Of a stretch of 64,000 nt of DNA, positions 1 to 64,000 are shown piece after piece (positions within the stretch are counted from its first letter, which is position 1; the number at the start of each line of letters is the position of its first letter). The position numbers and the translations under genes are program-made. Source of the DNA: Victivallis sp. Marseille-Q1083 (lineage in GTDB: Bacteria > Verrucomicrobiota > Lentisphaeria > Victivallales > Victivallaceae); contig NZ_CAHJXL010000002.1 of assembly GCF_903645315.1 (NCBI RefSeq), forward strand, positions 482,035-546,034, given 5' to 3'. Under the pieces are notes generated by a model. The model was not told the DNA's origin and ran no database searches. It saw nothing but the letters and a program-made list of their open reading frames with translations.

Positions 1-664
1 AAGGTCCGTAACATTGGCCGGGATCGAACAAGGTCGGCAGTTGCCGTTGGGTGATGCCGAGAAAGTCGAGCATTTCCGGCGCGTACCGGCCGGTGGTCAA
101 ATTATAATAACTGCTTGACGGCAGCAGACCGCGGCAGGTGGCGTATTGCCCGGTCAGATGCCAGGCGATGTAATCCTCGACCATCAGGAATTTGGCGGTG
201 CGCCTGAACGCCTCCGGTTCATGCCGCCGCAGCCACAGGATTTTGGCGGCCGGCCAGGCCGGCAGCATCTCCGGCTGTCCGGATAAGCGGAACAGTTTCT
301 CTCTGCCGAATTGCCTTTCCAATTCGGCCGCCTCGGCTTTGGCCCGGTTGTCCAGCCAGACGATTGCCGGCCGCACCGCCCGGCCGTCCCGGTCGACGCC
401 GATCAGCGTTTCCGCCTGTCCGGTGACCGCCAGCGCGGCGATCCGGGCCGGAGCGAGGCCGGATTGACCGACCGCCGCGGCCATCGCCTGCTGGGCTGCC
501 TGCCAGTAAAGTTCCGGATTCAATTCGACGATATCCGGCGCCGGCGTTTCCAGCCGGTATTCCACCAGGGCGGAACCGCACCTGATGCCGGCGGGATCGA
601 ATACCGCCGCCTTGACCGCGGTGGTGCCGATATCCAGACCGAGAAAATAAAGGTGATTATTCAT
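1..664 (-). CDS. FGGY-family carbohydrate kinase, N-terminal part (cut by window edge)
   Basis: This is the N-terminal ~221 residues of a sugar kinase, continuing past the left edge. The phosphate-1 nucleotide-binding motif LGLDIGTTAVKA lies at about residues 7-18, followed by the FGGY pattern VTGQAETLIGVDRDGRAVRP and IVWLDNRA near residues 70-95. Family members phosphorylate sugars such as xylulose, rhamnulose or gluconate with ATP in the cytoplasm; the substrate here cannot be read from the sequence. The ATG at 664 lies inside the end of the upstream gene (8-base overlap with its TAA), so it is the last visible gene of a coupled operon that also holds an oxidoreductase and an aminotransferase. 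The fold is secure, the substrate open. Confidence 0.88.
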   Translation of the reverse strand, partial: MNNHLYFLGLDIGTTAVKAAVFDPAGIRCGSALVEYRLETPAPDIVELNPELYWQAAQQAMAAAVGQSGLAPARIAALAVTGQAETLIGVDRDGRAVRPAIVWLDNRAKAEAAELERQFGREKLFRLSGQPEMLPAWPAAKILWLRRHEPEAFRRTAKFLMVEDYIAWHLTGQYATCRGLLPSSSYYNLTTGRYAPEMLDFLGITQRQLPTLFDPGQCYGP

Positions 665-2102
665 ACATCAGCCGTTGAATGAGGTCCAGTGCCGCTTCGA
701 CCAGTTGTTTCCCGCCGTCCGAGCCGACCGGGCCGTTGATGACCAGGCCGCCGTAACCGCCATGCCGTTCCGCCTCCGGGCTGGGCAGGTAACCGTAATA
801 GCCGGCGGCGAGCTGGACGATCGCCGTCTGTGCCGCAGCTGAACGCGCCTGGATGATCTGCCCGTAAGTTAAAAAGAGTTCGAACGGCACCGTCACCCAG
901 GCGCTGCTGCCGATTCGAAAGGCGGTCAATTCCGCCGGCAGGAGCGGTTCGCGCTGACGGCGCCGGTAATGGGCGACGGTGGCTTTGTGATTCTGGATCA
1001 GCGAAAAGTCGTGAAGTTTGTCGTCATACGGTCCCGGTCCGCCCAGGGCGGCTCTGTCCCGGGTCTCCCGGCAGAAGGCGGCAAAAGCCGCCTCCTCGGA
1101 ACCCCCGGCGGCGAGGCGGGCCAGTTCGGTCTGGGCCAAGGCGAAATCCGCGGCTGAAACCGGCCGGAGCGGCAGTTGCGGTCGTGCCTGCCGCACCCGG
1201 AAAACCGGCGTGAAATCGAGCGTGCCGAGATGCCAGGCGGCGGCGGTGACGACCGGAGCGAGCTTGCCGGCCAGATATTGCACCGTGTCGGCGTGCCAGC
1301 CGTCCGGTTCGGATTGATTGCGGCGCAGCAGATCGCGCGGCGACTGGCAGCCGGCCGCACCGATCTGGCACAGGGTGTGAAATTCCGGCGACAGTGCTTC
1401 TTTCAGCAGCTCCCGGACGGCGCCGAGATAGTCCGAGGAAATCAGTTCGGTTGCCTCCATCACCTGGGCCGGGCAGCAGACGTTGAGCAGCATGCCGGTC
1501 AATTGTTTCCGGTTGTCGCAGGTGAACAGCATTTCGACGCCGGACTCCTCGCCGGATTCCAGGCCGGTGAAATCGGCCCGGCCGGTGTCGCCGTACATTT
1601 CCGCCGAACCGTCGGCATAAACCGCCCGGCGGCAATGACCGATCGGGACCCGGCCGAAGGCCGCCGCCACGCCGCCGGGCCGCCGGGTCTGCCAGGCCTG
1701 CCGGACTGCCGCCGCCGCCTGGCGGCGCAGAAGGTCCAGATATTGCGCCGGCGTCGTCAAATCCGGATCGAAAACCATCCACTCTTCAAAGATGCCTTTC
1801 GGACTGGTATAGGGGGCATTGTGGGTATGGGTGGCGTTGACGACAAGGCGTTCCGGCGGCAGGTCCGGCAATTCCGTCCGGACCAGTTCCCGGATTTCCC
1901 GCTGCAGCGCGGCGGGTATGTCCGCCACGTCCAGCGCCAGCAGCGCCAGTTTTTCCGCTCCCTGCTGCAGCGCCACCGCCACCGCTTTCAACCGGGAATG
2001 GACGCCGCAGGCCACCCGCTGGTAATACTGGCCGGACAACTCAATGCGGCAGTCGGCCGGCGTGATGTCCGTTTCGCCCCAGCCGATCAGCAGTTCCTTC
2101 AT
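657..2102 (-). CDS. Neutral/alkaline non-lysosomal ceramidase-like hydrolase
   Basis: This 481-residue protein begins MKELLIGWGETDITP, the typical opening of the neutral/alkaline non-lysosomal ceramidase N-terminal domain. It keeps the family-like segments LALLALDVADIP and NATHTHNAPYTSP, whose histidines match the zinc-binding HTH region. No signal peptide is visible, so a cytoplasmic location is likely. In PVC and Bacteroidetes genomes such proteins are usually annotated as hypothetical ceramidase-domain hydrolases, and ceramide need not be the substrate; operon context suggests a sugar-derived amide or ester. I chose the ATG at 2102 because it forms an ATGA overlap with the preceding oxidoreductase gene. 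Longer in-frame starts would run deep into that gene. Confidence 0.72.
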   Translation of the reverse strand: MKELLIGWGETDITPADCRIELSGQYYQRVACGVHSRLKAVAVALQQGAEKLALLALDVADIPAALQREIRELVRTELPDLPPERLVVNATHTHNAPYTSPKGIFEEWMVFDPDLTTPAQYLDLLRRQAAAAVRQAWQTRRPGGVAAAFGRVPIGHCRRAVYADGSAEMYGDTGRADFTGLESGEESGVEMLFTCDNRKQLTGMLLNVCCPAQVMEATELISSDYLGAVRELLKEALSPEFHTLCQIGAAGCQSPRDLLRRNQSEPDGWHADTVQYLAGKLAPVVTAAAWHLGTLDFTPVFRVRQARPQLPLRPVSAADFALAQTELARLAAGGSEEAAFAAFCRETRDRAALGGPGPYDDKLHDFSLIQNHKATVAHYRRRQREPLLPAELTAFRIGSSAWVTVPFELFLTYGQIIQARSAAAQTAIVQLAAGYYGYLPSPEAERHGGYGGLVINGPVGSDGGKQLVEAALDLIQRLMYE

Positions 2103-3217
2103 AGTTTCACCCGCTTTCCGCTTGCGGCCGATTCCCGGATTTTCTCGAGTAGGTATTGCAGATAGAGGCCCTGGCGCAAATCCGGTCCGAGCGCCTGCCG
2201 GCGGTGAACCGATTCCAGAAAGGTGTACAGACAGTGCAGATGGCCGCGCAGCCAGCCGATCGCCGCCTTGGGGGTCGGGAATCCGGCCGGTTCCGGGTAG
2301 CGCTGGCCGCAATCGATCGCCGTCCAGCCGCGCTTGCCGCCGAGCGGGGACGCCGGCGCGGCGGTGGAGTAGAAGAACAGTTTGTCGAAGTTCATCGGCT
2401 GCAATTTCAAAGCTCCTTTGCTGCCGTAGATTTCAAAGGAAACTTCATCCTCGGCGCCGGTGGCGATTTTCGATGCTGAAATCGTTCCTCCAGCGCCGTT
2501 GGGCAGTTGCAGCGTCACGAGCATGTTGTCCTCGGCGGTGACCGGAACCAGCCTGGACGGGTCGCCGGCCATCGGCCGGAACGGATAGGCGATATGGGTG
2601 ACGGCGCTCAATTCGGTAAAGTCGCCGAGCAGGTGGTGCATCAAATCCAGAATATGACTGCCGAGGTCGGCGGCGGTGCCGGCTGCCAGTTTCCATTTGA
2701 ACGGCGCGTGCGGATCGGCGCTGCCGCCGTGCAGGTAACTGGCGCGGAATTCCAGAATGTCGCCGATTTCGCCGGCGTCGATCAGCTCTTTGGCCCGCAG
2801 CGTCGACGGAAAAAAGCGGTTCTGCAGCGTCATCTGGGCGATGCCGCAATAGGACGGCAGTGCCGCTTCAATCCGCCGGGCTTCCGCCGGCGTCGCGCAC
2901 AACGGCTTGTCGCAGTAGATATGTTTGCCGGCCGCCATCGCCGCCAGCACGGCGGCGGCATGGCAGTCGTTCGGCGTGCAGATGTCGATGATGTCGATTG
3001 CCGGATCGTCGATCAGGCTCCGATAATCGTCGACCGGGCGGACGCCCCCGAGCCGGGCGGCGGCCTGCCGGGCGGTGGCCGGGCGGGAGGTGCAGACTCC
3101 GGTGATGACGCTGCCGAATTCCTGCTGATCGTAAAAGAGCGGGATATTCCGGTGTCCATAGGCGTGCACTTTGCCGATGAAACCGAAACCGAGCAGCCCG
3201 ACGCGGTAAATTTTCAT
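2099..3217 (-). CDS. Gfo/Idh/MocA-family NAD(P)-dependent oxidoreductase
   Basis: This 372-residue protein has an N-terminal Rossmann fold starting VGLLGFGFIGKVHAYGH (GxGxxG-type dinucleotide motif). It is followed by DIIDICTPNDCHA and the family signature HIYCDKPLCATPAEA around residues 80-110, where the EKP-type lysine appears as DKP. The C-terminal alpha/beta domain contains GSHILDLMHHLLGD, which carries the usual active-site histidine region. The family oxidises or reduces sugar, inositol or amino-sugar hydroxyl/keto groups. The gene overlaps both neighbours by ATGA, so it is translationally coupled to an aminotransferase upstream and a hydrolase downstream. The oxidoreductase plus aminotransferase pairing suggests keto-sugar/amino-sugar or aminocyclitol interconversion (inference). 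Confidence 0.9.
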   Translation of the reverse strand: MKIYRVGLLGFGFIGKVHAYGHRNIPLFYDQQEFGSVITGVCTSRPATARQAAARLGGVRPVDDYRSLIDDPAIDIIDICTPNDCHAAAVLAAMAAGKHIYCDKPLCATPAEARRIEAALPSYCGIAQMTLQNRFFPSTLRAKELIDAGEIGDILEFRASYLHGGSADPHAPFKWKLAAGTAADLGSHILDLMHHLLGDFTELSAVTHIAYPFRPMAGDPSRLVPVTAEDNMLVTLQLPNGAGGTISASKIATGAEDEVSFEIYGSKGALKLQPMNFDKLFFYSTAAPASPLGGKRGWTAIDCGQRYPEPAGFPTPKAAIGWLRGHLHCLYTFLESVHRRQALGPDLRQGLYLQYLLEKIRESAASGKRVKL

Positions 3218-4581
3218 CCCAGCAGCTCCTTTTCGGTTTCGGCGATCGCGGCCTCGATGAGGTCCATGCCTTTGAGCGCCACTTCCTCCGGCATGACGAT
3301 CGGCGGGCTCATCCGCAGGATGTGTCCGGCCGGAATCCAGGCCAGCCCGCGGCGGAATGCCTTCTGGTAAACCAGCCGTCCGGCTTCTTCATACGGTTCT
3401 TTGGTCTGCTTGTCCTTGACCAGTTCGACGCCGAGCAGACAGCCCTTGACACGGGTGTCGCCGACAATCCGGTAACGGCTCGTCCAGCCGCTCATTCGGC
3501 GCCGGAACAATTTTTCCAGCTCCTGCGCATGTTCCAGCAGGCCTTCCTCCTCGATGACCTCGAAACAGGCCAGCGCCGCTGCGCAGGCCATCGGATTGCC
3601 GCCGTAACTGGTCGAAGCGCTGATTTTGTCGACTGCGTCGGCATAGGGGGTCCGGACGACCATCGCCGTCACCGGAAAACCGTTGCCGAAGCCTTTGCCG
3701 AGGGTGACGATGTCCGGCAGCACCTGCCAATGCTCCATGCACAGGTATTTGCCGGTGCGGCCCATGCCGGTCAGCACTTCGTCGGCAAAGAGCAGGATGC
3801 CGCGCTCGTCCAGGAATTTACGCAATTTCGGGAAGAAATCGTCCGGCGGCATGATGCTGCCTCCCCAGCCCTGGATCGGCTCGACGACGAAGGCCGCCAC
3901 CTGGCCGGTGGTGGATTCGCGGATGAACTTATCGTAGAATTCGAGATATTGTTCGGTGTCCAGCGACCCGTCCGGCCGGGTCCACCAGGGGCGGTAGGTA
4001 TCCGGTCGCGGCGCCAGATAGAATCCCTCCGGCCGGCCGGAGCCGCTGAATCTGGTCATCCGCGCCAGCCCGATGGAGTGGCCGCTTTTGCCGTGGAAAT
4101 CCATGAAACAACTGATGAATTCGTGTTTGCCGGTGGCGGCCCGGCAGGTTCGCAAACCGGCTTCGACCGCGGTGGTGCCGGAATCGTAAAGTTGAAAATT
4201 CTTCAGATCGCCGGGCAGGCATTCCGCCATCTTTTCGAGCAGCCGGACTTTGATCTCGGTGGTGAAATCGTGGGCGTTCATCAGCTGGCGGGCGTAGTTG
4301 GCCACCGCCTCGGAAATTTTCGGATGGCAATGGCCGAGGGTGGTCACGTAAATGCCGCTGGAGAAATCGATATAGCGATTGCCGTCGGCATCTTCGAGCG
4401 AACAGCCGGAACCGCGTTCAAAGGCGACCGGAAAGAGCCGGACCTGGCCGGACAGGCCGCGATAGTATCGGGTGGCGCGCCGGTGCAGCGCGGCGCTTTT
4501 CGGGCCTGGAATCGTCTCGGTGACCAGGTGCGGGTATTGGGTCAAATCGAGCTGATACGGCGCAGGGTTGTACTGTCCCAT
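3214..4581 (-). CDS. Class III (aspartate aminotransferase-fold) PLP aminotransferase
   Basis: This 455-residue protein has the complete class III aminotransferase pattern. IDFSSGIYVTTLGHCHP is near residue 75, YDSGTTAVEAGLRTCRA near 130, the cofactor-binding aspartate is in LLFADEVLTGMGRTGKY, and the Schiff-base lysine is K296 in TLGKGFGNGFP. Relatives include 4-aminobutyrate, acetylornithine and diaminobutyrate aminotransferases; the substrate is not determined here. It is the first gene of a four-gene minus-strand operon and is divergent from a DeoR-type regulator about 200 bp away, which suggests carbohydrate-linked induction. The ATG at 4581 opens the full N-terminal region. Its stop overlaps the start of the next gene. 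Confidence 0.9.
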   Translation of the reverse strand: MGQYNPAPYQLDLTQYPHLVTETIPGPKSAALHRRATRYYRGLSGQVRLFPVAFERGSGCSLEDADGNRYIDFSSGIYVTTLGHCHPKISEAVANYARQLMNAHDFTTEIKVRLLEKMAECLPGDLKNFQLYDSGTTAVEAGLRTCRAATGKHEFISCFMDFHGKSGHSIGLARMTRFSGSGRPEGFYLAPRPDTYRPWWTRPDGSLDTEQYLEFYDKFIRESTTGQVAAFVVEPIQGWGGSIMPPDDFFPKLRKFLDERGILLFADEVLTGMGRTGKYLCMEHWQVLPDIVTLGKGFGNGFPVTAMVVRTPYADAVDKISASTSYGGNPMACAAALACFEVIEEEGLLEHAQELEKLFRRRMSGWTSRYRIVGDTRVKGCLLGVELVKDKQTKEPYEEAGRLVYQKAFRRGLAWIPAGHILRMSPPIVMPEEVALKGMDLIEAAIAETEKELLG

Positions 4582-4693
4582 GATGCGGTTCCTTTCGATG
4601 ATTCAGTGATTGGTTGTTTTGTTTTTAGTATATCGTATTCGATTGCCGGAGACAAGACGGAAAGCCGGTTCGGGAGATTTTTTCGCGCAACTG

Positions 4694-4712
4694 AATGTTA
4701 TTATTTAACATT
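4694..4712. promoter_or_regulatory. Inverted repeat, candidate operator 1 of the DeoR-type regulator
   Basis: A perfect 7-bp inverted repeat (AATGTTA, 5-bp spacer TTATT, TAACATT) lies between the divergent aminotransferase and DeoR genes. Its TGTTA/TAACA half-sites recur in the palindrome 39 bp downstream. This fits an operator for the adjacent repressor, but binding is inferred. Confidence 0.45.
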
Positions 4713-4750
4713 ATTTGAGCGATTTCAGGTTGCCATGATCGGCCGGATGA

Positions 4751-4762
4751 TGTTAATTAACA
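4751..4762. promoter_or_regulatory. Palindrome, candidate operator 2 of the DeoR-type regulator
   Basis: The 12-bp perfect palindrome TGTTAATTAACA shares the TGTTA half-site with the repeat at 4694-4712. It sits just upstream of the ribosome binding site (GGGAGGA, 4767-4773), where repressor binding would block the regulator's own transcription. Confidence 0.4.
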
Positions 4763-4780
4763 ACACGGGAGGAAGTGACT

Positions 4781-5539
4781 ATGCATCAGCGGCATCGACG
4801 GATTTTGGAAATACTGCAGCACGGCGCCTTGCGGATCCGGCAGGCGGCGCCGGAACTGGGTGTCACGGAGATGACATTGCGGCGGGACCTGCGGGAACTG
4901 GAAGCGCAGAATTTGATTCTGATGGTCAAGGGAGGGGCGATTCTGCATCCGGCCCGTTATGAGCCGGAGCGCAGCAAACTGCTGCTGACCGCCGAAAAAT
5001 TCGCTCTGGCCGAAGCGTTGTACGAGGCGATCATGCCGGTGGACAGTTTGTATATCAGTTCCGGTTTCACCGCGCTGGCGTTCGCCAGGGTGCTGTCGCG
5101 GCGGAACACCCGGCGGATGACGGTGATCACCAACTTCCTGCCGGCGGCGGCGGCGTTGTTTCAAACCCGCTGTCAGGTAATTCTGCCGGGCGGGGAACTG
5201 CGTTCGACCTCGCTGGATTTGATCGGACCGATTGCCGAGCGGGAGATCGGCGAGTTTCAGGTCGAATGGGCGGTTTCCGGCTGTGACGGCGCTCTGCCGG
5301 GATATGGGTTCTATACCTCGGACATGAATTTGTCACGGCTGGAAGCCAGGTCGATCGGCATTGCCGACCATGTCGCGATCATCTCGGAAAGCGCCAAATT
5401 CGGCCGCAAGGCGTTGACCCGTTTCGCGGCAGTCCGGGAGGTCGACCTGCTGGTGACCGACGATCGGCTGGAAGCGGAAGCGGCGGATGCCTTGCGGCGG
5501 GAGAAGGTGAAAATTATCCAGGTGCCGTTGAAAGCGTAA
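4781..5539 (+). CDS. DeoR/GlpR-family transcriptional regulator
   Basis: This 252-residue protein has an N-terminal winged helix-turn-helix (about residues 1-56: HQRHRRILEILQHG, then TEMTLRRDLRELEAQ, a DeoR recognition helix). The C-terminal DeoR sensor domain binds sugar phosphates and contains DSLYISSGFTALAFARVL, DLIGPIAEREI, SGCDGALPGYGFYTSD and ISESAKFGRKAL. The start is the ATG at 4781, 7 bp after GGGAGGA; a GTG two codons earlier is less likely. It is divergent from the aminotransferase operon, which it probably controls together with itself through the inverted repeats in the ~200-bp gap. The inducer is unknown. The ~300 bp after the gene (5540-5835) shows no other convincing gene. Confidence 0.9.
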   Translation: MHQRHRRILEILQHGALRIRQAAPELGVTEMTLRRDLRELEAQNLILMVKGGAILHPARYEPERSKLLLTAEKFALAEALYEAIMPVDSLYISSGFTALAFARVLSRRNTRRMTVITNFLPAAAALFQTRCQVILPGGELRSTSLDLIGPIAEREIGEFQVEWAVSGCDGALPGYGFYTSDMNLSRLEARSIGIADHVAIISESAKFGRKALTRFAAVREVDLLVTDDRLEAEAADALRREKVKIIQVPLKA

Positions 5540-5835
5540 TCCCGTCTTGATTCTGCTGGAATAAGGAGCCTTCCGGAGCGGGCCTGGATGCGGTTCGGTG
5601 TCGCCGTCGGCCATCCGTTTTCAACCCGGCCAGACTGTTTTTCCTGGCGATGGGCGATTGGAAGACGATGTTATTTTTTAACTTTTTTTCCGTGGCGCAA
5701 CGGCGTTTTTTCCTGCCGGGTAATTGACCTGGCGGCAATTTTTTGCTATACTCTTTTCTCAGAGAAACCAATGGTGACGGGCGTCAGGACAAGACGGGCC
5801 GCCGGAACTCCCCAGCAAAAAATTGGAGAATGAAG

Positions 5836-6567
5836 ATGAAAAGAGCGGAAAAATTCACCCTTATTGAACTGTTGGTTGTGATTGCGATCATCGCCATTCT
5901 GGCCAGCATGTTGCTGCCGGCGTTGAGCCGGGCCAAAGCCGCCGCGATCGAAACGCTGTGCAAGAGCAATCTCAAACAGGTGATGCTGGCGGCGCATATG
6001 TACGGCGGCGACAATGACGACCGTTTCCCGGCCAACAGCCAATATGATCCGGTGGAAAACAAATCCTTCTTTTACGCCTATTATTTGAAATCCTATGTCG
6101 GCGACGGCAGCGATGATATTTTCATCGACGGTGAACCGGCCACTACCGCTGAAGTATTCTGGTGTCCGATATCGTATGCCGGCATGGAAGCATGGCTGCG
6201 GTCGATTTCGTGGGCGATTCCAAAGGATGGCAGAGCCAGTGTCGTCTATACCGGCTATGGCGTGAACAGGGCCTTTGACAGCTATTGGAGTACCACTTAT
6301 TTCGGCGGAAAATACCCGCGGACCTTTTCGTCGGTGCAGATGCCGTCCGCCCAGCTTTATCTGATCGAAACCCACAATGGTTCGCTGGCGGCGGCGGAGT
6401 TGGGGACCAGTACCAAACACGTGGCCGCGACGTGGGCGGCGGCATACGACTGGCACCGCGGCAAGGCGACCGGTTCCTTCGTTGACGGCAGCGTGCACAG
6501 TTTCCGCGATCAGGACTATGCCGGCGGCGTGCTGCTGCCGTGGGACACCGATTGTGACGGCAAGTGA
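5836..6567 (+). CDS. Prepilin-type N-terminal cleavage/methylation protein with H-X9-DG motif
   Basis: This 243-residue protein begins [15 protein letters not shown] followed by a hydrophobic helix ending [10 protein letters not shown], a type IV prepilin/pseudopilin leader. Near the C terminus a histidine followed by nine residues and DG ([12 protein letters not shown]) matches the H-X9-DG processing-associated motif of Planctomycetes and Lentisphaerae. Such proteins are exported through the inner membrane and processed by a prepilin peptidase; their individual roles are mostly unknown. I chose the ATG at 5836 because GGAG at 5825-5828 is 7 bp upstream; an ATG at 5830 is too close to it. Many paralogues of this kind are usual in Lentisphaerae genomes. 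It sits between sugar-metabolism genes and may be a solitary surface component. Confidence 0.82.
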
Positions 6568-6593
6568 ATTCCGGACCGGCAAGGTGAAGTGCG

Positions 6594-6626
6594 CCACCGG
6601 AAAACGGGAGTTTCCGGTGGTTTTTC
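6594..6626 (+). terminator. Rho-independent terminator after the pseudopilin gene
   Basis: A perfect 10-bp stem (CCACCGGAAA / TTTCCGGTGG) with a 7-nt loop is followed immediately by TTTTTC. It ends the 5836-6567 transcript and separates it from the hydrolase at 6706. Confidence 0.8.
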
Positions 6627-6705
6627 AGGTATGGCAGCTTGCAAATCGCGCCGGATATTTTTATGGTATCGCGTCACTGGATAAAATGAATTAAGGAAAA
6701 AGAAA

Positions 6706-8643
6706 ATGCGCCTGATCAATATTGTGCCGCTCTTTCCGGACCGAATCGACTATATGGTCGCCGAGGCGAAGCGCCTGTATGCCGCTGCCGGTCTGGATGA
6801 AGTGATGCTGTGCATGACTCTGCATCCGGAAGGGGAGCAGCCGGCGGAAAAAGTGGAGTTGTTCCGGCGGATCTTCCGGCAATATCGCGCCGCGCTGCAG
6901 GCGAGCGGCATCAAGGTCGGCATTCTGTTCCAGAGCTTGATCGGCCACGGCTGGCCGGGCGCCCCGGCCGGCGTCGCTTCCTGGCCGCGGGTTGAAACGG
7001 TCGACGGAGAGCCCAGCGACCGTTATTGCATCCTCAATCCCGATTTCCGGGACTATCTGGCCGCGACGGTCCGGACGATGGCGGCCGAAAAGCCGTTTGC
7101 CTTGCTTGTCGACGATGATTTCCGGCAGATTGACGGGCATGGTCTGGAGTGCTTCTGTCCGCGGCATCTGGCGCAGTTCAATGCCGGAAACGACCGGCCG
7201 GTCGGTGCGGATGAATTGCGCTCCCGGCTGCGGGCGGCTTCGCCGCAGGACCCGTGCCTGCGGCGGTTTGAAACGCTGCGGATCGGCAATCTGCTGGAAC
7301 TGGCCGCGCTGGTGCGACGGGCGATCGACGAGGTTGCCCCGGAAATCAATTGCGGTTACTGCACACCGGGGTACGAGATGTTGAGCGCCGGCCGGATCGC
7401 CGGAGTGCTGGCCGGCCGTCACCGGCCGTTCATCCGCCTGTGCAATGCCAATTACCTGGAACGCGATATCCGTGATCTGCCGGCGATGCACTATCGGACG
7501 CAGGCGCTGAATCGGATGATGCCGGCCGAGGCCGATTTGCTGGACGAGAGCGATACGTTTCCGCATCACCGTTACAGCAAGGCCGCCGTCGGTCTGGATA
7601 CCAAATTGACGCTGGCGGCCTGGAACGGGCTCGACGGCGCCAAATTGTGGTTGACCAACCTGAACTGGCCTGATGCGGCGGCCGAAGCGCCTTACGATGC
7701 GGTATTGGCGGCAAACCGCCGCCGTTATGCGGTCTTGCGCGAAACGATGCGATCGGCGCGGCCGACCGGGCTGGTGACGCCGTTGCCGTCGCCGGCATCT
7801 TACCGGAAACTCTGGCATCCGTTGCGGCCCTGGGAATGTTTTTATGCCGCCGACTGGCAGTGCCTGGTGACGAATCATTACGGTATTCCCGGACGCTATG
7901 CCGAACTCGGGGAAGGGGACGGCATTTTTCTGGTCAGCGGCGATATGCTGCGGTTTTTTTCCGACGCGGAAGTGGCGGCGCTGCTGGAGAAACGTCTGCT
8001 GCTGGACGGTTCGGCGGCGCTGGCTCTGGCCGAGCGGGGCTTTGAAACCGATTTGGGCGTCGGGGTGGTCGCCGGATTTTTCCGTTGCGGTTGTGAACTG
8101 GATCTGGCCACCGGCGCGCGGCTGCCGTTCATGAACGACGGCAGTGCGCCGTTACTGACGCCGCTGTCGGAGAGAACGCTGACGTTGTCGCAACTGCAGG
8201 AACTGCCGTATCATTGCGCGCAGCAGGGGACGCCGGTCGGCAGCGGCGTGACGGTGTTCGACAACAGCCGCGGCGGCCGGGTGGCGGTGTGGAGCCAGCC
8301 GCTGACCATGCCGATGCTGCTGCATCCGTTGCGCCGGCGCTTGCTGATCCGGACGCTGGAACGGTTGAACGGCGGCCGGCTGGAGGTCGCCGTCGAGAGC
8401 GATCAGGATGTTCTGGCGCTCAGCGCCGGATTGCCGGCGGGAGAATTGCTGCTGGTCTGCAACCTCAATTTCGATTGTCTGAAGGAGATCGAATTGCGCT
8501 TGAAGGCGCCGGTCCGGCGGTTGGAACGATTGACCGGTGCCGGGGAATGGTGTGAGACGGCCTGTGAACCGCTGCCGGACGGCATCCGCATCCCGCACTC
8601 GCTGTATCCCTATGAAAACATCATCCTGAAGATAAGCCGGTAG
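6706..8643 (+). CDS. Putative glycoside hydrolase-like protein (TIM barrel plus amidotransferase-like domain)
   Basis: I do not recognise a named family for this 645-residue protein. The N-terminal ~380 residues read like a TIM barrel (MRLINIVPLFPDRIDY, then LLVDDDFRQIDGHGLECFC near residue 140). A middle segment (PGRYAELGEGDGIFLVSGDML, then VAALLEKRLLLDGSAALAL) resembles the beta-galactosidase-like amidotransferase-fold domain of GH42 enzymes, and the tail looks like a small beta-sandwich. There is no signal peptide. The ATG at 6706 follows AAGGAAAAAGAAA closely. It lies just upstream of, and convergent with, a GH29 fucosidase, so a role in glycan breakdown is likely (inference). Catalytic acids cannot be assigned. 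Confidence 0.6.
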   Translation: MRLINIVPLFPDRIDYMVAEAKRLYAAAGLDEVMLCMTLHPEGEQPAEKVELFRRIFRQYRAALQASGIKVGILFQSLIGHGWPGAPAGVASWPRVETVDGEPSDRYCILNPDFRDYLAATVRTMAAEKPFALLVDDDFRQIDGHGLECFCPRHLAQFNAGNDRPVGADELRSRLRAASPQDPCLRRFETLRIGNLLELAALVRRAIDEVAPEINCGYCTPGYEMLSAGRIAGVLAGRHRPFIRLCNANYLERDIRDLPAMHYRTQALNRMMPAEADLLDESDTFPHHRYSKAAVGLDTKLTLAAWNGLDGAKLWLTNLNWPDAAAEAPYDAVLAANRRRYAVLRETMRSARPTGLVTPLPSPASYRKLWHPLRPWECFYAADWQCLVTNHYGIPGRYAELGEGDGIFLVSGDMLRFFSDAEVAALLEKRLLLDGSAALALAERGFETDLGVGVVAGFFRCGCELDLATGARLPFMNDGSAPLLTPLSERTLTLSQLQELPYHCAQQGTPVGSGVTVFDNSRGGRVAVWSQPLTMPMLLHPLRRRLLIRTLERLNGGRLEVAVESDQDVLALSAGLPAGELLLVCNLNFDCLKEIELRLKAPVRRLERLTGAGEWCETACEPLPDGIRIPHSLYPYENIILKISR

Positions 8644-8657
8644 GCGATGCCGCTGCG

Positions 8658-8683
8658 GGCCCGCCCGAAGTTCCGGGCGGGCC
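8658..8683. terminator. GC-rich hairpin between convergent genes
   Basis: A perfect 10-bp stem (GGCCCGCCCG / CGGGCGGGCC) with a 6-nt loop sits between the ends of the hydrolase (plus strand) and the fucosidase (minus strand). It lacks a clear T tract on either side, so it may be a bidirectional or Rho-assisted terminator. Confidence 0.5.
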
Positions 8684-8715
8684 GAAAAACTCCAAATTGA
8701 CGGAGTAGGTATTTT

Positions 8716-10008
8716 TTATTGTTTCAGGAAAATTTCGACGACCGGGATTTCAATATCCGGCTTCCGGACCGGCAAGGTCAGAACGCAACTGTCCGGCGGC
8801 ATGTTTTCGTGCATATAATCGTTGTCGTTGCTTTGCTTCGGCGCATCGGCGAAAGCGACTTCGCTGGCGTCGTGCAGCAGTTGAGCGTATGCGATTCTGC
8901 CGGCCAGCTTCGGCAATTCCAGCAGCCGGAAGGGCCAGTCGAAAATATGGAGGTACAACCGGCGGCTTTGCGGGTTGTAAGTGTAGCGGCAGCAGTCCGG
9001 TTCCGGGAACTCGGCCGGCGCCATCGTACAGCCGTAGATCGCCCGGCTGTTGAATTTCATCCAGTCGGCATAAACCTTGAGCGCCGCTTCCGCCCGGCTG
9101 TCGAAGCCGCCGCGGCCGGTCGGCCCGACGTTCATCAGCAAATTGCCGCCGCGCGACACATGGCGGATCAGGATGCCGAGCAGTTGGCTCGGGGATTTCC
9201 AGCTCATTTCGTCGCGGAAATACCCCCAGCTGCCCGAAAAGGTCTGACAGCCTTCCCACGGGACCGGATTGCCCGCCTGGTCGGTGACGCCGCGCTGCGG
9301 CACGAATTGTTCCGGCGAGCGGAAATCGCCGGCGCCGGGCAGGTCGCAGCGGTCGTCGATGATGATTTGCGGCTGCAGTTTGCGCACCAGCGCGAGCAAT
9401 TTTTCCGATTCCCAGTCGTGGCGGCCTTTGCCGCGTTTCAGGTGAGGATAGGAGAAGTCGAACCAGATGACGGAGATTTTACCGTATTCGGTCAACAGCT
9501 CAGTGACCTGGTTGCGCATGTATTCGGCATATTTTCTCATATCGCGGGATTTGTTTTTTTCATCCTGGGTCGGATCGTCGCGCAGCGGATGGAGATCGTC
9601 GACCGTGAAATCCGGATGGTGCCAGTCGATCAACGAATAATAAAAGCCGACCTGCAGGCCTTCGGCGCGAAAGGCGTCGACGACTTCGCGCAGCAAATCC
9701 CGTCCGACCGCCGTGTTGGTCACTTTGTAGTCGGTGTATTTCGTATCCCACAGGCAGAATCCTTCGTGGTGTTTGGCGGTGATGACGAAATATTTCATGC
9801 CGGCCGCCCGGGCTTGACGCGCCCATTCGCGCGGCTGAAAAAGGTCCGGATCGAAGTGGTCGAAATATTTCTGATAATCTTCGGTCGGGATCTGCTCGAA
9901 ATTGCGGATCCACTCGTGGCGGGCCGGCAGGGCGTAGAGGCCCCAGTGGATGAACATCCCGAAACGCGCTTCGCTCCACCAACTCAAATCACCATGCGGA
10001 TAAGTCAT
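8716..10008 (-). CDS. GH29 alpha-L-fucosidase
   Basis: This 430-residue protein carries the GH29 landmarks: WWSEARFGMFIHWGLYALPA at the N terminus, YFVITAKHHEGFCLWDTKYT near residue 75, and the catalytic nucleophile D184 in ISVIWFDFSYP. GGNLLMNVGPTGRG near residue 290 is also typical of the family. GH29 enzymes release alpha-L-fucose from glycans such as mucin or fucoidan with retention of configuration. No signal peptide is visible, which suggests action on imported oligosaccharides. It is shorter than GH29 enzymes with added C-terminal carbohydrate-binding domains. It is divergent from an AraC regulator at 10108, its probable activator. The ATG at 10008 is preceded by AGGAAGC. Confidence 0.93.
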   Translation of the reverse strand: MTYPHGDLSWWSEARFGMFIHWGLYALPARHEWIRNFEQIPTEDYQKYFDHFDPDLFQPREWARQARAAGMKYFVITAKHHEGFCLWDTKYTDYKVTNTAVGRDLLREVVDAFRAEGLQVGFYYSLIDWHHPDFTVDDLHPLRDDPTQDEKNKSRDMRKYAEYMRNQVTELLTEYGKISVIWFDFSYPHLKRGKGRHDWESEKLLALVRKLQPQIIIDDRCDLPGAGDFRSPEQFVPQRGVTDQAGNPVPWEGCQTFSGSWGYFRDEMSWKSPSQLLGILIRHVSRGGNLLMNVGPTGRGGFDSRAEAALKVYADWMKFNSRAIYGCTMAPAEFPEPDCCRYTYNPQSRRLYLHIFDWPFRLLELPKLAGRIAYAQLLHDASEVAFADAPKQSNDNDYMHENMPPDSCVLTLPVRKPDIEIPVVEIFLKQ

Positions 10009-10107
10009 TTTGCTTCCTCGTCTGTTGTAATTTCCATCCGGCCTGGCCGGTGTGTTGTGGTCTGAAAATATTATACATCGAAAGAGGCCCGGAGAAAATT
10101 GTTTTTT

Positions 10108-10959
10108 ATGGCAAAAACATGTACATTAGTCCGAAAATGGAGAAATTCCGTGTTTGATATCATCGATCAATTGTCAATTGCGATTACGCACAGCTCGATC
10201 AATGAAATGACGTTTCGCAATTGGAATTACCGTCTGGGCAGCGACAACCCGGACACGCGCATCTATTTGATTCTCGACGGCGGCGGCAGTTACCGCTGCT
10301 GCGGGACGGCGGGGGAATTCCGGGTCGGTTCCTATTATCTGCTGCCGGCCCGGGCGCCGCTGGAGTTTCAGACGCAAAGCCGGATCCGGCTGGTCTGGGC
10401 GCATGTCGATGTCTGGTGGCGGCACGAGGTTCATCTGTTCAACCTGGTCACGCCGCATCCGGTCGAATTGCCGGAGCAGGGAGCGGCGCTGGCGCAGCGT
10501 TTCGGCCGGGTTCCGGCGCAGAGCCGGGGAACGGCCGGCGAGCGGCTGATGGCGTTGGGAACGATTTACGATTTGTTCGGCCGGTTCTGGCAGGCGGCCG
10601 AATTCGCCATTCCGGCCGAACATGACCGGCGGCTGCGCCGGTTGTCGCGGGCGTTGCGGCTGATCGACGCGCCCCTGGTCCGGGGCGTCCGCGTGAAAGA
10701 GCTGGCGGCGGCGGCCGGCATGGGGGAATCGCAGTTCTTTGTCGAATTCAAAGCATTGTTCGGTACTACGCCGGCGCGTTATGCGTTGCGGCGGCGGCTG
10801 GAGACCGTCCGCCGGCTGCTGCGCCAAAGCGACCGCAAACTTTCGACGCTGGCGGAGGAGACCGGCTTCGGCGATGCGTTCCATCTGTCGAAAGCGTTCA
10901 AACAGGAATACGGCATTTCTCCGCGCGATTTCCGCCGGTTGCCGCCGACCCGGCCGTAA
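10108..10959 (+). CDS. AraC-family transcriptional regulator
   Basis: This ~283-residue protein has an N-terminal cupin-like effector domain (ending FRVGSYYLLPARAPLEF). The C-terminal ~100 residues form two AraC helix-turn-helix motifs, VKELAAAAGMGESQFFVEF and LSTLAEETGFGDAFHLSKAF, with the closing signature KQEYGISPRDFRRL. The start is uncertain: ATG at 10108 is preferred, while TTG at 10099 or GTG at 10150 are possible. It is divergent from the GH29 fucosidase across a ~100-bp gap, the usual arrangement for an AraC activator of a glycosidase gene. Its ligand is unknown. Confidence 0.9.
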   Translation: MAKTCTLVRKWRNSVFDIIDQLSIAITHSSINEMTFRNWNYRLGSDNPDTRIYLILDGGGSYRCCGTAGEFRVGSYYLLPARAPLEFQTQSRIRLVWAHVDVWWRHEVHLFNLVTPHPVELPEQGAALAQRFGRVPAQSRGTAGERLMALGTIYDLFGRFWQAAEFAIPAEHDRRLRRLSRALRLIDAPLVRGVRVKELAAAAGMGESQFFVEFKALFGTTPARYALRRRLETVRRLLRQSDRKLSTLAEETGFGDAFHLSKAFKQEYGISPRDFRRLPPTRP

Positions 10960-11226
10960 AGGACGGTGTGCCGTTTGAGTTTGCCGGGCAATTCGCTTGT
11001 AATTGCCGCCGCGGGCCGATATATTGCTCGGAATACTGATAACCTGCAAGCATAAAAATTCCATTCCGTTCGAAAAAAAACAGTTGCTATGGTAAAAAGG
11101 AATGAGGTAGCGGTTATGAAATGAAAGAGGCTGATTCTCAAAGATGTGATACTGTAAAATAAGACATCGGCTCTGACGGACAGAGTCATGCAGACAGTTA
11201 AAACATCACAAAAGGAGACATCAGCC

Positions 11227-12276
11227 ATGAGAAAATGTAGCACGGTATCGTTCGAAGGTCAAGTGATATTTGTCGGAATTGATGTGCACAAGGAAAGTTG
11301 GGTGGTGAATTTGCGGCATTGCCACCGTGAACTGGACAAGTTCAGCATGAATCCGAGCCCTGAGATGTTGGCGAAGTATCTGAAGATGAACTATCCGGGC
11401 GCCGAGTACCGGAGCGTTTACGAGGCAGGATTCAGCGGATTCTGGGCGCACCGGCGATTGTGTGAGCTCGGGATTGAGAATATCGTAATCAACCCGGCGG
11501 ACGTGCCGACCAGCGGCAAGGAGCGCGACCGCAAGAACGATGCGGTGGACAGCCGAAAATTGGCGCGGGAACTGGAGAACCGGACATTGGAAGGGATCTA
11601 TATTCCGCCTGAAGATAATTTGGAATTGAGAAACCTGGTCAGACGTGAAACGAAACTGACCGGCAATATAACCAGGGTCAAAAACCGGATCAAAGGACAC
11701 CTGAATTTTATGGGGTTGAAGTTTGGAAGTTGGTCTGGAAGTTCTTTGAAAATGATGTATGCGGACGCGGCAAAGCGTTACGATTATGCCTTGCAGAGCA
11801 TGTTGCGGGAACTGCGTTTTCTCAGAGAAGAGAAACTGCATGTGATCCGCGATGAACGGCGGTGTCTGAAGCGTTTGAAGCGCGACAAAGTACAGAAGCA
11901 TCTACAGAGTATACCTGGCGTCGGGTTTCATACGGCGGTGATGCTGCAGGCCGAATTGTGGGACTTGCTGCGCTTTGAAGACAAGGATTCGCTGAGCTCG
12001 TATGTGGGATTCGCACCGAGGTTGGTCGGCAGCGGCGAACACGAGGCCGTCAAATCCGCCGGGAATCGCAAGAAAAAGCAACTGCATGCCATCCTGATCC
12101 AGTCGGCGTGGAGGTCGGTGTCGTACAATCTGGAGATTCGGGCCAGATATGGAGCCTTGCTTCATAAGGGGGCCAGTCCACAACGGGCTATTTCGATCAT
12201 CGGCAAGAAATTGCTCTATGCGCTTCGGGCCGTGTGGCTCCAGGAACGTGATTACATGGTATCCGCAAGTGAATAA
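11227..12276 (+). CDS. IS110-family transposase
   Basis: This 349-residue protein opens with the DEDD catalytic domain (VIFVGIDVHKESWVVNLRH, first Asp; NDAVDSRKLAREL, later Asp residues). It ends with the transposase-20 domain, including the helix-hairpin-helix-like HLQSIPGVGFHTAVML and SYVGFAPRLVGSGEHEA with the serine/DEDD C-terminal pattern. IS110 elements lack terminal inverted repeats, and I could not fix the outer ends; the flanks 10960-11226 and 12277-12640 hold no other clear gene, so the non-coding ends that would encode a bridge RNA probably lie there. The ATG at 11227 follows AAAGGAGACATCAGCC. The frame is intact, so the element may be active. Confidence 0.9.
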   Translation: MRKCSTVSFEGQVIFVGIDVHKESWVVNLRHCHRELDKFSMNPSPEMLAKYLKMNYPGAEYRSVYEAGFSGFWAHRRLCELGIENIVINPADVPTSGKERDRKNDAVDSRKLARELENRTLEGIYIPPEDNLELRNLVRRETKLTGNITRVKNRIKGHLNFMGLKFGSWSGSSLKMMYADAAKRYDYALQSMLRELRFLREEKLHVIRDERRCLKRLKRDKVQKHLQSIPGVGFHTAVMLQAELWDLLRFEDKDSLSSYVGFAPRLVGSGEHEAVKSAGNRKKKQLHAILIQSAWRSVSYNLEIRARYGALLHKGASPQRAISIIGKKLLYALRAVWLQERDYMVSASE

Positions 12277-12640
12277 GATTTAAGTAGTTTCGGAGATTCT
12301 GTTTGCTGTGACTGTGAAATTCGGTTCTTTTTAGCACGTCGTTCGTTTGCTCCTTGATCCGAGGGGATCATGTAAAACAGTTTGCGAGTGCTATTTCAGA
12401 GTGGAACAGCAAAATGCGAAACCTTGAATTCATTCAAGAGTTGTCGTCAATAATAGTGTCCGATTTTTGCCCGAACCGCAACCAGAAGATAATCTTTAAT
12501 TGGAAGACTGTAAAAATATTTACAGATGGAAGTCCTCTGCCCTTTGAGGCGGAGTTTCGCAAATAACAACAAATAACAGGAAAAATACAAACAAAGAAAG
12601 AGTCAGTCTCTTGACTTTTTCATAATAGGAGCCGTTGGTT
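12277..12640. other. Gap downstream of IS110 without a convincing gene
   Basis: About 360 bp that probably include the IS110 right non-coding end. A 70-codon open frame at 12354-12566 has no recognisable motif, signal or ribosome binding site and is not called. An AATAGGAG ribosome binding site for the next gene is at 12624-12631. Confidence 0.5.
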
Positions 12641-13417
12641 ATGGAGATTGTCGGAGTCCATCAATTGATTTTCAGCCCGGCCGGACATACCGGCCGGATT
12701 GCGGCGTGCATGGCCGGGGCGTGGGGCGCGTCTGCCGGGATTGACCTGATGCGCGCCGATACGGATTATGCCGCCTTGTCCTTCGGCGGCGACGAACTTT
12801 GCCTCGTCGGCGTTCCTTCCTTCGGCGGTCGGGTGCCGGGAGTGGCGGTGGAACGCCTCCGGCAGGTACGGGGCAGCTGCACGCCGGCGGTCGCAGTGGT
12901 TTCCTATGGCAACCGGGCTTATGAGGATACCCTGCTCGAATTGCAGGATACGTTGACTGCAGTCGGTTTTGTGGTCGTTGCCGCGGTTGCGGCGGTGGCG
13001 GAGCATTCGATTTGTCCGCAATTTGCCGCCGGGCGGCCTGACGAGCGGGATCGGGAGGAGTTGCGTCGTTTTGCCGACAGGATCAAAGAGCAGCTTGAGA
13101 GTGCGGCGCGGATTCTGCCGGTTGAAGTGCCGGGCAATCGGCCGTATCGCTTGTATGACGGCGTACCGCTCAAACCGTCGGCCGGCGGCGCATGCGTGCG
13201 GTGCGGCAAGTGCGCCCGGGAGTGTCCGGTCGAGGCCATTCCGGCGGATGCTCCGGATCAGACGGACAAAGCGAAGTGCATCAGTTGCATGCATTGTGTG
13301 GCGATCTGCCCGTCGCGGGCCAGGCAATTGAATCGAGTTATGCTCGGCCTGGCGGCGATGAAGTTGAAAAAAGTCTGTTCGTCCGCCAGGTCCAATGAGT
13401 TGTTTCTTCCGGGGTGA
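12641..13417 (+). CDS. EFR1-type ferredoxin (flavodoxin-like domain plus two [4Fe-4S] clusters)
   Basis: This 258-residue protein has an N-terminal flavodoxin-like domain (VHQLIFSPAGHTGRIAACMA). The C-terminal bacterial ferredoxin domain has two CxxCxxCxxxCP motifs, CVRCGKCARECPVEAI and CISCMHCVAICPSRARQL. This is the architecture of the EFR1 family, a cytoplasmic electron carrier common in anaerobes. It precedes pyrK-pyrD by 119 bp in the same direction, but a functional link is only suggested by proximity. The ATG at 12641, 9 bp after GGAG, is preferred over a TTG two codons earlier. Its presence is consistent with strictly anaerobic metabolism. Confidence 0.85.
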   Translation: MEIVGVHQLIFSPAGHTGRIAACMAGAWGASAGIDLMRADTDYAALSFGGDELCLVGVPSFGGRVPGVAVERLRQVRGSCTPAVAVVSYGNRAYEDTLLELQDTLTAVGFVVVAAVAAVAEHSICPQFAAGRPDERDREELRRFADRIKEQLESAARILPVEVPGNRPYRLYDGVPLKPSAGGACVRCGKCARECPVEAIPADAPDQTDKAKCISCMHCVAICPSRARQLNRVMLGLAAMKLKKVCSSARSNELFLPG

Positions 13418-13536
13418 TTGCCCGAGTTTGCGGCCGGAGTTTGCGAGATTCTCGCGTTTGCCGCTTGCGGCGAGGTTGATGTGGCTGTAAATTATCAGTT
13501 CCATCCCAATTGCATGCAGCTAGGTGAAAGTGAATT

Positions 13537-14319
13537 ATGACTTCAGGTGAAATTGTCAGCAATGAATTGTTGCAGTTCGATTATTTCAAAGTGCGTTTTT
13601 ATGCGCCGGAAATCTGCCGTACCGCCCGGGCCGGCCAGTTTGTCCATGTCCGGATCACCGATTTGCGCGACCGGATTCTGCGGCGGCCGTTCAGCATTTG
13701 CGACGTCGGCTCCGACGGCCGGCTGACGGTGATCTATAAAGTGGTCGGCGAGGGAACGAAGAAATTAGCGACGTTGAAACCGGGGGCGGTTTGCGATTTG
13801 CTGGGGCCGCTGGGGGTGGCTTTCACGCCGCCGTCGGCCGGGGAAGTGCCGGTTATCGTCGGTGGCGGTTACGGCTCGGCGGCGATGTATATGCTGGCGA
13901 AAACGGCGCCGGAGCCCGGAGTGGTTCTGCTGGGGGCGCGTTCCAAGGATGATTTGTTGTTGATCGATGAATACCGTGCGGCCGGATTTGAAGTACAGTT
14001 GGCGACCAATGACGGTTCTGCCGGTCGGCAGGGATTCGTCACGGCGCTGCTGCCGGAAGTGTTGCGGCGTTTCGCCGGCCGGTCGTTGCGTTTTTACGGC
14101 TGCGGTCCGATGCCGATGCTGCTGGCGTTGGCGAAGCTGTTGCAGGAGGCCGGATTTGAAGAAGGGGAAATCAGTTTGGACCACCTGATGTGCTGCGGGG
14201 TCGGCGCCTGTTTCGCCTGTGTGGTGAAGGTCAGGGATGGCGCCGGCTGGCGTTATGCCAGGACCTGCAGTGAAGGACCGGTATTCAAAGTCAAAGACGT
14301 TTATCTGGAGGAGTGTTGA
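13537..14319 (+). CDS. pyrK: Dihydroorotate dehydrogenase B, electron transfer subunit
   Basis: This 260-residue ferredoxin-reductase-like protein has the FAD-binding motif [20 protein letters not shown] near residue 50 and an NAD-binding region [17 protein letters not shown] near 108. The C-terminal [2Fe-2S] cysteine cluster is in [16 protein letters not shown] with a further Cys in [10 protein letters not shown]. It passes electrons from the PyrD flavin to NAD+ in pyrimidine synthesis. The stop is one base before the pyrD GTG start, so the two are co-transcribed and probably translationally coupled. The length is normal for PyrK. Confidence 0.95.
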
Positions 14320-14320
14320 A

Positions 14321-15238
14321 GTGGCCGATTTGCAGGTGAAGCTCGGGACGTTGACGCTGAAAAATCCGGTGATGACTGCGTCGGGAACATTCGGCTATGG
14401 CCGGGAATACCATCAATTTTACGACATCGCCCGGCTGGGCGCGGTAGTGGTCAAAGGGATCGCACCGTTCGTCAGCGCCGGCAATCCGACGCCGCGGGTG
14501 GCGGAGACCAGTTGCGGCATGCTCAATGCGATTGGATTGCAGGGGCCCGGCATTGATAAATTTCTGCACGGCGAGGAATATCTGCCGTTTTTGCGGACGA
14601 CCGGCGCGACGGTGATCGTCAATATCTGGGGCAAGACGATTGAGGACTACCGGGAAGTGGCGGCCCGGCTGGAGGCCGATTCATCCGGCGTCGCGGCGCT
14701 GGAGATCAACATCTCCTGTCCGAATGTCAAGGCCGGCGGCATTGCTTTCGGAACCGATCCGAAGCTGGCCGCCGAAGTGGTCAGGGCGGTGCGCGGCGCG
14801 ACCGGATTGCCGTTGATCACCAAATTGAGTCCGAATGTCAGCCGGATCGGTGATTTCGCCCGTGCAGTGGTGGACGCCGGTTCGGATATGGTTTCGCTGA
14901 TCAACACCTTGACCGGCATGGCGATCGACATCGAAGCGCGGCGGCCGAAGCTGGCGAACGGGACCGGCGGGCTGAGCGGGCCGGCGATCAAGCCGGTGGC
15001 GGTCCGGATGGTTTACGAGACGGCGCAGGCGGTCAAGGTGCCGATCATCGGTATGGGCGGCATCGTTACCGGCGAGGATGCGGTGGAATTTCTGATGGCC
15101 GGGGCGAGTGCGGTGGCGGTCGGGACGGCGATTTTCGCCGATCCGCTGGCGCCTTTGAGAGTAATCGAGTCGATCGAGGCGTTTCTCGACCGGCATGGCT
15201 GCCGGACGGTGACGGAAATCATCGGCGCGGCATTGTAA
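14321..15238 (+). CDS. pyrD: Dihydroorotate dehydrogenase B, catalytic subunit
   Basis: This 305-residue FMN-binding TIM barrel oxidises dihydroorotate to orotate with PyrK. Visible landmarks are [13 protein letters not shown] at the N terminus, [13 protein letters not shown] and [11 protein letters not shown] with the class 1B active-site cysteine C133. [21 protein letters not shown] and the phosphate-binding [20 protein letters not shown] are also present. The start is GTG at 14321, 7 bp after a strong GGAGGAG (14307-14313) that lies within the end of pyrK; longer in-frame starts would overlap pyrK deeply. It is followed 33 bp later by a DUF1015 gene in the same direction. Confidence 0.95.
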
Positions 15239-15271
15239 TAGTCTGCATAACTTTACGACAGGTGAATAATC

Positions 15272-16501
15272 ATGGCTGAATTTCTTCCTTTTCACGGGGT
15301 GTTGCCGACGGTGGAGCGGGCGGCGGCGGTGGCGGCGGTGCCGTATGATGTGGTGAATTCCGAAGAGGCGGCGGCGCTGGCGGCCGGCAATCCCTATTCG
15401 TTTCTGCATGTTTCCCGGCCGGAAATCGATCTGGACTTGGGCATCAGTCTGTACGACGACCGGGTGTATGCCCAGGCGGCGGCGGCGTTTCGACGGCTTT
15501 GCCAGGAGGTGCCGCTCAAGCAGGACGCCGAAGCGCATCTGTACGTCTACCGGCTGCAGATGGGTGACCATGTCCAGACCGGCGTTTTCGGTGCCGCCTC
15601 GGCGGCGGAATACCGCGATGGCGTCATCAAGAAGCACGAGAAAACCCGTCAGGACAAAGAAGATGACCGGACCCGCCATGTGATGACACTGCGTTCGCAT
15701 ACCGGCCCGGCTTTTTTCACCTACCGCGATTCGGCGGCGATCGATGAATTGGTCGAAAAAATCAAACGGCAGAAGCCGTTGTTCGATTTTACTGCGGCCG
15801 ACCGGATCAAACATACGCTGTGGCGGGCCGATGCCGCCGACAGCGCCGGGTTGTCGGCATTGTTCGGGGAAGTTCCGGTTTTTTACATTGCCGACGGCCA
15901 TCACCGCAGCGCTGCGGCGGCCCGGACGATGCAGGAATGCGCGCCCCGGAATCCGCAGCATACCGGCAAAGAGGATTACAATTATTTCCTGGCGGCGGCG
16001 TTTCCGGCCTCGCAATTGCGGATTTTACCGTACAATCGTGTCGTCAAGAGCCTCAATGGCATGTCCGAAACGGAATTTCTGGCCAAAGTGGCGGAGAAAT
16101 TTTCCATCGTGGTGACCGGGAACCCCCAACCGGAAAAATCCGGTGAATTCTGTATGTATCTCGGCGGACGCTGGTTGCTGCTGCAGCCGAAGTTCGCCAC
16201 CGCCGGTCTCGGTGTTATCGAGCGGCTGGATGTCAGCATTCTGCAGGATAACATCTTGGCGCCGCTGCTGGGCATCGCCGATCCGCGTACCAGCAAAGCG
16301 ATTGATTTCATCGGCGGCATCCGCGGAACCGGCGAATTGACCAGGCTGGTTGATTCCGGCAGCTATCAAGTGGCGTTTTCGATGTATCCGACGACGGTCG
16401 GACAGTTGATGGATATTGCCGACGCCGGCGAAATCATGCCGCCGAAATCGACTTGGTTCGAACCGAAACTGCGCGACGGCCTGGTCTGTCATAATTTCTG
16501 A
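15272..16501 (+). CDS. DUF1015 family protein
   Basis: This 409-residue protein opens with the DUF1015 pattern FLPFHGVLPTVERA, AAVPYDVVNSEEA and PYSFLHVSRPEIDL, and contains IKKHEKTRQDKEDDR and the conserved FYIADGHHRSAAA. Family members occur in many anaerobes, often near phosphoglycerate dehydrogenase or methyl-accepting proteins, and are annotated as uncharacterised; the conserved DGHHR suggests a catalytic or metal site. There is no signal peptide. It lies between pyrD and a membrane transporter in a short same-strand run. Function is unknown. Confidence 0.88.
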   Translation: MAEFLPFHGVLPTVERAAAVAAVPYDVVNSEEAAALAAGNPYSFLHVSRPEIDLDLGISLYDDRVYAQAAAAFRRLCQEVPLKQDAEAHLYVYRLQMGDHVQTGVFGAASAAEYRDGVIKKHEKTRQDKEDDRTRHVMTLRSHTGPAFFTYRDSAAIDELVEKIKRQKPLFDFTAADRIKHTLWRADAADSAGLSALFGEVPVFYIADGHHRSAAAARTMQECAPRNPQHTGKEDYNYFLAAAFPASQLRILPYNRVVKSLNGMSETEFLAKVAEKFSIVVTGNPQPEKSGEFCMYLGGRWLLLQPKFATAGLGVIERLDVSILQDNILAPLLGIADPRTSKAIDFIGGIRGTGELTRLVDSGSYQVAFSMYPTTVGQLMDIADAGEIMPPKSTWFEPKLRDGLVCHNF

Positions 16502-16516
16502 AAACTCCGGCGTCAT

Positions 16517-17428
16517 ATGTGGAAAGCCTTGATCCGGCCGGGAATGATTTTCCTGGCCTTTGCGCTCGGATTTGCCTGTCCGGCGGCCCATCAGCTCAAC
16601 TGGTTGATCCGCTGGCTGTTGGTCGGGATGCTCTATATGGTGTGTTTGCAGTTGAAATTCCGGGAATTGAAACTCAAGCGCAGCCATTTCAAACTGTTGG
16701 CCGCCAACTTGCTGATGGGGATAGTCCCTTATTTTCTGCTGCACTGGGCGGGCCGGGAAGATTGGGCATTGGCCGCTTTTTTCGTCGGCATTACGCCGAC
16801 GGCCAATGCGGCGCCGGTAGTGATGGGATTTCTGCACGGCCGGGTCGGTTATGTGGTGACGGCTTTTGTGCTGCTCAATCTGGGGGTCTCGCTGGCGCTG
16901 TTGCTGCTGCTGCCATTGGTGACCGGTCAGTTTTCCTGGCATTTCGTCGGCACGGTCGGCGACAGTCTATTGTTCATTATCGGGCTGCCGGTTGCGTTGG
17001 CGGTTATCACTCGGCTGTTTTGGCGGAAAGCCAAGGAATGGCCGGCCAAATGCCGCAATTTATCGTTTGGCGCCTGGTCCTGCGCTCTTTTCATCATCGC
17101 CGCTGACGCTTCATTTTTCTTCCACGGCAATCCACACCTGTCGTGGACGCTGCTGTTGGGAATTGCGGTGATTTCCCTGTTGATCTGCCTGGCGAATTTC
17201 ATCGGCGGCTATTGGTTGGGCAGCAAATATCTCAGGCGGGAAAGCAGCCAGTCGCTTGGACAGAAGAATACGATGTTCACGTTGTTTCTGGCCTTGACTT
17301 TCGCCAACCCGCTGGTGGCGATGGGACCGACTTTTTATGTACTCTGGCACAATATCTGGAACGCATTGCAGATGTTTTTGTATGACCGCCGCCGGGCGAA
17401 ACGCCAGGCGCTCCTGAAAGTAAAATAG
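16517..17428 (+). CDS. Bile acid:sodium symporter (BASS/SBF)-like membrane transporter
   Basis: This 303-residue, strongly hydrophobic protein has about nine predicted membrane segments. It starts LIRPGMIFLAFALGF and includes FFVGITPTANAAPVVMGFLHG, similar to the conserved TPxxxAAP substrate-path motif of BASS transporters. The later LFLALTFANPLVAMGPTFY resembles the second crossover region. BASS proteins import organic anions with sodium; bile acid specificity cannot be assumed, and arsenite- or pantothenate-type relatives also exist. It starts 15 bp after the DUF1015 stop and is probably co-transcribed. The 17429-17630 gap after it has no gene. Confidence 0.75.
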   Translation: MWKALIRPGMIFLAFALGFACPAAHQLNWLIRWLLVGMLYMVCLQLKFRELKLKRSHFKLLAANLLMGIVPYFLLHWAGREDWALAAFFVGITPTANAAPVVMGFLHGRVGYVVTAFVLLNLGVSLALLLLLPLVTGQFSWHFVGTVGDSLLFIIGLPVALAVITRLFWRKAKEWPAKCRNLSFGAWSCALFIIAADASFFFHGNPHLSWTLLLGIAVISLLICLANFIGGYWLGSKYLRRESSQSLGQKNTMFTLFLALTFANPLVAMGPTFYVLWHNIWNALQMFLYDRRRAKRQALLKVK

Positions 17429-17634
17429 AAAAACAAACGATTCGGTCCATGGCCGAATGGTGGCCCGGTGGCGGACTTCGCTGGTCGCATCTTGCAATAT
17501 GCGAGGCCAGTTTCCGAAAGTGCGGCAGATGATTTCCGATAGTTGCCAGCGGCATAATGCGATTTTCACCATCATATGGTCTGCAAATTTTAGGAAACTG
17601 CTGAAATTCGGCGGAAAAAAGTATTCTGCGGGGG

Positions 17635-17662
17635 TTGTAAAAAAGCGATTATGTTCTATAGT
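17635..17662 (+). promoter_or_regulatory. Sigma-70-type promoter of tRNA-fMet
   Basis: TTGTAA and TATAGT are separated by 16 bp, placing transcription start about 8 bp before the tRNA. The position fits, though the -35 box is imperfect. Confidence 0.5.
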
Positions 17663-17676
17663 ATAGAGAAGCATGT

Positions 17677-17751
17677 TGCGGGGTGGAGCAGTGGTAGCTC
17701 GTCAGGCTCATAACCTGAAGGCCGTTGGTTCGATTCCAACCCCCGCTACCA
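17677..17751 (+). tRNA. tRNA-fMet (CAT), initiator
   Basis: A 75-nt cloverleaf with CCA encoded. The acceptor is TGCGGGG/CCCCGCT with an unpaired T1-T72, the mismatch that marks bacterial initiator tRNA, followed by discriminator A. The anticodon loop CTCATAA gives CAT. The anticodon stem is TCAGG/CCTGA, so only two of the three G-C pairs usual in initiators are present; the D arm (AGCAGTGGTAGCT) and T arm (GTTGG-TTCGATT-CCAAC) are regular. Confidence 0.93.
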
Positions 17752-17761
17752 ATGAACTACT

Positions 17762-17793
17762 GCGGATTCAGTGATGAGTCCGCTTTCTTTTTA
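17762..17793 (+). terminator. Rho-independent terminator after tRNA-fMet
   Basis: A 9-bp stem (GCGGATTCA / TGAGTCCGC, one G-T pair) with a 4-nt loop is followed by TTTCTTTTT. The ~160 bp beyond it (to the IS1380 at 17956) hold no gene, only a tandem copy of AGTGTAATCAA near 17910. Confidence 0.78.
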
Positions 17794-17955
17794 TCCTGAT
17801 TACGAAGCGATTACAGATCAACTGCCCTTGCCGGAGCTTTTGTTCTGTTTCTTGCTGATCCTGTCCGTCCCTGTCCGGATGACGGGGCTTCGGAGCCTTT
17901 GAACCCTGGAAAGTGTAATCAAAGTGTAATCAAATATAACGGGGAACGCTTCTAA

Positions 17956-19536
17956 CCTGAAATATTGCAGGGATTTCGCAAAACGAAGAGGCGAATTCTC
18001 GACTAATATATTATATTGTAATATTTTACGTCACAATATAATGCCGAGGTCTGTCTATGACAAAATGTAACGACTCAATTCCGTTCTTTCAAGGTCCGAA
18101 CAGCAGAAAAATAGAATTCAATTTCAGCGGCGGCAATACCAGCAGTGACAGCGGATTGCTTTTTATCAAAGAATTGGACTGCAAACTTAGTTTGACCCGG
18201 CGCGCCGGTAAACTGCTGGATTCTTTTGATATTCGACAGCTCGGAAAAGTCAAACATTCCTATCAGAACATGCTTCGTCAAAGAGTCTTTGCGCTGATAG
18301 CCGGCCCTGAAGACCTCAATGACCATCTTGACTTGCGAAACGATCCGCTGATTCAAACCGTTATCGGCCGCGATCGTCAACTCGCTACTCCAAGCACTTT
18401 GTGTCGATTCGAAAATGGAATTGATCGCCAGGTTTGCGTTGAATTGAGCCGATTGTTTGTCGAATTCTTCGTGGAGAGCTTTTCCACGCCACCTCAAGAG
18501 TTGATTCTTGATTTCGATGCCACCGACAACCTCACTTACGGGATGCAGGAAAATCGCTTTTTTCATGGCTATTATGATCACTATTGTTTTCTTCCGTATG
18601 TATGTTTGCGGGGATCAATTGCTCACGGCTTACTTGCGCTCGTCAAAAATAGATGGAGCAAAACATTCCCGGGCAATTCTCTCGCTATTGGTAAAACGCT
18701 TCCGTCAGGAGTGGCCTGAAGTCAGAATTATTTTTCGGGGCGACAGCGGATTCTGCCGCCGGGAGATGTTGAACTGGCGTGATAGAAATAATGTCAAATA
18801 CATTGTCGGACTGGCAAAAAATTCACGCCTTTTGAAGCTTTCAGAGAAACTTCAAACCCAAGCAGAAGCAGCTTATAATGAAAACACAGGAAAAAGCAAA
18901 ACTGTTTACTGAATTCAGGTACGCGGCAGGAACCTGGAAATATCCTCGCCGGGTCATTGCCAAAGCGGAATTCAACAGACTCGGCCCCAATAATCGATTC
19001 ATCGTCACCAATCTTGACAATGACGGACAATATTTTTATGAAAAAGTCTATTGCGCCCGCGGAGAGATGGAAAACCGGATCAAGGAGCAACAACTTGCCC
19101 TTTTTGCCGATCGGACGAGTTGTCATGATTTTGTAACAAACCAGTTCCGGCTTCTGCTTTCAAGTCTGGCATACATTCTCATGGAACGGTTTCGGGCATT
19201 GTTGCTGACTGGAACTGAATTTGCCGAAGCTACCTGCGGCAGCATTCGGTTATACCTGGTGAAAATCGGCGCTATTGTTCGACGGAATACAAGAAAAATT
19301 TATGTTGCTCTTTCAAGTGCTTGTCCAAATCAGGAACTCCTGCACTTGATCGCGGCGAAAATCATCACTTGGGAATAAAACCTTGGAGAGCTGTCCCCGG
19401 CTTGTAGAACAACAACGGGGGGAAGGGGGAATATGTTCAATTTACTGAAAAACGACAACATTCGACTCTGAAAATAAAAACTTCCGAATCTTCTGAACAT
19501 TTCTCGACGATTCGACAGTTTCATGCAACATTCAGG
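17956..19536 (+). mobile_element. IS1380-family insertion sequence, copy 1 (decayed)
   Basis: The element is 1581 bp, the same length as copy 2 at 56255. Its left end reads CCTGAAATATTGC and its right end GCAACATTCAGG, imperfect inverted repeats matching the CC...GG ends of the family. Direct CTAA repeats flank it at 17952-17955 and 19537-19540, a 4-bp target duplication. Its transposase is frameshifted, so it cannot move alone. Confidence 0.88.
18057..19378 (+). pseudogene. IS1380-family transposase, frameshifted
   Basis: Compared with the intact 440-residue copy at 56355-57677, this gene matches through its length but breaks twice. A net 2-base loss near 18598-18612 (after the segment HGYYDHYCF) and a 1-base gain near 18880-18895 leave three fragments in different frames. 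The catalytic segments are still readable: DFDATDNLTYG, then FRGDSGFCRREML in the second frame, and YVALSSACPNQELL in the third. The start ATG at 18057 corresponds exactly to that of the intact copies. Copy 1 has also diverged most from the other copies, so it is the oldest insertion of the three. Confidence 0.9.
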
Positions 19537-19543
19537 CTAATTC

Positions 19544-20992
19544 CAATACTGCTTACTTTAATCAATAAAGCATTCATGCGGAGCAGTCTTGGATGAAAAC
19601 TCCTGCTTGATGTTCCATCCTTTGATTTTGCGTTTTACTGCCCGTTCTCGTGTAATCCCGCGAGAAGACCAGGCAGTTGTTGCCGCAATCTCCTGAATGA
19701 TTGCTTCGCGAATATACTCAATTTCCTGTGGTTTGAGGGGGAAAATGAGCAGCAGTGATTTTTCTGCACAGAATTCGTACCGCATTGATAAAGGAAAGCC
19801 GGTCTGGATCGACCTTATTTTTCCGTGCGGCTTGATGTATTAAGCTGCGAATCGTATAGTGCGCAAGTAGATATCCAAACAATTCCTGTATAATCAATTC
19901 CGGGGTTTTGCTTCGCAAGGCGGCTCCTGGTTGCTTCAGATGATTCTTCAATTCATCATAAGCCAATTCGATCTCCCAGCGCTCGTGGTAGAGAGCCGCA
20001 AGTTCCGAAGCCGGAGCGTCTTCCTCTTTTAAAATACTGGTTATCAAGCGATATTTTTCGCTGGAGCCTTTGATGGCATATTCAATTACTCGAACAGGAA
20101 TGCCATTGGTTTTCTTGCGTTGTTCCGCGCCAGGATAGAACGTACTTAAAAAAGAACCGTCTGGCAGAATTTTTTCTTTTGCAAATTTCATATTGCTGCG
20201 GATTCGAAACACTAACGATGCGCCAGTTTTGATGCATTCGGAAAAGAACGGATAGCAACCAAAACCACGATCAGCAAGTAGCAGCATATCCTTTTGCAGG
20301 AGCGGCAAAAGTCGTTTGCCTTGAGTATTTTCCCCTTCAGAATAAGGCCCATGGGCCGCACCAATAATCGCACGCGTACCGATTTCAAGTAAAGTTGTCA
20401 TGCGCAATTGCGGAAATGCGGTTTTCCCGCGGGAGCATGGCAGACGGCCAAAAAAATCATGATTCCTCTGCTCATCCGGTAAATCAAAGGTTGTGCCGTC
20501 GATTGCCATCAAACGCCATCCCCGATAAAAGGCGCCAATGGTATCCGGCTGGGCCAGGGGTTTACAAACATCCTCGAATAAACATTGCATTGCCTTGTAC
20601 CCCAAACGGTTCCTGGCACGTGAAATTCCTCCTCGCCCTTTGATCTCGCCGCAAGGCATTTTTATCTTCAGCCAGTCAAAGCCCTCAAGAATGCAGCGCA
20701 AAACCTCTTGCAACGAAATGCTTGAATACAGCGAAAGACAAATAACATAATAAGCCATCAATTCCAGTGGCAGTTTGCGGTAACGTTGCGTCGCAAGTCC
20801 GCACTTGGTCAGTGCATTGCAAAGGGCTTCAAAAGGAACAACCCCAAGCAATGAGGCCAAGGTTAAAAAGTCACTCTCGCGAAAATTATCTGCCAACTGC
20901 GCTTGGGTTCGTGCCATATCGAATCTCCTGTTGTCTATGAAGATAATATAGCATGAAATCAATAATCTTCAAGAATTAAGTAAGCAGTATTG
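19544..20992 (-). mobile_element. IS4-family insertion sequence, copy A
   Basis: The element is 1449 bp, bounded by inverted repeats of CAATACTGCTTACTT(T)AAT. It begins 7 bp after the right end of IS1380 copy 1. Its flanks do not match: AGGCTAATTC on the left and AGGTTAGCCA on the right, whereas copy B has a perfect 10-bp duplication. This suggests copy A is a recombination product between two IS4 copies. On the right it truncates an IS5 transposase gene. Confidence 0.88.
19558..20917 (-). CDS. IS4-family transposase, two frames joined by an apparent +1 shift
   Basis: The first frame (20917 to 19718, 399 residues) has the DDE core. It contains WRLMAIDGTTFDLPDE, LLADRGFGCYPFF and the IS4 signature Y-x2-R-x3-E-x6-K in YHERWEIELAYDELK. 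It stops after HFPPQTTGN. The +1 frame continues to 19558 with AWSSRGITRERAVKRKIKGW, which matches the usual SSRG-x-R-x-VKRK C-terminal tail of IS4 proteins and ends just inside the left inverted repeat. The crossover is at a C5 run (GGGGG at 19737-19741 on the plus strand). Copy B has the identical break. The ATG at 20917 is preceded by GGAGATT. A programmed +1 event or a fixed inherited indel are both possible. Confidence 0.85.
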
Positions 20993-21685
20993 AGGTTAGC
21001 CAAAGTATCCTGCATCCAGACAGAGATTTTGCTCAAGGGATTCAGCATGGCCGAAATCCAAAGGAACGACGCGATTCCAAAGAAGTTCGTCAAATACTGC
21101 GCTATCGTGCCGGTTGGCTCCGGTTGCGACGAGCGACAACGGGATGCCATTCGCGTCTACCAATAAGTTCCTTTTACTTCCATTTTTTCCCCCTGTCCGT
21201 GGGATTGGGGCCGACAGCGTCCAAGGCAAGCGGGGCTTTGCTCTGCGTACCGTCGGCGGATTGCCATTCCCAGGCAATTCCCTCCATTTCATCATATTCC
21301 ATAAGACCTGCGTGCCAGAGCTTCTGAAAAAATCCCGCACGCGACCATTGCATGAATTTTTTATGCACAGCTTGCGAGGTAATGTTGTCAAACTGAAGGC
21401 GCGGCAAAGCGTTCCAAATAATCCCGGTTCGGAGCACATAAACGATGGCCGAAAAATAAAGCCGGTCGCTATAGCGGGATTTCTTGCCTCCTCCAGGCTT
21501 ACGGCGATACTGCTTCCCCGGTACGCGAGGATGGACTGGAATATTCGGTTCAACCTTGTTCCAAAATTCATCGCTTATTTCCCAGGTTTTCAGTCGCTCT
21601 TATGCCATGCTTCGTCTTCGGTTTAAGGTTGGGAGATACTATAGCACTGCAATATTACAATTGCCAATTATTAGTTGATAAGTTC
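20993..21685 (-). mobile_element. IS5-family insertion sequence remnant truncated by IS4
   Basis: Only the 5' part of an IS5 (IS427-like) element remains. Its outer end carries the inverted-repeat-like GAACTTATCAACTAATAA (reverse strand from 21685), similar to GAATTTATCCCTAAATAAC of the full copy at 55330. The other end is lost at the IS4 junction at 20992/20993, inside the transposase gene. Confidence 0.75.
20996..21605 (-). pseudogene. IS5-family transposase, 3'-truncated and in two frames
   Basis: Read on the minus strand, the first frame encodes the IS5 N-terminal domain (WEISDEFWNKVEPNIP, YVLRTGIIWNALPRLQ, GLMEYDEMEGIAWEWQSAD, VGPNPTDRGKKWK). The +1 frame continues KNGSKRNLLVDANGIPLS, VATGANRHDSAVFDE and CLDAGYFG, where the IS4 cuts it before the last catalytic residue region. 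The two frames meet at a G5A6 tract (about 21182-21192). The full copy at 55403 has the equivalent G4A7 tract and the same +1 relation. The truncated gene is certainly non-functional. Confidence 0.82.
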
Positions 21686-21705
21686 TAAAAGTAAAAGCAA
21701 TGTTT

Positions 21706-22698
21706 TCATAGCCATTGATGTTGTAAAAATTTAATCTTCTCCGGCGGCAGATTTGCCGAAACCGGCAGCGTGATAATCAGCGTCCTGCCGGCGCTTTCAG
21801 CCGGTGAAACCATGATCGTGTAGGTGCCGGATTCCGTTAACGAAAATTCCTGTTTCAGACGCTCGCGCATGCCGGCGTACTGCATAAAAGCGTCATCAAA
21901 GGTTACGCCGTCGTCTTTAATCTGCCGCACTCCTTCCTTGACGATCTCCACCTCGGAAGGCGTCAGGTCGCACTTATCGCGAATCAGCTCCGGCGGAGCG
22001 CAGAGCAGATTCGGCTTGCCGCCCGGCAGATAGCCGCCGGGCTCCGGAATCGGATTGATCATCGATAAAATGCCTTTCCCGTCTCCCAAAATGAACTCTT
22101 CCCCGCCGGGTATCCAGAGCAACTCCTCCCGGTACTGCATAGCGCCGTTGCGCGGCAGCGGCCGCATCCCCCGGCAGTCGTAGTCGGTACGTTCTATGCT
22201 GTTCAGCCTGATCAGGTCATCGGCGTCGACATAATCGGCCAGCCGGTTTTTGAAGGTTTCCAGTTTGTCCAGCCTGGCCGGATCGTCGGCATAGCGTCTG
22301 GAAAGATACCCGAACGCATTTTCCGGATTGGCCCCGGAAACCGTAATCCCGGAGAACATGTCGTAAATTCGCACCGTGTATTTCCGGCCGTTCAACTCCA
22401 GTTCGTGCGGCCGGCCGTCGGCCAGATAACGTTCCACGGCAAGATCGGTTTCAACTTTGCCGTTCAGCGTCCGGTCGGAGAATTGCGCTTTGTCGCTCAT
22501 CAGCAGCCAGATCGCCAGTTTTGCGGCGCTTTCGTCGGCATAAACCGACGCCGCGCCGCCGGTCAATGTAGCGGTGCGCAGCCGCTGCGTCTGCGACACC
22601 GCCGCCACAGTAGCGGTCAGTAACGCCAACAGTGACAATACGCCGAGCACCGCGATCAGCGCGACGCCGGCCTGGTTGGTTGGCTGGTCGGCGGTCAT
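21706..22698 (-). CDS. gspK: Type II secretion minor pseudopilin, GspK-like
   Basis: This 330-residue protein starts MTADQPTNQAGVALIAVLGV with one N-terminal membrane helix (VLGVLSLLALLTATVAAVS). It has the large periplasmic body of the GspK family, including LADYVDADDLIRLNSIE, close to the D-x-D-D segment usual in GspK calcium-binding regions, and a helix-hairpin-like CDLTPSEVEIVKEGVRQI. GspK caps the pseudopilus tip with GspI and GspJ. It is the last gene of the operon and its ATG overlaps the gspJ stop (ATGA). Downstream lies an IS5 remnant. Confidence 0.78.
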   Translation of the reverse strand: MTADQPTNQAGVALIAVLGVLSLLALLTATVAAVSQTQRLRTATLTGGAASVYADESAAKLAIWLLMSDKAQFSDRTLNGKVETDLAVERYLADGRPHELELNGRKYTVRIYDMFSGITVSGANPENAFGYLSRRYADDPARLDKLETFKNRLADYVDADDLIRLNSIERTDYDCRGMRPLPRNGAMQYREELLWIPGGEEFILGDGKGILSMINPIPEPGGYLPGGKPNLLCAPPELIRDKCDLTPSEVEIVKEGVRQIKDDGVTFDDAFMQYAGMRERLKQEFSLTESGTYTIMVSPAESAGRTLIITLPVSANLPPEKIKFLQHQWL

Positions 22699-23327
22699 GG
22701 CAGGGGAGCTTTCCTGGTTCTCAGTTGCTCGTAAAAACTGTTGCCGGCGGTTCGGCGGAGCCAGACCTGCTTCGCGCCGTCGGCAAATTCCACCTCCAAC
22801 TGTAACGCCACCGGCAGATTTTTCAGTCGGTCGTTGTCCCATGAGTCATGCCAGACCAGTTTTTCCTTGTCGTAATCGGCATAGCAGAGCTTGATTGCCT
22901 TCACGTTGTCGGCCAATAGCTCCAGCTCAAAATTGTCGTCGTGGTCCGATTCCAGCGGAATGACCGGCGTGTGACGGTATTCGGCATACAGGCCGCCGTC
23001 TCTGACGTAAAGCCGCAGAAAACGGATCGCCCCGAGTTCCCGGTTGCCGATCCGGTGCAGATACGGCAGCATCACCGAATCGCTTTTACCGTCGAAGCAA
23101 AGCGCCTCTTTATTGTTCCGGTCTTGCCAGTTAAATGGAATCGCGTTGCGAAAAGCCGTCTCCGCGATCCGGTCGATCGCCTGATATTGTCGGAGCCGCC
23201 CGTCTTGTTCCGACACCTTGCGCCAGGTTTGCTGCGCGCCCTGAAGCGCCATGCCGGCCACCGCCATCACCACCGCCAGAATCCCGACGGCGATGCTGAG
23301 TTCCAACAGCGTAAAGCGGCGTTTCAT
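22695..23327 (-). CDS. gspJ: Type II secretion minor pseudopilin, GspJ-like
   Basis: This 210-residue protein has a prepilin leader MKRRFTLLELSIAVGILAVV, with E5 of the mature form conserved. It is followed by a GspJ-type globular region (QGAQQTWRKVSEQDGRLRQY and a beta-rich tail). It would be cleaved and methylated by the prepilin peptidase, then join GspI and GspK at the pseudopilus tip. The ATG at 23327 gives the normal short leader; its start overlaps the gspI stop by ATGA. The residue before the mature Phe is Arg, not the classical Gly. Confidence 0.78.
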   Translation of the reverse strand: MKRRFTLLELSIAVGILAVVMAVAGMALQGAQQTWRKVSEQDGRLRQYQAIDRIAETAFRNAIPFNWQDRNNKEALCFDGKSDSVMLPYLHRIGNRELGAIRFLRLYVRDGGLYAEYRHTPVIPLESDHDDNFELELLADNVKAIKLCYADYDKEKLVWHDSWDNDRLKNLPVALQLEVEFADGAKQVWLRRTAGNSFYEQLRTRKAPLP

Positions 23328-23704
23328 AGGTCTTTCTTTCGGACGATCCGGTTCATTTCCAGCGATTTTACTTCCCGCCCGCGATAATTCAAAGTCACGG
23401 TCATCACCGCGAGCTGCCATTCGCCGCGTTCGTTTTTCACTTCCGGCGGCAAGCGGTCGGCCAACCGGTAATCCGCCCGGGCGGTATAGTCCGGAAACGG
23501 GAAAAAACGCTCCGGCAGATCGGCGCGCGGTTCGGCCAGCAGGAAATATTCGGCGGCCTGCGACAGCATATGTTGCTCGTTCCACTCGGTTTCCGACCGG
23601 GCACAGCGGTTGCTGCCCATGCTCATCATCTGCGTTGCGGCCAGCACGCCGCCGACCAGCAGCGTCAACGCGATTACCACTTCAATCAGTGTAAATTTCC
23701 TCAC
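23324..23704 (-). CDS. gspI: Type II secretion minor pseudopilin, GspI-like
   Basis: This 126-residue protein has the leader MRKFTLIEVVIALTLLVGGV and a short periplasmic domain, the size expected for GspI. It lies between gspH and gspJ with ATGA overlaps on both sides, the standard H-I-J-K order. GspI nucleates the pseudopilus tip complex in the inner membrane. The assignment rests on order, size and leader, not on a specific motif. Confidence 0.75.
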   Translation of the reverse strand: MRKFTLIEVVIALTLLVGGVLAATQMMSMGSNRCARSETEWNEQHMLSQAAEYFLLAEPRADLPERFFPFPDYTARADYRLADRLPPEVKNERGEWQLAVMTVTLNYRGREVKSLEMNRIVRKKDL

Positions 23705-24363
23705 CGCCGCCTCCGCGCATTATCAGTTCGCCGCAGTTGGCCGGTCAGCGGCGACGGTTGCATTTTGACTTTGCTCTGCGACAATTGCAGTGTCATGGCC
23801 GGCCCGACTGTCGCGCCGTCCGGCCGGCAGCGGTACTCAATCGGTTCATTATGGTGGTGATCGCCGGAAAACTCAACCGTCATATCGGCCGGTAACGTCA
23901 ACGAATAGGTTTGATTCAACAGATATTCCCGGTTGCCGGTTGCCGGATCGTCAGCTACCTCCCGAATACGAAACTGTCGGAGCTCCGGCAGATAGGCCAA
24001 CACCACCGGTTTGCCGTGGGTTGACGCCAGGTAACTCGTCTGCGCAAACAGCCGCTCCAGCTCCCGTACCGACCGCTCCAGCGTCGCGGCCGTCGGCGCA
24101 CGGCCGACCCGGGCGATGGCGACTCCGGCCGCCAGCATGATAATGGTGACGACGATTATCAGTTCAAGAAGTGTAAAGTTGAAAGTTGAAAGTTGAAAGC
24201 GGGAACGGGAGCGGGGGAAATGATAACATTCTGAAAAGTGCTTGAAGTCGAAAATCGAAAGTGGAAAGCGGGAACGAAAACGGGAGTAGGGGAATTGATA
24301 ACGTTCTGAGAAACGCTTGAAGTTAAAAGTTGAAAATGGGAAATAGGGGTTGATTTTACTCAT
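23701..24363 (-). CDS. gspH: Type II secretion pseudopilin, GspH-like, with unusual repeat-derived N-terminal extension
   Basis: The core begins FNFTLLELIIVVTIIML, a pseudopilin helix with the conserved Glu, followed by a GspH-size globular domain. What precedes it is odd. The only start that fits (ATG 24363, an ATGA overlap with the S23 gene stop) puts 62 residues before the mature Phe, built from 23-residue repeats (FPLSIFDFKHFSECYHFPRS and near copies). The repeats come from 69-bp DNA units rich in AACTTTCAAC. The usual short leader with its own Met is missing, as if the gene's first codons were replaced when the S23 segment arrived. Whether it is still processed, or starts internally at a non-ATG codon, is unclear. 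Confidence 0.7.
   Translation of the reverse strand: MSKINPYFPFSTFNFKRFSERYQFPYSRFRSRFPLSIFDFKHFSECYHFPRSRSRFQLSTFNFTLLELIIVVTIIMLAAGVAIARVGRAPTAATLERSVRELERLFAQTSYLASTHGKPVVLAYLPELRQFRIREVADDPATGNREYLLNQTYSLTLPADMTVEFSGDHHHNEPIEYRCRPDGATVGPAMTLQLSQSKVKMQPSPLTGQLRRTDNARRRR
24175..24345. repeat. In-frame 69-bp tandem repeats at the 5' end of gspH
   Basis: About two and a half diverged copies of a 69-bp unit; GCGGGAACG recurs at 24199 and 24268. Each unit contains GAAAGTTGAAAG-type blocks. Because 69 is a multiple of three, the frame stays open. Related AACTTTCAAC/ACTTTTAACTT blocks also occur at 24727-24762 and 25190-25225, on the other side of the S23 gene. Confidence 0.75.
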
Positions 24364-24719
24364 TTGACCGGCTTTGCAATTTTTACATTTGAAATCAATC
24401 CCTGAAGCATATTAGAAATCTCTTTTACTTCCTGTATCAACGGGATAATTTCTTGTTTTGAGCCAATATTCAATTGATGAACCAAATAGAGTTGAGTGCG
24501 CAACTCTGCTGCGGATCCCTTGGCTATATACAAAAAATGGATAAATTCTTTCCGGGTCTGCCGTTCGGCGCCTTCGGCTATATTGGACGGAATGGAGACC
24601 GCCGCCCGGGTAATCTGGTCGTAAAAGCCGCGGTCACGACAACCGCTCAAAACCTTATAAACCAGCACCGTCAACTGACAGCTTCGTTTCCAGACCAGCA
24701 ACTCTTCAAACCCGGCCAT
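24360..24719 (-). CDS. Four-helix bundle protein (S23/23S rRNA intervening-sequence protein family)
   Basis: This 119-residue helical protein has the S23 family signature: FEELLVWKRSCQLTVLVYKV at the N terminus, then FYDQITRAAVSIPSNIAEGAE, FIHFLYIAKGSAAELRTQLY and a final helix. The family was first found inside intervening sequences of 23S rRNA genes; many members lie elsewhere, often alone and surrounded by short repeats, and their role is unknown. Here it sits inside the type II secretion operon between gspG and gspH, same strand, with its TGA overlapping the gspH ATG. It has no known role in secretion, so it is probably an acquired passenger (inference). Confidence 0.85.
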   Translation of the reverse strand: MAGFEELLVWKRSCQLTVLVYKVLSGCRDRGFYDQITRAAVSIPSNIAEGAERQTRKEFIHFLYIAKGSAAELRTQLYLVHQLNIGSKQEIIPLIQEVKEISNMLQGLISNVKIAKPVK

Positions 24720-24764
24720 TCGTCAATCCCTACTTTTAACTTTATTACTTTCAACTTCCCGCAG

Positions 24765-25178
24765 CTACTGTTGCGGCGTATCAATCCAGTTGCCGATGTC
24801 GGCGTCGTTGTCAGAGCCGCCGGCCCGGCCGTCGGCGCCGTAGCTGAGGATGTCGAATTCACCCTTGAGGCCAGGATTGCGGTAGACATACGGATTATTC
24901 CACGGGTCGAACGGAACGCCCTTAATATAGGGTCCTTTCCATTCCTTGATATCGCCCGGTTTTTCAATCAGGGCTTTGAGCCCCTGAGCCTGGGTCGGCA
25001 GCTTGCCGACATCGAGCCGGTAGTCGGCGATCGCCTGTTCGAACATCTGGATCTGCGCTTTAGCCGTCGCCGCTTTGCTCGAAGCGACATGCCTGAAATA
25101 CAGCGGCGTCGCAATGCTCGCCAGCAATGCGATAATCACCACCACGATAACCATTTCGATCAACGTAAACGCCTTCAT
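24765..25178 (-). CDS. gspG: Type II secretion major pseudopilin GspG
   Basis: This 137-residue protein has the leader MKAFTLIEMVIVVVIIALLA. The classical GspG body follows: LDVGKLPTQAQGLKALIEKP, WKGPYIKGVPFDPWNNPYVY and SYGADGRAGGSDNDADIGNW, the last being the conserved calcium-binding C-terminal loop. GspG polymerises into the periplasmic pseudopilus that pushes substrates through the GspD secretin. The residue before the mature Phe is Ala. A repeat-rich spacer of 45 bp separates it from the S23 gene and one of 52 bp from gspF. Confidence 0.95.
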   Translation of the reverse strand: MKAFTLIEMVIVVVIIALLASIATPLYFRHVASSKAATAKAQIQMFEQAIADYRLDVGKLPTQAQGLKALIEKPGDIKEWKGPYIKGVPFDPWNNPYVYRNPGLKGEFDILSYGADGRAGGSDNDADIGNWIDTPQQ

Positions 25179-25230
25179 GACAACCTCCCAATTAACTTAC
25201 AACTTTCAACTTTTAACTTACGACTTTGAA

Positions 25231-26424
25231 CTAATTAATCTGATTCATTTCCATGACCGCGAGAAAAATTGAGACGACCACCAGCAGAATCACCAGCGCC
25301 AAGATGATGATCACCGCCGGTTCGAACAGCGCCAGCAGCCGTTTGATTTCCAGCTTGACCTGTTTTTCCTGTTCGTCGGAGACTTTTGAAAGCATCTCGC
25401 CGACCCGGCCGGATTCCTCGCCGACTTCCAACATCTGAATCGCATCGCCCGGCATGTAGGCGCTGTGCCGCAGCGCCGCCGACAACTTGTTGCCGGCCCG
25501 GACTTCGCCGGACAGATTGTCAAAGCTGGCGGCGATCGCGGTATTGCCGATCACTTTGGAGCCGATCCGGATCGTGTCCAGCATCGGGACATGGTTGCCG
25601 AGCAGGATGGAAAGCGTGCGGATGAAACGGCTGATCTCAATGGTCTTCAACAGACTTCCCAATACCGGAAATTTCAGGATATATCGATCCCAGATGAGTT
25701 TCGCTTTACCGCCGCGCCGGATTTGTACGAAGCACCAGATGATGCCAATCAACAGAAAAATCCACACCGGCCACAGGAAATTGATCACCCGGCTGGTGGT
25801 AAGCATGATTTCGGTCGGCAGCGGCAGTTTTTTGCCCATATCGAGAAAAATCTGCGAAAAGCGCGGGATGAAAACGGTGAACATCAACACAATCACCCCT
25901 GAAGTCACCAGCAGGATCGTCACCGGATAAATCGCGCTGGTAATTAAAAAATCGCGCTGTTCTTTCGACTCGTTTAAAAAACGCTGCAACTCGGCGACGA
26001 CCTCGGCCATGCAGCCGGTCTGTTCGCCGGTTTCAATCAGATTGGCGTAAAGCCGCGGAAAACGGTTGCCGTGCCCGCGGATCAGTTCGGAAAACTTCTT
26101 GCCCTCATGCAGCCCTTTGCGCAGCTCCAGAATCACCTGTTTGTTGGCCGCATGGGTTTCGTGGTTGGCAATGATCGCCAACGCCCGTTCCAGCCGGATA
26201 TGCGCCTGCAGCAGCGGCGCCAGCCGGTTGGTGAACATATGGACATTGAATTTGTCGCGGCTGAATAAAGATTGTTTGAGGTTGGAGACTTCACCGTAAC
26301 TCTCAACCGGCAGCAACCCGCGGCCGCGCAGCCGGTTCAGCGCGTCGTCCGGGCCGTCGCCTTCGATCAGAACTTCAGCGTTTTTGCCGGTATTGTCGAT
26401 CGCCTTGTACTTGTACAGCGCCAC
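25231..26424 (-). CDS. gspF: Type II secretion inner-membrane platform protein GspF
   Basis: This 397-residue protein has two GspF domains, the first starting near FTNRLAPLLQAHIRLERALA and the second near FIRTLSILLGNHVPMLDTIR. EVGEESGRVGEMLSKVSD and three membrane helices follow, including the C-terminal VIIILALVILLVVVSIFLAV. The N terminus MALYKYKAIDNTGKN is typical. It forms the inner-membrane platform that couples the GspE ATPase to pseudopilus growth. It starts 1 bp after the gspE stop, showing tight co-transcription. Confidence 0.95.
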   Translation of the reverse strand: MALYKYKAIDNTGKNAEVLIEGDGPDDALNRLRGRGLLPVESYGEVSNLKQSLFSRDKFNVHMFTNRLAPLLQAHIRLERALAIIANHETHAANKQVILELRKGLHEGKKFSELIRGHGNRFPRLYANLIETGEQTGCMAEVVAELQRFLNESKEQRDFLITSAIYPVTILLVTSGVIVLMFTVFIPRFSQIFLDMGKKLPLPTEIMLTTSRVINFLWPVWIFLLIGIIWCFVQIRRGGKAKLIWDRYILKFPVLGSLLKTIEISRFIRTLSILLGNHVPMLDTIRIGSKVIGNTAIAASFDNLSGEVRAGNKLSAALRHSAYMPGDAIQMLEVGEESGRVGEMLSKVSDEQEKQVKLEIKRLLALFEPAVIIILALVILLVVVSIFLAVMEMNQIN

Positions 26425-26425
26425 T

Positions 26426-27991
26426 TTACACCTCGGTCGCCGCGAGTTTTACTTCCGCTTCGGTGGTGATGCCGGCGGCGACTTTGGCCATGCCGTCGTC
26501 GACCAACGGCTCCATGCCGTTGCGGATGCCGATTTTTTCGATTTCGTTGCTGGAGCGCCGCTCATTGACCGCCCGGCGGATGTCGTCATCGATCAGCAGC
26601 AGCTCGAAGATGCCGGTCCGCCCCCGGAAGCCGGTGCCGCCGCAATTGCGGCAGCGGTTATCCGTTTTATTCACATCGATGCCGTTGCCGTGACAATGCG
26701 GACAGATTTTGCGCACCAGCCGCTGCGACAGAACCCCGGCCAGCGCCGAAGCGAGCAGAAAATGCTCGACTCCCATATCCAGCAGCCGGCTGATCGCCCC
26801 GGCCGCGTCATTGGTGTGCAAGGTGCTCAACACCAGATGGCCGGTCAGCGCGGCGTTGATCGCGATGTCGGCGGTCTCCCGGTCGCGGATTTCACCGACC
26901 AGAATGATGTCCGGGTCCTGCCGGACGATCGAACGCAGCCCGGCGGCGAAGGTCACGCCGATGTCGGCGTTGACCTGCATCTGGGTCAACCGCTCCAGCT
27001 TGTATTCCACCGGGTCCTCAATGGTGATGATCTTGCGCTTATAATCGTTCAACTGGGTGACGACGCTGTAGAGCGTCGTCGATTTGCCGCTGCCGGTCGG
27101 CCCGACCACCAGGATGATGCCGTGCGGTATCCGGATCAGGTTCTCAAATTTTTGCCGCATCGCCTTGTTCATCCCGACCACATTGAGATCAAACGAAATC
27201 GCCTCCTTGCTGAGCAGCCGCAATACGATGCTTTCGCCGTTCATGGTTGGGATGGTGCTGACGCGGACGTCCATGTCGGCGCGGCCGAGCTGTATTTTGG
27301 TGCGGCCGTCCTGCGGCAGCCGGCTTTCGGCGATGTTCAAGCCGCTGACCAGCTTGATCCGCGAGGCGATCGCCGGATACTGGGTGATCGGACAGCTCAG
27401 GTATTCGTGCATCACCCCGTCGATCCGGAACCGGATGATCAGGATGCTCTCTTCCGGCTCGACGTGAATATCGCTGGCCCGGCGCTCGACCGCCTGAGTG
27501 AACATCTCGTTGACCAGCCGCACCACCTTGGCTTCGCTGGCCAGGTTGCGCAGCGATTCCTCATCCTCCGCGACGACGTCCTCATGGGCGGAGAAATAAA
27601 CGTCGTTGAGCAACCGCTCCAGCAAACTGCGCCGCATCAGGGTGAATTCGGCATTCAGGCCGTAAAATTGCCTGAAAAAGACTTTATGTTGTTCGATGCA
27701 ATACGGATCACATACCAGCAGCAACAACTCGCCGTCGTCCCATTGATACGGCAGACAGCAATGGAAATTCAAATATTCGGCCGACAGATTCGGAAACGGC
27801 TGAACCGGATTGGAAATTTCCTCCTCTTCCAGCGCCGGCAAGCCGGCGGCCTGCGCGTATGCCTGCAACAGTTCAAGCTCGGTGAATTCGCCGGCGGCGC
27901 AAAGCCGCCAGTCGTTGTCGCCGGACGCCTCCCGGTAATCCGGATGGGCCGGCTGTAAAAGTGCAATCAGCTTGTTGCGCCAGCCGTTCAT
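26426..27991 (-). CDS. gspE: Type II secretion ATPase GspE
   Basis: This 521-residue cytoplasmic ATPase has an N-terminal MshEN-like region and N2 domain (RRASDIHVEPEESILIIRFR). The Walker A motif GPTGSGKSTTLYSV is at about residues 294-307, the Asp box ITIEDPVEYKLERLTQMQVN follows, and Walker B is DPDIILVGEIRDRETAD. The zinc-binding four-cysteine motif is complete (CPHCHGNGID then CRNCGGTGF). It hydrolyses ATP to drive pseudopilus assembly, docking on GspL and GspF. All catalytic motifs are intact. Its start overlaps the gspD stop by ATGA. Confidence 0.96.
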   Translation of the reverse strand: MNGWRNKLIALLQPAHPDYREASGDNDWRLCAAGEFTELELLQAYAQAAGLPALEEEEISNPVQPFPNLSAEYLNFHCCLPYQWDDGELLLLVCDPYCIEQHKVFFRQFYGLNAEFTLMRRSLLERLLNDVYFSAHEDVVAEDEESLRNLASEAKVVRLVNEMFTQAVERRASDIHVEPEESILIIRFRIDGVMHEYLSCPITQYPAIASRIKLVSGLNIAESRLPQDGRTKIQLGRADMDVRVSTIPTMNGESIVLRLLSKEAISFDLNVVGMNKAMRQKFENLIRIPHGIILVVGPTGSGKSTTLYSVVTQLNDYKRKIITIEDPVEYKLERLTQMQVNADIGVTFAAGLRSIVRQDPDIILVGEIRDRETADIAINAALTGHLVLSTLHTNDAAGAISRLLDMGVEHFLLASALAGVLSQRLVRKICPHCHGNGIDVNKTDNRCRNCGGTGFRGRTGIFELLLIDDDIRRAVNERRSSNEIEKIGIRNGMEPLVDDGMAKVAAGITTEAEVKLAATEV

Positions 27992-30216
27992 TCTTTTTCC
28001 GTTCCCGATTCGGCATTGAATTGTTTATGCTCAAATTTTTTGATTTCATCGACGGCGTTGCGGTAACGTCGTATCATTGCCTGCAGCCCGCTGTCTTCGG
28101 TGATGATCGTCGCGGTGATCAGCACCAGAATTTCAGTACGTTCGACCGATTGTGAGGTATTGCCGACCAATGAACGCAAAAACGGGATATCGGCGATCAC
28201 CGGGATCGAGCTGTTGGTGAAATTATGCTTTTCCTTGATCAGTCCGCCCATGATCAGCGTCCGGCCGGAACGGAAAGACAATGAAGTTTTGAGTTCATCT
28301 TCTTTGATGATCGGCGAATCGATGCCTTTCAGGGTGTTGTCCACCGCCTCTGAAATCACCTGTTCGACGTCCATCGCGATCAAGCCGCCCTTGGTGGTTT
28401 TCGGCGTGACCGTCAGGATAATGCCGGTATCCTTGTATTGATAAGAACGCCGCAGCGAGGTGTTGTCCGGAATTACGCTGCTGGCGGTGTCGGTGATGTC
28501 GCTGGTGACGATCGGCACCTGCTTGCCGACCGAAATTTTCGCCTCGGAATGGCTGGTGGCGATGATCTGCGGGCTGGAGAGAACTTTCAGTTTGTTGCGC
28601 CCGGCAATCGCCCGGATGTAGCCGAATTTTTCGTCCGGGTTGTCCGGGTTGTAAATGTAAAACCGCCCCCCGGTCTGCGGATTTTCGCCGCCGGGCGACA
28701 ACGCATCAAAGTTGGTCCCGAAAATCGATTCGGTGTTGCCGCCGGAACCTTTGCCGGAAAACTCAATCCCGAACTCGTTGGAATCGCTCAACTCGATTTC
28801 CACCACCAGCACCTGCATCAGAATCCGGTCGGGAATCGTGTCGATCCGGTTCAGAATCGCCTTGACCATCGAATAGACGCGCGGCGTGGTTCGGATCAAC
28901 ATCCGGTTGTTCTTGGCGTCGGCGAACACATACAGGGTATTGTCGAAGAGATTGCCGCTGTCGGATACCGGGTTGCCTTTGTCGTCGGTCTTTTTATCGG
29001 CGTTGCGTCCAGTCGCCGATTCCGAACTGGTATTAGCCGCTCCCTCCGAACCGCCGGAAACCTTCAGCACTGACCCTTCCACCGGGAACATCGCCGACAG
29101 CGCCTGCAGCAGCTCCCCGGCGTCGGCATTGATCACATCATAGACGAAAACCCGTTCCTGCTCGCCGGTGTCTCCCTTGTCCAATTGCAGCACCCATTTG
29201 CGCAACTCTTCCAGCGCTTCCGGCGTTGCGGCGGAAGCGGCGATCACCTGAATCCGGGGAATGCTGACAATCGAAATCGCGCCGGGATCGGCCTCTTTGT
29301 TGTCGCCGTCCGCGGCCGGGAAGCCCAACACCGGCAGCACCGCCAGCAGCTCCTCTTTGATCCGGTCGCTGGAAACATTGCGGCAGGGCAGCACAAGCTG
29401 CGACCAGCCGGCCTTCGGCTTGGCGTCCAGCTCGGCGATCAAGACCAGCAACCGTTCCAGATTCGGCCCGGTTTCCACCACCAGCAGCGCGTTCTGCTGT
29501 TCCAGCGCCGTTACCGCATTCTCACTGCCGGTAAACTTGGCGAGCTGAGTTACCATTGAGGCGGCGGCGATATGTTTCAGCGGCACCAGCCTGACTTCGA
29601 TGTTGGAACCGTCTTTCAAAAAACCGGATTCTTTGGCGATTTTAGTCAACGGGCGAATATGCAGCACTTTGCCGTCCAGCTCGCAGTAGGCGTTGGCGAG
29701 GGTCAAAATCTGCTCGAACAGCGTCCAGACCTCCCGGCTGGTCATCGAACTGTTGACCGCCATTGTTACGGTGCCGGCCACTTCCGAGTCGATAATGTAA
29801 TTCAGGTTCAGCGGGCCGGCGAAAGCCGGAATCACATCGGCCAGATTCGCCGCGTCGAAATTGATGTTGACTTTGATCAACGCCTGCTCATTCGCCTCGG
29901 CGAACAATGCTTTGTATATCGCATCTTTGGATTGCTTCAATTCGACCGCCGGCTCGAAAATGGAACTGTTGACCGGTTTGGTTGACAGCTCAGGCTCTTC
30001 AACCGCATCCGTTCCGGTCGAATCCAGCCCGGCCCGGACGATCTCTTCGGCGTCGGACGCTCCATCGATTACCCGGTCGGGCGTATCAACCAGGATCGAA
30101 TAATCGCTTTGCTCCGGTACCGGTTCCGTTTCCTCTTCCGAGCCGGTTGATTTACAGCCGGCATGCAGCAACAAGGCCGTGCCGGTCATCAGTAGAAATA
30201 GGTTCTTCCAATTCAT
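27988..30216 (-). CDS. gspD: Type II secretion outer-membrane secretin GspD
   Basis: This ~742-residue protein begins with a lipoprotein signal (MNWKNLFLLMTGTALLLHAG then Cys). It carries N-domains (VNINFDAANLADVIPAFAGP, NAVTALEQQNALLVVETGPN, VYDVINADAGELLQALSAMF) and the C-terminal secretin domain with LKVLSSPQIIATSHSEAKIS, QYKDTGIILTVTPKT and SGRTLIMGGLIKE. It forms the outer-membrane channel. The ATG at 30216 has GGAG 6 bp upstream; an adjacent ATG at 30219 is the alternative. A lipobox suggests self- or Lol-type targeting without a separate pilotin. The N-terminal linker is unusually acidic. Confidence 0.95.
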   Translation of the reverse strand: MNWKNLFLLMTGTALLLHAGCKSTGSEEETEPVPEQSDYSILVDTPDRVIDGASDAEEIVRAGLDSTGTDAVEEPELSTKPVNSSIFEPAVELKQSKDAIYKALFAEANEQALIKVNINFDAANLADVIPAFAGPLNLNYIIDSEVAGTVTMAVNSSMTSREVWTLFEQILTLANAYCELDGKVLHIRPLTKIAKESGFLKDGSNIEVRLVPLKHIAAASMVTQLAKFTGSENAVTALEQQNALLVVETGPNLERLLVLIAELDAKPKAGWSQLVLPCRNVSSDRIKEELLAVLPVLGFPAADGDNKEADPGAISIVSIPRIQVIAASAATPEALEELRKWVLQLDKGDTGEQERVFVYDVINADAGELLQALSAMFPVEGSVLKVSGGSEGAANTSSESATGRNADKKTDDKGNPVSDSGNLFDNTLYVFADAKNNRMLIRTTPRVYSMVKAILNRIDTIPDRILMQVLVVEIELSDSNEFGIEFSGKGSGGNTESIFGTNFDALSPGGENPQTGGRFYIYNPDNPDEKFGYIRAIAGRNKLKVLSSPQIIATSHSEAKISVGKQVPIVTSDITDTASSVIPDNTSLRRSYQYKDTGIILTVTPKTTKGGLIAMDVEQVISEAVDNTLKGIDSPIIKEDELKTSLSFRSGRTLIMGGLIKEKHNFTNSSIPVIADIPFLRSLVGNTSQSVERTEILVLITATIITEDSGLQAMIRRYRNAVDEIKKFEHKQFNAESGTEKE

Positions 30217-30247
30217 CATCCGCTCCGTTCTTCCCCATTTTATATCA

Positions 30248-31027
30248 TCATTTTTTATTAAATTTTTGTCCGGGCGCCGGCAAGGGCTCCGGCTCGACCG
30301 GTTCTTCCGGCGGCGGTTTATCTTCCGGTGATTGCTTTGCCGCTTCCGCCGCAACCGCTTCAACTCCGGGTAATTCCGACGCTTTGGAGGTATCTTCGGA
30401 ATTTACCGTTGGCGCCTCAACAACGGAAGCATTTGGGGGGTCTTCCAAACTGCCGGCCGGCGCCGCCACAAGCGTCTCCGGCTGCTTATCGGCCTGAGCC
30501 TGTTGTTCAAGTGAAATCTGGAATTTCTTTGCCTGTTCGCCGAACCGGGTGCGGCCGATCGCCAGCTCCAGCCGCTCATTATCCCGTTTCAACGTCACAC
30601 CACTTTCTCCAACTTCATTCAATATAAAGCCGTCCGCAACTTCATCTCCGGTTTTAAAATATCGTTTTTCGCCGGCGGAGTTGCCCGGCGCCTGCTGCAT
30701 TTTTTCAATGATCGCGCCGGCGCCGTCATCCATCATGCAAATGCCGACCAAAATGAATTTCGGCGCCTGGTTCTGCGCATTTTCTGCCTCTGCTGTCGCC
30801 GGTTTGGCCTTGCCGCGCAACGGATCGAATAAACTGCGAGCGGTCATTTCCAATAAGTCGTACCCCGCCGGGGAGGATACCGCCTTCACGGCCGGCAGCT
30901 CCGGCAACGGCGGCGTCTGAGTTAAAATTTCCGGCAGCGGCGTCTCCTCAAATCCGACCAGGCCGATGCCGATCAGCAGCAATAGAATGGCCAAAATCAC
31001 CATTGCAATGGAGAGAAACAATTTCAT
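30248..31027 (-). CDS. GspC-like inner-membrane component of type II secretion
   Basis: This 259-residue protein has one N-terminal membrane helix (MKLFLSIAMVILAILLLLIG), then a proline-rich linker. A homology-region-like beta domain follows (FILVGICMMDDGAGAIIEKM, RYFKTGDEVADGFILNEVGE, SGVTLKRDNERLELAIG), which matches the GspC/PulC HR region that contacts GspD N0. The C-terminal ~70 residues are low-complexity Pro/Glu/Ala and lack a PDZ domain. It sits directly between gspM and gspD, overlapping gspM by ATGA, which supports the call. Sequence similarity to model GspC proteins is low. Confidence 0.72.
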   Translation of the reverse strand: MKLFLSIAMVILAILLLLIGIGLVGFEETPLPEILTQTPPLPELPAVKAVSSPAGYDLLEMTARSLFDPLRGKAKPATAEAENAQNQAPKFILVGICMMDDGAGAIIEKMQQAPGNSAGEKRYFKTGDEVADGFILNEVGESGVTLKRDNERLELAIGRTRFGEQAKKFQISLEQQAQADKQPETLVAAPAGSLEDPPNASVVEAPTVNSEDTSKASELPGVEAVAAEAAKQSPEDKPPPEEPVEPEPLPAPGQKFNKK

Positions 31028-31620
31028 TGTCCATCTCCCCACAGTTGATTCGCCGCGTCCTCCGAAACGGCGATCACTTTGATCGTGCCGTTCAGCATCA
31101 GGTAATTCGGCGCATTGATGTTGTCGGGATTGATCGTCATGTTTTTCCACCGGTAATAGGCGCCGCGTTCCTTCAATTCGGCCAGGAATTTCAGGATCTC
31201 CGGCAATTGCGCGTCGCCGTTGACCGTCATTTCGAAACTGTCGACGCCGTCGGCCAGCTTCGCCCGTTGCAGCGTGCCGATTGATTTCAACATGATTCCC
31301 GCCGCCTGGGCCGCCGCTTCGACCTGGCGGCGGATTTCGACGGCCGGGTTGCCGTTCTCCGGCTGCCAGCATGACGGTTTCATATTCTGCATCCGCGCTA
31401 TCGGCTGTTGCATCATCTGGTATTCTTTATTCAATCTCCGCAGTTCTGTTTGCGTCAATTTCAGCGTTTCCAGTTCGGTCGCGGTTGAACCTCCGGCGCC
31501 GACATTGCGCTTGATAGAATTGAGGTTCACCGCCAGGGAAATCACCGCCAACAGCAAAATCACCCCGGCAATCAAAACAATTCTCCGCTGCTCCCGCCAC
31601 AACTGTTTTAACCGGTTCAT
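31024..31620 (-). CDS. GspM/PilO-like assembly protein
   Basis: This 198-residue bitopic protein has a short basic cytoplasmic N terminus (MNRLKQLWREQRR), one membrane helix (IVLIAGVILLLAVISLAV), a coiled-coil stretch (ELETLKLTQTELRRLNKEYQ) and a ferredoxin-like periplasmic domain. This is the layout of GspM and PilO, which pair with GspL/PilN. It overlaps both neighbours by ATGA. The call rests on topology and operon position. Confidence 0.72.
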   Translation of the reverse strand: MNRLKQLWREQRRIVLIAGVILLLAVISLAVNLNSIKRNVGAGGSTATELETLKLTQTELRRLNKEYQMMQQPIARMQNMKPSCWQPENGNPAVEIRRQVEAAAQAAGIMLKSIGTLQRAKLADGVDSFEMTVNGDAQLPEILKFLAELKERGAYYRWKNMTINPDNINAPNYLMLNGTIKVIAVSEDAANQLWGDGQ

Positions 31621-32717
31621 TGTACGCCTCCGGCTTGTTTCAGCGTGACGTAAAGCGTCGCGCTGCCGTCCGGATTGGTCTGCTGCCGCAGACTGTCCAT
31701 GGCAAAGCCCGGCAGTTGATTCAACGCTGTGTTGACCGGTTCGGTGTTGCCGGATACCGACAGCGTTACCGCCAGATCGCCGTTGCCGGTCCGGAAACTG
31801 GTGATCCAGGCCGTATCCGGCAGGCTGCGGGTCAATTGCGCCATCACCGGCAACGGGTCGACGTCATTCAGCCCGTCGAGTATTTTCGCCGCCGTTTCAC
31901 TGACCGCCCGGCTTTGTTCCAGAGCTTGCGTCAGGTATTCGAGCCGATAACCGGCTTCGTCCACTTCCCGTTGGACCGCCATGGCGACATTCCGGCGGTC
32001 AATGATATGCAAGTAACCCAAAACGACTGCCGATAAAACTGCAAATACCGCCAGTATTGCCGCCGCGATCTTCCAGCAACGATAGCGTTGGATCTGCAAT
32101 CCGGGCGGCAATGCCGACAGATACTTCTTGTCGCGCTGAAACTCCGCTGACAAGGCGTACTCCGCGATCGACGCCGGCCGGTTGCCGGCCGGCTCGACCT
32201 CATCATCGTCTTTCAGGCGCATTTCCCATAAATCACTGTCTTTACACCAGAGATAGTCGGGTTCGAACTCCGGCAGATAAACCGGCGAATCAAGATCAGC
32301 CGGCAACGCCATGAAAGGATGAACGATCGCATCCAATTTAACTCCCTGAAGCGTTTCCAGTACGCCGTTCCATTCGGAAGTTTTTACCGCGAACACCCGA
32401 ACCCGTTGTTTGCCGCCCGCCGCTGAAAATTTACGGCAGAACACCGTCATTTCCGCGGCCGGATATGGAACCCGGCGCGGCAGTTCAAACTTCAACAGGT
32501 TGGTTAATTCGGAATAACCGGTTTGGGGCAATATCAGTTCGAAGCACGCATAATTGGAAAACGCGGCAACCGCCACGACCACAGAAAACCCGTTGCTTCG
32601 TTCAGTCCCGCCATCCGGAATACTGATCAAGCATTGCCCGGATTTGCCGGTGCGTTCGGCTACGATACCGGTCAATGACCCATTGCGGTTACAGACAATA
32701 AGCTTACACTTCGGCAC
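31617..32717 (-). CDS. GspL-like (PilM/PilN-type) assembly protein
   Basis: This 366-residue protein has a cytoplasmic actin-like N-terminal half (TELTNLLKFELPRRVPYPAAE-type region near residue 70). One membrane helix follows near residue 215 (IAAAILAVFAVLSAVVLGYL), then a coiled coil and a PilN-like periplasmic domain (VMAQLTRSLPDTAWITSFRT). GspL links the GspE ATPase to the membrane platform and GspM. It is a fused PilM-PilN layout like GspL rather than two separate proteins. It lies 27 bp downstream of the DUF1573 gene. Confidence 0.75.
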   Translation of the reverse strand: MPKCKLIVCNRNGSLTGIVAERTGKSGQCLISIPDGGTERSNGFSVVVAVAAFSNYACFELILPQTGYSELTNLLKFELPRRVPYPAAEMTVFCRKFSAAGGKQRVRVFAVKTSEWNGVLETLQGVKLDAIVHPFMALPADLDSPVYLPEFEPDYLWCKDSDLWEMRLKDDDEVEPAGNRPASIAEYALSAEFQRDKKYLSALPPGLQIQRYRCWKIAAAILAVFAVLSAVVLGYLHIIDRRNVAMAVQREVDEAGYRLEYLTQALEQSRAVSETAAKILDGLNDVDPLPVMAQLTRSLPDTAWITSFRTGNGDLAVTLSVSGNTEPVNTALNQLPGFAMDSLRQQTNPDGSATLYVTLKQAGGVQ

Positions 32718-32744
32718 TGTATTCCCTCTCGGTTACAGTTAAAG

Positions 32745-33464
32745 TTAGTTATCTTCTGCGATTTGTCCGTATATGAATAATTCCGCCGGTTTCCAGCCGG
32801 CCGGCTCCATGACCGGCAGTTGTATGGAACCGCGAAACTGTTCAAGCCCGTCGCCGGGCGTAAAGCTCACGGTGACAAGATAAGAGTTTTGAAGCGGAGC
32901 GACGGAGGAATTTTCTTCCGCTTCACCATGAGTTTTCTGAAGGCAAATGGTCACCTCGGCCCCCGGCAGACCTTCAATTGATACGTCTCCGAATTTGACC
33001 GGTTGCGAGGTTTCCAGCAGAAATTCCTGCCGCCATCCATGACCGGCGGTCAGAGTGCCGGCGTAAATCATCGGTTGCGGTTTTACCGTGATCAACGGAA
33101 TCGAGTTGCCGCGCAAAGTGATCGTTTTGGGCCCGGCCGGATCGTTGCTCTGAATGAACAGCGCCTTGGCGAACGGCCCGGCAATTGATTCCGGCACAAT
33201 TGATGCGGCCAGTTTCGCGGAATCTCCTGGCTGCAATTCCGTCTGTTCGAGCTTGCCGACCGCGCAGCCGCAGGTGCTGCGGATACTTTTGATATCCAGC
33301 GGCTCGTCGCCGATATTGGTGAGAATAAATTCGGTTGACTGCTGTTGATTGGCCGGGAAAGTACCGAAATCGGCGGAAGCGGAATCCAATTCGAGTTGAG
33401 GTCCGGCATACGAAATAGACATGAACGCGTTGAATAATACCAATGCTCCCATACCCCATTTCAT
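32745..33464 (-). CDS. DUF1573 domain-containing secreted protein
   Basis: This 239-residue protein has a signal peptide (MKWGMGALVLFNAFMSISYA) followed by a DUF1573 beta-sandwich. The family pattern is clear: DFGTFPANQQQSTEFILTNI, the cysteine pair in IRSTCGCAVGKLEQTELQPG, and IQSNDPAGPKTITLRGNS. DUF1573 proteins are common in Bacteroidetes and PVC bacteria; their function is unknown but the domain resembles ASPM-SPD-2-Hydin beta sandwiches. As first gene of the secretion operon it may be an accessory periplasmic part or simply a co-transcribed secreted protein. Confidence 0.85.
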   Translation of the reverse strand: MKWGMGALVLFNAFMSISYAGPQLELDSASADFGTFPANQQQSTEFILTNIGDEPLDIKSIRSTCGCAVGKLEQTELQPGDSAKLAASIVPESIAGPFAKALFIQSNDPAGPKTITLRGNSIPLITVKPQPMIYAGTLTAGHGWRQEFLLETSQPVKFGDVSIEGLPGAEVTICLQKTHGEAEENSSVAPLQNSYLVTVSFTPGDGLEQFRGSIQLPVMEPAGWKPAELFIYGQIAEDN

Positions 33465-33803
33465 TGCTTCATACCTTCAGTGTTAATTAAAGTAAGAACC
33501 AATCCATGAAACAATACTACATGTGCAAAATTGTTTTGCAATCGAAATGCGTATCTTTTTTACCAAAAATTTGAAATGGTCGAGCCGATGGACTAAAACG
33601 ATCCTTTACATATTTTCCTGTTTGTTGATTGGGATTGATTGCAGAGAATTGACCGGTAAGTATCGCTTTCCGATACTTTCATACATCATTTCAGTTTTAC
33701 GGAGGCGATTTTCGTATTTATTTCAGAAGTATATTGAAACCGGCACGCGCTCGCCGCCATAAAATTTCGGGAATGGGGAGATTATGCGCGAGCCGATTAT
33801 TTT
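33465..33803. other. AT-rich gap upstream of the secretion operon
   Basis: About 340 bp between the secretion operon start and the island. It presumably holds the operon promoter near 33480-33530. A 79-codon plus-strand frame at 33523-33762 has no recognisable motif or ribosome binding site and is not called. Base composition falls here, marking the island edge. Confidence 0.5.
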
Positions 33804-34799
33804 TTAGAGTACAGCGATTACGTCCACCAGATGATCAAGATTGCCGGGATTCAGAAATTTCAGTTCGTTAACGCCGACATCCAGGAGAGATTCTCCGATT
33901 TGCTCTTCAAACATGCGTCTGATTTCTCCGGAAACCGTCCGTTCCGACAAACCCTCCAAACGAGGATTGGCTATCGTGTCAAAAACGATGCTCAGAGCAT
34001 CATAAATATGCAGCCAATTCGGAAATGATGCCTTCTGCTGTTCAAACAGGTTAAGGAGATTTTTGGGGTTTTTCAAAAAATAATATCGTCCGCGCTTTCC
34101 CTCTCCGTGAGTCGCCACGATGGATGCTGAACTCAACTCGGCCAGCACGTCCTGAACGGATTTCCAGGAAAAACCGCTGATATTGGCAATGTCCTGAATT
34201 TTGCAGATGTCTTTGTTCAGTAAAGCGAGAATCGTCTCGGCTCTGGCGGAAAGCCCGAACGCTCCTCGTAATTGAAGTAAAAAAGTTGCTTCACCGACAG
34301 GGAAAGAAGCGACTTTTCCGGAGGGGAGATAAGGGTTGCGGATAAGACCGTATCTCAGCGCCCTTTCATCTGCTGTTCGCTGAAAATCGTTAGGCTGTCC
34401 GTCAAAATTTCGAAACAGCGGAACAGGAGAAGCGTTACCGGATGGCAAAAGGTCCTCGGCAAATTTTGTCCAGCGACGCTCCCCCTGGTCGCTCATGGCA
34501 TTGACCATAACGCCCAGCGAGGCGGAATCAAAACGATAAACTTTTTTCCCCAGCGATTTGATTCGCTGAAGGTTGATAAAGTTGCCGTTGAGCCGCAGCC
34601 AGTCAATCACAAGATCGTATAGCCGTTGATCATAACGGCAGAACCATGCGGAAAACAGCAGGAGAACCTCCGGATCAATAACATAGTGCTGCTGTATCCC
34701 ATCATCGATGTGTCCGGGGATTCCCAAACGCGTCCATTGACGCCATACAAGATTCAGCAGTGCGTCAAAATAGCGGGATTTAAATTCTGCCACTGACAT
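33804..34799 (-). CDS. Winged-helix domain protein paired with a nucleotidyltransferase (possible antitoxin/partner)
   Basis: This 331-residue protein is of no family I can name. Residues ~180-245 form a winged-helix-like DNA-binding region (ALLNKDICKIQDIANISGFS, WKSVQDVLAELSSASIVATH, GRYYFLKNP). The N-terminal half is helical. It overlaps the upstream nucleotidyltransferase gene by 20 bp, so the two are made together. Paired wHTH and nucleotidyltransferase genes recall AbiE and related type IV toxin-antitoxin systems, but here the nucleotidyltransferase gene comes first. A function as antitoxin or regulator is inference. Confidence 0.65.
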   Translation of the reverse strand: MSVAEFKSRYFDALLNLVWRQWTRLGIPGHIDDGIQQHYVIDPEVLLLFSAWFCRYDQRLYDLVIDWLRLNGNFINLQRIKSLGKKVYRFDSASLGVMVNAMSDQGERRWTKFAEDLLPSGNASPVPLFRNFDGQPNDFQRTADERALRYGLIRNPYLPSGKVASFPVGEATFLLQLRGAFGLSARAETILALLNKDICKIQDIANISGFSWKSVQDVLAELSSASIVATHGEGKRGRYYFLKNPKNLLNLFEQQKASFPNWLHIYDALSIVFDTIANPRLEGLSERTVSGEIRRMFEEQIGESLLDVGVNELKFLNPGNLDHLVDVIAVL

Positions 34800-35376
34800 T
34801 TTTCCACCCCAATTGAAAGAACATGCTTTTTAGAATTTCACGGAATTCAGGCGAGACGTCCTGCGTCATGCACCATTTTGCCGCCGCGATCAGTTCTTCT
34901 TCCGAGGGCGTCAACGCCCGAAGATCGCTGACATGATAGCCGCCGCGATCCGCTGATGCATAGGTTTTGAAAAAGATTTGATCGTAACGGCTGATGTAAT
35001 GCATGGTGAGCTGTTTCCCGATCACTACTGTCGACAGCCGCGTTTGAAACCCTTCCGGCAAGCCCATGCGGAATTGCGAAGCCGGACCATTGTTCAGCCA
35101 ATCGACAGGTAATTCCAGCGAGTGTCCGACGATGTCTGCCGCGCGGATCAAGTATTCAGGCAATGGCTCCGACTCTTTCAATTCATCGGCGTCCATCAAC
35201 GCGATGATGTCAATATCACGAGTCGTCCGGGGAACCAGCCCCGTTGCAATCAGTGCGGATCCTCCGCAAACCACCAATTCAGTGTGCGGAGCATCATCCA
35301 ATATCAGCCTCTCATTAAGCAAATTCAATGCTTCAGCCAGTTTTGACCCATCAATCGACTTATTGATGTTATTCAT
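34780..35376 (-). CDS. Nucleotidyltransferase-fold protein (DUF6036-like), candidate toxin
   Basis: This 198-residue protein has the minimal nucleotidyltransferase motif GGSALIATGLVPRTTRDIDI near residues 38-57: the GG-S helix followed by the metal-binding D-x-D in RDIDI. The C-terminal part is helical (ALTPSEEELIAAAKWCMTQD). It resembles DUF6036-type proteins and, more distantly, AbiEii. Such domains may transfer nucleotides to tRNA or protein. It is followed by an overlapping winged-helix gene, and the pair lies beside VapBC and AbiE in an AT-rich island. The toxin role is inferred from context. Confidence 0.7.
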   Translation of the reverse strand: MNNINKSIDGSKLAEALNLLNERLILDDAPHTELVVCGGSALIATGLVPRTTRDIDIIALMDADELKESEPLPEYLIRAADIVGHSLELPVDWLNNGPASQFRMGLPEGFQTRLSTVVIGKQLTMHYISRYDQIFFKTYASADRGGYHVSDLRALTPSEEELIAAAKWCMTQDVSPEFREILKSMFFQLGWKNVSGRI

Positions 35377-35486
35377 GAAATTCCCCTATTTTATATGGGT
35401 TTTTCTGTAAAATAGCATTGAGCCGTCAAAAATCAAATCTCTATATTAATTTAAAAGTTGAAAATTCTGTTTTCTGAAAAGCGCCG

Positions 35487-35603
35487 TTTGAATATTGAAA
35501 ATCAGATGCTTCTGTAATTATCAGGGCACTTAATCTTTGCTGAGAAATTACGCTGCCTGGACTGCGATTTATATATTGATAGATATCCGAGGAAATTTTC
35601 ATC
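35487..35603 (+). repeat. Direct repeat, copy 1 (~115 bp)
   Basis: This segment begins TTGAATATTGAAAA and contains CTTCTGTAATTATCAGGGCA and ATTACGCTGCCTGGAC. It matches 38241-38357 at roughly 80-85 percent by eye. The two copies flank VapBC and AbiE. Copy 2 ends just upstream of the giant beta-helix gene, so the unit may be a leader/promoter region duplicated when the island was inserted. The rest of the 35377-35851 gap has no gene. Confidence 0.7.
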
Positions 35604-35606
35604 GAG

Positions 35607-35750
35607 GGGCCGTTGTGCTGAATTATGCTCCCGGAGGAGAAAGACCGCACTGCCGTAGCCCGCCGCCTTCGGCCAGGGACGGTACGCTCTCGACCAGGCG
35701 GCTGATGCACAGTCGGAAGTCGATCGATCGACTCCTTCCAAAACTTGCAC
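35607..35750. other. GC-rich orphan fragment in AT-rich island
   Basis: Immediately after repeat copy 1, ~140 bp of clearly GC-rich sequence differ from the AT-rich surroundings. On the minus strand one frame reads CISRLVESVPSLAEGGG, which looks protein-like, but no start, motif or full domain is present. It is probably a relic of a chromosomal gene left by rearrangement. Confidence 0.3.
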
Positions 35751-35851
35751 GTGGCGTTATTTATGGAATTTCTCTTTTTAGTGACTTGACTTATTTTGAT
35801 GAATGATATATACTTCAAATAGATATCAGAAGATAAATAAGAGGTGCAGTT

Positions 35852-36079
35852 ATGGAAATTGCAAAAGTATTTAAAACCGGACGTTCCCAGGCAGTGCGAA
35901 TTCCGAAGCATTTCCGTTTCAATACTAGTATGGTCAACATCCGCAAGCAGGGAGACAGCGTTATTTTAACTCCTTGCAAGGAGGCTTCCTGGGATGATTT
36001 TTTTGCCAATCACACCTGTCCTGATTTTGAACTTGACCGCGAAGCGGTGCAATCAATTCAGGGACGGGAGATATTTTGA
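35852..36079 (+). CDS. vapB: VapB-type (SpoVT/AbrB-fold) antitoxin
   Basis: This 75-residue protein has an N-terminal AbrB swapped-hairpin DNA-binding domain (AKVFKTGRSQAVRIPKHFRF, GDSVILTP). The acidic C-terminal tail (WDDFFANHTCPDFELD) is of the kind that wraps the toxin. It binds its own promoter and neutralises the PIN nuclease encoded next. Its TGA overlaps the vapC ATG (TGATG). An AGAGGTGCAG ribosome binding region precedes the ATG at 35852. Confidence 0.92.
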   Translation: MEIAKVFKTGRSQAVRIPKHFRFNTSMVNIRKQGDSVILTPCKEASWDDFFANHTCPDFELDREAVQSIQGREIF

Positions 36080-36480
36080 TGAAGAAGCTTTACATGCTCG
36101 ATACCGACACATGCAGTTATATTATCAAGGGTGCGAACCGGGCCTTGATTGAGCAAGTCAAAGCACACAAAAATCAGTTATGCATTTCATCTATAACTCT
36201 TGCGGAGCTGCTGTTTGGCGCGGCAAAGAAAAACTCTCCCCGCTTGACTGTGGCCGTTGATCTGTTTCAGCAGCTTGTTGATGTTCGCCCATGGCATTCG
36301 GAGGCGGCAGTGCAATATGCCATGATCCGTCAACAGTTGGAACTTTCCGGTACTCCCATCGGCAATATGGATATGCTGATCGCCGCTTCCGCTATGGCTG
36401 AGAAGGCGTGTCTGGTTACGAATAACACCGCCCATTTTTCCAGAATATCCAAGTTAAAGCTTGAAAACTGGTGCGCGTGA
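36079..36480 (+). CDS. vapC: VapC-type PIN-domain ribonuclease toxin
   Basis: This 133-residue PIN protein has all acidic positions: LDTDTCSYIIKG at the N terminus, ITLAELLFGAAKK, GNMDMLIAASAMAEKACLV and the final LVTNNTAHFSRI. VapC enzymes cleave tRNA or rRNA when freed from VapB. The ATG at 36079 overlaps the vapB stop, which is better than the TTG one codon earlier. The stop lies 6 bp from the stop of the convergent AbiEii gene. No truncation is seen, so the system is probably functional. Confidence 0.93.
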   Translation: MKKLYMLDTDTCSYIIKGANRALIEQVKAHKNQLCISSITLAELLFGAAKKNSPRLTVAVDLFQQLVDVRPWHSEAAVQYAMIRQQLELSGTPIGNMDMLIAASAMAEKACLVTNNTAHFSRISKLKLENWCA

Positions 36481-36486
36481 TTGTGA

Positions 36487-37350
36487 CTATGGATGAAACT
36501 CTCTGATAACCTGCCGGAAGAAATCCTTATTCCATAAGACCAACTCCTGTTGATCCCGGATAAAAGGGCGGACGTCGGCTTTCAGCGTCTCAATACCGGA
36601 CTCATCTATGGCGTTACCCAGGAATGCCTGCAGCCGTTCCAGTGTCAACGGCTGATCGTCCGGATAGTCGCCCGACTGGCGCATCCGCTGTTCCAAATGG
36701 GCAAGGTCGATTTGCGGATGATTTCCCGCATACCAAACCATGTCATACCAATCGCGACCCTTGGAGCGATTACGCCATTTCCGGCATAGTACAGCATGAA
36801 GCTTTCCGGCCAGCAGGTCAGGAAGAGTATAGACGCGCACCATATGCGGGATCGGGCGTAGCAGAACTTTTACTTCGGTTTGGAAGCCCGGAGGTGGATC
36901 AATGTCAATCTCCAGTTTGATTTTCAACTCTTTTCGTGAATGAATGTGATCGGTTAATGTCGCCGGCATACCGATTGAAATCAGTTGTATTTTTGTATTG
37001 GCTTTCAAAAAGGCGGAGTCGATGTTGGGATCCAGAGTTTTTGCTTTTTCCACAAAATCTACCGTAAATCCGAAAGCGGCCAGCTCCCGCTTCAATGTAC
37101 CGGAATAATCAGATATTCTAAATTTTTTATCGGAATGCAGCAATGAAAAGTCCAAATCCTCCGAACCGCGATTCAAGCCATAGAGTATCCGCAGCGCCGT
37201 ACCTCCGTAGAACGCGGCGTGTTCAAAAAACTTCCCGCGCCACAATCCTTGTAATGCCAGTTCCTGCATGATTTCCCGGATTGCATTGATATAGTCATTC
37301 TCATTTCGGCATTCGTAACGCGCAAGCATTTGCTGAATTACCTGATTCAT
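36487..37350 (-). CDS. AbiEii-type nucleotidyltransferase toxin
   Basis: This 287-residue protein has the AbiEii signature: FFEHAAFYGGTALRILYGLN, then GSEDLDFSLL (the GG...DxD nucleotidyltransferase core). LPDLLAGKLHAVLCRKWRNR with GRDWYDMVWY follows, matching the conserved K and RDxYD positions. AbiEii/MenA-type enzymes add nucleotides to tRNA acceptor ends and block growth or phage. It overlaps the AbiEi-like gene by ATGA and is convergent with vapC. All core residues are present. Confidence 0.9.
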   Translation of the reverse strand: MNQVIQQMLARYECRNENDYINAIREIMQELALQGLWRGKFFEHAAFYGGTALRILYGLNRGSEDLDFSLLHSDKKFRISDYSGTLKRELAAFGFTVDFVEKAKTLDPNIDSAFLKANTKIQLISIGMPATLTDHIHSRKELKIKLEIDIDPPPGFQTEVKVLLRPIPHMVRVYTLPDLLAGKLHAVLCRKWRNRSKGRDWYDMVWYAGNHPQIDLAHLEQRMRQSGDYPDDQPLTLERLQAFLGNAIDESGIETLKADVRPFIRDQQELVLWNKDFFRQVIREFHP

Positions 37351-37970
37351 TGATTTATCTCCAACAAAAAATTTACGAGCTTAGCAAGTTTTCCTCGTGC
37401 TACTGCTTGCAGCGCCATGAAAACCTCACAATTCAGTCGATGCAACGCTTCATCCTCCAAACGCAAATCATCTAGACAATACGCCATGATGTCGTTTCCG
37501 GTAAAACGCTTGTCAGTCAGAGCTTTGTCATAAATCGCCTTTTCCCGTGATGCGATCAGAAAATTACAGTTTCCAGAATTTCCACTTTCAATTCCGATGG
37601 AATAATCCTGTGCCTGGCGCGAAAAATAGACAAAACTCCCAATCGGAGTTTCAAATTCACACGATCGCCCGGCCGTCATGGAAGTAACGAGTTGAACTTT
37701 TTCCGGAATCATCCCATAATATGAAAGAGCGTAGTCGCAACTGACGTAGCTGGGGCCATAAAGCATATTGGCGACGACACAGGAATTCAGCGGAGCTTTG
37801 CGAAGGTATTCCGGAAACGTATAGAGCCCTTTCTTGAGCCGGATGATTTCACCGGATGCCAACAAACGCCCGATCTTAGCCCGGATATTACCATACCCGG
37901 CAAGAACCGAGGTTAGCTGGACGTAATCGAAAACGTCTTCTTCAATTTTTTGTCTAAGCTTAATTTTCAT
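37347..37970 (-). CDS. AbiEi-type antitoxin/transcriptional repressor
   Basis: This 207-residue protein starts MKIKLRQKIEEDVFDYVQLT with a winged-helix region (GNIRAKIGRLLASGEIIRLK, KGLYTFPEYLRK). The AbiEi C-terminal domain follows (LYGPSYVSCDYALSYYGMIP, EKAIYDKAL). AbiEi proteins repress the operon by binding inverted repeats and counteract AbiEii. The ATG at 37970 is preferred; TTG at 37979 would add three residues. An inverted repeat lies directly upstream. The antitoxin-then-toxin order is the normal AbiE order. Confidence 0.88.
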   Translation of the reverse strand: MKIKLRQKIEEDVFDYVQLTSVLAGYGNIRAKIGRLLASGEIIRLKKGLYTFPEYLRKAPLNSCVVANMLYGPSYVSCDYALSYYGMIPEKVQLVTSMTAGRSCEFETPIGSFVYFSRQAQDYSIGIESGNSGNCNFLIASREKAIYDKALTDKRFTGNDIMAYCLDDLRLEDEALHRLNCEVFMALQAVARGKLAKLVNFLLEINQ

Positions 37971-37977
37971 AATTTTC

Positions 37978-38005
37978 AAGTATGTATCATTTTTCGATAC
38001 TTACT
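37978..38005. promoter_or_regulatory. Inverted repeat upstream of the AbiE operon, candidate autoregulatory operator
   Basis: GTATC and GATAC (37984-37988 and 37996-38000) with 7 bp between, extended by AAGTA/TACTT on the outside, sit 14-35 bp upstream of the AbiEi ATG. AbiEi-type antitoxins bind such repeats, so this is a likely operator. Confidence 0.45.
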
Positions 38006-38240
38006 ATGCAGTAAATTCGGAATAATTTCAAGTTATATTCAAGCCAAAACACACAATTAAAGTTATAAACACCCAAATACCTGTCCAGCCGCGACTTTTC
38101 ACGTAACATAGTCAATATATCAGTACAGGCGATATGACGCCCGGCAACAAACTCATGAGACGAATGCAAAAGTTTTTTCGCTTAAGGAGCAAATTTTTTG
38201 CATGATTAACATAAAATTAAAAAAATTGTCAATCATCACT

Positions 38241-38357
38241 TGAATATTGAAAACATGGTGCTTCTGTAATTATCAGGGCAATTATTCTTTGCTGAAAAAT
38301 TACGCTGCCTGGACAGCGATTGATATGTTGATATGATTTCCGTGGAAATTTTCACAG
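38241..38357 (+). repeat. Direct repeat, copy 2 (~115 bp), upstream of the giant beta-helix gene
   Basis: Second copy of the 35487-35603 repeat, with the same CTTCTGTAATTATCAGGGCA and ATTACGCTGCCTGGAC cores. It ends about 47 bp before the ATG of the 2772-residue protein and is followed by the unrelated leader AGGAGAATAACATATT. The two copies bracket VapBC and AbiE. Confidence 0.7.
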
Positions 38358-38403
38358 GAGAATAACATATTAACTGCTTCGGCAAAGAGAGGGATGGCTT
38401 ATC

Positions 38404-41400
38404 ATGCATAAGCGCTTGGGAACCCTGGTCGTTGCGATTGTGATGACAACAACCGCAAGTCTCTCTACACAGGCAGCCACTTACTACGTTGATGCGTCGC
38501 GTCCCGACGACACCGGCAGCGGCTTAAGCGAGGCCGCCGCCAAAAAATCGATCAAGGCCGCGGTCAACGCAGCAAAAGCCGCCGCCGGCGATCACATCAT
38601 CCAGGTCAAACAGGGAACTTACACTGGCGCGGACAACCGTGAAATCGAATTCGGTGGTAAAAATATCCAGCTCAAAAGCACCGCCGGGGCGGCAACGACA
38701 ATCATTGACCTGGCGCAATCCGGCCGCTTCCTCTACCTCCACAACAATGAAACCAAAACCGGCAGTTCGGTGGAAGGTTTTACCGTGCAAAACGGGTCTT
38801 ATAGTTCCGGCACGGCGATTACTTTGAGTTCAGCCGGACTGACGATTAAAAACTGTATTTTCAAGGATAACATCTATACCAGCGGCGGCACGGTTTCAAC
38901 CTCCGGTGGCGATATCGACGTCATCGGCTGTAAATTTATCAATAATAGCCAAGCATCGAGCGGCGGCTATCCGGGCGGCGGTCCGACCAGCGGCGGAGCG
39001 CTGATCTCCAACAATGGTACTGTCAGCGTGACCGGTTGCGAGTTCGTCGGCAATACCGGTTACAACGGCGGCGCGATCCTGAGTTATGGCGCGAACTTCA
39101 CGATCAAACAAAGCAAATTCACCGGCAACACGGCGAGCGGTTCCGGCGGCGCGCTTTATGTCATGCAGGCGAGTTCCACCGCACCGACCACTGTCATTGA
39201 AAACAGTCTTTTTACCAACAATACCGCGGCCAGCGCCGGCGGCTTCGGTCAGTTCAATGGTACGGTGACGATCAAAAATTGCACCATCTACGATAACATC
39301 ACCAACGGCACCTCCACATCCAGCGTCGATTTGGCCTTTAGCAACAATATGTCGATCTACAATACGATCCTGATCGGCAAATTTTCCGGCACCCCGGGCA
39401 CGCTTCAATATTGCTGTACCAATGCCGCCGCCACCGGTACAGGCAACATGAATACCGATCCGCAGTTGACGCCGGTGGGCTGGCTGACCGCGTCCTCGCC
39501 GTGCATCAATGCCGGCAGCAATGCCAATGCGGCGTCTTCTGACCTGGCCGGACAGATCCGGCCGCAGGGCGGCACCGTTGATATCGGTTGTTATGAGTGG
39601 AAAGATACCGATGGCGACGGCATCCCCGATGCCGTCGAAACCGCCGCCGGGTTGAATCCGAACAGCGCGGCCGACGCCTCCGGTGACGCCGATAACGACG
39701 GCCTTTCAAACTTGCAGGAATTTTTGCTCGGCACCGATCCCGGCAACGCCGATACCGATGGCGACGGCATTCTGGACGGTGTTGAAATTGCCCAGGGCTA
39801 TAATCCGTTGAAATTTACCCGAATGGTATATGTCAATGGCGCTACCGGCAGCGACTCTAATAATGGCTTTACTTTAGCTGCGGCCAAAAAGACTCTCAGT
39901 GCTGCAGTTGAATTGTCGAAAACCCTGGGATACGAAAATATTATTCAGGTAAAAGGCGGCACCTATACGGGAAGTGCTAATAAAAACCTTGATTTTAACG
40001 GTTTCAATATTATTCTGAAAAGTATCGACGGAGCAAAGAATACGGTAATTGATCTGGAAAATTCCGGCCGTTTCCTGACACTTCAAAAAGGCGAATCCTT
40101 GGCAACAGGCATAGAAGGCTTGACGATTCGCAATGGCAATATGACCAGTTATGGCACCGCGGTTTATATCACGAATGCCCAGGCAAAAATCCAAAACTGT
40201 ATTTTTGAGAACAATATATCCGGAACCCTGACCAGTGGCAGTGGCGGTATGAACAGCGCCGCGGTTTATGCCTCCGGTAAACCCGTAACAATTACAGGCT
40301 GTGAGTTCATCAATAACAGCTCTTACGGCAGCGGCATGGGCGGCCCGGGAGGAAACGCCGGCGCAGTAATGTTGATGAGTAATGTGGGTTCGCTGGTATC
40401 TGATTGCAGTTTTATCGGCAATCTCGGCTATACAGCCGGTGCGGTAAGTATCAGCGGTGCCCAGGTTGAGTTCACGAATTGTCGCTTTTTAAATAATGTG
40501 GCCGACTATTATGCCGGAGCAATTTATTTAACCACCGGTTACACTTCGAGCGGAACTGCAGCATCGATTGTGACATTGAAAAATTGTTTGCTGTTGAACA
40601 ACCGGTCAAGGACTAAATATTCAGATCTGTACATCGCCAGCAACTGTTCCGGTCAGATTATTCATTCGACGATTGCCGGCGGTTCAGCCAAAGAAGGAGT
40701 TTGCTGCGGGTTTGACGGAAATATGATCATCTCCAACAGTATCATCCAAGGTAAGAATACGCTCAAAAACGGCATCACATTCTCCGCCAATCATAATTGT
40801 GTGACTGATAATTGGAGTTCTTACGGTTCCGGAAACATTACTTCCGCGCCGAAATTGACTGCAGCTGGATACCTGCAAAAAGGTTCACCATGCATTAATG
40901 CCGGAACATTGACCAATTCATTGGCGCAGGATATCAACGGTGTGCCGCGGCCGGCCGGGAATCTTCCCGATATCGGCTGTCAGGAGTTCGTGGATGCCGA
41001 TAACGATGGAATTCCGGATTATTTTGAGATTCAGGCCGGTTTGAATCCTAACAGTGCGGCAGATGCCAATCTGGACAAAGACAATGACGGCGTAAAGAAT
41101 TTGAATGAATATCTGGCCGGCACCGATATCAACAAAGCCGACACCGATGGTGATGGCATGAGTGACGGCGCGGAAATTGCCGCCGGTTATGATCCGGCCC
41201 GGTACACGAAAATCACCTATGTGGCCGCAAACGGCAACGATTCCAACACGGGAAACACCGCCGCGGCCGCCAAGAAGACGATTGGGGCGGCAATTACCGC
41301 CTCCCAGAGCAATGCTTATGAGAATGTCATTCAGATTGCGGCGGGGACCTATAGCGGAACGGGAAATAATACACTTGATTTCGGAGGATATGATATCAAG

Positions 41401-44400
41401 CTGATCGGCGCCGGAGCGGCAACAACCATCGTTGACCTGACGAACAACTCCCGCTTTTTATCCCTGCAGAAAGGTGAAACCCTGGCCAGCGGCCTGCAGC
41501 GGCTGACCATCAAAAACGGCAATATGACCACCGGCGGAACGGCGGTATATCTGACAAACGCACAGCTTGATATTCGTGATTGTGTTTTTGAAAACAATAT
41601 TTCCGGCACGGACAGCGCCAGCGGACCGGGAACAACTTATACCAGTTCCAATGCGGCGGTTTATGCCTCCGGCCTGCCGATCAAAGTCACCGACACAGCT
41701 TTCATCAACAATAAAAGCTTCATGAATATGGGTGGCGGCATGACCAGCAACGCCGGCGCCCTGGCCATCTTCAATGGACCGGGCAGTGAAATTGTCAATT
41801 GTACGTTTACCGGCAATGTCGGGTATTTCGGTGGCGCGATCACGCTCAGCAGCAGTCCGGCCACGTTACGGAATAATCGCTTCTTCCGCAATCAATCCAC
41901 GAATAACGGCGGTGCTATATATCTTGGCTATACTCCGACCGGCCCGGGAGCGGCCGCCACTTATCCGGCTGTAATTGAGAATTGTATTTTCAAAGACAAC
42001 CGGGCCAGAACCAATTATTCCGACATCTATGCCGGGACAAACACCGTAGCGCAGTTGACCAACAATACAATTTTCAACGGTATTGCCAAAGACGGTAAAA
42101 GCTGCTACTTCGACAAAGAAACAACTTTGGTCAACAATATCATTCTGGGCGAAATCACTTTAAAAAACGGGATCACGATTACGGCCAACAACAATTGTGT
42201 AAGCAGTGATTGGAGTGCCTACGGCAGCAATAATCTGATTGCCGATCCGTTATTGACGGGGGTAGGGTACCTGAAAAAAGGGTCTCCCTGTATCAATGCG
42301 GGACTCAATATAGATGCGACGACACAAGATATCGATGGCGTCAGCCGTCCGGCCGGCGCAACCGCCGATATCGGAGCCCAGGAATTCAAAGACACGGACA
42401 ATGACGGCATTCCGGACAATATTGAGGCTTTGGCCGGTTTGAATCCGAACAGCGCGGCGGATGCAAATCTCGATAAGGACAATGACGGCCTTAAGAATCT
42501 GGCGGAATATCTGGCCGGAACCAATATCAATAAAGCAGACAGCGACGGCGACGGAATCGGTGACGGCGCGGAAATAGCCCAGGGAACCGATCCGTTGTTG
42601 TATACCAGAATCATTTACGTCAATGGAAGTTCCGGCAATGATGCCAATGCCGGAACTTCCGCCGCAACGGCCAAGAAGACAATAAATGGAGCAATTGCGT
42701 CGTCGATGAATCCCGCCTATGACAATATCATCAAGGTTGCGGCGGGAACTTACTCGGGCACCGGTAATAAAAATCTTGATTTCGGCGGTTATGACATAAA
42801 ACTGGAAAGTGTTTCCGGAGCAGATTCCACAACCATCGACCTCGAAGATTCGGGACGTTTCCTGACTCTGACGAAAGGCGAAACACTTGGCAGCCGCTTG
42901 AAAGGATTCACCATCAGGAACGGAAATTCTGCTACCTATGGAACTGCGGTACAGCTTGAGAATTCGCAGCTGCAAATCTGGAATTGCGTTTTTGAGAACA
43001 ATCTTTCGAATAACGGAGGAACCGCCGGCGCGATCAGCGCTGCCGTCTATGTCAGCGGCAAACCGATCCAGATCAAAGATACCCTGTTCCGCAACAACAG
43101 TTCATTCTCCGGCGGGTTCGATATGAATGCCAACAGTGGAGCGGTTTATTTTGCCAATGATCCAGCCGGCAGCCTTATCCAGAAATGCCGCTTCGTCGGC
43201 AACAGCGGTTATTATGGGGCCATCGCCCTGTCCAATGCCCGGCTTACGGTTGAAGATTCGATCTTTACCAAGAACATTGCCACCTATGGCGGGGTTTGCG
43301 GTTCGGCGGGGTATTATACGGGACCGGCCGGCAGCTCTGATACCCGGTTGGATATGATCAATTGTCTTTTGATCAATAATCAGGCCAATACCAACTACTC
43401 CGATTTGTATTTGAAAGGCAATACCGTCTGTGAGCTGATGAACGTTACGATACTCGGCGGCAGTTCACCGGGGGAAAGCAGTTGTTTATTTGACGGCGAT
43501 ACCACGCTGACCAACAACATTCTTCAGGGCAAGCTGGAATGGAACACCAAGAAAACACTGACCGCCAACAATAACTGCAGCACGACAACCCTGGGATCAT
43601 ACGGTTCGGGAAATATTACGGTCGATCCTTTGCTGACTGGCGAAGGATTCATTACCGCCGCAAGCCCATGCGTCGATGCCGGTACTGCCGTCAATGCGCC
43701 GGACCGCGACTTGGAAGGGGTGGCCAGACCGGCCGGCAACGGAATCGATATCGGTTGCCGCGAGTATAAAGACAGCGATCATGACGGAATGCCGGACGGC
43801 TATGAAATCTACTATGGCTTTGATCCGAACAATCCGGCCGATGCAACGCAGGACGCCGATCATGACGGAGCCAATAACCTTGCCGAATTTCTTGCCGGCA
43901 CCAACCCGGTTTCCAATGACAGCGACGGCGACGGGATTGATGACGATGTGGAAATCAGCCTGGGCTATGATCCGAGCCGCTATACCAGGATCATCTATGC
44001 CGATGCGTCCCGGCCCAACGACAACGGTAATGGCCAGACTCCGGCGACGGCGAAAAAAACACTGAAGGGAGCTGTCGCCGCTTCGTTGAATGGCGGATAT
44101 GAAAACATCATTATCGTGAAGCCGGGAATCTATTCCGGGGTCGATAATCGCGGCCTCTCTTTTTCCGGGGTCGATATCAGAATAAAATCGGAAGCCGGAC
44201 CGCTGTTGACCATCGTGGATATGCAGCATCAGGGCCAATTCCTGAGCCTGAACAACAAGGAAACCTACAATTCCTGCCTGGAAGGATTGACGATCCGAAA
44301 CGGAGAAAACCGCAAAGGCGGCGCCATCAATCTGCACAACGCCAATTTTACCATCCGGGAATGTATTTTTACCGGCAACCATGCCAATGACGGGTCCTGC

Positions 44401-46722
44401 CTGTACACCAATCCCGGCAATGCCAGAATCATCAATACCCTGTTTGCCGATAATTTTGGGGAACGGGGAGTCGGCGGCTGCACCATCATGGATATCAACG
44501 GCAGTTCGCAGTGCGAATTGCTCAATTGTACTTTGTTGCAGCCGTATCCGGATTATCAGGCAATCCGCAACAATGCTTCGCTGAAAATCACCAACAGCGT
44601 CATTGGTTCGCATATCAATGGCGGCTGGCCGGATATCAATTACAGTTACACTGTGGATGATTATACTTCGAGGGGAACCGGAAATATTTGCGGCTCCTCC
44701 GGCATATTGCTTAACGGCTGCCTTGCCGCCGGTTCGCCATGTATCAATGCCGGAACTACAGCCGGTGCGCCTGCCACAGATTTGTACGGAACGCTGCGGC
44801 CGCAGGGAAGCGGCATCGACATCGGCTGCGAGGAATATCTTGATTCCGACAATGACGGGATGAGCGATGCCTACGAGGCGATCTGCGGAAAAAATCTGGC
44901 TCCAAACGCTGATGAAGATAACGATGGACTGACCAACATCCAGGAATTTCTATTGGGCTTGATTGCGGTCAATCCCGATTCCGACGGCGACGGGATGCCG
45001 GACGGCTGGGAGGTCGCCAACGGTACCAATCCGCGTTTGTTCGACGCCAATGAAGATCTCGACGGGGACGGCCTGACCAATCTGGAAGAATATCAACATG
45101 GTACGTTGGCCAACAATGTCGATACCGACGGCGATGGAGTCAGCGACGGCCAGGAGGTCAAATATTACTTCACCGATCCGCTGACCGCCGATTTCAATGG
45201 CACCACCACTGTGGTGCAGACTGTCAACGGCAGCAATTATGTGAATTCTTCCGGTACCTGGGATGTATCAAACAATACCGTTCACGCCAATGACCGTAAT
45301 GGTTGGCTGACTTATACGGTCAATATTCCCGGAAACAGCGTTTATCAACTGGAGGTCCAGGTCACTCAACACAATCAAAACGGCTTCTCGTTCATGGGGG
45401 AACGCGACAACTTCACGGTGAGCCTGTTTGTCGATGACCGTTATATCGGCCAGGAAACGGTCTATGCGCCGTACAACACGGTCGGCAGCCTTTATTATCT
45501 GCTGCCGGTGCTGTCCACCGGCAGCCATACCGTCAAGCTGCGCTGGGACAACGTGTACCGGCTGACTTCGTTGCAGATCAACGCGCTTAAACTGAAAACG
45601 ATCGGCGGAGCCGATACGGACGGCAACGGACTGCCGGACTGGGTGGATACCCGGCTGGAAAATATGGCGCAAGTCACGATCCCGACCAGCAGCCTGGTTT
45701 CGCCGCTGTGTCTGGAAGGCGGCAATGCGTTCGACCTGGACGGTATCAGTATCTCCGGTTACTATAATCCCAATAATTCGACGCCGGCGCCGGCCATTAT
45801 CCGCGCGGTCAACAACCACTGGTATGGCGACGTTCCGTTAAATCCAACTTCCGTGACCGGATTGACTTTGACGATCAGAATGCAGGATGGATTCAAGGTC
45901 ATCAACGGCAGTGTCAAATGGGACGCGCTGAATCTGGCGATCACCCCGGATATGACGATTCGGAAAAATGATGAACTGAAGCTCAGTGCAACTTCACCGA
46001 ACGGCATCACCGGCGCAATTAAGATCGTGGTCGACGGCAATACCTATAATTTGACTGCCGGTCAAAACCGGGTCCATAAATTCGATACCGCCGGCACCTA
46101 TGATGTCGTTGCCACCATTACGCCGGCTGCCGGCGCCCCGGAAACCTATCATACCTCGATCAAGGTGATGGAAGGCAAATTCAACGGCGTACCGCTGTCA
46201 GTCAATTACAACGGCAGGACCTGGTTCAATCCGGACATGTCCGAAGACGCTTTCATTGAAGCCGACAGCAATGTGGAATTCAGTACCAATGCCGGCGGTT
46301 ATGACGGCAGAGGATTCCGGATTTACTTGAAGCCGAAGGATGACAACGTGGCGTACCTGACCTCCAGGCTTTACGAAGGTGGCCCGATTCTGGATTCCAC
46401 CCATACCCGGAGAATGTTCTATGCCACTCAGCAGGACGAAGGCTATGTTAAGTGGCTGGAAACCTATCCTGACGGCTCTCGACTGATCGAAGGGTATGTC
46501 GTATTGAATGAAGTTCCGGCGGATATCATGTTGAAAATATCGTTGATTGCGCCGAATATCGTGTTTCAGGATGGAACCCGGCAGAAAATCTTAACGGCAG
46601 CCGATTTCAATGAGAACGGCATCGCCCATTACAATATCCTGTTGCCGCCGAACTCAACCAATGCCGCCTGTCACGAAATTAGATTCTATCAGGGCGGGGA
46701 ATACTTGAGTACGATTTATTGA
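38404..46722 (+). CDS. Giant secreted protein: five parallel beta-helix modules with thrombospondin type 3 spacers
   Basis: This 2772-residue protein has a signal peptide (KRLGTLVVAIVMTTTASLST, ending QAA). Five homologous modules begin near residues 26, 475, 938, 1403 and 1863. Each opens with a YV-NG-S-G-DANAG-type strand and AAAKKTI-AA, then a right-handed beta-helix rich in IKNCIF-NN rungs and a GSPCINAG...DIGC closing motif. Each is followed by calcium-binding DxDGDGIPD repeats (for example near 400, 866, 1330, 1789, 2147). After ~2260 come a carbohydrate-binding-like sandwich (GWLTYTVNIPGNSVYQLEVQ), a PKD-like part (NRVHKFDTAGTYDVVATITP) and a unique tail. It is likely a cell-surface or secreted adhesin or polysaccharide-binding protein. 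No catalytic residues are identified, and no LPXTG or PEP-CTERM anchor is visible. Confidence 0.85.
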   Translation: MHKRLGTLVVAIVMTTTASLSTQAATYYVDASRPDDTGSGLSEAAAKKSIKAAVNAAKAAAGDHIIQVKQGTYTGADNREIEFGGKNIQLKSTAGAATTIIDLAQSGRFLYLHNNETKTGSSVEGFTVQNGSYSSGTAITLSSAGLTIKNCIFKDNIYTSGGTVSTSGGDIDVIGCKFINNSQASSGGYPGGGPTSGGALISNNGTVSVTGCEFVGNTGYNGGAILSYGANFTIKQSKFTGNTASGSGGALYVMQASSTAPTTVIENSLFTNNTAASAGGFGQFNGTVTIKNCTIYDNITNGTSTSSVDLAFSNNMSIYNTILIGKFSGTPGTLQYCCTNAAATGTGNMNTDPQLTPVGWLTASSPCINAGSNANAASSDLAGQIRPQGGTVDIGCYEWKDTDGDGIPDAVETAAGLNPNSAADASGDADNDGLSNLQEFLLGTDPGNADTDGDGILDGVEIAQGYNPLKFTRMVYVNGATGSDSNNGFTLAAAKKTLSAAVELSKTLGYENIIQVKGGTYTGSANKNLDFNGFNIILKSIDGAKNTVIDLENSGRFLTLQKGESLATGIEGLTIRNGNMTSYGTAVYITNAQAKIQNCIFENNISGTLTSGSGGMNSAAVYASGKPVTITGCEFINNSSYGSGMGGPGGNAGAVMLMSNVGSLVSDCSFIGNLGYTAGAVSISGAQVEFTNCRFLNNVADYYAGAIYLTTGYTSSGTAASIVTLKNCLLLNNRSRTKYSDLYIASNCSGQIIHSTIAGGSAKEGVCCGFDGNMIISNSIIQGKNTLKNGITFSANHNCVTDNWSSYGSGNITSAPKLTAAGYLQKGSPCINAGTLTNSLAQDINGVPRPAGNLPDIGCQEFVDADNDGIPDYFEIQAGLNPNSAADANLDKDNDGVKNLNEYLAGTDINKADTDGDGMSDGAEIAAGYDPARYTKITYVAANGNDSNTGNTAAAAKKTIGAAITASQSNAYENVIQIAAGTYSGTGNNTLDFGGYDIKLIGAGAATTIVDLTNNSRFLSLQKGETLASGLQRLTIKNGNMTTGGTAVYLTNAQLDIRDCVFENNISGTDSASGPGTTYTSSNAAVYASGLPIKVTDTAFINNKSFMNMGGGMTSNAGALAIFNGPGSEIVNCTFTGNVGYFGGAITLSSSPATLRNNRFFRNQSTNNGGAIYLGYTPTGPGAAATYPAVIENCIFKDNRARTNYSDIYAGTNTVAQLTNNTIFNGIAKDGKSCYFDKETTLVNNIILGEITLKNGITITANNNCVSSDWSAYGSNNLIADPLLTGVGYLKKGSPCINAGLNIDATTQDIDGVSRPAGATADIGAQEFKDTDNDGIPDNIEALAGLNPNSAADANLDKDNDGLKNLAEYLAGTNINKADSDGDGIGDGAEIAQGTDPLLYTRIIYVNGSSGNDANAGTSAATAKKTINGAIASSMNPAYDNIIKVAAGTYSGTGNKNLDFGGYDIKLESVSGADSTTIDLEDSGRFLTLTKGETLGSRLKGFTIRNGNSATYGTAVQLENSQLQIWNCVFENNLSNNGGTAGAISAAVYVSGKPIQIKDTLFRNNSSFSGGFDMNANSGAVYFANDPAGSLIQKCRFVGNSGYYGAIALSNARLTVEDSIFTKNIATYGGVCGSAGYYTGPAGSSDTRLDMINCLLINNQANTNYSDLYLKGNTVCELMNVTILGGSSPGESSCLFDGDTTLTNNILQGKLEWNTKKTLTANNNCSTTTLGSYGSGNITVDPLLTGEGFITAASPCVDAGTAVNAPDRDLEGVARPAGNGIDIGCREYKDSDHDGMPDGYEIYYGFDPNNPADATQDADHDGANNLAEFLAGTNPVSNDSDGDGIDDDVEISLGYDPSRYTRIIYADASRPNDNGNGQTPATAKKTLKGAVAASLNGGYENIIIVKPGIYSGVDNRGLSFSGVDIRIKSEAGPLLTIVDMQHQGQFLSLNNKETYNSCLEGLTIRNGENRKGGAINLHNANFTIRECIFTGNHANDGSCLYTNPGNARIINTLFADNFGERGVGGCTIMDINGSSQCELLNCTLLQPYPDYQAIRNNASLKITNSVIGSHINGGWPDINYSYTVDDYTSRGTGNICGSSGILLNGCLAAGSPCINAGTTAGAPATDLYGTLRPQGSGIDIGCEEYLDSDNDGMSDAYEAICGKNLAPNADEDNDGLTNIQEFLLGLIAVNPDSDGDGMPDGWEVANGTNPRLFDANEDLDGDGLTNLEEYQHGTLANNVDTDGDGVSDGQEVKYYFTDPLTADFNGTTTVVQTVNGSNYVNSSGTWDVSNNTVHANDRNGWLTYTVNIPGNSVYQLEVQVTQHNQNGFSFMGERDNFTVSLFVDDRYIGQETVYAPYNTVGSLYYLLPVLSTGSHTVKLRWDNVYRLTSLQINALKLKTIGGADTDGNGLPDWVDTRLENMAQVTIPTSSLVSPLCLEGGNAFDLDGISISGYYNPNNSTPAPAIIRAVNNHWYGDVPLNPTSVTGLTLTIRMQDGFKVINGSVKWDALNLAITPDMTIRKNDELKLSATSPNGITGAIKIVVDGNTYNLTAGQNRVHKFDTAGTYDVVATITPAAGAPETYHTSIKVMEGKFNGVPLSVNYNGRTWFNPDMSEDAFIEADSNVEFSTNAGGYDGRGFRIYLKPKDDNVAYLTSRLYEGGPILDSTHTRRMFYATQQDEGYVKWLETYPDGSRLIEGYVVLNEVPADIMLKISLIAPNIVFQDGTRQKILTAADFNENGIAHYNILLPPNSTNAACHEIRFYQGGEYLSTIY

Positions 46723-46727
46723 CCGCT

Positions 46728-46772
46728 CCGGTCTTCCGCCCTCTCCAACTTTTTGAGAGGGCGGAAGACCGG
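46728..46772. terminator. Perfect 18-bp hairpin between the giant gene and the HEAT-like gene
   Basis: CCGGTCTTCCGCCCTCTC pairs with 46755-46772 across a 9-nt loop, starting 6 bp after the giant gene's TGA. There is no T tract on the plus-strand side, so it may be a 3' stabiliser, a processing site or a weak terminator. Confidence 0.6.
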
Positions 46773-46811
46773 CGGAAAAAACTTAATTTCAAGATCGGAA
46801 AGAGTGAACAC

Positions 46812-47690
46812 ATGAAAATAAGTCTCATACAGTTATTGATCATCGGTTGTCTGGTTGGCGGCATCCATCAGGGGATGGCGGAAGGGGCCGACCAGGCCGC
46901 GCAACTGCCGGATAATATTAAATTGATCATCGGCCAAACCGATGTTTGGGAGTATCTGCCCAGGTTGAAGGCGATCGAAGTGCTGTCTGCCGAATTGCCG
47001 GATGATCAGATCGAGGCGCTGTTGACATTCCTGCGGGCGCCGGCCGACACACAGCCGGAACCGCATTTGCCAACAATAGAATTTCATTGTTTGAAAAATG
47101 ATGTTTTTATTGTTTTGATGAAACAGCGGACCAAACGTTCGCTGGGGAAAGAACTTGTTGCGATGGTCAACAATCCTGAAATGGACATCACTTGGCGGGA
47201 TTATTGTTTGCAATTCATCGCCCAATGGTATCTGCAGGAACCGGATATTGCGGTCCGGCAGCAGATGCACGATACGCTTTATCAGGCGCTTCGTGAAAAT
47301 GAAACGACCATTGCCGGAACTGCCATTAACTCACTGTATCTGATTTATACACGCACCCAATTGGATCGGGATAGCCTGGTTGCAGCCGTCGACCGCTTGC
47401 TGGTTGATTTGAAAACCAGTGATGCGACTAAGATCAGTGCGATCCAGGTAGCTGGAAAATTAAAAACCGCCAAAGCGTTGCCAAGCGCCAGGGCAATCGT
47501 CAACATGCCGGGCGAACATGATATGATTCTAGTGATGTCGGCAGTGGCGGTCTTAGGCGAAGTCGGCACTTCAGCCGACCTTCGATTGCTTGAGACATAC
47601 CTGAAAAGCTCGGACGGACGCAAACGGATTCCCGCTGCCGCCGCCATTCAAAAAATCAAAAATCGTTGCAATAATTTACCAGCCAGTTAG
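46812..47690 (+). CDS. Secreted HEAT-repeat-like protein
   Basis: This 292-residue protein has a signal peptide (MKISLIQLLIIGCLVGGIHQ, then GMAEGAD) and a wholly helical body with HEAT/armadillo-like repeats. ISAIQVAGKLKTAKALPSAR, VMSAVAVLGEVGTSADLRLL and KRIPAAAAIQKIKNR are typical A/B helix pairs. The ATG at 46812 is preceded by GGAAAGAG. It lies between the giant beta-helix gene and the Rhs gene on the same strand. A scaffold or binding role is plausible, but no specific function is visible. Confidence 0.72.
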   Translation: MKISLIQLLIIGCLVGGIHQGMAEGADQAAQLPDNIKLIIGQTDVWEYLPRLKAIEVLSAELPDDQIEALLTFLRAPADTQPEPHLPTIEFHCLKNDVFIVLMKQRTKRSLGKELVAMVNNPEMDITWRDYCLQFIAQWYLQEPDIAVRQQMHDTLYQALRENETTIAGTAINSLYLIYTRTQLDRDSLVAAVDRLLVDLKTSDATKISAIQVAGKLKTAKALPSARAIVNMPGEHDMILVMSAVAVLGEVGTSADLRLLETYLKSSDGRKRIPAAAAIQKIKNRCNNLPAS

Positions 47691-47749
47691 TTTGAATAGT
47701 TGTAAAAATGAAAATCGCATTTATTATAGAAAAAGATTGGAGGATTCCG

Positions 47750-50700
47750 ATGTTGAAACAAATCTGTGTCAGCGTCTTGTTGGGATGTCTTTCGTTCAGC
47801 GCGCTAAGCTATAATGGCCCGGCGGAAGATCCCGTGCCTCCGAAACCATGCAATGAGTGTCCCTCTGATGCAAATGCCAACAATGAGTGTGTCAGTTATA
47901 AATTCGAGTTCGGCAGAGCTGCTCATGAACCTGATTTTCCCGTTGGAGTATTCAGTATATATGGGCGTCGGCCCAGCGAAACGATGTTTACGCCGCTCGG
48001 TCTGTACTATTATCACCCGTTATTCACCCGCTTAGCCGGCGTTTCAGAGGAAAACGGTAAACAGATTGTCAAACTCCAAGGCCCGAATCGGGAAATTGAG
48101 ATTTATGAATTTGCCGCCAATAGCAGCATCGGCTACCCGGGTGGTGTTTTCCGTAACAAATTGAAAAAAGTACTGGTTATGCTGGATGCCGATCATGAGC
48201 CGACGACAATATCGCCGACGTATTATAAGCTGGTCGATGAAAATGCCAATTATGTTTTATATTCGGTCGAAGAGCAAAAAGCGGTTTCCTATACCACCTC
48301 CACCGGAAGAGTTCTAACCGCTGACTCCAAGGATGTCCGCTTGGAAACGATACTGGATGCGGAAGGGGCCATCATGCAGGTTTATTCCGGCATTGACGGA
48401 CTGGCCGATGTCGTGGTAACAACAGAAGAACTGGGCTATATCAGGACTTATGAGATCAGATTATACCATCCTTCCCAGGTTGGATCGAAAGTCAACAACA
48501 AATACTCCGTGACCGGTCAACCTTACATGACTTATCAGGTGATCAATCCCAATCATCCTCAAGAGCAAACAATCACTGAAAATGGCGAAACGCATATCCA
48601 GATCGTTCCACCTGAGATTCGGCAAATTCAATTTGTAAAAGTCGCCAATGGCAGCAACCGGACCGTCACTTATACATATAGTGATGCAGTAGATGATTGG
48701 ACTCTCACTCAAGATGGCGGCAATGTGATTGTTTCCCGAGCTAAATCAGCTCAGACACGAGCTGCAAACGCGACTCAGGGATTAGTGATTGAAAGAAAAA
48801 GTGGAACCGGTGAAGTCGCTTATAAAGAATCGCAAACCTTGAAGCAATTTGATTTCGGAGATTTGCCGACTCAAATTACCAGAGGAACAAACGATACCAC
48901 CACTTATACCTATTACGAAGATATAAATCAACCTGGTAGTTACGGCAAGAAAAAAACGGTGCAATTTTCAGACGGTTACTGGGAAAAATACTACTATGAT
49001 GACCAACGCCGATTGACGATGAAAGTTTCACCGTTCAAAAACCAGATCATTACAGTGGCTGAAGCGGAGGCCAAAGTTGAAATCATCAGTTTCAGTTCCG
49101 TAGATTCCAGAGATGTACCTTTCGCCGGAGATCCGCGGCCGAGGATGAAGGAAACCAAAATAAACAATATTACCGTGGCAAAAGAATATTTTGCCTATTT
49201 CAGCGATACCAATGGCGACTATGTTGAAATTCATGAAGTCTGCCAGGGCGCTGCCGCCGAATATGGTAATCTGGCCAATGCCCGTACCGAGAAGCGCTAC
49301 TACGGCGATAAAAACGATTCCACGACATTGGGACGGCTGAAGTCCGTTGTATTTTCCAATGGTTTGATGGATTCGTATGTTTATGCTTATGGCAATTTTA
49401 CTCAAAGCAGTTCTCCCGGCAATTCCAGTTTTGCCGTCAATGTCAATGGATACGCGCTGAAAACCACCATTACCCATGGGACGGCCGACTCTCCAACCGG
49501 AATTGCCAACAAGACCACTCAGACCGAAAAAATCGGTGATGCTTTCGGCAATCCGGTGATGGAAAAAGAATATGTCTGTACCCGGGCCGCGGCGGCTGCA
49601 ACCGATACGACTCCGGCAGTAACCGCCAGTTATGAACAGCTTTCCTGGAAAAATGCCACCTTTAACGCTACTCATCAGCAATTGAATACCTATAATTCCA
49701 GAAATGAAGAAACCAATACGACCTGGGATTGTTGCAACAAAGCGTCCTATACCGATGAAGTCGGTATCCAGTACACTTATACCTATGACAGTATGAACCG
49801 TTTGATTTCTGAAACGAAAAAAGGCTACAATGGCAGCAGCGATGTGGTTACCAGTTATACATATGACGCCAATAACAAACTCCTGAACAAAACTGTCACT
49901 GCCGGTTCATTATCATTGCAGGAATCTTTTGTCTATGATCAAGCCGGTCGAATAATACAATCAACAGATTCCAAAGGATTAGTTACGGCCATACAATTTA
50001 GCAATAAAGTGATTACCACAACAAAGCCAGGTAATTGCACGGAAATCATAACATCCTATAATGACAGAAGCTTAGCTTCAATTACGGGAACGTCCGTGAT
50101 GAATAGATTTTTCGATTATGGCGTTATGAGTAATGGACAATTATGGAGAAAAGAAAATATTGGTAGTGCAAACAGTCTCAGATGGCAAAAAAGTTATACC
50201 GATCTAGCCAATCGAATTACTAAAAATGAAAACAGTGGATATGGAAATTCTATTATTGAATCAATTTCTGCTTACAATACAAAAGGATTTTTGATTAAAA
50301 AGGTAGAAACCGGCAAACCTGCCATATCCATCAGTTATGACGAAATAGGAAATATTGAAACTGTAGGATATGATATTGATGATGACGGATCATTGGAAAT
50401 AGTTTTCAAAGATAGAATTATTAAGTTTGCGACTGGTTATAGTAAAGAATCTGGAGCGTGGTATCTCTCTCAGACGAAATCTACCTATGGAACTGATAAT
50501 AATAGTCTTGAGACAATTATTTTACAACAAAAACAAAAATTGTCCGGACTGTCAAGTAATATTATTAGTGAAGTTAAAAATATTGATATCTATGGGAATA
50601 TCACAACTACGACAATACAAAATACTCGTTCTGCTCGTAAACGATTAGTATCCACAGTGTCTCCATCTTCTTCGGTTTCTCAACAGAAAACCTTCATTAA

Positions 50701-53158
50701 TGGACTCTTGAGTTCCGAAAGAAGCTTCTCTAATATTACCATTACGTACAGTTACGATGCTTTGGAACGTATGAGTTCCATTAATAATCCACGAACAGGT
50801 GTCAAAGCGATCACATACTATGCATCCGGAGCAGGGAAACTTGGACAAGTCATGACCGCCCCGGACCAAATTGGCAATATTATCACTTACGATTATTATT
50901 CCGACACTGGGTGGCTGAAGTCTATGACTGACGCTCTGAATAACGTATCGTATTATTCTTATAACTCGTTGGGCAAGGTTATCCGTCAATGGGGCAGCAG
51001 TGTTTATCCTGTTGAATTTTCTTATAATGCATTTGGCGAACAGGTCCAAATGAAAACATATCGTACCGGAACTAATTGGAATGCTGCCTCATGGCCGGGG
51101 AGCTCGATCACCGCCGATACAACTCAATGGAATTATGACCCGGCATCCGGTTTACTCGTGTCAAAAACTGATGCAGCCGATAACTCAGTTGCATATACCT
51201 ATTCTCCTGACGGTAAAGTTTTAACCCGGACTTGGGCCCGAAAGATAAATAACGTTCCACTTGTCACATCATATTCGTATGATAATTTCGGGCAGCTTAC
51301 CAGCATTGATTATTCCGACAATACACAAAGTATTCAATATTCCTATAATCGTATTGGAATGCCCATAGCAATTACTGATGCGTTGGGAACAAGAACTTTT
51401 ACTTATAACAGCCAGTTTTCCTTGATTTCTGAAACCACACAGGGACTATACAATAAAGCAATCACTCGAAATTATGCTTCATCCGGAGTGAAGGGAAGAT
51501 TTTTAGGCATAGACATTGATGGTGATTCCAGTTATACCTATGCTTATGATCAATATGGGCGCTTGAATCGGGTGACTGCCTCAACCGGTAACTTCAACTA
51601 CACTTATTTGGCCAATAGTGATTTGGTTAGTTCAGTCTCTCGTCCGAACAATGTCACGACCTCATTTTCATATGAGCCAACCCGGAATCTTCTCACAAAA
51701 GTTGCCAACGGAACAGTCAGCACATTCAATTATACGAATGATGCCATCGGCAGAAGAAACAGCGTAAATCGAAGCGGCAGTGCTTTTACTTCATCCGATA
51801 CCTTAAATTATACATATGACCCGATATCTGAGCTGCTTTCAGCGACTTCCAACAATAATTCATCATATAATTACAATTATACCTATGATCCGATCGGCAA
51901 CCGGAAAACAGCATCCCTTTCTGGTGCCGACAATGTATATACCTCCAATAGCTTGAATCAATACACCTCAGTCAACAGTGGAGGCATTACAACTACTCCG
52001 ACCTATGATGCCGATGGTAATACATTGGCGCTCGATGGATGGGCTCTGACTTGGAATGCTGAAAATCGCTTAATAAAGGCTGTAAAGAACACTACAAAAC
52101 TTGAATTTTTATATGATTATATGGGAAGAAGAGTTGAGAAAAAAGTATTTAATAATAATATATTGACTCAGAATACTCGTTTTGTCTATGATGGTTACAA
52201 GCTTGTCGAAGAAATAAATGCGTTGGATAACAATGCTGTATTGAGGTCTTATATTTGGCAACCGTTTGAAAATAATGATATACCTCTTGCCGTTACGACT
52301 GGAAGCAATACCTATTACTATTTGACGGATGCCAATAAAAATGTTTCAGAATTGACAAATGCATCTGGTGCCAGTGTTGCTCATTATGAATACAGTCCAT
52401 TCGGAAAACTTTTGGTTTCCACTGGAACATATGCGGCAACAAATCCATTCCGTTTTTCCAGTGAATATAGCGACTTAGAAACAGGATTCATTTATTATAA
52501 CTATCGTTATTATTCTCCTGATTATGGAAAATGGCTAAGTAAAGATCCAATAGGAGAAAAAGGTGGAACTAATCTGTATAGATTCGTGGTTAATAATCCA
52601 ATAAATTATTTTGATATTTTAGGGTTAAAAAATACGTTATCAGCAACCCTTTATTTAATGGAAAGAGACTTATTCTTCGATGATGTTTATTCAACCCTTG
52701 AATTTAATTTTGATGTTGATTGTGAATCTCATGGTGAAGGTGCCATGACTGTCAATGTCCCGGTGGAAATACATTTTGATAATCAAATCTTATATTCAAC
52801 TATAGGAGGTTTTGCTGGAGCGAGTATTGTAGGCGGTTTAGGAGGAGTTGTAGGAGGAATTGGTGGTGGATTATTTGGTGGCATTGTAACAGCACCTACA
52901 CATGCTGGTGTGAGTCATGGAATTGCTATTGGAACAAGTCTAGGAGGCACTACAGGTGCGGCATGGGGAGCTGCCTGGGGAACCGGTATTGGTTATTGGC
53001 TTTCCGATAAAGTTGATTATAATGGAACTTATGAAGTTATTATTAATTGTGTATGTGAAGGAGGAAATTGGTTTGGAATTATTCATAGTGACCGTTTAAA
53101 AGATGAACAACTAGTTAGAACTGACGACGAATTTTATATTAAGGTTCAACTTAATTAA
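47750..53158 (+). CDS. Rhs-repeat protein with C-terminal variable tip (candidate toxin)
   Basis: This 1802-residue protein has a signal peptide (MLKQICVSVLLGCLSFSALS) and a long N-terminal region. Many YD repeats follow (YTYDSMNRLISETKKGYNG, YTYDPIGNRKTASLSG), then the Rhs core: NPFRFSSEYSDLETGFIYYN, RYYSPDYGKWLSKDPIG and NNPINYFDILGL near residue 1620. After the core comes a ~177-residue tip with a glycine-rich hydrophobic stretch (GGLGGVVGGIGGGLFGG), which could insert into membranes; no nuclease motif is recognised. GGAGG lies 6 bp before the ATG at 47750. GC content falls sharply in the second half, as usual for Rhs tips. Export is probably Sec-dependent, since no VgrG or PAAR part is seen. 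A small membrane protein follows. Confidence 0.9.
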   Translation: MLKQICVSVLLGCLSFSALSYNGPAEDPVPPKPCNECPSDANANNECVSYKFEFGRAAHEPDFPVGVFSIYGRRPSETMFTPLGLYYYHPLFTRLAGVSEENGKQIVKLQGPNREIEIYEFAANSSIGYPGGVFRNKLKKVLVMLDADHEPTTISPTYYKLVDENANYVLYSVEEQKAVSYTTSTGRVLTADSKDVRLETILDAEGAIMQVYSGIDGLADVVVTTEELGYIRTYEIRLYHPSQVGSKVNNKYSVTGQPYMTYQVINPNHPQEQTITENGETHIQIVPPEIRQIQFVKVANGSNRTVTYTYSDAVDDWTLTQDGGNVIVSRAKSAQTRAANATQGLVIERKSGTGEVAYKESQTLKQFDFGDLPTQITRGTNDTTTYTYYEDINQPGSYGKKKTVQFSDGYWEKYYYDDQRRLTMKVSPFKNQIITVAEAEAKVEIISFSSVDSRDVPFAGDPRPRMKETKINNITVAKEYFAYFSDTNGDYVEIHEVCQGAAAEYGNLANARTEKRYYGDKNDSTTLGRLKSVVFSNGLMDSYVYAYGNFTQSSSPGNSSFAVNVNGYALKTTITHGTADSPTGIANKTTQTEKIGDAFGNPVMEKEYVCTRAAAAATDTTPAVTASYEQLSWKNATFNATHQQLNTYNSRNEETNTTWDCCNKASYTDEVGIQYTYTYDSMNRLISETKKGYNGSSDVVTSYTYDANNKLLNKTVTAGSLSLQESFVYDQAGRIIQSTDSKGLVTAIQFSNKVITTTKPGNCTEIITSYNDRSLASITGTSVMNRFFDYGVMSNGQLWRKENIGSANSLRWQKSYTDLANRITKNENSGYGNSIIESISAYNTKGFLIKKVETGKPAISISYDEIGNIETVGYDIDDDGSLEIVFKDRIIKFATGYSKESGAWYLSQTKSTYGTDNNSLETIILQQKQKLSGLSSNIISEVKNIDIYGNITTTTIQNTRSARKRLVSTVSPSSSVSQQKTFINGLLSSERSFSNITITYSYDALERMSSINNPRTGVKAITYYASGAGKLGQVMTAPDQIGNIITYDYYSDTGWLKSMTDALNNVSYYSYNSLGKVIRQWGSSVYPVEFSYNAFGEQVQMKTYRTGTNWNAASWPGSSITADTTQWNYDPASGLLVSKTDAADNSVAYTYSPDGKVLTRTWARKINNVPLVTSYSYDNFGQLTSIDYSDNTQSIQYSYNRIGMPIAITDALGTRTFTYNSQFSLISETTQGLYNKAITRNYASSGVKGRFLGIDIDGDSSYTYAYDQYGRLNRVTASTGNFNYTYLANSDLVSSVSRPNNVTTSFSYEPTRNLLTKVANGTVSTFNYTNDAIGRRNSVNRSGSAFTSSDTLNYTYDPISELLSATSNNNSSYNYNYTYDPIGNRKTASLSGADNVYTSNSLNQYTSVNSGGITTTPTYDADGNTLALDGWALTWNAENRLIKAVKNTTKLEFLYDYMGRRVEKKVFNNNILTQNTRFVYDGYKLVEEINALDNNAVLRSYIWQPFENNDIPLAVTTGSNTYYYLTDANKNVSELTNASGASVAHYEYSPFGKLLVSTGTYAATNPFRFSSEYSDLETGFIYYNYRYYSPDYGKWLSKDPIGEKGGTNLYRFVVNNPINYFDILGLKNTLSATLYLMERDLFFDDVYSTLEFNFDVDCESHGEGAMTVNVPVEIHFDNQILYSTIGGFAGASIVGGLGGVVGGIGGGLFGGIVTAPTHAGVSHGIAIGTSLGGTTGAAWGAAWGTGIGYWLSDKVDYNGTYEVIINCVCEGGNWFGIIHSDRLKDEQLVRTDDEFYIKVQLN

Positions 53159-53247
53159 TTTTTGATATTAAGAAAAGATATTATAAATATTTTCCGTAAT
53201 TAATCACGATAAATTTCTATATCAAATATAAATTATGGGGGGGGTAG

Positions 53248-53694
53248 ATGTTTAAAAAAGTATATTATTGTTGTTATTTAATTCTTCAAATCAGCCAAAT
53301 TTATTTTGGTTATTTGGCAATAAATTGTTTCTTTTCAAATAGTAATTTTGTATATTATCATGATAGAGATATTATGTTCTTTTCGTGGTTTATGCCGTTT
53401 ATAATTTGTGAATATTCTATTTATATTATTCATAGTTTTGGCGAAAATAATATTTTGAATAATCGTCAGTTTTTATTTACTAATTTAGAAAAAAAAATCT
53501 TTACAATAAGAAAAAAAATGTATATACCTATTTCCGTAATAGTGCCCATAATAATAAAGTTACTCGTCTTTTTTTATAATATGTCAGATCCTGTTTTAGG
53601 AATCTTCAGTATGTGTTATATTTATTTAGCGTGCCTTAGTATAGTCCTTTATGCCATTCTTCAATATATTAAAAAAATAGAATATCGCCCATAA
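53248..53694 (+). CDS. Small membrane protein, candidate immunity protein for the Rhs tip
   Basis: This 148-residue very AT-rich gene encodes about four membrane segments (YYCCYLILQISQIYFGYLAI, IMFFSWFMPFIICEYSIYII, IPISVIVPIIIKLLVFFY, CYIYLACLSIVLYAILQYI). It starts 90 bp after the Rhs stop with a G-rich ribosome binding site (GGGGGGGG) 4 bp before the ATG. Position directly behind an Rhs tip and its size fit an immunity protein; a membrane immunity protein would match a membrane-acting toxin. No family is recognised, so the role is inferred from place only. Confidence 0.6.
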   Translation: MFKKVYYCCYLILQISQIYFGYLAINCFFSNSNFVYYHDRDIMFFSWFMPFIICEYSIYIIHSFGENNILNNRQFLFTNLEKKIFTIRKKMYIPISVIVPIIIKLLVFFYNMSDPVLGIFSMCYIYLACLSIVLYAILQYIKKIEYRP

Positions 53695-53697
53695 GAA

Positions 53698-53766
53698 GGC
53701 TGGAAAGAGAAATATTTAAATACTAATGATAATGATGAATTTTATGTTTTTGTTGAACGTAATTAA
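53698..53766 (+). pseudogene. Orphan Rhs C-terminal tip fragment
   Basis: Four bases after the membrane-protein stop, an open frame without a start reads GWKEKYLN...NDNDEFYVFVERN then stop. It parallels the Rhs end RLKDEQLVRTDDEFYIKVQLN in both spacing and ending. It looks like the last 22 residues of an older or alternative Rhs tip displaced by the current one. Confidence 0.6.
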
Positions 53767-53791
53767 TTATAATTAAAATAAAATATTATCG

Positions 53792-53820
53792 TTGACAATG
53801 TTTTTGATAAAGCAAATAAT
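53792..53820 (+). promoter_or_regulatory. Candidate sigma-70 promoter before a truncated small gene
   Basis: TTGACA (53792-53797), a 17-bp spacer and AATAAT (53815-53820); a TATAAT follows directly. It precedes an ATG at 53842 with GAGG at 53831-53834. Confidence 0.4.
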
Positions 53821-53841
53821 TATAATTAACGAGGTTACATT

Positions 53842-53889
53842 ATGAAAACTTTCACAAGATATTATTTTGGTTATTTTTGTACTCGATAA
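53842..53889 (+). pseudogene. Truncated small gene (15 codons) broken by an IS256-type end
   Basis: A ribosome binding site and ATG open MKTFTRYYFGYFCTR, then a stop at the point where the IS256-like sequence begins (TAACGTCCAGAAAATTGCGC). The aromatic start resembles the membrane protein at 53248, so it could be a second immunity gene cut by the insertion. Too short to identify. Confidence 0.35.
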
Positions 53890-53995
53890 CGTCCAGAAAA
53901 TTGCGCACATTTTAAAACTGCGGACTTGAAAAAGCGGCAGAGTTCCGATTGATTATTGAAGTTCGAAAACAGTAATCAAAAGAAGGAAAACTGCC

Positions 53996-54210
53996 ATGAG
54001 TAATGTAGCGCCAGTGGATGAAAAAGTCCTGTCGAAAGCCTTTAAAATCGACGAAAAAGAGATAAAAAGCCATCTGTCTAGCTTGGTTAAAGAGTCGGTC
54101 GAGGAGACGAGATGCAGCACGTGTCGGTGCTGGTCGCCATCGGCGTCAATAATGACGGTTATCGTGAGATATTGGGCATCGCCGAGGGATATCGATACAG
54201 TTATACATAG
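53996..54210 (+). pseudogene. IS256-family (mutator-type) transposase remnant with internal deletion
   Basis: The first frame (from 53996) reads SNVAPVDEKVLSKAFKIDEK and VKESVEET, an IS256 N terminus. After a shift near 54110 the next frame reads QHVSVLVAIGVNNDGYREIL and GIAEGYR, the catalytic-core segment that normally lies about 150 residues further on. The middle, with the first catalytic Asp, and the whole C terminus are gone. A left end like TAACGTCCAGAAAATTGCGC starts near 53887; the right end was not found. It is non-functional. Confidence 0.75.
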
Positions 54211-54503
54211 TATTTCTTTTTACTTTTCAGCCAGTGTACAAGGCTGCGCTTTTCAATAAGCACTTTGCCGGATTGTGCTTCGGAAAGCTTACTGATTTCG
54301 ATATCGCCACGCCTGGCGGCCCGATACAACGTTGACCGACTGCAATTAAAAACCGCAGTAGCCGCTTTTACTTCAATGTAAAGCTGCGGATCGCAGTCAC
54401 GTTGTTCATTCGCACACTCAAGCAGTTGCTCCAAGTTGATATCATAGGGGGCAAGAAGAATATCAATCGCTTTTATGATCTCGTTTGGAATTTTTGCGTT
54501 CAT
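54201..54503 (-). CDS. Helix-turn-helix/excisionase-like DNA-binding protein
   Basis: This 100-residue protein has a C-terminal excisionase/MerR-like winged helix. EVKAATAVFNCSRSTLYRAA is the helix-turn-helix, followed by RRGDIEISKLSEAQSGKVLI and EKRSLVHWLKSKKKYYV, the wing and final helix with the typical W. The N-terminal helices (IPNEIIKAIDILLAPYDINL) are unique. The gene lies about 390 bp before tRNA-Ala, the kind of position favoured by integrative elements, so it may be a recombination directionality factor left behind by one (inference). Its 3' end overlaps the IS256 remnant by 10 bp. Confidence 0.65.
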   Translation of the reverse strand: MNAKIPNEIIKAIDILLAPYDINLEQLLECANEQRDCDPQLYIEVKAATAVFNCSRSTLYRAARRGDIEISKLSEAQSGKVLIEKRSLVHWLKSKKKYYV

Positions 54504-54850
54504 AGATATATTTCCCTTATGCTTTTATGTATTTTTCTTGATTGACCTCATTGTCTGAGTAAAAATAAAGTACCGACAAATTACCCTATCCTGTTCTGAA
54601 GAAAAAATCTCCATTTTATTAGTCCGGATACTACGAGATTTTAGATTTTTATCAGTATCGTAAAATCTGTATTGATTAGCACAAAATTACCTTGATTTTA
54701 CCTGAAACGCATCCTGAGCAATGCTGAATCATGCTGTTTTATCCTGATTATTGATAACAACTTGAAAAAAAAGTGGTACATTTCTGGCACATTTTTCACA
54801 TTTTTCACTTTGCCGGGCAAAAATATCTCGAAATATGTTTTTCATAACTC
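54504..54850. other. AT-rich gap before tRNA-Ala, no gene
   Basis: No convincing gene or RNA is seen. It contains ATCCTGA-type repeats near 54710-54760, which recur (ATCCTGAT) after the terminator of the tRNA-fMet gene at 17794. They may be relics of integration-site sequence. Confidence 0.4.
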
Positions 54851-54878
54851 TTGCATTTCCTGCAGAGACATGTATATT
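54851..54878 (+). promoter_or_regulatory. Sigma-70-type promoter of tRNA-Ala
   Basis: TTGCAT and TATATT are 16 bp apart, with a TG just before the -10 element (extended -10). Transcription would start about 7 bp before the tRNA. Confidence 0.55.
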
Positions 54879-54891
54879 TAAAACATGACAT

Positions 54892-54968
54892 GGGGATGTA
54901 GCTCAGTTGGCTAGAGCGATACGTTCGCATCGTATAGGTCATGGGTTCGACTCCCACCAGCTCCACCA
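54892..54968 (+). tRNA. tRNA-Ala (CGC)
   Basis: A 77-nt cloverleaf with encoded CCA. The acceptor GGGGATG/CAGCTCC includes the G3-U70 wobble that identifies alanine tRNA, discriminator A73, anticodon stem ATACG/CGTAT and loop TTCGCAT (anticodon CGC). An A5-G68 mismatch in the acceptor and an A49-C65 mismatch in the T stem are unusual and may mean a weakened minor tRNA. Confidence 0.88.
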
Positions 54969-54984
54969 TTTTTGAAGTCAAAAA

Positions 54985-55023
54985 CCAGTAGTAATCAATG
55001 AGTTACTGCTGGTTTTCTTTTTG
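54985..55023 (+). terminator. Rho-independent terminator after tRNA-Ala
   Basis: A 10-bp stem CCAGTAGTAA / TTACTGCTGG (one G-T pair) with an 8-nt loop is followed by TTTTCTTTTTG. Confidence 0.8.
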
Positions 55024-55222
55024 TCTGAAATGCGTGAAAAAACCTGCAAAAACCCGCTTTTTGATGCAAAAAAAATAAAAAGTCCCGCATTTTTTACGCA
55101 TTTTTCGGGGCCGTTTTTGGATGTAATTTCCTGTCTTAACTTTGTATAGCTTAAAGATTTACCATGTCTGCTAAAATAGTATTTTTTGGCTATACTCGGA
55201 AAAAAACGTTATTTTCACACCA

Positions 55223-55248
55223 CCACGGAACCAATATTGGTTCCGTGG
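55223..55248. repeat. Perfect 26-bp palindrome
   Basis: CCACGGAACCAAT followed directly by its reverse complement, with further CACCA/GGTGG pairing outside. It lies in a gene-free stretch (55024-55283) between tRNA-Ala and the broken primase gene. It could extrude as a cruciform or bind a dimeric protein. Confidence 0.7.
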
Positions 55249-55259
55249 TCAGGTGGTCT

Positions 55260-55305
55260 GGTTTCTACGTATTTGCAAGATAAATTACCAAATACGAAGG
55301 AAACC
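55260..55305. repeat. Imperfect hairpin next to the palindrome
   Basis: GGTTTCTACGTATTTG (55260-55275) pairs with CAAATACGAAGGAAACC (55289-55305) with one bulge. It overlaps the first visible codons of the primase fragment, so it marks or lies close to the 5' truncation point. Confidence 0.55.
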
Positions 55306-55329
55306 AAGAATGTGCCAGCAACCCACTTA

Positions 55330-56226
55330 GAATTTATCCCTAAATAACAGTTGAAAACATGAAAAATATTGCTATATTATCATCAAACACTAGAAGGAGA
55401 ATATGGCAATGAATTCGTGGGAAGTCTCTGATACTTTTTGGTCGAAGGTCGAACCTTTGATTCCTCGTGCAAGGCGTGATAGCAATCGGGAGTATCAGCG
55501 TCGTCGCGGAGCGGGACGCAAACCGTTGGAAGCGCGTCGAGTATTTGAGGGTATCGTGTATGTTTTGCGAACGGGAATACAATGGAAAGCGCTTCCCCGC
55601 GAATACGGGAGTTCAAGCAGCATACATCGTTATTTTCAGCGCTGGTCGAAAGCCGGATTGTTTCAAAAATTGTGGAAGAAAGGTTTGGCGGAATACGATG
55701 AATTGGAAGGGATTTCCTGGCGTTGGCAAAGTATCGACGGAGCAATGAACAAAGCCCCATTGGCCCGGGAAGCAGTAGGTCCCAATCCCACAGACAGGGG
55801 AAAAAAATGGGACCAAACGTCACGTTCTCGTAGACGAGCGTGGCATCCCGTTGTCAATAGTCGTAACCGGAGCAAATCGGAATGATGTTACGCAAGTGAA
55901 TGCCGTTTTGAGCGCAAGAATGAGAAAGCCGCGAGTAAGAACAAAGCAGAATCTTTGTGCGGATGCCGGTTATACCGGCTCTGGAGAAGTTATGAAGGCG
56001 TACCGATATATTCCGCACATCAGACCGCGAGGAGAGGAGAAAATTGCAGTCAGGCAAGGTTATAAAGCTCGACGTTGGATTGTGGAAGTGGCCCATTCAT
56101 GGTTCAATCGCTTCAGAAAACTTCTGGTGCGTTTTGAAAAAACACATGCCGCATATGAAGCATTGTTTCAACTGGCGGCATGCATGATTATTTATAAAAA
56201 ACTTGCAGTTATTTAGGGATAAGTTC
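55330..56226 (+). mobile_element. IS5-family (IS427-like) insertion sequence, complete
   Basis: The 897-bp element has ends GAATTTATCCCTAAATAAC (left) and its near match GAACTTATCCCTAAATAAC (right, reverse strand). It is flanked by TTA direct repeats at 55327-55329 and 56227-56229. It interrupts the primase gene. It is related to the truncated copy at 20993. Confidence 0.85.
55403..56216 (+). CDS. IS5-family transposase, two frames joined at a G4A7 tract
   Basis: Frame one (55403-55885) holds the IS5 N-terminal DUF4096-like domain (WEVSDTFWSKVEPLIPRAR, YVLRTGIQWKALPREYG) and the first Asp region (SWRWQSIDGAMNKAPL, VGPNPTDRGKK). Frame two, +1 relative to it, runs KNGTKRHVLVDERGIPLS, VVTGANRNDVTQ, CADAGYTG and VEVAHSWFNRFRKLLVRFEK to 56216, containing the second Asp and Glu of the DDE triad. 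The frames join in GGGGAAAAAAA (55797-55807). One base fewer there would fuse them into a normal ~270-residue transposase. Since the other IS5 relative here has the same +1 relation, slippage may be part of expression. Confidence 0.85.
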
Positions 56227-56254
56227 TTAATGAATTCTGCGAAATATGGGCTAA

Positions 56255-57835
56255 CCTGAATATTGCGTAAATTTTCAAAAACAAAGAGGCAGATTCTCGA
56301 CTAACGTATTATATTGTAATATCTTACATCACAATATAACGCCGAGGTCTGCCAATGACAAAATGTAATGTTTCGATTCCGGTCTTTCAAGGTCCGAAAA
56401 GCAGAAAAATTGAATTCAATTTCGCCGGTGGAGATATCAGCAGTGACGGCGGGTTGCTTTTTGTGAAAGAATTCGACCGCAAACTCGGTTTGACCCGGCG
56501 CGCCGGTAACCTGCTGGATTCTTTTGATCTTCGACAGCCCGGAAAAGTTGAGCATTCCTATCTGAGCATGCTTCGTCAACGAGTTTTTGGTTTGGTTGCC
56601 GGCCATGAAGATCTCAATGACCATCATGAATTGCGAACTGATCCGCTGATTCAAACTGTTGTCGGTCGTGATCGTCAACTCGCCACTCCAAGCACTTTAT
56701 GTCGATTCGAAAATGGAATCGATCGTCGTGCTTGCGTAGATTTGAGCCGATTGTTTGTCGAATTCTTTATCGAAAGTTTTTCCACGCCGCCTCGAGAATT
56801 GATTCTTGATTTCGATGCTACCGATGACCTCACTTACGGGATGCAGGAAAATCGCTTTTTTCATGGCTATTATGACCACTATTGCTTTTTGCCGTTGTAT
56901 GTTTTCTGCGGGGATCAATTGCTTGTGGCTTATTTGCGTCCATCAAAAATTGATGCGGCCAAGCATGCTTGGGCGATTCTCTCGCTACTGGTAAAGCGCT
57001 TTCGGCAGAAATGGCCGAAGGTTAAGATTATTTTCCGGGGAGACAGTGGCTTTTGTCGGCAGAAAATGCTGAACTGGTGTGATAAAAATGAGGTCAAATA
57101 TATTGTCGGATTGGCGAAAAATCCACGTTTGCTGGAATTATCAAAAGATCTTCAAGTGAAAGCGGAAGCACTTTACAACGAAACACATGAAAAAGCAAAA
57201 CTGTTTACTCAGTTCGAATATGCGGCAGGAACTTGGAAATACCCGCGCCGGGTGATTGCCAAAGCGGAATTCAACTCCCCCGGACCGAATAATCGTTTTA
57301 TCGTCACCAATCTTGATGATGATGGACAATATCTTTATGAAAAAGTCTATTGCGCCCGAGGTGAGATGGAAAACAGGATCAAGGAACAGCAGCTGGATCT
57401 TTTCGCTGATCGGACGAGCTGCCATGACTTTGCGGCAAATCAATTCCGGCTTCTGCTTTCAAGTTTGGCTTATATTCTCATGGAACGGTTTCGGGCATTG
57501 TTGTTGACAGGAACTCAATTTGCCGAGGCTACCTGCGGCAGCATTCGCTTATACCTGGTGAAAATCGGTGCCATTATTCGGCGGAATACCAGAAAAATTT
57601 ATGTTGCTCTTTCAAGTGCTTGTCCAAATCAGGAACTCCTCCGCTTGATCGCTGCGAAAATCATCGCTTGGGAATAAAACCTTGGAGAGCTGTCCCCGGC
57701 TCGCCGAACAACAACGGGGGAAAGGGGGAATATGCTCAATTTGCAAAAAAACGACAATATCCGACTCTGAAAATAAAAACTTCCGAATCTTCTGAACATT
57801 TCTCGACGATTCGAAAGTTTCATGCAACATTCAGG
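56255..57835 (+). mobile_element. IS1380-family insertion sequence, copy 2 (intact)
   Basis: The 1581-bp element has left end CCTGAATATTGCG and right end GCAACATTCAGG. It is flanked by CTAA at 56251-56254 and 57836-57839. It is inserted in the primase gene 24 bp past the IS5. An IS4 lies 7 bp after its right end. Confidence 0.92.
56355..57677 (+). CDS. IS1380-family transposase
   Basis: This intact 440-residue transposase belongs to the IS1380 (DDE group 1) family. The N-terminal part is IEFNFAGGDISSDGGLLFVK, the first Asp is in LILDFDATDDLTYGMQENRF, and the second is in IIFRGDSGFCRQKMLNWCD. The C-terminal half is ARGEMENRIKEQQLDLFADR, which carries the Glu, and FRLLLSSLAYILMERFRAL. The ATG at 56355 is in the same context as the two other copies (GAGGTCTGCCA before it). 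It is the reference copy for the decayed gene at 18057 and the partial gene at 63277. Confidence 0.94.
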   Translation: MTKCNVSIPVFQGPKSRKIEFNFAGGDISSDGGLLFVKEFDRKLGLTRRAGNLLDSFDLRQPGKVEHSYLSMLRQRVFGLVAGHEDLNDHHELRTDPLIQTVVGRDRQLATPSTLCRFENGIDRRACVDLSRLFVEFFIESFSTPPRELILDFDATDDLTYGMQENRFFHGYYDHYCFLPLYVFCGDQLLVAYLRPSKIDAAKHAWAILSLLVKRFRQKWPKVKIIFRGDSGFCRQKMLNWCDKNEVKYIVGLAKNPRLLELSKDLQVKAEALYNETHEKAKLFTQFEYAAGTWKYPRRVIAKAEFNSPGPNNRFIVTNLDDDGQYLYEKVYCARGEMENRIKEQQLDLFADRTSCHDFAANQFRLLLSSLAYILMERFRALLLTGTQFAEATCGSIRLYLVKIGAIIRRNTRKIYVALSSACPNQELLRLIAAKIIAWE

Positions 57836-57842
57836 CTAAACG

Positions 57843-59291
57843 CAATACTGCTTACTTTAATCAATAAAGCATTCATGCGGAGCAGTCTTGGATGAAAACT
57901 CCTGCTTGATGTTCCATCCTTTGATTTTGCGTTTTACTGCCCGTTCTCGTGTAATCCCGCGAGAAGACCAGGCAGTTGTTGCCGCAATCTCCAGAATGAT
58001 TGCTTCGCGAATAAACTCAATTTCCTGTGGTTTGAGGGGGAAAATGAGCAACAGTGATTTTTCTGCACAGAATTCGTACCGCATTGATAAAGGAAAGCCG
58101 GTCTGGATCGACCTTATTTTTCCGTGCGGCTTGATGTATTAAGCTGCGAATCGTATAGTGCGCAAGTAGATATCCAAACAATTCCTGTATAATCAATTCC
58201 GGGGTTTTGCTTCGCAAGGCGGCTCCTGGTTGCTTCAGATGATTCTTCAATTCATCATAAGCCAATTCGATCTCCCAGCGCTCGTGGTAGAGAGCCGCAA
58301 GTTCCGAAGCCGGAGCGTCTTCCTCTTTTAAAATACTGGTTATCAAGCGATATTTTTCGCTGGAGCCTTTGATGGCATATTCAATTACTCGAACAGGAAT
58401 GCCATTGGTTTTCTTGCGTTGTTCCGCGCCAGGATAGAACGTACTTAAAAAAGAACCGTCCGGCAGAATTTTTTCTTTTGCAAATTTCATATTGCTGCGG
58501 ATTCGAAACACTAACGATGCGCCAGTTTTGATGCATTCGGAAAAGAACGGATAGCAACCAAAGCCACGATCAGCAAGTAGCAGCATATCCTTTTGCAGGA
58601 GCGGCAAAAGTCGTTTGCCTTGAGTATTTTCCCCTTCAGAATAAGGCCCATGGGCCGCACCAATAATCGCACGCGTACCGATTTCAAGTAAAGTTGTCAT
58701 GCGCAATTGCGGAAATGCGGTTTTCCCGCGGGAGCATGGCGGACGGCCAAAAAAATCATGATTCCTCTGCTCATCCGGTAAATCAAAGGTTGTGCCGTCG
58801 ATTGCCATCAAACGCCATCCCCGATAAAAGGCGCCAATGGTATCCGGCTGGGCCAGGGGTTTACAAACATCCTCGAATAAACATTGCATTGCCTTGTACC
58901 CCAAACGGTTCCTGGCACGTGAAATTCCTCCTCGCCCTTTGATCTCGCCGCAAGGCATTTTTATCTTCAGCCAGTCAAAGCCCTCAAGAATGCAGCGCAA
59001 AACCTCTTGCAACGAAATGCTTGAATACAGCGAAAGACAAATAACATAATAAGCCATCAATTCCAGTGGCAGTTTGCGGTAACGTTGCGTCGCAAGTCCG
59101 CACTTGGTCAGTGCATTGCAAAGGGCTTCAAAAGGAACAACCCCAAGCAATGAGGCCAAGGTTAAAAAGTCACTCTCGCGAAAATTATCTGCCAACTGCG
59201 CTTTGGTTCGTGCCATATCGAATCTCCTGTTGTCTATGAAGATAATATAGCATGAAATCAATAATATTCAAGAATTAAGTAAGCAGTATTG
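57843..59291 (-). mobile_element. IS4-family insertion sequence, copy B
   Basis: The 1449-bp element has the same inverted repeats as copy A (CAATACTGCTTACTT). It is flanked by a perfect 10-bp duplication AGGCTAAACG at 57833-57842 and 59292-59301. The left copy of that duplication includes the last three bases of the IS1380, so the IS4 arrived after it. Confidence 0.94.
57857..59216 (-). CDS. IS4-family transposase, two frames joined by an apparent +1 shift
   Basis: Nearly identical to copy A; the differences I see are Q4K, L-to-P in the FGR-PPC segment and A-to-V near the frame end, with a few in the tail. Frame one runs 59216-58017 and holds DGTTFDLP, ADRGF and YHERWEIELAYDELK. The +1 frame continues to 57857 with the family tail SSRGITRERAVKRKIKGW. 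The shift point is the C5 run (plus-strand GGGGG 58036-58040). Both copies keep the tail open although substitutions have accumulated, which mildly favours a used +1 shift over simple decay. Confidence 0.85.
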
Positions 59292-59353
59292 AGGCTAAAC
59301 GGGTATTCGATCTAAATTTCAGAACTATTTCCAGCCCTTTTGGTTTTTCAGAC

Positions 59354-60019
59354 TTGACGACTCAGACCCTGTTGACGGCCTCGGAAGCCATCAGTGGAGC
59401 CTTGTGTTCTTCTAGAGGCGAATTCGTCAAGAAAGCTGTTGGCGGAGACTATTTTCAGACGGCCCAGAAATTCGAAAACCTTAAGAAGAAACATCATGGG
59501 ACCTTCTCGTTGATTATAGTTACTAACCACAAAATGTCGGTAAAATTTGAAGGCAAGGGGCAAGAATGGAAAGACCGAATGCTGCCGATTTTGTTCCATC
59601 ACCATATTCCTGAAGAAAAACAGGATCGAACTCTTGTCGATCGCCTGCTGGCGGAAGAAGGCAGCGGTATTTTAAACTGGATTCTTGATGGAGCAAGGCA
59701 TGTGCGGAGCAGCAATTGGCGGATTGAGCTGACTGCAACGCAGAAGGTTCGTCGCGACAAGCTGGTGGACGAGATTCGGTCGATGGACATGTTTGTCTGC
59801 AACTATATCAGACGCTCTGCCGGTAATGAATTCTCATCAAGGTCGGCTTATGCCACCTATATCAGACACCAGAGAGACCTAGGACTTGAATTCCTTGAAG
59901 AAGCGGCTTTTTACAAACGTCTTGCAAAGTCCATGGGAACGGAATATAATGCCGTCGGCTGTAATTCCATCCATGGACAGAGAATTCGTGGCTACAAGGG
60001 CTTCGAGTTGCTTGACTGA
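59354..60019 (+). CDS. Remaining open part of the primase-helicase C terminus
   Basis: This 221-residue frame is the largest surviving piece of the broken primase gene. It could in principle start at TTG 59354, but that lies within the ancestral coding sequence and has no ribosome binding site. It contains FVKKAVGGDYFQTAQKFENL, LIIVTNHKMSVKFEGKGQEW, RMLPILFHHHIPEEKQDR, EEGSGILNWILDGARH and a C-terminal winged-helix-like tail (SSRSAYATYIRHQRDLGLEF). A free protein is unlikely to work without the missing ATPase half. Confidence 0.7.
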   Translation: MTTQTLLTASEAISGALCSSRGEFVKKAVGGDYFQTAQKFENLKKKHHGTFSLIIVTNHKMSVKFEGKGQEWKDRMLPILFHHHIPEEKQDRTLVDRLLAEEGSGILNWILDGARHVRSSNWRIELTATQKVRRDKLVDEIRSMDMFVCNYIRRSAGNEFSSRSAYATYIRHQRDLGLEFLEEAAFYKRLAKSMGTEYNAVGCNSIHGQRIRGYKGFELLD

Positions 60020-60133
60020 AAAAAAGGTACATATACGCGCGTATAGAGAAATTGCAAAAACGTGTATTTCCCGTCGTTGCCGTCGTTTTTCGATGGCAAC
60101 GGCGGATAAACTCAAACAAAATGGAGGAAAAAC

Positions 60134-60592
60134 ATGCTAATAGAAGCAGAAGAAAAATTCTTCACAGATCGTCTTGAAAAAATGAGCCTTGCCCGAATAG
60201 GCAATGATCCAAAAGAGGAAAATATTGAACCGGAGATTGTCAATGCCGTTCCTATACCATCTGCAAGTTCTTCTGAGCAGAAAAACGATTCTCTCATCTT
60301 AAGCTTTCAGCAACGATTCCATGTTTCGCCATTTCCGTTGACTGCGGAAAAACTTGAAATCATCGTCAGGGCCATCGACTGGGAGGGACCGCAACACCTG
60401 GGTTTCTTTTACCCGGTTGAATTACGTAAAGAATGTGGAATACTGATTCCATACCCGATCCTGCATTTTGCCGATGTCGGATTTCAAAGGATGCTTGCCA
60501 CGTGGAATTGCAATTTCTGTTTTTTCAAATGCCAGGCAATCGGGACCGTTTTGAACTTCTATTATTATCTGCAATCCAACGGGAGAAAATAA
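60134..60592 (+). CDS. Hypothetical protein of the mobile element
   Basis: I do not recognise this 152-residue protein. It has a charged N-terminal part (EAEEKFFTDRLEKMSLARIG), a Ser-rich linker and a C-terminal domain with LTAEKLEIIVRAIDWEGPQH and a cysteine-bearing segment WNCNFCFFKCQAIGTVLNFY. There is no signal peptide. GGAGG lies 6 bp before the ATG at 60134, so it is a real gene. Its stop is 1 bp before the next start, so both are made from one transcript, probably the same one that once carried the primase. Confidence 0.65.
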   Translation: MLIEAEEKFFTDRLEKMSLARIGNDPKEENIEPEIVNAVPIPSASSSEQKNDSLILSFQQRFHVSPFPLTAEKLEIIVRAIDWEGPQHLGFFYPVELRKECGILIPYPILHFADVGFQRMLATWNCNFCFFKCQAIGTVLNFYYYLQSNGRK

Positions 60593-60593
60593 A

Positions 60594-62114
60594 ATGTGGA
60601 TCACCAAGCAGACAGAAAATGCAGAACAGATCAAGTTGACGGATGCTACTTCAAAAGTTATTATTTGGGCGATCAATCATGCTGATTCACCTGAGATTTC
60701 AAGATTGGGAAATCTGACACATATCCCCTTCTTTCAAGGTTTTTCCAATTCTGACGGTACGATTCTTGTGAATACAAGCACATCGGGAATAACGGTTTCT
60801 AGACAGAAAAAAACATTGAGTTGTAACTATCCTGTAATGCAATCGGCCTCCCCCATGCTTCCGGTTCCATCGTTATACAACATCACTTCTTGGGAATTTC
60901 AATCCATTCTTCAAGAAATACTCGGAAATATTGATTACATCGCTTTGGCAGAAAAGCTCTGTCTGGAGCAAATGGATATGGACTCAATTACAGGCAAGTT
61001 GATCCGTTCTTACGCGGAATTATCCATTCCACGGCCACTGATAGTGGAAACTCCATTACCCATCAAAAACACCACAGGGAACCTTCAATTCCTGTATTGT
61101 CATGATCAAGGTAATGTTTATGAGATGAAGTTCTTCAAGTATAATGACTATCAGGAAGAATACCCTTTTCTCTTCAAACCACGCCAATCCGGAGTCTGGT
61201 TTCCAGAATACAGCTTATCCACCAATCCGTGGCAATTTTCCACTTCGATTCACATCACGCAAGCCAATCCTAGTATGGGATGGATTTGCACTGCTGGTGG
61301 AGCTGATAATTTGAAATGGGAAATATTTCGCCACATTCATTCCGAAATCATTTTGCCGTATTATCCATCAGATCCCCTTTTCAATCGAACTGCTTTGTCT
61401 AAAATATGGCCAATTCTTACCGAAGCCAAGCGACGTAACATTAAAATGCGAGTACGTCAAGTTAAAGCCCAGGAAACAAATCCTATGGCCCCTTACATGA
61501 GCGAATGGGTGAATGATAATGAGACCACCATTCTTGAAGAATCAGAGCTGAAAAAACGTGCATGGGAACAGGGGATCAAGCTTGATCCGATCTGGTTTCC
61601 GAAGCCTTACGAAGTTACCTTGAAGCAAAAAAAATATAACGGAAATCTTCCGTATTTCTGGCCGGCTGGTTCTATCGCATTGTTTGAGTCGAATAGAGCT
61701 GATCTTTTCATGAGAGAATTGTTAAAATATCTTTCAGAAAAAACAAAAGAGAATCGGAATATTGTTGTTGTAATTCCCCATGGTCAAGATGGATATATTC
61801 AGAAGTTTCTCCGTTGTCTGGAAAAAAATACGGCGATCACGATTGTCAATACAGAAATTTTGAAAGATGACTTGGAGTTCGAGATGAAGCTGCGTGAAAA
61901 AAATGCGGATGTCGTTTTTTTCTACGCAGTCAATGATGACTTCAACAAAGAGTTTGAGCGCGGGATTGGCTTGGCAATACAAACCGAGCTTCCGATAGCG
62001 ATTTTCTCGTTTTCGAAAGAAGGCAATAGCCCTCTGTGTGAAGTGGCAGATCACACCTATATTGTGGAGGGCAATATAGATTCGGCAATTAACATACGTG
62101 CAATATTTGCTTGA
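60594..62114 (+). CDS. Hypothetical protein, possibly a degenerate Toprim/RecA-like primase partner
   Basis: This 506-residue protein has no family I can name. By layout it resembles Toprim plus RecA-like proteins of mobile elements. A segment WICTAGGADNLKWEIFRHIH, then SEIILPYYPSDPLFNRTALS and ILTEAKRRNIKMRVRQV, could be a Toprim fold without its DxD. A later FWPAGSIALFESNRADLFMR, NIVVVIPHGQ and EKNADVVFFYAVND could be a RecA-like fold whose Walker A lysine is lost. If so it is a pseudo-enzyme. GGGAGA precedes the ATG. It is tightly linked to the gene at 60134. The last residues may derive from the adjacent IS630 end. This interpretation is tentative. Confidence 0.55.
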   Translation: MWITKQTENAEQIKLTDATSKVIIWAINHADSPEISRLGNLTHIPFFQGFSNSDGTILVNTSTSGITVSRQKKTLSCNYPVMQSASPMLPVPSLYNITSWEFQSILQEILGNIDYIALAEKLCLEQMDMDSITGKLIRSYAELSIPRPLIVETPLPIKNTTGNLQFLYCHDQGNVYEMKFFKYNDYQEEYPFLFKPRQSGVWFPEYSLSTNPWQFSTSIHITQANPSMGWICTAGGADNLKWEIFRHIHSEIILPYYPSDPLFNRTALSKIWPILTEAKRRNIKMRVRQVKAQETNPMAPYMSEWVNDNETTILEESELKKRAWEQGIKLDPIWFPKPYEVTLKQKKYNGNLPYFWPAGSIALFESNRADLFMRELLKYLSEKTKENRNIVVVIPHGQDGYIQKFLRCLEKNTAITIVNTEILKDDLEFEMKLREKNADVVFFYAVNDDFNKEFERGIGLAIQTELPIAIFSFSKEGNSPLCEVADHTYIVEGNIDSAINIRAIFA

Positions 62115-62131
62115 TGGTGTATATTATCATC

Positions 62132-63172
62132 ATGGAAACTCAAGATGCCCGAAAACTCGATAAGGTCGCTCTTGAAGAGCGGCGCAAGCAGGCCGTGAGA
62201 TTGTATCAAAGCGGCAAATGTAATAATTGTACAGAAATCGGAAAAATCGTCGGAGCGCACCGCAACACGGTGGGCAAGTGGATAAGCAAGTGGAAAAAAA
62301 GCGGCTTGTCTGCTTTGAAAGTAAAGAAATGCGGTCGTCCCGTCGGCTTTGGACGCCGTCTGCTTCCGCATGAAGAGAGTAAGATACGGAAAGATTTGGT
62401 CGACCATTGTCCGGATCAGTTAAAATTGCCATTTGCGCTCTGGACTCGTCAGGCGGTACGGTTGCACATCAAGATTTCGTTTGGAATCGAAATACCAGTC
62501 CGAACCATGGGGGAGTACTTGAAACGCTGGGGATTTACGCCGCAAAAACCAGTTAAGAAAGCTTATCAGCGCAATGAGGCGCACGTTCAAAAATGGCTGA
62601 TTGAGGAGTATCCCCGAATCAAAAAGCTGGCAAAATCAGAAGACGCGGATATCTTTTGGGGGGATGAAACAGGAATTCGCAATGACGAGGCCAAGGGCCG
62701 CAGTTATGCGCCGAAAGGCAACACTCCGGTGCAAGCAGTCAATCCGGTACGCGAAAAAGTTAATATGATCAGCGCGATTACCAACCAGGGGAAAACTCAT
62801 TTCATGTTTTACAGCGAAACGATGACGGCTCAACTCCTGATCCAATTCATGGAACGTCTGATTCGTCAAAATGAGCGGAAAGTGTATTTGATTCTGGATA
62901 ACCTGCGGGTTCACCACAGCAAAACGTTGACTGGCTTTCTGCAGGAAAACGCGGCTTTCATCAAGTTATTTTTCTTGCCGAGCTACAGTCCCGACCTGAA
63001 CCCGGATGAATATCTCAACCGCGACTTGAAATCAAATCTGAACAACAAGCCCTTGGGACGCGCCAAAGGAAAAATAACCGAACATGCCAAGCAACATATG
63101 GAAATGATAGCTGAACAACCGGAACGAATCAAGAAATTATTCCATTCCAAGACTGTTTTATATGCAAGTTAG
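62132..63172 (+). CDS. IS630-family transposase
   Basis: This 346-residue protein has an N-terminal helix-turn-helix (CTEIGKIVGAHRNTVGKWIS) and the IS630/Tc1-like DDE domain. DIFWGDETGIRNDEAKGRSY carries the first Asp, VYLILDNLRVHHSKTL the second, and YSPDLNPDEYLNRDLKSNLN the final Glu. The ATG at 62132 is preferred; other starts at 62111-62114 overlap the previous gene. Family members insert at TA. I could not fix the inverted repeats. The right end is close to 63172, where an IS1380 begins. Confidence 0.92.
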   Translation: METQDARKLDKVALEERRKQAVRLYQSGKCNNCTEIGKIVGAHRNTVGKWISKWKKSGLSALKVKKCGRPVGFGRRLLPHEESKIRKDLVDHCPDQLKLPFALWTRQAVRLHIKISFGIEIPVRTMGEYLKRWGFTPQKPVKKAYQRNEAHVQKWLIEEYPRIKKLAKSEDADIFWGDETGIRNDEAKGRSYAPKGNTPVQAVNPVREKVNMISAITNQGKTHFMFYSETMTAQLLIQFMERLIRQNERKVYLILDNLRVHHSKTLTGFLQENAAFIKLFFLPSYSPDLNPDEYLNRDLKSNLNNKPLGRAKGKITEHAKQHMEMIAEQPERIKKLFHSKTVLYAS

Positions 63173-63176
63173 TTAG

Positions 63177-64000
63177 CCTGAATATTGCGTAAATTTTCAA
63201 AAACAAAGAGGCAGATTCTCGACTAATATATTATATTGTAATATTTTACGTGACAATATAACGCCGAGGTCTGCCAATGACAAAATGTAACGTTTCGATT
63301 CCGTTCTTTCAAGGTCCGAAAAGCAGAAAAATTGAATTCAATTTCGCCGGTGGAGATATCAGCAGTGACGGCGGGTTGCTTTTTGTGAAAGAATTCGACC
63401 GCAAACTCGGTTTGACCCGGCGCGCCGGTAACCTGCTGGATTCTTTTGATATTCGACAGCCCGGAAAAGTTGAACATTCCTATCTGAGCATGCTTCGTCA
63501 ACGAGTTTTTGGTTTGGTTGCCGGCCATGAAGATCTCAATGACCATCATGAATTGCGAACTGATCCGCTGATTCAAACTGTTGTCGGTCGTGATCGTCAA
63601 CTCGCCACTCCAAGCACTTTATGTCGATTCGAAAATGGAATCGATCGTCGTGCTTGCGTAGATTTGAGCCGATTGTTTGTCGAATTCTTTATCGAAAGTT
63701 TTTCCACGCCGCCTCGAGAATTGATTCTTGATTTCGATGCTACCGATGACCTCACTTACGGGATGCAGGAAAATCGCTTTTTTCATGGCTATTATGACCA
63801 CTATTGCTTTTTGCCGTTGTATGTTTTCTGCGGGGATCAATTGCTTGTGGCTTATTTGCGTCCATCAAAAATTGATGCGGCCAAGCATGCTTGGGCGATT
63901 CTCTCGCTACTGGTAAAGCGCTTTCGGCAGAAATGGCCGAAGGTTAAGATTATTTTCCGGGGAGACAGTGGCTTTTGTCGGCAGAAAATGCTGAACTGGT
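63177..64000 (+). mobile_element. IS1380-family insertion sequence, copy 3 (cut by window edge)
   Basis: Left end CCTGAATATTGCG as in copy 2, preceded by TTAG (63173-63176), which is the reverse complement of the CTAA found at copies 1 and 2. It begins right after the IS630 transposase stop. The sequence is nearly identical to copy 2 and runs off the window. Confidence 0.9.
63277..64000 (+). CDS. IS1380-family transposase, N-terminal part
   Basis: The first ~241 residues match the intact copy at 56355 almost exactly, differing only at a few positions near the start (for example PFF for PVF and DIRQP for DLRQP). The first two catalytic Asp segments (DFDATDDLTYG, FRGDSGFCRQ) are present, and the frame is open to the edge. 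It is probably a functional recent copy. Confidence 0.92.
   Translation, partial: MTKCNVSIPFFQGPKSRKIEFNFAGGDISSDGGLLFVKEFDRKLGLTRRAGNLLDSFDIRQPGKVEHSYLSMLRQRVFGLVAGHEDLNDHHELRTDPLIQTVVGRDRQLATPSTLCRFENGIDRRACVDLSRLFVEFFIESFSTPPRELILDFDATDDLTYGMQENRFFHGYYDHYCFLPLYVFCGDQLLVAYLRPSKIDAAKHAWAILSLLVKRFRQKWPKVKIIFRGDSGFCRQKMLNW

What the first reader, a model, noticed from the sequence alone, without database searches (positions are those of the whole stretch)
55284..60019. A primase-helicase gene is restored by removing three nested insertion sequences
Taking out IS5, IS1380 and IS4 at their own target duplications (TTA, CTAA, AGGCTAAACG) joins three pieces into one open frame with continuous P4/D5-type helicase sequence. 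Three insertions within about 30 bp of original sequence mark a strong landing site and give an order of events: IS4 came after IS1380. This identifies the host of the IS pile-up as a plasmid- or phage-type replication gene, so 55-62 kb is a dead integrated element.
Basis: partly seen in the sequence, partly recalled or inferred. Interest (0 to 1): 0.72.

Follow-up and report, generated by a model that had tools for sequence, protein, structure and literature searches.

The report
Beheaded mobile element beneath nested insertions
The three jumping genes are really there, but they do not simply interrupt one gene: one of them sits where the front of a mobile element, including its integrase and the front half of a helicase gene, has been lost and DNA from beside a tRNA gene lies in its place.

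Summary
The IS5, IS1380 and IS4 copies and their flanking repeats (TTA, CTAA, AGGCTAAACG) are real, and IS4 landed after IS1380. The central claim fails. Only the right piece (59295-60019) is helicase: the C-terminal half of a D5/DUF5906-type gene. Intact relatives (97% identical over the fragment in G067, 71% in a Victivallaceae MAG) have a Walker A motif just upstream of that point. The two short left pieces match neither. They belong to a tRNA-flank sequence, "X", which recurs with the same IS5 52.5 kb downstream behind a tRNA-end repeat (2 mismatches in 1305 bp); two other X copies lack the IS5. So IS1380 joins X to helicase. Equal CTAA flanks say little, because IS1380 targets YTAR here. 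About 217 N-terminal codons, the excisionase-like gene and the element's integrase gave no match in this 99.7%-complete genome, apart from a 70% integrase elsewhere. "Dead integrated element" holds, but it probably runs to C2:589.5 kb and encloses Ssp-type defence genes. Caution: the assembly joins pieces inside some IS1380 copies with single Ns, so the X-IS1380-helicase link needs reads. The three-piece join was not made (referred).

The parts
54892..54968 (+). tRNA-Ala (CGC); its last 19 bases (54950-54968) recur with 1 mismatch at G000:C2:589514 and a 17-base part with 1 mismatch at C2:334217
55330..56226 (+). IS5-type element (DUF4096 transposase, second part in another frame), TTA flanks; same insertion in the C2:589.5 kb copy of X
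56255..57835 (+). IS1380-type element (440-aa DDE transposase); left flank CTAA belongs to X, right flank CTAA to the helicase gene: rearrangement junction
57843..59291 (-). IS4-type element (414-aa transposase), 10-bp repeats 57833-57842 and 59292-59301 that include the IS1380 right end
59295..60019 (+). C-terminal half of a D5/DUF5906-type helicase gene (P0001 from 59303); Walker A, D5_N and start missing
60134..60592 (+). small gene of the same element (152 aa here; 179 aa in G067), no family match
60594..62078 (+). first ~497 codons of a 535-aa gene of unknown family, cut by a 3-kb IS insert; its tail lies at C2:547082-547204
62111..63172 (+). DDE_3/winged-helix transposase, first part of the 3-kb insert
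63177..64000 (+). start of a second IS1380 copy, which the assembly carries to window-equivalent 65036 through two single-N joints

Best explanation
A tRNA-Ala-integrated mobile element lost its integrase end by an IS1380-mediated rearrangement. Shown in the assembly: the IS1380 at 56255-57835 has tRNA-flank sequence X on its left and the middle of the element's helicase gene on its right, and what lies between the tRNA and this point in an intact relative (integrase, DUF4357 gene, excisionase-like HTH, helicase codons 1 to about 217) is not found at this place. Inferred: one IS1380 sat at a CTAA in the helicase gene and another at a CTAA in a copy of X. Recombination between them (between an occupied and an emptied tRNA site, or within a tandem array), or an IS1380-driven adjacent deletion, fused X to the rest of the element. 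IS5 was in X before X was duplicated. IS4 inserted at the IS1380/helicase boundary. The remnant lacks the helicase's ATP-binding motif and has no integrase-domain match in its interval, so it is very probably immobile.
For: Homology to G067 starts exactly at the CTAA right of IS1380. Pieces 1 and 2 recur in X copies followed by other DNA (L084 TCAGAAAA..., L085 an IS4 relative), with 2 mismatches in 1305 bp in L084 and the same IS5. The 4.1-kb integrase-to-helicase stretch of G067 finds one place in the genome, a 70% match to its integrase part at C2:311 kb. 7 integrase-domain places in the genome, none between C2:537 and 590 kb. The right copy of the IS4 repeat carries the IS1380-terminal AGG joined to helicase sequence, where G067 has ACC, so an IS1380 end stood at this helicase CTAA whatever the assembly did elsewhere. 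IS1380 flanks are YTAR-like; of 30 full copies 22 have equal flanks (the window copy is one) and 8 unequal. PMC11708052 (passages read) names recombination between IS copies and adjacent deletions as frequent causes of missing target duplications.
Against: Equal CTAA flanks are also what a simple insertion leaves. IS1380 copies are too alike to show a crossover point. That TCAGAAAA... is the ancestral continuation of X is not proven, and X could be the left end of another tRNA-targeting element. G067 is of another genus, and no att-like repeat was found at the far end of its element. The assembly holds single-N joints with 137-bp overlaps inside IS1380 copies, so some IS1380 flanks, this one and some of the 8 unequal ones included, could be misjoined.
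Confidence: 0.75

Rival explanations
1. One reading: one helicase gene, interrupted in turn by IS5, IS1380 and IS4, with its sequence still present in three pieces.
For: Fitting target repeats at all three IS and an open frame over 24 codons; one of four protein comparisons of the left pieces (piece 1 against L004) is reached by only 15 of 500 shuffles.
Against: Two intact relatives have Walker A sequence there instead; pieces 1 and 2 lie in tRNA-flank copies elsewhere in the genome; the open frame has probability 0.215 by chance; the N-terminal codons would still be missing.
Confidence: 0.03
2. A variant of the best explanation: X is itself the left end of a second tRNA-targeting element; the array was X-element, helicase element, X-element, and a deletion between two directly repeated IS1380 copies removed what lay between.
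For: X follows tRNA genes or tRNA-end repeats at several places, twice behind a tRNA-end repeat (C2:334 and C2:589 kb).
Against: No integrase-domain match lies just behind any X copy, and IS sequence follows X at the window, L085 and L086. X could equally be an old repeated tRNA flank.
Confidence: 0.3
3. Assembly artefact: pieces ending inside different IS1380 copies, or inside the two near-identical X copies, were joined wrongly.
For: IS1380 has about 30 near-identical full copies; X has a near-identical second copy; in the stretches scanned, single-N joints with 137-bp overlaps lie inside or at IS1380 copies (C2:546933, C1:2615990; C2:546035 has a 137-bp overlap with some difference).
Against: No N in the window. 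The IS4 repeat ties an IS1380 end to the helicase CTAA. A misjoin should leave the missing helicase front elsewhere in the assembly, and one search did not find it. Either way the left pieces are not helicase.
Confidence: 0.17

Closest known systems
D5/DUF5906-type (SF3-like) helicases of phages and integrative elements
   Same: Intact relative L028 matches D5_N above the cut-off and DUF5906 below it, and PHROG primase/helicase families; the fragment matches phrog_1156 at 4.5e-19.
   Different: The window copy keeps only about codons 218-458 of 458; the fragment tested from 59354 gives no Pfam match at 0.1.
IS-mediated deletions and recombination between IS copies (PMC11708052, passages read)
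   Same: An IS sits exactly at the junction of two sequences not adjacent in the intact relative.
   Different: Here the flanking 4 bp are equal, probably because both targets fit the YTAR preference, so the junction looks like a simple insertion.
IS4-family target specificity (PMC2266710, passages read); IS231A in Tn4430 ends is recalled, not looked up
   Same: About 10-bp duplications, and marked target preference of some elements of the IS4 subgroup.
   Different: Here the target is mostly of the form AGG-YTAR, which IS1380 makes at its own ends.
tRNA-targeted integrative elements and satellites
   Same: G067: tRNA-Ala, tyrosine integrase, excisionase-like HTH, replication-type genes.
   Different: The type (satellite, plasmid-like, prophage remnant) was not settled; structural genes were not searched for systematically.

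Membership tests
D5/P4-like primase-helicase | C-terminal helicase domain sequence | tested here: met
   phrog_1156 4.5e-19, phrog_1829 1.5e-16 for P0001; 97% to the intact G067 gene
D5/P4-like primase-helicase | Walker A (P-loop) and D5_N domain in the window copy | tested here: not met
   Walker A lies before VFDLNF in L028 and L004, D5_N in L028; the window copy starts after them, and their DNA was not found in the genome
D5/P4-like primase-helicase | primase domain | tested here: inconclusive
   The PHROG families are named primase, but the intact 458-aa protein matches mostly their C-terminal parts
IS1380 family | DDE_Tnp_1_4 transposase and 4-bp duplications | tested here: met
   PF13701 1.1e-156; 22 of 30 full copies with equal 4-bp flanks. 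That PF13701 marks IS1380 is recalled
IS4 family, IS4 subgroup | ends -AATR and 10-13 bp duplications | tested here: met
   ends CAATA, 10-bp repeats at the window copy and at L100; table of PMC2266710; PF13006 4.8e-16
IS5 family | DUF4096-type transposase, short target duplication | tested here: met
   PF13340 5.2e-24; TTA, with natural empty sites. Subgroup not tested
tRNA-integrated mobile element | tRNA-end repeat at the far end | tested here: met
   19 bases with 1 mismatch at C2:589514-589532; in the G067 relative no such repeat was found
tRNA-integrated mobile element | own integrase in the interval | tested here: not met
   no PF00589 match between C2:537 and 590 kb; present in the G067 element
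prophage | structural and packaging genes | not tested
   only selected proteins of the element were scanned

The most novel reading that the evidence does not exclude
IS1380 insertion builds the preferred target of this IS4-type element (its terminal ATTCAGG plus the YTAR duplication), so the two form a relay: IS1380 spreads, IS4 lands on its ends, and such nested pairs mark rearrangement points. 8 of 11 IS4-type loci in the genome have IS1380 transposase sequence within 1.5 kb, and in 7 of the 11 ATTCAGG ends 7 bases before the IS4 edge. Two of the 7 share the same flank and may be one event copied; only two of the 7 have equal 10-bp repeats on both sides.
Probability: 0.45. Interest if true: 0.4.

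Novelty: new member of a known kind. Interest (0 to 1): 0.3.

Why it matters
It is a clear example of a trap in reading sequence by eye: equal target repeats on both sides of an insertion sequence do not prove a simple insertion when the element prefers a narrow target. Taking the insertions out on paper would have given a gene that probably never existed. If the junction is confirmed by reads, it also shows how a defence-carrying element can become fixed at a tRNA gene by losing its integrase end.

Tried and rejected
Reading the left pieces as helicase: rejected. Looking for the missing front part elsewhere in the genome: not found, apart from the 70% integrase match. Looking for the att-like repeat at the far end of the G067 element: only the tRNA itself with up to 2 mismatches in 19 bases in C12:1-51999, and no shorter core in the 1.2 kb beyond the last shared gene. 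Relatives of the helicase fragment in viral contigs: 3, at 26-30%; in genome contigs: L004 and two at 25-29%. Relatives of the 547-aa protein in viral contigs: none. Structure of that protein (first row L004, second row the window piece): mean pLDDT 33.5, pTM 0.22, of no use; no structural claim is made. A supposed IS1380 variant with internal duplications, which I had noted, is withdrawn: the repeated parts meet at single Ns with 137-bp overlaps and look like assembly joints. Because of that I raised the odds of an assembly artefact and lowered those of the best explanation and of the IS relay. Literature: (Victivallis with insertion sequence) gave 3 papers, listing only, none of use; two searches were listings that changed nothing; PMC1525189 was seen in a listing only.
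Full report
What was checked. The window is G000:C2:482035-546034 of a 4.82-Mb genome in 5 contigs, 99.72% complete. The finding proposes that three insertion sequences interrupt one helicase gene and that taking them out leaves one open frame. I did not make that join, because the gene looks like a phage- or plasmid-type replication gene; the pieces were tested apart against intact relatives.

The insertions. Reading: IS5-type 55330-56226 between TTA repeats; IS1380-type 56255-57835 between CTAA repeats; IS4-type 57843-59291 between AGGCTAAACG repeats. Pfam puts the transposases in DUF4096, DDE_Tnp_1_4 and DDE_Tnp_1/Nterm_IS4. The IS4 repeat holds the last three bases of IS1380, its CTAA and three bases more, so IS4 came after IS1380.

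The helicase fragment. 59303-60019 translates to 238 residues and matches PHROG primase/helicase families, best phrog_1156 at 4.5e-19. In the genome it occurs once; the next match is 25% identical and a third is not significant. Of 78 genomes of the family searched, 16 have a match at 1e-10 or better; five, the window's own included, have one of 43% identity or more: G067 97%, G008 71%, G012 44%, G064 43%. A 71% relative also stands in a named MAG, CALXXL010000019.1 (L004); its contig has the same length as that of G008, so it may be the same sequence.

The junction. In G067 the intact gene is 458 aa; VFDLNF, where P0001 begins, is residue 221, and the Walker A motif GEGGCGKS starts at 199. 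In L004 these are 235 and 213 of 472. The window matches G067 from CTAAACGGGTATTC rightward; to the left G067 has GACC and the Walker A codons, while the window has the end of IS1380 followed by IS4. Pieces 1 and 2 match the loci of four relatives no better than shuffles of themselves: best 23, 20, 21, 24 of 47 mismatches (198, 29, 60, 200 of 200 shuffles as good) and 8, 8, 8, 10 of 25 (53, 83, 33, 193 of 200) for L028, L030, L031, L032. In L028 the best place of piece 2 lies inside the helicase gene (minus strand, 11335), but some 530 bases from the junction. Peptides of the pieces, three frames, scored against two intact helicases were reached by 158 and 15 (piece 1; L028, L004) and 450 and 162 (piece 2) of 500 shuffles. 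L028 matches D5_N (5.8e-9) and DUF5906 (6.5e-5, below the curated cut-off).

Where the left pieces come from. 54969-55330 has 9 match rows in the genome: the window itself, C2:589533 (100%), C2:334234 (90%), C1:3474812 behind a tRNA-Val (75%), two rows of one locus behind tRNA-Ala (GGC) on C1, and three minus-strand rows that are its palindrome. The alignment with L084 runs from 54950, inside the tRNA end, through IS5 and piece 2 to CTAA: 1305 bp with 2 mismatches. L084 then continues with TCAGAAAAATATCC, not IS1380. L085 carries the IS5-free site and piece 2 exactly, then an IS4 relative. So the left pieces are tRNA-flank DNA, here called X. In the listed rows of the family search the other genomes match only up to about base 290 of 631 of this region, the tRNA and its edges; the list was cut.

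What was lost. In G067 the order from tRNA-Ala is: integrase, a 493-aa DUF4357 gene, excisionase-like HTH, helicase, 179-aa gene, 535-aa gene, and further on RhuM, a clamp-like protein, PD-(D/E)XK nuclease and DUF932. From the CTAA rightward the window genome keeps this order at 93-95% DNA identity in four blocks to C2:551777; the RhuM gene (L028 7209-8288) falls in a gap between blocks. The 4.1-kb stretch from behind the tRNA to helicase codon ~217 finds one place in the genome, a 70% match to the integrase part at C2:311 kb, beside a second tRNA-Ala.

How it most likely happened. IS1380 targets in this genome are YTAR-like. Of 30 full copies examined (of 48 match rows), 22 have equal 4-bp flanks (CTAG 8, TTAG 7, CTAA 5, TTAA 1, GTAG 1, the window copy counted) and 8 unequal, one of them with an N and one with TAAA. 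With so few target types, two independent sites share the same 4 bp in about 0.29 of cases (my arithmetic from the 22). The IS1380 therefore probably joins two insertion sites, one in X and one in the helicase gene. Recombination between an occupied and an emptied tRNA site, a deletion in a tandem array, and an adjacent deletion all fit; the data do not choose. IS5 lies in both near-identical X copies, so it preceded their duplication.

A caution on the assembly. On re-checking I found single Ns at C2:546035, C2:546933 and C1:2615990, and three in L080, among the 8 stretches and the IS1380 and IS4 loci scanned; at two of them the two sides overlap exactly by 137 bp. These lie in or at IS1380 copies and look like joints between assembly pieces. 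The window has no N, but the link across its IS1380, or across the near-identical X, could be wrong. Against that: the right copy of the IS4 repeat has the IS1380-terminal AGG fused to helicase sequence, so an IS1380 did stand at that CTAA; and the missing helicase front was found nowhere else. The left pieces are not helicase in either case.

The element today. The tRNA-end repeat at C2:589514 suggests an interval of 52.5 kb. It has no integrase-domain match. It holds Ssp-type phosphorothioation defence genes at C2:562-574 kb: matches to SspA/DndA, SspD, SspF, SspG, DndH/SspH, and the C-terminal part of SspC. G067 has what look like ordinary chromosomal genes soon after the shared part (by eye). 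The 535-aa gene is also cut, by a 3-kb IS insert; its tail lies at C2:547082-547204. The 535-aa gene (at 1e-5) and the helicase at 43% or more occur in the same five of 78 genomes.

IS4 at IS1380 ends. The 13 match rows make 11 loci if two interrupted copies are counted once each. IS1380 transposase sequence lies within 1.5 kb of 8 of 11; in 7, ATTCAGG ends 7 bases before the IS4 edge; in the eighth, L106, IS4 lies between internal IS1380 parts. The three without are L108, L109 and L110/L111. Of the 7, the window copy and L100 have equal 10-bp repeats; L101, L102 and L103 do not; L105 and L107 are an interrupted copy and one with inverted flanks; L103 and L105 share a flank that reads TTGG instead of YTAR. 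IS1380-type right ends of the form CATTCAGGYTAR number 37 in the genome, and three of them (C2:539862, C2:501563, C1:1595608) have an IS4 beside them.

Verdict. The observation of three nested IS is sound. The site is most likely an IS1380-marked rearrangement that beheaded a tRNA-integrated element. Interest is modest: an ordinary kind of event, with one side observation (IS4 on IS1380 ends) worth a test.

Noticed in passing
C2:546035 and C2:546933 (just right of the window), C1:2615990: Single Ns inside IS1380 copies; at C2:546933 and C1:2615990 the two sides overlap exactly by 137 bp: probable assembly joints, so layouts that look like IS1380 with internal duplications are probably artefacts.
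   Followed up: yes
G000:C2:562089-573992 (L089): Ssp/Dnd-type phosphorothioation defence genes inside the tRNA-to-repeat interval.
   Followed up: partly
window 54969-55329 and copies on C1 and C2: Sequence X with a palindrome and a second hairpin follows several tRNA genes or tRNA-end repeats; whether native flank or element end is open.
   Followed up: partly
G000:C2:310672-334222 (L088, L085): A second tRNA-Ala (CGC), by eye beside a sigma-factor-like gene, with an integrase and a tRNA-end repeat 23.5 kb away: perhaps another element at a like site.
   Followed up: partly
window 54201-54503: HTH_17 / excisionase-like gene on the other side of the tRNA, perhaps a remnant of another element.
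   Followed up: no
window 60134-62078 and L028 8961-11109: Two genes behind the helicase with no match in Pfam or PHROGs at the cut-offs used, except a chance-level one at 0.1; the larger occurs with the helicase in 5 of 78 genomes.
   Followed up: partly
L084 4820-5500: DNA after X at C2:590819: first 122 bases found once in the genome, then a stretch repeated elsewhere at 68%.
   Followed up: no
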